In this document: in pieces, positions 1 through 20,134 of the stretch
How positions within the stretch are numbered: position 1 is the first letter of the stretch
How the letters are laid out: every line of letters starts with the position of its first letter
Origin: a virus
Strand: one strand, 5' to 3'
Length of the DNA: 20,134 nucleotides
Virus record (IMG/VR): IMGVR_UViG_3300033153_001873
Coordinates: 24,133-44,266 of that record
The notes under the pieces: model-generated
The model's input: only the letters and a program-made list of their open reading frames with translations
The model's database searches: none
Told to the model about the DNA's origin: nothing
Program-made: the position numbers and the translations under genes

Positions 1-3000
1 CGCAAAGCGTTGGAAGCCCAGTCCGAACCTGTGCAGCAGGCTGCAAAGGATTGGTCGGTGCGGTTCCACGACACGTACACAGACCCCAAGCTCGCTGAGT
101 CCAAGCTGGAGAAACTCCAGCGGGCCATCAGCGACCCTGATTCATTCGGCATGGTTACCCCACAGGAAGCCATGACCGTCCTTCGTGCAACTGATCCTGA
201 CCTGCAACCGTGGTTCGATGACGCTATCAAGTTGTCGGACGACATTACCGAGAACTCCCTTGCAGGTGAGAACCCCGTCGTCGCTCGGTACGACAGAGAT
301 GGAGGTGTGTACACAGCAGAAGAGCACAAGCGTTTGCTGAAGGGTGACGCCCGATTGTCCCGTGCACAGGACGAACTGGCAGCGAAACAGAAGAACATCG
401 ACAAGCCTGAGAGGAAACTCGTCGCAGCTATGGGTGCTGATGCATTCGAAGCTGTGCGTCGTGGCGACGAAGACCTTGCCCGCCGACTCATGACGCAGCG
501 TGGCATCAAGCAGCAGACCACGAAGATCAACGCAGTGCACAAGGTGGAGCAGCTCAACGAGCAGCTCGAATATCTCATCAACGGTGACCTCGACGACTAC
601 ATCCTTGACGGCCCCCTTGACGCATCCCGGTTCTCATACGGTGCGCTCGACGGGTTCATGACTAAAACGGAGTGGGAAGGTTTGGCCCGGACGATGAAGG
701 CTGCCAACCGGCAGGTCAAACTTCGTCTCGCCCAACGTGTCCGCACCCGGCCCGCAACTCAAATCCCGACAGCGCAACGGTACATCTGGGAGAACTTCCA
801 GAAGAACCAGAAGATCGCAGCCGAACAGATGCCCGCTAAGTATGGGGCTGACCAGTGGGACATGTACCGGCACGAGTACAAGCAGATCCAGAAGTACAAG
901 GATCCGAAGCTGCGGTTCCAAGGCACGCAGCGGATGAAGGCTGAACTCGGCAACGACTACCGCTACCTGCATTACATCGTTCCCGGCGACCCTGACTGGA
1001 TGGGGTACGCCGAAGACATGATGCGTCAGAACATGTGGCAGCAGTTGGAACAGCCTGCTGCACGAGGGGAACTTCAGCGTCTCATCGACCAAGCGAAGCA
1101 GTCGTTGGCCGACATGGAACGGTCACAGCAGGGGTACGAGCCTGTCTACATCCCTCGTGTCCCGATCGAAGCGACAGGCCAGTTGGACAACACTACTGTC
1201 CGTGCTGCCTACTCCACCCCTGACCACGGTAAGCAGCGCACCTACGACTACGCCCCAATGCACCCTGACCTTGGTGTCTCGTTCGCATACAACGCTATGC
1301 AGGACCACATGTACAAGGTTGGTGTGCCGTACATGATTGACCAGTTCGAGAAGCTGGATGGTGTCATCAGCGAACGGGAACTCAACGACCTGCTCCGTGC
1401 AGAGTTCGACTCATACAAGTCGATGGGCACACGCCCCGACATGGACAACCTTCAGAAGTATGTGGAGTCTGCGAAGAAAGGGGCGACCAAACGGTTCGTT
1501 CCGTTCGACCCGTCCCAGTTCTTCCCGCACGCATCCCCTACCCGCACCGGCCTTGACGCCCTGTGGATGCCAGCCGAGTTCGAAGACATCGTACGCAACG
1601 CAGTGTCTGACGCCTTTGACTTCTCCAAGTTCCTTGACCCCATCACTGGCCTGTTCCGCACCAGCGTTCTCCTCATGTCCCCGGCATGGCATTGGAACAA
1701 CGTGCTTGGCAACATGCTGATTACTGCTGTCACTAACCCCAAGGCGTTCGGCAAGTTGGGTCAGAAGTGGCAGGATCAGGGCGGCTGGTCTGGTGTCCGA
1801 CGTTACGTTGCAGAAACGGATGCGAAGGACTCAGGGTTGGACCGTGCCATCAGTGGCGAAGTCCTCAACGACGGCACCACGTTCACGCCACGGGAAATCC
1901 AAGCGGGTATCCCCGGCATCCTCGGAGCGATCGAACAGATCACGATCCGTACCCACAAGCGTGCAGGCAAGGAGTTCATCGAGAACGGGTTGGCCCGGAG
2001 CAGAACCGGACTGACCTTGTGGGATCAGATGACTCACTCCCCTGCGTGGGAGAAGATGGTTGGCGGCATTGAGAAAGCCTCGTCTGCATCCCTCGGCTTC
2101 AACTCATTCTTTGATGACTTGGCACGCCGTGCGAACTTTGAGCAGTTCGCTGACGATGCGATGGACAGTCTTGTTGCTGACCATAAGCGGATGAACTTCG
2201 GTAAGGCACCTGACAAGGACACCCTCGCACGCCTTGAGAACGAAGCTACGACCCGTGCTCTCCGTCAGACGCAGGACTGGCTGATGGACTGGTCACAGAT
2301 GCTGCCGATCGAACGCTCGTTCCTGCGTGCCATCTTCCCGTTCTACTCGTTCACGTCCCACATCATGCGGGCAGCGTTCAAGTTCCCGTTCGACCATCCC
2401 CTCCGTGTCGCCACGATCAACGCCATCACCCGTGCACAGGAAGAGGACTGGCAGTCACGGTACCCTCCGATCTTCCGCACTCTCCTCGGTATGCCGAACC
2501 CGGATGACGACCGTGAGTGGACTGGCCTGAACGTCAACTCATTCAACCCCTTCCGAGACGTAGGCTCTATGCTTACGTTGGGTGGGATACTTGGTGCCAC
2601 TAACCCTGTGCTCCAAACTATGTTTGAGCAGCTCGGCATCGACGTTATGCGAGGTGGCCCCGAGTACTCCCCCAACTTCGTCTACGACGAAACTGATCTG
2701 GGAGGTCAAGCCCTTGATGCAGGAAACCCTGTTGTCAACCTTGCGAAGAATCTGGTCCCGCAGGCAGACACCATCACCAAACTCATGGGGCTTGACGCCT
2801 CGTACCGGGAACTTCAGCGAACCGATCCGGCCACCGCAAACCGGATGCTGCTCACGGGTCTCCGTCTCCCCGTACCCTTCCGTACTATCGACGTTGATAA
2901 GGCCGTTGCGAAGGATGAACTCAAGAGGTTCAACGACCTCCGTGGTTCCCTCAAGGACTTGGATGCAAATAACGTGGGCCGCTACGTCCCCGAAATCTCG

Positions 3001-3129
3001 GGCGCTGTCGAGCAGGCGGCTTCCCAGAGGGAGTTGGCTAACGCCACCGCAGGTCAGTTGGCCCAAATGGTGGTCGATCGTCAGGCTGGCCCTCCGTACA
3101 TTCCCCTCACTAACTTCGTTACGATGTAA
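1..3129 (+). CDS. Large virion-type protein, 5' end missing
   Basis: The frame is open to the left edge: the codons before the first possible start (TTG at 10) are sense codons and no ribosome binding site is visible, so at least 1042 residues are the C-terminal part of a larger protein. It is rich in charged helices. Two stretches stand out, numbered from the TTG at 10: a hydrophobic segment with SVLLMSPAWHWNN at about 553-565, and RAIFPFYSF at about 773-781. Similar 'SPAWHxxN' and 'FPFYS/TW' motifs are known to me from very large phage proteins carried in or ejected with the virion, often near polyvalent-protein domains. No catalytic motif was found. It sits upstream of a regulator and a lysis-type cassette on the same strand, which fits the end of a late structural operon. 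Internal virion protein is the best guess; a tail or portal-associated protein is possible. Confidence 0.75.
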   Translation, partial: RKALEAQSEPVQQAAKDWSVRFHDTYTDPKLAESKLEKLQRAISDPDSFGMVTPQEAMTVLRATDPDLQPWFDDAIKLSDDITENSLAGENPVVARYDRDGGVYTAEEHKRLLKGDARLSRAQDELAAKQKNIDKPERKLVAAMGADAFEAVRRGDEDLARRLMTQRGIKQQTTKINAVHKVEQLNEQLEYLINGDLDDYILDGPLDASRFSYGALDGFMTKTEWEGLARTMKAANRQVKLRLAQRVRTRPATQIPTAQRYIWENFQKNQKIAAEQMPAKYGADQWDMYRHEYKQIQKYKDPKLRFQGTQRMKAELGNDYRYLHYIVPGDPDWMGYAEDMMRQNMWQQLEQPAARGELQRLIDQAKQSLADMERSQQGYEPVYIPRVPIEATGQLDNTTVRAAYSTPDHGKQRTYDYAPMHPDLGVSFAYNAMQDHMYKVGVPYMIDQFEKLDGVISERELNDLLRAEFDSYKSMGTRPDMDNLQKYVESAKKGATKRFVPFDPSQFFPHASPTRTGLDALWMPAEFEDIVRNAVSDAFDFSKFLDPITGLFRTSVLLMSPAWHWNNVLGNMLITAVTNPKAFGKLGQKWQDQGGWSGVRRYVAETDAKDSGLDRAISGEVLNDGTTFTPREIQAGIPGILGAIEQITIRTHKRAGKEFIENGLARSRTGLTLWDQMTHSPAWEKMVGGIEKASSASLGFNSFFDDLARRANFEQFADDAMDSLVADHKRMNFGKAPDKDTLARLENEATTRALRQTQDWLMDWSQMLPIERSFLRAIFPFYSFTSHIMRAAFKFPFDHPLRVATINAITRAQEEDWQSRYPPIFRTLLGMPNPDDDREWTGLNVNSFNPFRDVGSMLTLGGILGATNPVLQTMFEQLGIDVMRGGPEYSPNFVYDETDLGGQALDAGNPVVNLAKNLVPQADTITKLMGLDASYRELQRTDPATANRMLLTGLRLPVPFRTIDVDKAVAKDELKRFNDLRGSLKDLDANNVGRYVPEISGAVEQAASQRELANATAGQLAQMVVDRQAGPPYIPLTNFVTM

Positions 3130-3138
3130 GATAGAAAG

Positions 3139-3435
3139 ATGGGCAAGCCGTACTACGCACACACGAATCTAGGAGTTGCGATGGTACAGCGGGGCTGGTC
3201 TGTGTCCGATCTCAGTTTTGAGACACGCATCAACCCGAGGTACATTGGCTACTACCTCAAGGGTGAGAAGGCTTTGACGCCGGACCACCTTCGCAAGATT
3301 GCTCAAGTGATGAGGGTGGATCCACGGGACTTGTTCCAAACGGCAGCAGAGTTGGCGGCTCTGAACCCTCACCAAGATCACGCACAGGCTGAGCGATCCG
3401 ATCTTCGGTTTAGGGATTACGCACATGAGTCGTGA
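3139..3435 (+). CDS. Cro/CI-type (XRE) helix-turn-helix protein, 98 aa
   Basis: The segment at about 11-67 has the layout of an XRE-family DNA-binding domain: a first helix (LGVAMVQRGW), the turn pair 'SVSDLSFETRINPRYIGYYLKGEKAL', then 'PDHLRKIAQVMRVDPRDLF', whose ending is typical of CI/Cro and SinR relatives. A short hydrophilic tail follows, with no oligomerisation or peptidase domain. It starts nine bases after the stop of the large virion gene and its stop overlaps the next gene (GTGA), so it is probably co-transcribed with late genes. A repressor-type protein in a late operon is unusual; it may control the cassette that follows or shut off early genes late in infection. The family call is firm; the target is unknown. 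Confidence 0.85.
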   Translation: MGKPYYAHTNLGVAMVQRGWSVSDLSFETRINPRYIGYYLKGEKALTPDHLRKIAQVMRVDPRDLFQTAAELAALNPHQDHAQAERSDLRFRDYAHES

Positions 3436-4016
3436 GTCCATCGCTCGTGACGCAACTGCCCATGCTCATCTCCACGCTGCTTGCACAGGTGATTCCAGAC
3501 GGTGTCGAGGCGTTTGGCGGGGAACTGCAGAATGCTTGGCCGATCTTCCTGTCAGTGGGTGCTGTGTGCAGCGCGATCCTTTGGAGCGCGAAACGGGGAG
3601 CCAAGGCCCTGAACAGCACGATCACGGAAGCTGTCCAACCTGTCGCTGATGCTCTAGCTCTTCTGCTGGAACGCTCATCGCATGTCGAAGGCACCGTCGA
3701 AGTGCTTTGGTCCGCAGCCCCCGAGGCCCTATTCCGTACCGATGCTGACGGTCAGTTGCAAGCAGCGAACGGTGCGTACCAGCGACTGTGGGGATTCGAG
3801 CACAAGTCGCAGGTCTTTTCAGAGGAGTGGCTTCTGCTCCTCACCGAAGAGTCCCGCGCGCGCGCAGTAGAACGACTTGAATCCATAGTCCGTTCGCCCC
3901 GCAACTTTGAGTTCGACATGGAGCTTCACTCTGGGCGACATTTCCGCATCGAAGGTCAACCCATCTACGTGGGTGACGATTTCGAAGGGTATGTCGGACT
4001 ACTCTCTGAGGTATGA
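3432..4016 (+). CDS. Membrane-anchored PAS-domain protein, 194 aa
   Basis: The GTG start overlaps the stop of the preceding gene as GTGA; an internal ATG at 3462 is an alternative. Residues about 35-53 (AWPIFLSVGAVCSAILW) form one membrane segment, preceded by a second, weaker hydrophobic stretch at 7-22. A helical linker (57-90) leads to a PAS fold at about 90-194: 'APEALFRTDADGQLQAANGA' is the usual PAS opening, 'YQRLWGF' follows, and 'GRHFRIEGQPIYVGDDFEGY' matches the last beta strands. There is no kinase, GGDEF or HTH output domain. PAS domains bind small ligands or cofactors (haem, flavin, metabolites) or mediate dimerisation; which applies cannot be read here. The ATGA overlap with the holin-like gene points to a joint role at the membrane, perhaps in timing lysis. 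Confidence 0.75.
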   Translation: MSPSLVTQLPMLISTLLAQVIPDGVEAFGGELQNAWPIFLSVGAVCSAILWSAKRGAKALNSTITEAVQPVADALALLLERSSHVEGTVEVLWSAAPEALFRTDADGQLQAANGAYQRLWGFEHKSQVFSEEWLLLLTEESRARAVERLESIVRSPRNFEFDMELHSGRHFRIEGQPIYVGDDFEGYVGLLSEV

Positions 4017-4312
4017 GGAACCCTGTAAACCCCATGCATCTGTCGTTGAGTGACAAACAGGTGGAAGAAACGATCGCAGATGCATTGCACGACGAGCACA
4101 GTGATACCATGGAACGTATGTCTTGGCTCACTGAAACCCGTCGTGCATACATCTACCGTGTAGTTCTCGCCCTGTGGGCAGTGCTCATTGCTGTCGGTGT
4201 CGTTGACGACTCAATCTCAACTGAGGTGCTAGGCGCAGTTGCTGCCGTTCTCGGTGTTGGTGCTACCGGTCTGGCTACGGCCAACACCAGCACGCATCCT
4301 GATGACATCTGA
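4013..4312 (+). CDS. Holin-like small membrane protein, 99 aa
   Basis: Starts by ATGA overlap with the PAS gene. The first 45 residues are hydrophilic and acidic, then come two predicted membrane helices (about 46-64 and 69-91) separated by a short acidic turn (VDDSIS), and a tail with TATANTST-like residues. The second helix, rich in Ala, Gly and Val, and the 'LATANTST' ending recall holin-like proteins of actinobacterial phages. Holins form lesions in the inner membrane and set the time of lysis. Two close methionines (33 and 36) precede the charged residues before the first helix, so a shorter product is possible, but no ribosome binding site supports it. No endolysin lies next to it in the window. 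Confidence 0.7.
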   Translation: MRNPVNPMHLSLSDKQVEETIADALHDEHSDTMERMSWLTETRRAYIYRVVLALWAVLIAVGVVDDSISTEVLGAVAAVLGVGATGLATANTSTHPDDI

Positions 4313-4427
4313 GGCACCAAGCTCAGAGGCTCCCGAAGAAGAGGAAGCCTCTGAGGATTGGCTAGAGGATGACACCCCACTTAGCTGTGGGCTGGAGAAC
4401 CCAGATGAGTGCGAGGCTTGTCAGTAG
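4302..4427 (+). CDS. Possible small acidic protein, 41 aa
   Basis: An ATG at 4302 inside the end of the holin-like gene opens a 41-codon frame. Its product is strongly acidic (runs of Glu with Ser, Ala and Pro), with three cysteines near the end in a CGLENPDECEAC arrangement. In favour: the overlapping start is typical of this cassette and the frame fills the gap to the convergent genes. Against: there is no ribosome binding site, a 10-bp hairpin sits inside it, and it overlaps the end of the opposite-strand gene by 47 bases. No family is recognised. It could be a chance frame over a terminator. Confidence 0.4.
   Translation: MTSEAPSSEAPEEEEASEDWLEDDTPLSCGLENPDECEACQ
4322..4355. terminator. 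10-bp perfect hairpin at the convergent junction
   Basis: CTCAGAGGCT at 4322-4331 pairs perfectly with AGCCTCTGAG at 4346-4355 across a 14-base loop. It lies ten bases after the holin stop and 26 bases before the end of the convergent minus-strand operon. The position suits a bidirectional terminator. There is no T-tract on either side, so Rho-independent termination is uncertain. The repeat also encodes Glu/Ala/Ser codons of a possible small gene. Confidence 0.35.
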
Positions 4428-4593
4428 CCCGCTGATGGGTGTCTAGCAGGTCATCTATCAGTGCCGCCTGCACCTTGAGTGCGGACAGCGGCACGTCCTC
4501 CTTCACCATGTGGTGCAGATGCCACATGGCTTGGTTCAGGTAGGACCGGAGTTCCACGTCGGTCACTCCTAGTTGTTCCTCATCAGTCTCCAT
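4381..4593 (-). CDS. Unknown protein, 70 aa
   Basis: No family recognised. I start it at the ATG at 4593 (METDEEQLG...), which overlaps the end of the upstream gene by 11 bases; an AAGGA lies about 14 bases upstream. A longer frame to 4683 would run deep into that gene. The product is largely helical ('VELRSYLNQAMWHLHHMVKED', 'SALKVQAALIDDLLDTHQ'), acidic at its N-terminus and polar at its end, without cysteines or membrane segments. It is the last gene of the minus-strand run that begins at 9720. Confidence 0.6.
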   Translation of the reverse strand: METDEEQLGVTDVELRSYLNQAMWHLHHMVKEDVPLSALKVQAALIDDLLDTHQRATDKPRTHLGSPAHS

Positions 4594-4873
4594 GGGGCTT
4601 CGGGATCCTTCGTCCGATCGTTGACACCATGTTGGGTCCGATCTCACCGTCAGCCAGTGGCCGGGTGTGCTGGTACGGGACATCAGCCGAGTCGGGCTGG
4701 GCGATGGTGATGGTCAGCATCGCATCGTTGCGCAACATCAGATGAGTGAGCGGATGCTTCGTGTTCTCATCCACCTGTCGTTGCAGGTCGATGATTTCGA
4801 ACCACTGCTGCTCGTCGTAGGCTGGGTGCTCGATCCGCAACCAGTCCTTGTACTCCAACTCTTCGTACTTCAT
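4583..4873 (-). CDS. Unknown protein, 96 aa
   Basis: No family recognised. The ATG at 4873 follows a clear GGGAGG seven bases upstream and shares one base with the upstream stop (TAATG), so this start is preferred over a longer frame to 5011. The N-terminus is Glu/Tyr/Trp-rich (MKYEELEYKDWLRIEHPAYDE), followed by a polar helix and a beta-like stretch with 'MLTITIAQPDSADVPY'. Soluble, no known motif. Part of a coupled cluster of short genes below the phosphoesterase. Confidence 0.7.
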   Translation of the reverse strand: MKYEELEYKDWLRIEHPAYDEQQWFEIIDLQRQVDENTKHPLTHLMLRNDAMLTITIAQPDSADVPYQHTRPLADGEIGPNMVSTIGRRIPKPHGD

Positions 4874-5283
4874 TACAGAACCTCCCAGTTCAGCTTGTTC
4901 AACACGTTGCCTCGTAGATCCCAGCCGTGTAGGCCGGGAACGAGGTTGTTGGGTGCTCCCCAACGGGAGTCCAGACTGCCTATCACATGGATGCCGTACT
5001 CTTCGACGCATCCAAGGAACAGGTACTCTTCGTATTCGAGGTCGTCAGGTAGAGGGCTTATCATCCTCAGCTCGTACAGGCCCCTGTCCAAAGAGGCTGT
5101 CTGAACTACCAGCGGATCCTTCGGCAGCTCCCCGCTTATCCACTTGTGTCTCAGATTCAGGTCGGGCAGCCTCCTCCACACGTTGAAGTGTACGACGGTG
5201 CCCTGCGATGAGAGTTGTTCCGGGGAACGTGCGACCGATCGCCCGCTGGAGTTCGGTTTCTCCCAGAACTCTACGCTTTTCAT
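4873..5283 (-). CDS. Unknown protein, 136 aa
   Basis: No family recognised. Starts by ATGA overlap with the small cysteine-containing gene upstream, with a GGAAGGGG about 12 bases before the ATG, and ends by TAATG overlap with the next gene. The protein looks like a mixed alpha/beta soluble domain: beta-like segments include 'TVVHFNVWRRLPDLNL', 'PLVVQTASLDRGLYELRMI' and 'YLFLGCVEEYGIHVIGSL', and the tail is 'GWDLRGNVLNKLNWEVL'. No active-site motif is evident. Confidence 0.7.
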   Translation of the reverse strand: MKSVEFWEKPNSSGRSVARSPEQLSSQGTVVHFNVWRRLPDLNLRHKWISGELPKDPLVVQTASLDRGLYELRMISPLPDDLEYEEYLFLGCVEEYGIHVIGSLDSRWGAPNNLVPGLHGWDLRGNVLNKLNWEVL

Positions 5284-5501
5284 CCTTCGGCCCCTTCCAA
5301 GTCCCCAACGAAACTCACCTGCCTGCTCTTCACTCCTTGGAAATGCACTTCACAGGCGAGGATGAACTCAACCCGTACGCACTCTTCCAGTTTGCCTCCA
5401 CCGGGGCCGTCCGCCCAAGTGACTAACGCACTGAGTTCACGGGTGGCGTGTGCTCCACACCATCGGCATTCACCCAGTCTGTCTACCGGCACCTCTTCCA
5501 T
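5280..5501 (-). CDS. Small CxxC...CxxH zinc-binding-type protein, 73 aa
   Basis: The ATG at 5501 has GGAGG four bases upstream, which decides the start over a longer frame to 5552. The gene overlaps the end of the phosphoesterase by 32 bases and the next gene by ATGA. Cysteines are arranged as CRWCGAHATRE near the N-terminus and 'C..EFILACEVH' later, which fits a single treble-clef or ribbon-type zinc site as found in many small actinophage proteins. The role is unknown; nucleic-acid or protein binding is the usual guess for such domains. Confidence 0.65.
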   Translation of the reverse strand: MEEVPVDRLGECRWCGAHATRELSALVTWADGPGGGKLEECVRVEFILACEVHFQGVKSRQVSFVGDLEGAEG

Positions 5502-6252
5502 AACGCCTCCGTAGGTAATCCAACGACACGAACATCGGGTCGTACTGTCCATCTCTTACATCATGTTTCATCACCACTCCACGCCAATGATGGTTGCCTT
5601 GTGGGCCTTTGTACTCTTCGTCGTGGAGGTAGCAGGCACCGGCTACCAGCCCGTGTTGTGACGTGTTGCCCACAAACCGGATGGCGTAGTCGAGTGTCTG
5701 CTGGTGTCCCATCGTGAAGGTGTGCCCCACGTTCTTCAACCTTGTTGCCATCATGCCGCCAAAGGGGCGACCGGACATCGGGTTGTAGAAGTAGTGGGCG
5801 TAGTGCACACCGTCGATAACAACCGGCTGGAGGAACTCATGTACCTGCCACTCCCCCAGCCGGAAGTCATCTTCGCTCACAAGCCCTTCATATTCCGGGG
5901 ATTCCTCCATGGCACGGGTCACCCTGTGCTCATGGTTCCCCTTGGTGAAATGCATCTCCGGTATGTACTGCTTGTGTTTCGTCGCACGCCGTTGTGCGTT
6001 GTAAGCGTGCAAAGGAGCGAGCAGTCGCTCCATCCCCTCGTTGCCCGCAGCGATGTCTTGCTTGTACCGCTTGCCTTCCATCTTCTTCTTGCTGTCCCAC
6101 TTGCTGAGACTTGGCATGTCCCAGTGGTCCCCGATGTGCACGATGACATCAGGTTGTTTATCCACGATGTACTTGCCTATCCAAGTGAGGTGCTGGGTAT
6201 CCACACCGGGTTTCACTTGGGTATCAGGTATCAACAGGTGTGTCCTGCTCAA
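5470..6252 (-). CDS. Calcineurin-like metallophosphoesterase, 260 aa
   Basis: The start is TTG at 6252, supported by GGGAGG six bases upstream; no ATG fits. Metal-binding blocks of the family appear in order: LLIPDTQVK (D10; Q12 stands where many members have His), HIGDHWD (41-45), TKGNHEHR (about 103-110), a HYAHYF block near 150, and MGHQQ (181-185). The family hydrolyses phosphodiesters or phosphomonoesters with two metal ions; phage members lie in replication and repair gene sets and may act on DNA, RNA or nucleotides. The gene follows the ERCC4-type nuclease by 44 bases in the same run, so a DNA-processing role is plausible but not shown. Confidence 0.88.
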   Translation of the reverse strand: MSRTHLLIPDTQVKPGVDTQHLTWIGKYIVDKQPDVIVHIGDHWDMPSLSKWDSKKKMEGKRYKQDIAAGNEGMERLLAPLHAYNAQRRATKHKQYIPEMHFTKGNHEHRVTRAMEESPEYEGLVSEDDFRLGEWQVHEFLQPVVIDGVHYAHYFYNPMSGRPFGGMMATRLKNVGHTFTMGHQQTLDYAIRFVGNTSQHGLVAGACYLHDEEYKGPQGNHHWRGVVMKHDVRDGQYDPMFVSLDYLRRRYGRGAGRQTG

Positions 6253-6296
6253 GGCGCCTCCCGCTTTTGGCAGGTCACATGATAGCTCGTGGAATC

Positions 6297-6950
6297 TCAG
6301 TCGAAGAGTTCTTGGATCTTCCTCAACTTCTTCGGACCCAATCCGGGTACCTCTGCAAGCCGTTCGATGTTGACGGTGAACGGTAGCCCTTCACACACTT
6401 CGACTATCCGTGTAGCGAGTCCAGCTCCGATGCCGGGGAAGCCCATGAGAACTTGCGCTTGGTAGTGCGCCCGTTTCTGTTCACCCCAGTCACCTTTCTG
6501 CTGCTGCTTCACTGGTGTCAGTGTGCTGTGTGTTTCCTTGTCGCACCATTCGGCCAACAGTTCAACCCATTCGATGGTGTCGTCAAGGCTGTTGCTGTAC
6601 TCGACGTGTACCCCTGCTGACCTGATCGTCTGCAAGATACGTCGGAACTGTCGTTTGCTTATCTGTTGTCCCCACGTGTTGAGGACGAGGTAGTCGGCAC
6701 GGAACCTGACGCCGCCTTCTACTAGCACGATGACGTTCTCTAGGCCGCCCCACAGAACTGATTGTTCTGCGAGGCGACCGTCGTCAAGGGAGGCTACGAG
6801 ATCTTGCAACGTCTTGCGCTGGATCCCGATGGTGACATGCTCTCCGTTGATGAGAACGTCTACGCCGAAGCGTTCGGGATGCTGGGACACGTGGTCGGCA
6901 ACATCTCGGAGTGCTTTCGGTTCGGTCGGCGCTACGTAGACCCCACTCAT
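6297..6950 (-). CDS. ERCC4-type nuclease with helix-hairpin-helix tail, 217 aa
   Basis: The N-terminal part follows the XPF/MUS81/Hef nuclease core: 'VTIGIQRKTLQDLVASLDDG' at 39-58 then RLAEQ, matching the family's VxxERKxxxDLxxSLxDGRxxEQ. The usual Glu of ERK is Gln here (Q44), while R45, K46 and D50 are kept. The C-terminus carries two helix-hairpin-helix motifs, FPGIGAGLATRI at about 170-181 and VPGLGPKKLRKI at about 202-213, which bind DNA backbone. Such proteins cut branched or flap DNA. The ATG at 6950 has GAGGT in front and lies seven bases after the upstream gene. It is probably a structure-specific nuclease for recombination intermediates, unless the Gln makes it a DNA-binding relic. 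Confidence 0.85.
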   Translation of the reverse strand: MSGVYVAPTEPKALRDVADHVSQHPERFGVDVLINGEHVTIGIQRKTLQDLVASLDDGRLAEQSVLWGGLENVIVLVEGGVRFRADYLVLNTWGQQISKRQFRRILQTIRSAGVHVEYSNSLDDTIEWVELLAEWCDKETHSTLTPVKQQQKGDWGEQKRAHYQAQVLMGFPGIGAGLATRIVEVCEGLPFTVNIERLAEVPGLGPKKLRKIQELFD

Positions 6951-6957
6951 ACCAACC

Positions 6958-7293
6958 TCACTGCTCCCGGCTTGCGAGGAGTGCGGTTATGTCTTCGACG
7001 AATCCTTTGAACCCGTCGAGGTCCATGTACAGGACGGAGGTGAACTCGCCGTCCTTGTCCATCATGATGTAGGGGTCTTCGGCTTCGTCGTCGTTGCCGG
7101 GGGCACTGTTGTAGGCGAGTACACCGGAGGTGGTGAAGGCCATCATGTACAACTCGTCGGTGTGTCCGACAAGCTGACCGTCTTTGGCCTGCCCAAACCC
7201 TGATGCTTCACCGACAACGTGGGCACGGACAGTTGGTCCGCCGTACTCGGATGCCAACGATTCAACGATGGCTTCTAGCTCAGGTACCTTCAT
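6958..7293 (-). CDS. Unknown acidic protein, 111 aa
   Basis: No family recognised. The ATG at 7293 overlaps the ATPase stop as ATGA and has GGGAG nine bases upstream; an in-frame start four codons earlier is less likely. The protein has helical ends ('PELEAIVESLASEYGG', 'FKGFVEDITALLASREQ') around a beta-like core ('LYMMAFTTSGVLAYNS', 'TSVLYMDL') and an acidic loop with DDEAEDPYIMMDKDGE. It lies between the Sak4-like ATPase and the ERCC4-type nuclease, so it may assist either. Confidence 0.7.
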   Translation of the reverse strand: MKVPELEAIVESLASEYGGPTVRAHVVGEASGFGQAKDGQLVGHTDELYMMAFTTSGVLAYNSAPGNDDEAEDPYIMMDKDGEFTSVLYMDLDGFKGFVEDITALLASREQ

Positions 7294-8078
7294 GACTTCT
7301 CCCATCCGGCACGCACCATGATGTAGGACCGGAAGAACGAGGTGTATTCCTCGTTGTCCATCCGGTCATCTTCACGGCCTCGGTCCTTGACGGTGGAGAG
7401 GCTGAAGTTACCTGCCCTGTCTTTGCCGGTGAGGAGGATCGTGTTGACCCTGTGTCCCAGCGACTTCTGGCCGACAGGCTTGAGTCGATGTGAGCCGTAC
7501 ATGGCTCGTGCATCCTTGTCTTCGGTGTCGGACAGCCCGGTGACTTCGGCAGTCATGATGACGTGTCCGGGAAAGCGGTTCATCAGTCGGTAGAGCTGGC
7601 CGTACACCTTGTTGATGATGCCCCAGTCTTTCCATCCGTCGAACGCCTGCCCCTTGCCGCTGGCTTTGCGTGTCTCCAAGAAGAACTCGGACAGGTCTGA
7701 CCCGAACACCTCTGTTGAGTAGTAGTCCTGTGCTGCCTGCCACAACGGGGAGATCGAGTCGATGATGAGCAGGTCATCCCGCTCAGCTGATTCGATGAAC
7801 CCTTTGAGTGCGGTGATGTGTGCTTCCCAGTCGTCAGCGTACAGATCCTTGACGTACATGTTCTCCCGGTTGTCAACGGTACTGGTTTCCAGCATCCGTT
7901 CGTAGGAGAAGTCGTTGTCGAGGACGTAGACGCTGTTGCCGTTGCCGCCTGCCAATACCTGCTTGGCGAAGTCCATGGCTGCCCATGACTTGCCGGTTCC
8001 TGCCGGACCCATCAACAGGATCCGCTCTCGTGAGTTGAGTGTTGCTTGGTATGTCATCAGCACGCCCCTACTGCCCAT
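7290..8078 (-). CDS. RecA-fold ATPase of the Sak4/AAA_24 type
   Basis: A single P-loop ATPase domain of about 262 residues. Walker A is GPAGTGKS at 24-31 and Walker B is LLIIDS ending near residue 108, followed by 'SPLWQAAQDYY' and later 'VIMTAEVTG' and 'HRVNTILLTGKD'. This order is typical of phage Sak4-like and related RecA-core ATPases, which load or assist single-strand annealing and recombination. The start is uncertain: ATG at 8105 overlaps the nuclease gene by 11 bases, ATG at 8078 (chosen) follows AAGAAGA, and ATG at 8057 follows AGGGG. It sits directly below a PD-(D/E)XK nuclease, the usual exonuclease-plus-recombinase pairing. It lacks a visible N-terminal or C-terminal partner domain. 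Confidence 0.85.
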   Translation of the reverse strand: MGSRGVLMTYQATLNSRERILLMGPAGTGKSWAAMDFAKQVLAGGNGNSVYVLDNDFSYERMLETSTVDNRENMYVKDLYADDWEAHITALKGFIESAERDDLLIIDSISPLWQAAQDYYSTEVFGSDLSEFFLETRKASGKGQAFDGWKDWGIINKVYGQLYRLMNRFPGHVIMTAEVTGLSDTEDKDARAMYGSHRLKPVGQKSLGHRVNTILLTGKDRAGNFSLSTVKDRGREDDRMDNEEYTSFFRSYIMVRAGWEKS

Positions 8079-8094
8079 GTGAGTGTCTTCTTCA

Positions 8095-9003
8095 TCAGTC
8101 CACATCCTTCCGGGGTGTGATTTTCAGGTACCTGCGGGTGTATTCCCGAGGCTTCTTCTCTTTGACTTCGGCTTCCACCCAAGTCAGCTTGGTTCCGTTT
8201 GTGCTTCTTGCTTTCCCGCCTTCAGCCTGAACTTGCTCAGCCACTCGTGCCTGAACTTCTTTTAGCTCAGACTCGGCGGCGGCCTTCTTCTGCTTCAGGA
8301 CTGATATCAGATTCAACTCTAGGTCTATGTCCAATACGGGTAGGTCGTCGTGGCATTCTGAGTACGGACACCATGACGAATCAAAGGTGGTGCATCTCAC
8401 CGGCTCTGCTTCTTGCAGCCTGTTGATCTTCGCTACGAGGTGGCTGTGAGTCGGGTAGTCGTACACAGGTTGCAGCAGCTTCGTCCAGAGTTCACCGGTC
8501 AACGACCCGTTCTTCTTCTCAGCTACACAGAACCAGTACTTCTCCTCGTCGGGGCGGTGGATCCGTTCGTAGGCTGCCAACTGCCACGAGTACTTGAGTG
8601 CAAGCCCAGTGCGTTTCTCCCAAGGCAGATCAAACTGCTTCTTGAGATCCTCGCTGGCCTTCTCACTCATGCACTTGATCTCAACGATCGCATTGTCGTC
8701 GGGGTGCTCACGGTCGGTGCCACCAGTGATAGTCCAACCGTTGATCCAAGTCTCACCGGGGCACGATTCCATCCACTCAGTTGCATCCAAATGCTGTCTG
8801 TCGCACATCAACTGGAATGCCTGTTCTTCCAGACTGGATGAGTCATCCATCGCTTCCCGCACAAACGGCGGCGGCGGTGTTTCACTCAACCCATTCCTGA
8901 TGGCCCACACCAACCCGGTTTCACACCCACCAAGTGCAGAGGCTCTCAGGTGTACAACGTCGCCGTTCTTCTGAACACTCGGTCTTTCCCTACCCTCTTG
9001 CAT
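8095..9003 (-). CDS. Cas4/RecB-like PD-(D/E)XK exonuclease, 302 aa
   Basis: The start is the ATG at 9003, six bases after GGAGGTGA, rather than the nearby ATG at 9015. The nuclease core shows GGTD (94-97), VEIK (107-110) and the QxxxY helix as 'YSWQLAAY' (about 138-145), which together are the metal and catalytic signature of the RecB/Cas4/lambda-exonuclease superfamily. Cysteines at 27, 204, 212 and 217 (one early, three late) resemble the four Fe-S ligands of Cas4 and AddB. A coiled-coil segment follows at about 223-262. Such enzymes resect double-stranded ends. The neighbouring Sak4-like ATPase supports a phage recombination pair. There are no cas genes nearby. Confidence 0.87.
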   Translation of the reverse strand: MQEGRERPSVQKNGDVVHLRASALGGCETGLVWAIRNGLSETPPPPFVREAMDDSSSLEEQAFQLMCDRQHLDATEWMESCPGETWINGWTITGGTDREHPDDNAIVEIKCMSEKASEDLKKQFDLPWEKRTGLALKYSWQLAAYERIHRPDEEKYWFCVAEKKNGSLTGELWTKLLQPVYDYPTHSHLVAKINRLQEAEPVRCTTFDSSWCPYSECHDDLPVLDIDLELNLISVLKQKKAAAESELKEVQARVAEQVQAEGGKARSTNGTKLTWVEAEVKEKKPREYTRRYLKITPRKDVD

Positions 9004-9105
9004 AGTCACCTCCATGACTACCCCACGGGGAGGAGAGAGGCAGGAACCAGACAGGAGGGACTGGCTCCCGCCCCTGCTCACACCCTTATTGGGGGGGGAA
9101 TGTGA

Positions 9106-9131
9106 GCGTAGCGAACTTTCGCTCGCTACGC
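9106..9131 (-). terminator. 9-bp perfect hairpin in the gap between two recombination genes
   Basis: GCGTAGCGA at 9106-9114 pairs with TCGCTACGC at 9123-9131 across an eight-base loop, starting four bases after the stop of the 194-aa gene. On the minus strand it is followed by TCACATT and a run of eight C, not by a T-tract, so it may be a partial terminator, attenuator or RNA-processing site rather than a full stop. The 132-base gap (9004-9135) is the largest inside this operon and otherwise holds only the nuclease ribosome binding site. Confidence 0.45.
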
Positions 9132-9135
9132 CAGA

Positions 9136-9720
9136 TCAGCTGAAGTCCCAGAAGGACTCGTTGAGAACCAGCTTGCGGCTGGTGGCGTCGAGTTCATCCG
9201 ATGCCAGAGCAGCTTCGAGGAAGCTGTCGTAGTCGTCGGACTCGGCACACAAGGTGATGAGCCATGCAGGGGGAGCGTCGGCCTCGGCCTTGGCACCACC
9301 AACAGCAGCAGTCGGAAGCAGACGCTCCCACTCACGCTTCTCACCGTCGATGACGGAGGAACGAGAGAACGTCTCCCACACTGCCGACAGACCCTTCCAG
9401 CTTGCTGCCTCACGGGGGCTGCCCTTGGTGGCAACCTGTGAGATCAGGTGCTCGTCAGCCAGCAGCGCCGTGACCAGCTCACCGATGGCCGAAGACTTGT
9501 GGAACATGTTGCTCTTGTTTGCAGAGCAGTCCACTTCACCCTCGTTCACCAGCGTGACCTTCTTGCCGACGCCGTAGTACTTGTTGAACTCGTTGGTTCC
9601 GTTGTCGAGAACGAGGACCAGCTGTACGCCGTAGTCACCCTCCTCGAAGTAGGCGTCCGTGACCGTGGCCTCGAACGTCTCGTCGAAAGTCGAGGCTACG
9701 CCCCACTCTTCCGTGCTCAT
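9136..9720 (-). CDS. Possible phage DNA-binding protein, 194 aa
   Basis: First gene of the recombination operon. The ATG at 9720 follows GGGAGG by eight bases. The N-terminal half has alternating beta strands: 'FEATVTDAYFEEGDYGVQLV' then 'LVLDNGTNEFNKYYGVGKKV'. This resembles the pattern I associate with OB-fold or phage single-strand-binding-type proteins placed just before Cas4-like nucleases and RecA-fold ATPases. The C-terminal half is helical and ends in 'SFLEAALASDELDATSRKLV'. No motif proves DNA binding, and the tail ends in SFWDFS rather than a classic acidic SSB tail. The position is the main argument. Confidence 0.6.
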   Translation of the reverse strand: MSTEEWGVASTFDETFEATVTDAYFEEGDYGVQLVLVLDNGTNEFNKYYGVGKKVTLVNEGEVDCSANKSNMFHKSSAIGELVTALLADEHLISQVATKGSPREAASWKGLSAVWETFSRSSVIDGEKREWERLLPTAAVGGAKAEADAPPAWLITLCAESDDYDSFLEAALASDELDATSRKLVLNESFWDFS

Positions 9721-9734
9721 ATGTATTGCCTCCC

Positions 9735-9748
9735 GCCCCATCTGGGGC
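9735..9748 (-). promoter_or_regulatory. Leader hairpin next to the ribosome binding site
   Basis: GCCCCA-TC-TGGGGC forms a short GC-only hairpin whose 3' edge on the minus strand touches the GGGAGG (9729-9734) of the 194-aa gene. It is in the predicted leader below the repeated element at 9763-9797 and could modulate translation or mRNA stability. Confidence 0.35.
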
Positions 9749-9762
9749 ATAGTGGATTTTGC

Positions 9763-9797
9763 CTTCTACTAGTAGATTCCATTTGCTGGAATCAAAT
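9763..9797 (-). promoter_or_regulatory. Shared phage promoter/operator element, copy 1
   Basis: Read on the minus strand: ATTTGATTCCAGCAAA, then TGGAATC, then CTAGTAGAAG. TTGATT (9790-9795) is 18 bases from TAGTAG (9766-9771), which could serve as -35 and -10. The 16-bp word recurs unchanged at 11871-11886 and 17489-17504. GATTCCA and TGGAATC also form a 7-bp inverted repeat around GCAAA. It lies in front of the operon starting at 9720 and its left part includes the helicase stop codon. Confidence 0.65.
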
Positions 9798-11288
9798 CCC
9801 CTCCAACCCGGTGGCGTAATCTATCGCATCACGCCACCATGCGGGGAACTTGCGTCGGTTACTCCGTATGAGTCCCGGTGCGCTCTCGTCGAGGATGATA
9901 GTCACCCCGACATCGGTCTTGCTTCTTACGTGACGACCCGTCATCTGTAGCAGAGTCCTGATCGCCTGTGTCTTGTACCAGTCATCGAACTGCGGGCGGG
10001 TCAGCCGTGCCTTCTTGCTCATCACGATCTGGTCCTTCACCGGAGCGAAGGGGATCTTCGTGACGATGGCACAGTCAACCTCGGGCAGGTCCACTCCCCG
10101 GTCCATCGAGGCAGCGAACAGTACACCTCCATCGACGGCACGGAAAGTATCTAGCACCGATTGTTTGCTGATTGCGTTGTCGTAGATCAGACCCTCGCCT
10201 ACCAGCTCGTGCAGTTGCTTGGCCCGTGCATAGCTCACACAGTGCACCAGAATCTTCCAGTCGGGATGGTTGTCCATCACCGTCCGAATATTCGCGGCCA
10301 TCCCCGGCAGGTCGTCTTTGCCATACCCCATGGGGATCAGATTCCCCTTCGGTACGTGGATCGGACGGTTCTCCTTCGGGAACGTCATCGGCACCTCAAT
10401 GTGGGCGATGTCGCCGTCGAAATCCAAGTCAACCCGCATCAGACCTTCAGCATCCACAACAGACCCGCTCATCAGCAGGAACTGTTCTGCGTGCTTCCAC
10501 AGGTACCTCTCACCGTCCACCACTAGTGGCTTCAGGATCAGGCTCCCGTTGTGGCCCTTCATCACTCGTGACCAGTCCTCATCTTCCATGGCGAGGATTT
10601 GCGTTGCCAGAGTGACCTTGCCGGACAGTTTCCGCTTCTCCTGCGGATCCTTCAGGTAGTTGACCTCTGAACGGGCCTTGGTAATGAACTGCTTGAGGTA
10701 CCGCTTGATGTGCGCCTTGTTGCTGCTCTTCGGTATCTCCAGCTGCAACTTGTTGCTCTGACGGGTAGTGAACCGGAACTCACCGGCCTGTAGTACCTGT
10801 GTCGGCAGCATGTCGCACTCATCGAAGATCAGCCCGTCTTTACGCCACTGACGGGTGAACGGGAAGTTCGTCAGCATGTAACTGGTGTTGAGGCAGGCCA
10901 ACTGCCCTTCAAGCGCATTCTGTTTCGCTATCCGGTAGGGGCATGACTCGGTGGGGGTACACAGGTTGCATATCTTGCCGGTGCAGTCATCTGCGGTCTT
11001 GCCGCCCCCTACGTGGTAGTTGGCACGGCCCTTCGCCACGTTGGCGTATCCAAAGTCCTTTGCGAACTGATCTTGCAGTGCTTTGTCGGTGCAGATGTAG
11101 GCCGTTTGCTCCCACTTCATCCGTTGACGCACCACCTCTGCGATCAGGGTCTTCCCTGAGCCGGTCGGAGCGTCCAGCACAACGGCCTCAGCGCCGTCCC
11201 GGTATGCCGACACCACAGCCTCGATGGCGTCCGTCTGGTGGCCTCTCAGGCCGTCTGAGGCCCACTTGGGCAGGTTCACGTCCTTCAT
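9792..11288 (-). CDS. DinG/XPD-like superfamily 2 DNA helicase, 498 aa
   Basis: Motifs run in the order of the XPD/DinG family: Q-like 'LRGHQTDAIEAV', Walker A APTGSGKT (40-47), 'GRANYH' (88-92), a cysteine cluster C102, C107, C110, C116, then Walker B as FDECD (155-159) instead of DEAH, 'LLMSGSVVD', 'GVLFAASMDRGVDLPEVDCA', and motif VI 'LLQMTGRHVRS' near 441-452. The cysteines probably hold the family's Fe-S cluster, although the usual Cys just after GRxNY is Val93. Such helicases unwind DNA 5' to 3' and open forks, flaps or R-loops. The gene is ATGA-coupled to the upstream unknown gene. Its stop lies inside the repeated regulatory element. It is a good candidate for the phage replication or repair helicase. 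Confidence 0.92.
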   Translation of the reverse strand: MKDVNLPKWASDGLRGHQTDAIEAVVSAYRDGAEAVVLDAPTGSGKTLIAEVVRQRMKWEQTAYICTDKALQDQFAKDFGYANVAKGRANYHVGGGKTADDCTGKICNLCTPTESCPYRIAKQNALEGQLACLNTSYMLTNFPFTRQWRKDGLIFDECDMLPTQVLQAGEFRFTTRQSNKLQLEIPKSSNKAHIKRYLKQFITKARSEVNYLKDPQEKRKLSGKVTLATQILAMEDEDWSRVMKGHNGSLILKPLVVDGERYLWKHAEQFLLMSGSVVDAEGLMRVDLDFDGDIAHIEVPMTFPKENRPIHVPKGNLIPMGYGKDDLPGMAANIRTVMDNHPDWKILVHCVSYARAKQLHELVGEGLIYDNAISKQSVLDTFRAVDGGVLFAASMDRGVDLPEVDCAIVTKIPFAPVKDQIVMSKKARLTRPQFDDWYKTQAIRTLLQMTGRHVRSKTDVGVTIILDESAPGLIRSNRRKFPAWWRDAIDYATGLEGI

Positions 11289-11821
11289 TGGTCCCTCAGC
11301 TCGTCGTAGTGGTCAACCAGTTCCTGATAGGCCGTCCTTGACCCAAGAATGTTGTTCAGTTGGTAGTCGTCGAACTCAGCGAGGATGATCTCGCACATCT
11401 TCAGCTGGTCCTTCGTACTTTGGCTCGGAGCGAAAGCAATTTCGAAGTTGAGCATCAAACGCTCTCTCTGTTGGTCCCTCAGCCGGTACTGAACCTGCTG
11501 ACGGATTTCTTCACCCCTCAGTGACAGGTGTTCGGCCACCTTGGGGTCATTCAGTATCCCGGCGCCGATTGAGCCGACCACAGACCTGACGAACTCCAAC
11601 GGTGTCCCGTATTGCTCTGCCAGCTCTGGATAGGCCGCACAGATCGCTGCCCATATCTGGTTCCACTCGTTCTGTTGGATTGACATCCTCCAGCGACCTG
11701 TCTTCCCGTCGTAGAGGTCGAACTGGACCGGATGGCCCTTCGAGTCCCTCGACATCCACTTGTTGAGAGGAATGAGGATGTCTTGACGGCTCTCCTCGCC
11801 CCTCCACTCTTCTATTCCCAC
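11285..11821 (-). CDS. Unknown protein coupled to the helicase, 178 aa
   Basis: No family recognised. GTG start at 11821 with GAGAGGT about six bases upstream; the stop overlaps the helicase ATG (ATGA). The N-terminus is mixed ('DILIPLNKWMSRDSKGHPVQ', 'TGRWRMSIQQNEWNQIWAAI') and the rest is mostly helical, with a Gln/Arg-rich segment 'RQQVQYRLRDQQRERLML' and a helical tail. It is the first gene of a two-gene unit below element copy 2, so it probably acts with the helicase, for example as loader or substrate adaptor. That is inference from context only. Confidence 0.75.
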   Translation of the reverse strand: MGIEEWRGEESRQDILIPLNKWMSRDSKGHPVQFDLYDGKTGRWRMSIQQNEWNQIWAAICAAYPELAEQYGTPLEFVRSVVGSIGAGILNDPKVAEHLSLRGEEIRQQVQYRLRDQQRERLMLNFEIAFAPSQSTKDQLKMCEIILAEFDDYQLNNILGSRTAYQELVDHYDELRDQ

Positions 11822-11852
11822 GATTACCTCTCTTAGTAGTCGATCTGACCAC

Positions 11853-11886
11853 TTCTAGTAGTTGTTGCCGTTTGCTGGAATCAAAT
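11853..11886 (-). promoter_or_regulatory. Shared phage promoter/operator element, copy 2
   Basis: The minus strand reads ATTTGATTCCAGCAAA, then 12 bases, then TACTAGAAG. TTGATT (11879-11884) is again 18 bases from TACTAG (11855-11860). The TGGAA arm seen in copies 1 and 3 is CGGCA here, so the inner inverted repeat is lost while the 16-bp word is intact. A second CTACTAAGAG lies downstream near 11832-11841. It precedes the GTG start at 11821 with a leader of about 30 bases. Confidence 0.65.
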
Positions 11887-11906
11887 GGTTCCCTATTCCA
11901 GACGTA

Positions 11907-11958
11907 GTCCCCCCCTTATTACTAAGTAATACAGGAAACCGTGCCTTAAGGGGGGGAC
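11907..11958. repeat. 12-bp inverted repeat enclosing an AT palindrome
   Basis: GTCCCCCCCTTA at 11907-11918 pairs perfectly with TAAGGGGGGGAC at 11947-11958. Overlapping the left arm and loop is a 15-base palindrome TATTACTAAGTAATA (11917-11931). The patch lies in the 180-base gap between the HNH gene and the helicase operon. It may terminate the HNH transcript, or serve as a protein-binding or origin-like site; no T-tract follows. Confidence 0.6.
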
Positions 11959-11984
11959 CAGCCCCGAAATAGGGGACCAGCCCC
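11953..11984. repeat. 13-bp direct repeat, two copies
   Basis: GGGGACCAGCCCC occurs at 11953-11965 and again at 11972-11984, 19 bases apart and separated by GAAATA. Each copy is itself a small GGGG/CCCC dyad. The first copy overlaps the right arm of the 12-bp inverted repeat. The rest of the gap to 12001 (ACCAGAACCGCCGCCG...) shows nothing further. Confidence 0.6.
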
Positions 11985-12001
11985 ACCAGAACCGCCGCCG
12001 T

Positions 12002-12463
12002 TTACGGCAGCCCCGCACATGCGTCCTCTTCGTCGCCATCAGATACGCCCATGTCGCACATCCGGCGATCCACACAGGTATGGGTGTCCGCATGGTCGCT
12101 TCGCTCGTACTGTGTGCGTGTCATGTAGCCCGGACCCCACCACTGCGCACCCTTGAGCCGATTGCAGCTGTTACACGAGCGCACAAGGTTGTACGGCAGG
12201 TTGTTGCCCTTGTCCCCGTCCACATGGTCGATCACGTACTCGGTGGACAGACGGGTGTCCCCGCACCAGTGACAACCAATCAAGGGGATACCCTCATACT
12301 CGGCCACGCACAGATGCACCGCGCGATTTGCCGTGTACCCATTCGGGTATTGGTAGGTCATCATCCAGTAGCCTCGGGTGGATGGACGCGCAGGCCACGC
12401 CCAACCATACGGCAGGTCCGCAGGGAGGGCGTGCACGAACTTCGATTTGTGATTGGGAGACAT
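12002..12463 (-). CDS. HNH endonuclease, 153 aa
   Basis: The ATG at 12463 has GAGAGG about eight bases upstream; a longer frame to 12586 would run through the hairpin region and is rejected. The core is CHWCG (64-68), then YVIDHVDGDKGNNLPYNL (77-94) with the D-H pair and the Asn, then SCNSCN (96-101): an HNH fold with two CxxC knuckles holding zinc. The N-terminal part has aromatic, Gly- and Tyr-rich sequence. HNH proteins in phages act in packaging, as homing endonucleases, or against competing DNA. This one stands alone between structured non-coding stretches beside a tRNA gene and away from the virion genes, which favours a free-standing homing-type enzyme. Confidence 0.88.
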   Translation of the reverse strand: MSPNHKSKFVHALPADLPYGWAWPARPSTRGYWMMTYQYPNGYTANRAVHLCVAEYEGIPLIGCHWCGDTRLSTEYVIDHVDGDKGNNLPYNLVRSCNSCNRLKGAQWWGPGYMTRTQYERSDHADTHTCVDRRMCDMGVSDGDEEDACAGLP

Positions 12464-12544
12464 CTCCTGATCCTCTCTATCGTTGGGGCCACACATGGCG
12501 GCGCGATGTATGTCGCACTCATGGAGGCGAGCGTCTGGTAAACA

Positions 12545-12590
12545 TGACAAGGCGTGGGGGTCCAATCGAACCCCCATTCCGCCCATGTCA
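12545..12590 (+). other. Long interrupted hairpin directly before the tRNA
   Basis: Pairs TGACA/TGTCA, GGCG/CGCC and TGGGGGT/ACCCCCA form about 16 base pairs with a three-base bulge (TTC), a 1x2 internal loop and an eight-base top loop. It ends three bases before the tRNA 5' end. It could be a processing signal in the tRNA precursor, a terminator for the opposite strand, or a protein site. It does not fold as a tRNA. Confidence 0.55.
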
Positions 12591-12593
12591 CGA

Positions 12594-12665
12594 TCCGGGG
12601 TAGTTCAGTGGCAGAACGCCTGACTGTTAATCAGGATGTCGTAGGTTCGACCCCTACCCCCGGAG
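12594..12665 (+). tRNA. tRNA-Asn (anticodon GTT)
   Basis: A complete cloverleaf: acceptor TCCGGGG/CCCCGGA (7 perfect pairs), D stem GTTC/GAAC with loop AGTGGCA, anticodon stem CCTGA/TCAGG with loop CTGTTAA (anticodon GTT), variable loop ATGTC, and T stem GTAGG/CCTAC with loop TTCGACC; discriminator G. The 3' CCA is not encoded and must be added by the host. It is on the plus strand while all genes around it are on the minus strand, and it ends two bases before the stop codon of a convergent small gene. Confidence 0.95.
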
Positions 12666-12667
12666 CA

Positions 12668-12787
12668 CTACCGTAGGCCACACATCCAGTCGAGGATGCC
12701 CCGCACACGCTTCTTCTCACGGTTCTTGCGTGCGTTCTCCTTCTCCTGCTCGTATGCCTTGCGTGCCTTGACGTGCTTCTGCTTCAT
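12668..12787 (-). CDS. Small basic protein, 39 aa, last gene of the AAA+ operon
   Basis: The ATG at 12787 overlaps the upstream stop as ATGA, with GGGAGAG and GGAG in front. The product begins MKQKHVKARKAYEQEKENAR and ends in WMCGLR. It is very rich in Lys, Arg and Glu and would form one charged helix followed by a short hydrophobic end (ILDWMCG). No family is recognised; an RNA- or protein-binding peptide is possible. The coupling continues the ATGA chain from 17459 down to here, which is the main reason to accept so short a gene. Confidence 0.6.
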   Translation of the reverse strand: MKQKHVKARKAYEQEKENARKNREKKRVRGILDWMCGLR

Positions 12788-13044
12788 AGCTCCAACTCTC
12801 CCTGTCCGGGTATCTCTGGCCGCACCATGCGACCCCACACTTGCTTATTCCTGCCAACGAACTCAACTTTCCAGCCCGCAGCTACATCCTTGTGCACCCA
12901 CTTCATTGACTTGTAGCCACTGCACACAGCGGTATTGGGGTTGACTAGCACCCACATACCCTCGTGATCCAGCAGCATCTCACGTATTTCACTTGTTGGG
13001 CCGTACTGGCGTTCAGGTAGGTCGCTCCGCAACTCTTCCATCAT
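12784..13044 (-). CDS. Unknown protein, 86 aa
   Basis: No family recognised. The ATG at 13044 overlaps the upstream stop (ATGA); GGGAGG lies so close that the next ATG (13041) may be the true start. After a polar N-terminus come 'SEIREMLLDHEGMWVLVNPN' and then 'GYKSMKWVHKDVAAGWKVEF', a beta-rich stretch with many aromatic residues that could form a small nucleic-acid-binding barrel. The end is 'WGRMVRPEIPGQGELEL'. Member of the AAA+/DUF7192 operon. Confidence 0.7.
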   Translation of the reverse strand: MMEELRSDLPERQYGPTSEIREMLLDHEGMWVLVNPNTAVCSGYKSMKWVHKDVAAGWKVEFVGRNKQVWGRMVRPEIPGQGELEL

Positions 13045-13904
13045 GCCTCCCACACCATCGTGTTGATGAACTGGTCACAGATCAAGTCCACGTTGTTGTT
13101 CTTTGCTTCCGCCAGTTCCAACACAGCCTCGCCACTCATACCCGGCAGGTCAGCCATGGTGTAGAGGGGCAGGTCAAGGACAGCGTTTACAGCGCTGCTG
13201 CCAGCGATGTGTCGTGACAGTTCCACAGGCCAGACATCCTCGCCATCGAGGATGGGCTTGTCATCCTCACTGATGTAACCCATCTCGAAGGCAACACACA
13301 GCGCCTCATCCTGCGTCAGCTCTTGAGGATGACCGCTCCATGGGTGAGGGAACTTGAACCGGGCAGTGCCGTACCGCTGCGACATCTCCCAGCCTGTACG
13401 TTCAGCCAGCCAAGGGCCAAGCCGCTTCTCCCATTCACGGGACTTCTGGTATCGCATCGGCTGAGTGAGCAAGCCTTCACCCACAAGCCACTGTGCCACT
13501 GTGCTATGACGCTTGTACACATCAGTGCCCTCACCGAACAGGTTGTGGGCATTGGCACTGATACGTTGCCTGAACGCCCACTCCCACAAGGGGATGTTGC
13601 CCTTGTCAGCGTTGTTCAGTTCCTGCATCGGGATGGTGGACATCTCTACGCGGTAGCCCCGTGCCCTAGTGACCGTGAGGCTTCTTCCCCTCTCGCTTAC
13701 CTCACCGAACCTGTTGCGTCGTGTCAGTGTGCCTTTGGTTCCCAACTCACTGAAGCCCCACACCAGCGGGGCAGTGAGTGTGACTTGGTAGGTGTGGTCG
13801 TTGTTCAGGTCGTACAGCAGGAAGGTGTGGTTGGGTACCCAGTTGTCTGTCTTGAGCCACCCATGTGTGTTGTGTGCTACTTGCAGCTCAGCCAGTTTGC
13901 TCAT
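13041..13904 (-). CDS. Unknown protein of the AAA+ operon, 287 aa
   Basis: The ATG at 13904 is ATGA-coupled and follows GGGGAGGAG, which sets the start. The N-terminal third is beta-rich ('HTFLLYDLNNDHTYQVTLTA', 'GYRVEMSTIPM'), the middle is helical and Trp/Arg-rich ('LWEWAFRQRISANAHNLFG', 'REWEKRLGPWLAERTGWEM'), and the C-terminus contains 'EALCVAFEMGYISEDDKPIL' near 197-217, similar to a segment of the next gene upstream. No catalytic motif seen. Its place below the AAA+ ATPase and DUF7192-like gene suggests a partner, adaptor or substrate of that machine. Confidence 0.75.
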   Translation of the reverse strand: MSKLAELQVAHNTHGWLKTDNWVPNHTFLLYDLNNDHTYQVTLTAPLVWGFSELGTKGTLTRRNRFGEVSERGRSLTVTRARGYRVEMSTIPMQELNNADKGNIPLWEWAFRQRISANAHNLFGEGTDVYKRHSTVAQWLVGEGLLTQPMRYQKSREWEKRLGPWLAERTGWEMSQRYGTARFKFPHPWSGHPQELTQDEALCVAFEMGYISEDDKPILDGEDVWPVELSRHIAGSSAVNAVLDLPLYTMADLPGMSGEAVLELAEAKNNNVDLICDQFINTMVWEA

Positions 13905-14674
13905 CGCTCCTCCCCAAACGCCTTGCGGACAGCCTCGGGGCTGATGTTGTTCATCGTGGCGAAGCACTGCACGATCAGCTCAGCAACGTACGCCTTGTCG
14001 CCACCTCGTGCCTTGGCCTCGTCGTATGGGATGCCGAGGTCGTCACACATCTTGAACGTGTCACCGATGATGTCGTCATCCTCACCGAACGGCAGGTCGG
14101 CAGTGTCACCATCCAGCACCATCTCAAGCACTTCGAACGGTGACTTGCCAGCCAGCTTCTCGTCCAACTCCTCCATGAGTGTCTGCTCACCCACACTGTT
14201 GTTCACTTCTTCGATCAGCACCTTCACGCCCACTGCCAGCATCGGCTCCAGATCCTCACGGTCCACGAAGCCAAGCTCGTAGGCAGCGATGAGTGCACGC
14301 TGCTTGATGAGGAAGCTGTCCATCGACGAACTCCAAGCGTAGGTGTGCACAAGCTGGTGGCTCATGCTTTGCAGCAGTGACGCACTGAAGTTGATCTCCT
14401 TGTACTTCGACATGTTGATGGCGTCCACCACATCGGACACATGGGACACGGTAGACGCCATGTTGAACGGTTCACACACGATCATGGCGGTCATCAATGC
14501 CTGTCGTGCAGTGAGTGTCATCTCGCCACCGGGCAGGTACTCGTGGCGTATCTCGATCACCTGCTCGTTGTCGATGTCGGCCAGTACCTCATCCAAGTGT
14601 TCACGCTTCACCTCTCGGAAGCGTTCATTCATGTCGTCGTTCTCTTCCATCATGCGGTCAAACTCATCGCTCAT
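13901..14674 (-). CDS. Unknown acidic protein of the AAA+ operon, 257 aa
   Basis: The ATG at 14674 has GGAGG eight bases upstream and begins one base after the upstream stop. The protein is largely helical and acidic, opening with MSDEFDRMMEENDDMNERF. A Met/Ala-rich middle ('ARQALMTAMIVCEPFNMAST') precedes 'RALIAAYELGFVDREDLEPM' at about 125-145, a segment that matches one in the following gene (pattern ALxxAxExGxxxxxDxxPxL). The C-terminal half has acidic loops (DGDTADLPFGEDDD). No family recognised. Next to the 287-aa gene it may form a hetero-complex through the shared segment. Confidence 0.75.
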   Translation of the reverse strand: MSDEFDRMMEENDDMNERFREVKREHLDEVLADIDNEQVIEIRHEYLPGGEMTLTARQALMTAMIVCEPFNMASTVSHVSDVVDAINMSKYKEINFSASLLQSMSHQLVHTYAWSSSMDSFLIKQRALIAAYELGFVDREDLEPMLAVGVKVLIEEVNNSVGEQTLMEELDEKLAGKSPFEVLEMVLDGDTADLPFGEDDDIIGDTFKMCDDLGIPYDEAKARGGDKAYVAELIVQCFATMNNISPEAVRKAFGEER

Positions 14675-14675
14675 C

Positions 14676-14861
14676 TCAAATCCTCCCAAGGATCGTGTGG
14701 TGTTCCGTTGACGTGTACTTTGCTTTCACTGCCTCTCCTGTGGGCAGCATGAACATTGCTAGTCGTGCTTTGTTACCGGGCTTGTCGATCATCCTCACCG
14801 TGATCGTCGGGTTGTGGGCAGAGCGAACGATCGCCCCTTGTGGTAGGTGCTCGACCTTCAT
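14676..14861 (-). CDS. Small basic protein, 61 aa
   Basis: ATGA overlap with the DUF7192-like gene and a one-base gap to the next gene make it part of the chain, although no strong ribosome binding site is visible (GTGAG only), so it may depend on translational coupling. The sequence is a compact beta-type domain ('GAIVRSAHNPTITVRMIDKP', 'KARLAMFMLPTGEAVKAKYT') with a basic charge, like small SH3- or KOW-type folds. No family is recognised. Confidence 0.65.
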   Translation of the reverse strand: MKVEHLPQGAIVRSAHNPTITVRMIDKPGNKARLAMFMLPTGEAVKAKYTSTEHHTILGRI

Positions 14862-15751
14862 GCGTACTCACTGGCACGCTGATCGCCTCGCTCCATCATG
14901 CGGTCGTACAGTTCCTCGACGTTTGTCTCATCACCTGCCTTGTAGCGTGGGATGACAAGATCGAACTGGTCCACGATCTCGGCAGGGAAGTCGGTCACCT
15001 TGCCGTACCCGCCGTTCTTCGTGAACCCGAACAACTCACGCTGCTTCATGTCACGCTGCTCGTTGAGGAAGAAACACACTCGGCGCAGCATCGTGGGATG
15101 GCCGATCGTGTAGGCCAGCACGTTCGGGTCGATGATGTCGTTGTATTCCTTGAGCAACACCATCTCGCACACATGCTGGCCACGATTCTGACCTGACTTG
15201 ACACTCTCACCAACCCACAACTCTACGTTCATGCCACTTGCGATCACTGCCTCGACAGCAGCAACCACAGCAGCGCCACGCTTGACCAGATCGGTGGCCT
15301 GCACCGTGGAACTTGCAACACAGTTGACAAGAACCTTGATCGCCTTGCCACGCAACGTGTCCTCATCCATCCACGTTTCCCACATGTGCTCAGGTTCGCC
15401 ACGCAGGTAACGGTCAATGTCAACGTCGCCGCCACTCACGTCCAGTACCCGACGTGTGCTGGAGGCGATGTAGTCGTTGACTTTCTCCTGCATGTTGCGC
15501 AGCATCTCTTCGACCTGATTGCTGATGTCGTCAGTGTGCGCATCCCATCCGTGGATCATGCCTTCGGCTGAGTCCTCCAACTCCCAGCCGTCGTAGAACT
15601 CCTTGTCGTAGTAGTTGCTCAATGCGTATTCGATGGTCCGTGAGGAAGCAATCTCGTTGCGGTCGATGTCACCAATGTTGCGAAGGTGAGTGTCGATCAG
15701 GTCACGTACTTCGGGCAGCGTGTACTCGTTGACGTGGGCGGTGATACTCAT
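14858..15751 (-). CDS. DUF7192-like (vWA-like) partner of the AAA+ ATPase, 297 aa
   Basis: Starts by ATGA overlap with the AAA+ gene. An N-terminal segment 'GWELEDSAEGMIHGWDAH' (55-72) is followed by 'KAIKVLVNCVASS' (136-148), the helix 'DLVKRGAAVVAAVEAVIASG' (154-173), the strand 'MNVELWVGES' (174-183) and 'IGHPTMLRRVCFFLNE' (216-231). This strand-helix-strand order, with the RRGAAVxALV-type helix and GHPxMLRR block, is what I recall for proteins called DUF7192 in actinobacterial plasmids and phages; the name should be confirmed. The layout resembles a von Willebrand A fold, but the DxSxS metal site is replaced by NCVASS. Pairing with a MoxR/CobS-like ATPase recalls MoxR-vWA and CobS-CobT couples. 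Confidence 0.72.
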   Translation of the reverse strand: MSITAHVNEYTLPEVRDLIDTHLRNIGDIDRNEIASSRTIEYALSNYYDKEFYDGWELEDSAEGMIHGWDAHTDDISNQVEEMLRNMQEKVNDYIASSTRRVLDVSGGDVDIDRYLRGEPEHMWETWMDEDTLRGKAIKVLVNCVASSTVQATDLVKRGAAVVAAVEAVIASGMNVELWVGESVKSGQNRGQHVCEMVLLKEYNDIIDPNVLAYTIGHPTMLRRVCFFLNEQRDMKQRELFGFTKNGGYGKVTDFPAEIVDQFDLVIPRYKAGDETNVEELYDRMMERGDQRASEYA

Positions 15752-17238
15752 CGGATCCCCGTTCCTGCCAGCATGTGCTCACGACGACCCTCGGGCAGCC
15801 CTGCCAGCACTCGGGTATCGAGCACCTTGGTCGTGGACCAGCCAATGGACTTGAGCTGTGCACCAGCGATCGCATCTCGCATCGACACTGCACACCGGAT
15901 CTTGTACTGCTCGGCGTTCTTCCGCAGCGTGTGCACGATCTCCAGCCAGTTGTTGACCTCCGTCGTGTTGAGTCGTGACTTCGTGGTGACGAGGAACTCT
16001 TCGAGCGACTCATCGGTCGGGACGTGCAGCTTCGTGAAGCGGTTGAGGAATGCCGTGTCGAGCGGGTTGCGACCCATGAACTCGGCGGTGGCACCCATGC
16101 CCCATGTGTTGGCAGTGGTCACCATGCGAGCGTTGGGGTGACGGTCAACCCAACCATCAGGGAAGGTCACACCAGCACCTGCCAGCGCCTGATTCTTCGT
16201 GGTGATGATGCCGGGGTGACCGTTGTCCACCTCGTCACCGCAGAACAGCCGGCCCTTCTCGCTGGCGTCGCTGTCCACGTCGTACCACTCACGGAACGGC
16301 GTGCTCACGTAGTGGCCTTCGGCGTTCGGGTAGCCCCACAGCCTCGACTCGGGCGTCTGTGGCCCATACGAGATGCTGAAGTAGTCCCAACCGAGGATGG
16401 ATGCGACCTGTTCGGTGAGGTACGACTTGCCGGTGCCCGCAGGCCCCTGCAAGAACGCTTCCTGCCCGATCATGACGACATCGAGCAGATCCTGCAACAC
16501 GGGATGTGCATCGGCGGGCAGTTCGATCTGCCTCTTGAGCTGCTCGAACTCTTCGAACTGCTCTTCCGCTTCGGCCTGTGCCTCCTTGCGCTCCTGCTCC
16601 TGTGCCTCCTGCTGCTGCTGCTGCTCACGCTCGGCCTCTTCGGCTGCCTCGCGGGCCTCGTTGTTCCACTGCTCCCGTGCTTCGGACTTCTCCTGCTCCT
16701 GCTGCTCGTACTCCTGTCGTGCCTGCTCCCGCTGCTCTACGGCCTGCTGGAGTTTCTCTGCCTGCGTGTCGAGGTCGTCACCGGGCTGCGTCTGCAACTC
16801 TTCCGGTACGTTCCACTGGAATGACTCGGGCTGTATGTCGGAAGGCTGGTCGTTGTGTGAGCCGTCACCCTCGGGGATGTCGTTGCTGCTCATGCTCTGG
16901 TCCTCGTCTTCCACAGACCCGTCCTCGCTTGCGGGGGCCTCGGATGCGCGGTGTCCTTCGTCTCCATCAGATTCGACAGGACGCCTATTCCACCCTTGGC
17001 CGTACGCCCCGTACACCATCGCGATGATCTCGTCGTTGGTCATGCTCGACCAACGCCCATCCTCCGTGTCGGGGGCGCATCCTGCCTTCACGGCTGCACG
17101 AAGCAACTCATGTCGGGGCAGGTCAGCCAACGTGAGCTGCGTGATGTCGCCGTTCTGCTTGTCCTTCATCCACACGTGCACCACGTCGTTGATGCATTCG
17201 ATCTTGTGCACCAGTCGTGCCTTGTTGGGTCCGCTCAT
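15748..17238 (-). CDS. MoxR/CobS-like AAA+ ATPase with coiled-coil region, 496 aa
   Basis: Residues 1-90 form an N-terminal module ending 'MTNDEIIAMVYGAYGQGWNR'. A disordered acidic Ser/Asp/Glu/Pro stretch (about 90-150) and a long Gln/Glu/Arg coiled coil (about 155-240) follow. The AAA+ domain starts near 245: Walker A QGPAGTGKS (about 262-271), 'GPQTPESRLWGYP', Walker B LFCGDEVDN (about 330-338), sensor 1 MVTTANTWG (about 371-379), and arginine-finger region DTAFLNRF (about 392-399), followed by the C-terminal lid with 'CAVSMRDAIAGAQL'. These are AAA_5/MoxR-CobS features: hexameric motors that remodel or load partners, usually with a vWA protein. The next gene looks like that partner. It is coupled on both sides by ATGA and lies in the operon behind element copy 3. 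Confidence 0.9.
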   Translation of the reverse strand: MSGPNKARLVHKIECINDVVHVWMKDKQNGDITQLTLADLPRHELLRAAVKAGCAPDTEDGRWSSMTNDEIIAMVYGAYGQGWNRRPVESDGDEGHRASEAPASEDGSVEDEDQSMSSNDIPEGDGSHNDQPSDIQPESFQWNVPEELQTQPGDDLDTQAEKLQQAVEQREQARQEYEQQEQEKSEAREQWNNEAREAAEEAEREQQQQQEAQEQERKEAQAEAEEQFEEFEQLKRQIELPADAHPVLQDLLDVVMIGQEAFLQGPAGTGKSYLTEQVASILGWDYFSISYGPQTPESRLWGYPNAEGHYVSTPFREWYDVDSDASEKGRLFCGDEVDNGHPGIITTKNQALAGAGVTFPDGWVDRHPNARMVTTANTWGMGATAEFMGRNPLDTAFLNRFTKLHVPTDESLEEFLVTTKSRLNTTEVNNWLEIVHTLRKNAEQYKIRCAVSMRDAIAGAQLKSIGWSTTKVLDTRVLAGLPEGRREHMLAGTGIR

Positions 17239-17459
17239 CGTGTCTCTCCTGTCATCTCATCGCCCACCCATTCGAGTGTGCGTTCTTCGATCCCTGTCTC
17301 GTCGTCGTCGAATGCCAACTCCACTGGCATCCATTCCTCCATCGGCACGTCTTCGTCACCCATTACGCCTTGCACGTGGGTGGTTGAGCCGATGACTTGT
17401 ACGTGGTGGCAGTACAACCACGCACCAGTATCGCTGTCGTGTAGGAACGTACTCACCAT
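17235..17459 (-). CDS. Unknown acidic protein, 74 aa, first gene of the AAA+ operon
   Basis: The ATG at 17459 has AAAGGAGA about eight bases upstream. ATGA overlap joins it to the AAA+ gene. The N-terminus reads 'MVSTFLHDSDTGAWLYCHHV', then a beta-like stretch and a strongly acidic C-terminal half ('LAFDDDETGIEERTLEWVGD'). No family recognised. Its leader position suggests a regulatory or adaptor subunit, but nothing in the sequence proves this. Confidence 0.7.
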   Translation of the reverse strand: MVSTFLHDSDTGAWLYCHHVQVIGSTTHVQGVMGDEDVPMEEWMPVELAFDDDETGIEERTLEWVGDEMTGETR

Positions 17460-17472
17460 GTCATTTCTCCTT

Positions 17473-17504
17473 TCACTAACTGTTTCCATTTGCTGGAATC
17501 AAAT
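17473..17504 (-). promoter_or_regulatory. Shared phage promoter/operator element, copy 3
   Basis: The minus strand reads ATTTGATTCCAGCAAA, then TGGAAACAGT, then TAGTGAAAG. TTGATT (17497-17502) is 18 bases from TAGTGA (17473-17478), the same spacing as in copies 1 and 2. TTCCA and TGGAA form a 5-bp dyad around GCAAA. The ribosome binding site AAAGGAG of the 74-aa gene overlaps the presumed -10, so either the start point lies further upstream or the element is an operator rather than the promoter itself. Confidence 0.6.
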
Positions 17505-18404
17505 GCCGACCAACACATGCACATCATCCGCATGCGTTGTATCGAGTGCGTGTGCTATGTCCTCATCGCTCAGCAGCCCAGCCCAACCCGCACATGCACG
17601 CACACCACGGGTACCAAGTTCAGCGAACACGATCCACTCAACCTTCGGACGCCCACGCTTGAGGCGTGCAGGCGGTACCTCACCACGCAACACAGTACGC
17701 ATCGCAGCAGTGATCGCATCCTCCCTATGCCTGCACTTCCAATCCTCACCATGCCCACGCTTACGAAACGCAGGCACGTCCCACCCATGCATAGTGGTGA
17801 ACTTCACTTGCTTATCACTGCGTGGTGGGATGGAGGTAGCAGGCTTGCCGTTGATCCAACACGTAATGGTGCCGTCATCCTCCAACACGTAGTTGGTACT
17901 CGCCCACGCTAGGCCCTGCTTAGGTGCATACCAGTTGAGTGGTGCCTCAACCTCACGGCTAGGTGGCAGTGGACGATCCATCATGTCCGCACATGTGAGC
18001 AGGTTGATGTCATCCATCGCTGCCTCACGTTGCGACATCTGGATCCTGATGTCCACGCATGCCAGACGTGCGAGGTCATCAGTCGCAAGTGCCAACGCTT
18101 CCTCAATGGCAGCGTCACACTCATGCCTTACCAACGCACGAGCACCGAACACCTGAGCTGGTGTCTGCGTTATGCCTTGCGATGCCTTGGGTGTGAGGTC
18201 ACGTGTGTACTCGTCACGCTGTACACCTGCATCCTCCCACTCAACAGCCCAACCGCCGGGCATGCGCACCCTTACGGGAGGTAGGCCGAACGCAGCCCTC
18301 AACGTGTACATCAGGCGCTCGCATCGCTTGACTTGCTTACGCCAACGCTTCCACTCCTTCGTGTACTCATCCTCGCTTGCGTATCCCATCCATGTACCTG
18401 TCAT
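17499..18404 (-). CDS. Unknown protein, 301 aa
   Basis: The ATG at 18404 follows GGGAGG by five bases and shares one base with the upstream stop (TGATG). The N-terminus is basic and helical ('YTKEWKRWRKQVKRCERLMY'), then mixed sequence including 'FGARALVRHECDAAIEEALA', and a beta-like part with 'LEDDGTITCWINGKPATSIP'. A basic patch (RLKRGRPKVEW) precedes a Gly/Ala-rich end. It may bind nucleic acid through its basic N-terminus, but no family is recognised. Its stop codon (TGA at 17499-17501) is embedded in element copy 3, so it ends just where the next operon's control site begins. Confidence 0.75.
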   Translation of the reverse strand: MTGTWMGYASEDEYTKEWKRWRKQVKRCERLMYTLRAAFGLPPVRVRMPGGWAVEWEDAGVQRDEYTRDLTPKASQGITQTPAQVFGARALVRHECDAAIEEALALATDDLARLACVDIRIQMSQREAAMDDINLLTCADMMDRPLPPSREVEAPLNWYAPKQGLAWASTNYVLEDDGTITCWINGKPATSIPPRSDKQVKFTTMHGWDVPAFRKRGHGEDWKCRHREDAITAAMRTVLRGEVPPARLKRGRPKVEWIVFAELGTRGVRACAGWAGLLSDEDIAHALDTTHADDVHVLVGI

Positions 18405-18865
18405 CAATCCTCCCAATGCTTGTACTCACGTGCCTGCTCGGACTTGAGGTCAGCCACGTACTCGGCCATCTCTGCCCAATCCTCACGGCTCATGCGTCGT
18501 TGACATGTGCAGTGATCGTTGCATTCACCGCATGTGGTGCAATGATCCTCGGCGTCAGCCAACCCATACGTGGTGCCGCATGTGTCGCATAGCCCCCACC
18601 CTTCGGCAGTCATGCGTCGCTCATTCCATGTGCGTGGATCATCAGGCTCAACCTCACACACCCAATGGTCATCATCTTCGTACTCTGCCTCGCGGTTCTT
18701 CGTGCAACCCCAACAGTCACAGTCATCCCACGCCCCTTCCTCTGCGTAGTACTGGTGCCGACGATCATCGGTCACGCTGAACAGGAAACCTACGAGCATG
18801 GCAAGCATAAAGCTCGCCCACCCAATGATGAAGAACCATACGATCACGGTCAGTGCGAAACTCAT
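18404..18865 (-). CDS. Membrane-anchored cysteine-rich (zinc-ribbon-like) protein, 153 aa
   Basis: ATG at 18865 with GGAGGTGG about seven bases upstream; ATGA overlap with the gene before it. Residues 4-30 form one strong membrane helix (LTVIVWFFIIGWASFMLAML...). The rest is acidic and holds eleven cysteines in clusters: CDCWGC (49-54), CDTCG (93-97) and CTTCGECNDHCTC (109-121), a pattern of two or more zinc ribbons. The helix near the N-terminus suggests an anchor with the cysteine domain in the cytoplasm or outside; the orientation cannot be read. No family is recognised. It could interact with a host membrane protein. Confidence 0.75.
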   Translation of the reverse strand: MSFALTVIVWFFIIGWASFMLAMLVGFLFSVTDDRRHQYYAEEGAWDDCDCWGCTKNREAEYEDDDHWVCEVEPDDPRTWNERRMTAEGWGLCDTCGTTYGLADAEDHCTTCGECNDHCTCQRRMSREDWAEMAEYVADLKSEQAREYKHWED

Positions 18866-19164
18866 GCGCCCACCTCCACTGCGTCAGCCGAGTGCACATT
18901 CAGCAGGTATGAACTCACGCCCTGTGTGCGTGCGGTGACGTACTCCATTGCGAAGTCCTCGGTGAAGCCCTCGTACTCCATGTCCGTGACCTCATCCAAC
19001 ACGGTCATGATCCACGATGCGTACATCGTGTGACCTGTCGCCTTCGAATACGCATTGGCTGACGTGAGCAGCTTGCGCTCGTATGGGGTGAACACGTGTA
19101 TCCACGTGTAGTTGGTGACCCGACCCTGTTCGTCGGTCTCGTGTATGCGCTGGATTGTGTGCAT
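18862..19164 (-). CDS. Unknown protein, 100 aa
   Basis: The ATG at 19164 has AAGGAGA about nine bases upstream. The sequence opens 'MHTIQRIHETDEQGRVTNYT' and contains a helical Tyr/Ala/Ser-rich middle ('ERKLLTSANAYSKATGHTMY') and an acidic segment around DEVTDMEYEGFTEDF. Soluble, no cysteine, no known motif. It is coupled by ATGA to the membrane protein gene downstream and overlaps the end of a possible 20-codon frame upstream. Confidence 0.7.
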   Translation of the reverse strand: MHTIQRIHETDEQGRVTNYTWIHVFTPYERKLLTSANAYSKATGHTMYASWIMTVLDEVTDMEYEGFTEDFAMEYVTARTQGVSSYLLNVHSADAVEVGA

Positions 19165-19226
19165 CAGTGTGTCTCCTTGTTGTTGATCTCGGTTGCGTTG
19201 TCGGACGTGAGATGCCAGCAACTCAT
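19164..19226 (-). CDS. Possible 20-residue micro-ORF
   Basis: A frame starting at ATG 19226 overlaps the stop of the 61-aa gene as ATGA, and its TGA shares one base with the next ATG (TGATG). It exactly bridges the gap between two genes, and GGGGGTGA lies about four bases upstream. The product starts MSCWHLTSDN and has no recognisable motif. It may be a true micro-protein or only a device that carries ribosomes across the gap. Stop-start overlaps at both ends are the sole support. Confidence 0.35.
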   Translation of the reverse strand: MSCWHLTSDNATEINNKETH

Positions 19227-19408
19227 GCCGTCACCCCCACCTTTGCGTCCACCATGCACACCCAATGGGCACGTGGTCCTTCGACACCTACGCAACGGTA
19301 GGTGCGAGTGAGCATGCCTTCGACCCGCATGCGTCGGATCTCCCCACGTGTGGGTACGTCACTCGGGTGCTTCACTTCGATGGTCTTGTTGTTCGCACGT
19401 GTCAACAT
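19223..19408 (-). CDS. Unknown small basic protein, 61 aa
   Basis: The ATG at 19408 follows AGGAGG by four to five bases; a longer frame to 19441 has no such site. The product begins MLTRANNKTIEVKHPSDVPT and is Arg/Lys-rich through 'GEIRRMRVEGMLTRTYRCVG', ending in a beta-like stretch 'AHWVCMVDAKVGVTA'. No family recognised; the charge and size fit small nucleic-acid-binding early phage proteins. Confidence 0.65.
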   Translation of the reverse strand: MLTRANNKTIEVKHPSDVPTRGEIRRMRVEGMLTRTYRCVGVEGPRAHWVCMVDAKVGVTA

Positions 19409-19434
19409 GCGTCCTCCTGTGTGTTTGCTTCGGT

Positions 19435-19449
19435 CATGCACGGTGCATG
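19435..19449. promoter_or_regulatory. 15-base perfect palindrome upstream of the 61-aa gene
   Basis: CATGCAC-G-GTGCATG is a perfect dyad in the 93-base gap between the H1-like gene and the 61-aa gene. It lies 27 bases before the ATG at 19408 on the minus strand. It may be an operator for a dimeric regulator or a weak hairpin. The rest of the gap holds a small GCCTG/CAGGC hairpin at the H1-like stop codon. Confidence 0.4.
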
Positions 19450-19501
19450 CCAGTGGAGGACACGAGCGTGTAGCCCGTGCCCTCCCCTTGCACGCCTGCG
19501 C

Positions 19502-19912
19502 TCAGGCGATGGTGAGCAGCTTGCCCTCGGGGTACTTGGCCGACCCGACAGCGCACAGCACCTGCTCGCCTGCGAGCAGCTTCTTGCACCCAGCCGTGCC
19601 CACCGACCCGACGTGGCCGAGGTTCAGCTTCGCACGGGCAGCCTTGCGCTCATCCGAGCGTGGGGCCGTGGCGTCGAGTGCGTTGGCCCACTTGGTGACG
19701 GTCAGCTTGCTGACCGTGAACACGGGCACGCCGTCCTCGTTGGTCGTGACCGGCTTCTTCGAAGCCGCCTTGCGCTTGGCAGGTGCCTTGCGGGCGGTCG
19801 GCTTCTTGCGTGCGGGTGCCTTGCGCTTGGGCGTCTCCTCCGCAGGTGCCTGCGCCTCTGCGATCGCCTCCGCAACCAGCTCACGGATCATGGTCTTGAT
19901 GTCTTCACTCAT
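19502..19912 (-). CDS. Histone-H1-like Lys/Ala/Pro-rich protein, 136 aa
   Basis: The ATG at 19912 follows AGGAGG by about nine bases. After an acidic helix ('DIKTMIRELVAEAIAEAQAP') comes a low-complexity basic region, 'TPKRKAPARKKPTARKAPAK' continuing to KKP (about residues 27-54), the type seen in histone H1 tails and in actinobacterial HU C-termini. A folded C-terminal domain follows with 'TVSKLTVTKWANAL' and a Gly/Ala/Leu-rich end. The basic segment should bind DNA without sequence preference. It is the first gene on the minus strand after a possible promoter region and could compact or protect phage DNA or interfere with the host nucleoid. Confidence 0.75.
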   Translation of the reverse strand: MSEDIKTMIRELVAEAIAEAQAPAEETPKRKAPARKKPTARKAPAKRKAASKKPVTTNEDGVPVFTVSKLTVTKWANALDATAPRSDERKAARAKLNLGHVGSVGTAGCKKLLAGEQVLCAVGSAKYPEGKLLTIA

Positions 19913-19940
19913 GTGCGTGTTCCTCCTGTGGAACTCTCGT

Positions 19941-19959
19941 GCCAGCAACTGCTGCTGGC
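19941..19959 (-). promoter_or_regulatory. Leader hairpin of the H1-like gene
   Basis: GCCAGCA-ACTGC-TGCTGGC forms a 7-bp perfect stem with a five-base loop, 12 bases before the AGGAGG of the H1-like gene. It may stabilise the mRNA or serve as the target of autoregulation. Confidence 0.45.
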
Positions 19960-20060
19960 CGATGAATCCATTATCTCCCACCGTTTCATTGCATTTATGT
20001 TACAAAATGGGGGGGTACTGTTACAGAAGCATTACTTCTACTAGGGGTAGCTGATAATCC
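19960..20060 (-). promoter_or_regulatory. Possible early promoter/operator region
   Basis: On the minus strand GATAAT (19970-19975) is a good -10 match, placed about 50 bases before the H1-like start; no clear -35 is seen. Upstream, the plus strand has TGTTACA at 19998-20004 and 20019-20025, direct repeats 21 bases apart (two helical turns) flanking a G7 run. CTAGTAGAAG (minus, 20035-20044) is identical to the word in element copy 1. The remaining 20061-20134 shows a 6-bp dyad (AGCTGA/TCAGCT, 20050-20069) and no convincing gene. Confidence 0.4.
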
Positions 20061-20134
20061 TCTCAGCTTGCCCCATCGCCGCCCCACAGCAGCCCAAATC
20101 CCCGTTTGACCCGCACCCGCATAAGGGGGGAGAG

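Follow-up and report, generated by a model that had tools for sequence, protein, structure and literature searches.

A 35-nt unit repeated at three early gene boundaries of a phage contig, very probably a promoter or operator site

Phage control sites that recur at several gene boundaries are of more than one kind. The middle promoters of phage T4, which are of the MotA box type, combine an activator box with a good -10 hexamer, TATAAT. In the cluster K mycobacteriophage Adephagia, the extended start-associated sequences (ESAS) number seven; they are intergenic, 46-47 bp long, and contain an inverted repeat together with putative SigA-like -35 and -10 hexamers separated by 17-18 bp, their function being unproven (PMC3203893, PMC11373665). 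The stoperators of cluster A phages are 20-30 asymmetric repressor sites of 13-14 bp that lie at gene boundaries in one orientation relative to transcription (PMC6550527).

Here we analyse a window of 20,134 nt, bases 24133-44266 of a 44,266-bp viral contig (IMGVR_UViG_3300033153_001873); positions below are those of the window unless another record is named. It contains three near-identical 35-nt units, which very probably belong to a familiar class of control site, the promoter or the operator.

Extent and number of the repeated unit

A preliminary description of this DNA had reported a 16-bp element, ATTTGATTCCAGCAAA, three times on the minus strand. All three copies are exact, and they are the only exact copies in the 44,266-bp contig. 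They lie at 9782-9797 (copy A), 11871-11886 (copy B) and 17489-17504 (copy C), all on the minus strand and in the single orientation that had been claimed; the coordinates given earlier for copies B and C were correct, and copy A had been placed one base too early, at 9781. A search for ATTTGATTCCAGCAAA with up to three mismatches recovers the same three sites and no others in the window, and shuffled sequences gave a mean of 0.05 matches and never three. The remainder of the contig has no further copy, its best other match having four mismatches.

With the copies set in register at the 16-mer, we tested their flanks against random minus-strand triplets (20,000 samples). Over the 19 nt 3' of the 16-mer, the pairwise identities are 12, 13 and 14 of 19, against a null of 4.9 per pair; the summed matches of 39 compare with a null mean of 14.7, and 0 of the 20,000 samples were as high. 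Similarity over the next 20 nt is at background, and the 10 nt preceding the 16-mer show marginal similarity (p 0.017). Because the similarity covers the 16-mer and the following 19 nt and then falls to background, the unit is 35 nt long and extends further than the 16 bp first reported. Its sequence is ATTTGATTCCAGCAAAYGGMANCNNNTASTRRAAG, or in shorter form ATTTGATTCCAGCAAAYGGMANC...TASTRRAAG. Conservation within the unit is graded, being perfect over 16 nt and about 70% thereafter. Copies A and C have 21 identical nt in common, together with 7 of the 10 nt preceding the element. The fixed spacing described earlier also holds, with TTGATT followed by exactly 18 nt and then by TAGTAG, TACTAG or TAGTGA in the three copies.

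The 3' part of the element, CTAGTAGAAG, also lies at the end of the contig (20035-20044, minus strand), within the first early gene's leader and without the 16-mer, and again inside the ERCC4 gene. Both occurrences are too short to support a claim.

Gene boundaries in this phage and its relatives

From about 19981 down to 4381, the minus strand carries a single, densely packed gene cluster; most of its junctions are overlaps, commonly of 4 nt. The three copies occupy three of the few gapped junctions on this strand, which bears out the earlier statement that they always lie just before an operon start. Only 3.3% of placements are as non-coding as the copies, giving about 3e-5 for all three.

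Copy C (35-nt element at 17470..17504, minus strand) lies between a 305-aa gene and a small gene of about 74 aa (17235..17459, minus strand), which has no family match and starts at ATG 17459 behind the Shine-Dalgarno sequence AAAGGAG; the second gene behind this copy encodes an AAA_5/MoxR-type ATPase (15748..17238, minus strand). Copy B (11852..11886, minus strand) lies between a large hairpin, which follows an HNH endonuclease gene, and a 178-aa gene (11285..11821, minus strand) that overlaps by 4 nt the gene for a DEAD/DinG-like DNA helicase (9792..11288, minus strand; phrog_2488, Helicase_C_2). Copy A (9763..9797, minus strand) lies between this helicase gene and an SSB-like gene (9136..9720, minus strand), whose start at 9720 was set by homology to the nearest relative, L151 (IMGVR_UViG_3300044729_001638), with 41.5% identity there. 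The SSB-like label is a presumptive one, taken from position and size, as the protein has no family match. The genes upstream of copies A and C both terminate at the TGA of the element itself (GGG ATT TGA, GGC ATT TGA). The distance from the 16-mer to the start codon is about 61 nt for copy A, 49 nt for copy B and 29 nt for copy C.

The hairpin directly upstream of copy B is a 33-nt inverted repeat (11886..11979, minus strand) with a stem of about -53 kcal/mol (z -5.1), and is terminator-like with no T run. Another hairpin directly follows the SSB-like gene (9075..9145, minus strand; z -4.9), and its L151 equivalent at 10770-10840 has a z-score of -7.2; these two hairpins occupy the same place in both phages and differ in sequence. 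The gene that follows the post-SSB-like hairpin has no element in front of it, and the element is therefore not needed at every boundary. A tRNA-Asn gene at 12594-12666 on the plus strand lies antisense within the minus-strand early cluster, adjoining a stop codon and an HNH gene; it has no counterpart in the ten related loci scanned.

The phage collection contained no close DNA relative. Single-protein scans of IMG/VR with the helicase, the AAA+ protein and the portal returned no relative, but alignments did, and alignment-based searches found the helicase in 11 records. L151 is syntenic across the early region, with identities of 51% for the AAA+ protein, 41% for a DUF7192 protein, 40% for the helicase, 42% for the SSB-like protein, 49% for a Sak4-like protein and 48% for ERCC4. 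Its three matching junctions are gapped too, and many of its other junctions overlap. Junction C of L151 has a perfect palindrome overlapping the stop codon, junction B a 133-nt structure (z -7.1) and junction A nothing notable. Because the same junctions are gapped in L151, with strong hairpins at B and C, they look like real operon boundaries. A motif scan of relatives had been proposed earlier, and it finds the element in none of 11 records, namely the complete L151 record and ten other syntenic or partly related ones. Thus, it is the boundaries that are conserved, and not the words they carry; three copies in one genome with none in 11 related records amount to no evolutionary replication of the element. 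The closest terminase (71%) is encoded by a 23.7-kb contig, L056, that has neither early genes nor the element.

Broader scans gave the same picture of an element that has so far been seen in one virus only. In 1.4 Mb of retrieved sequence, the matches consisted of two loci that had been retrieved with that very pattern, plus chance-level matches. The extended pattern had two chance-like matches in 84,980 bacterial and archaeal genomes, and the 35-nt unit matched nothing among GenBank phages with E below 4. The exact 16-mer occurs in 42 IMG/VR contigs, mostly AT-rich, with one copy each and none continuing to YGG, and we set these aside as chance or coding matches. An 18-mer, TTTGATTCCAGCAAAYGG, occurs in 59 IMG/VR contigs, again with one copy each, mostly within a recurring stretch that resembles the antisense of a conserved coding sequence; these were rejected as an unrelated family.

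Several of the related records have repeats of their own. L151 carries a junction word, TTGTGAACCACMA, at two junctions and once inside a gene; we do not claim the word as a homologue of the element. At 1644-1671 and 4290-4331 of L151, a perfect palindrome or hairpin lies over stop codons at gene boundaries and is followed by TTGTGAACCACMA. In L156, exact copies of GGAGACAGGCATG stand at five gene starts (1045, 1660, 2362, 2819 and 3735), spanning the ribosome-binding site and ATG, where 0.86 would be expected by chance with two mismatches allowed; their layout is similar to that of the cluster K start-associated sequences. Because relatives such as L156 carry repeats at gene starts, private start-linked words seem to be common in this phage group. 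L155 contains an exact 62-nt direct repeat (678-739 and 1198-1259) between early genes. In L004, a 764-aa protein that looks hydrolase-like by eye is encoded at 7025-9319 in the structural gene region.

Promoter tests and alternative explanations

The unit has defined ends and a single orientation, it sits at gapped operon boundaries, and duplex stability is low at its TASTRR block; together these features point to a control site that most likely acts on DNA as a promoter or operator. On balance, and by a small measure, we believe that the 35-bp unit is a lineage-specific DNA control site, where transcription is started or gated for three early operons, comprising the SSB-like/recombination genes, the 178-aa protein with the helicase, and the small protein with the AAA+ ATPase. 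The kind of site is known; the sequence is new. The 45-nt stretches at the copies fall among the least stable 0.1% (A), 1.3% (B) and 0.15% (C) of the strand, and a 15-nt stability minimum starts 20 nt into each copy, over the TASTRR block. The starts behind the copies rank 1-3 of 24 tested for unstable upstream DNA, a few of the start codons used being estimates; such a ranking would in part be expected from the sequence that the copies have in common, and is therefore supporting evidence only. At such a site, a polymerase or DNA-binding regulator would read the invariant 16-mer at about the -35 position, and the duplex would melt about 18 bp downstream of it.

The hexamers named in the preliminary description could be read as an ordinary sigma-70 promoter, with TTGATT as the -35 hexamer and TAGTAG, TACTAG or TAGTGA as the -10. 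TTGATT does match TTGACA at 4/6 positions, and 18 bp is a permitted spacing. However, none of the second hexamers ends in the near-invariant T, a TANNNT -10 at usable spacing is absent from all three copies, and a sigma-70 consensus scan finds no promoter at any of them. With TAGTGA as the -10 of copy C, the transcript start 6-8 nt further on would fall inside AAGGAG, so that the next gene would lose its ribosome-binding site. An ordinary sigma-70 promoter is therefore very doubtful: the earlier proposal of a shared cis-acting control site before three replication and recombination operons is well supported, but a sigma-70 -10 is absent and the geometry that one would require fails at copy C.

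Given that there is no canonical -10, the site would have to be recognised with the help of an activator, by a non-standard sigma factor or by a modified polymerase. A Sigma70_r4 profile search, which covers that family alone, found no phage sigma factor in the contig, with controls positive in 14/14 cases. For a T7-type single-subunit RNA polymerase, PF00940 gave no match in a contig that may be incomplete, and the control genomes were silent too; the early proteins scanned include no RNA polymerase match. We think it unlikely that the host polymerase is guided to -10-less promoters by a phage-encoded factor, such as an activator or an alternative specificity subunit, with each phage of the group having a private word at the same conserved boundaries. 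The XRE/HTH_3 protein encoded at 3139..3435 on the plus strand, the contig's sole HTH_3 match, had been put forward as the binder. Its L151 counterpart is 69% identical and has an identical recognition segment (recognition helix), NPRYIGYYLKGEK, yet the 38-kb L151 record has no match to the element at up to three mismatches. Judged from this comparison of sequences, the XRE protein is therefore an unlikely, though not impossible, binder of the element.

In another reading, a phage regulator blocks or pauses polymerase coming from an upstream promoter and the site itself is no promoter. The missing -10 fits such an operator or stoperator, as does a placement at gene boundaries that keeps one direction with respect to transcription, the arrangement described for cluster A (PMC6550527). 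Against it, there are three copies here rather than 20-30, the L5-type stoperator consensus has only two-mismatch matches that are near chance, the sole HTH_3 protein found is an unlikely binder, and conservation over 35 nt exceeds what a 13-14-bp site needs. We consider a site of this kind alone quite unlikely. Still less probable, indeed hardly to be expected, is a remnant of module exchange or duplication, that is, a short sequence copied to operon boundaries by recombination and without a control role. The sequence that copies A and C have in common, within the element and just ahead of it, and the HNH endonuclease gene near copy B would fit such an origin, but the sharp ends, the graded internal conservation, the one orientation, the position relative to gene starts and the background-level 20-nt flanks argue against it. 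Iterons of a replication origin were also considered; the 2-6 kb that separate the copies led us to reject them.

The alternative that we regard as doubtful but deserving the most weight places the element at the RNA level, as a protein-binding, processing or antitermination site in the mRNA leader that adjusts translation or elongation of the three operons jointly. Autoregulation by T4 gp32 or RegA offers a comparison. The element is on the sense strand, about 30-61 nt ahead of the start codons, and in copies A and C it runs over the stop codon of the preceding gene, which would put it inside a longer transcript. The dyad TTTG...CAAA noted earlier does exist, but not every copy preserves its outer pairs. 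There are in fact two overlapping small dyads with arms of 4-6 bp, CATTTG/CAAATG and GATTCC/GGAATC, which could form small alternative hairpins in copies A and C. However, neither is intact in copy B, no compensatory change is seen across the three copies, and the start codon does not lie at a constant distance. As RNA the copies fold weakly, with 26-nt cores at -7.7 (A), -2.4 (B) and -4.5 kcal/mol (C) and longer leaders having z-scores of -1.1, -0.9 and 0.3. An Rfam search gave only a tRNA above threshold.

If the three copies are a promoter or operator set, they map the early regulon of a phage group for which no cultured close relative was found here, and they provide a short sequence that can be tested. 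Seen against L151, the operon boundaries persist while their words have been replaced, which is relevant to the pace at which regulatory sites are exchanged in phages.

Comparison with described control sites

The element resembles the T4 MotA box in having a conserved box at about -35 before replication and recombination operons, and differs in lacking the good -10 TATAAT of T4 middle promoters; no relative of MotA or AsiA is present among the proteins scanned. It shares with the stoperators the arrangement of short, single-orientation sites along early genes with a phage-group-specific sequence, but consists of three 35-nt units for which no cognate repressor is known.

Our analysis suggests that the closest known system is the ESAS of cluster K mycobacteriophages. 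The differences from it are several: the unit is 35 nt long instead of 46-47, is present in three copies instead of seven and has a different sequence; TTGATT and the 18-bp spacing are present but the SigA-like -10 is absent; and in place of imperfect 15-17-bp inverted repeats there are arms of 4-6 bp that are broken in copy B. The 13-bp SAS that accompanies the ESAS beside the start codon, GGGATAGGAGCCC, has no match at up to two mismatches. In common with the ESAS, the element forms a small number of near-identical, promoter-sized intergenic units, set in a single orientation in the early, non-structural half of the genome, with a -35-like hexamer, a spacing of 17-18 bp and an internal inverted repeat, and has been found in one phage group. 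It thus appears similar to the ESAS in layout without being a member of that family.
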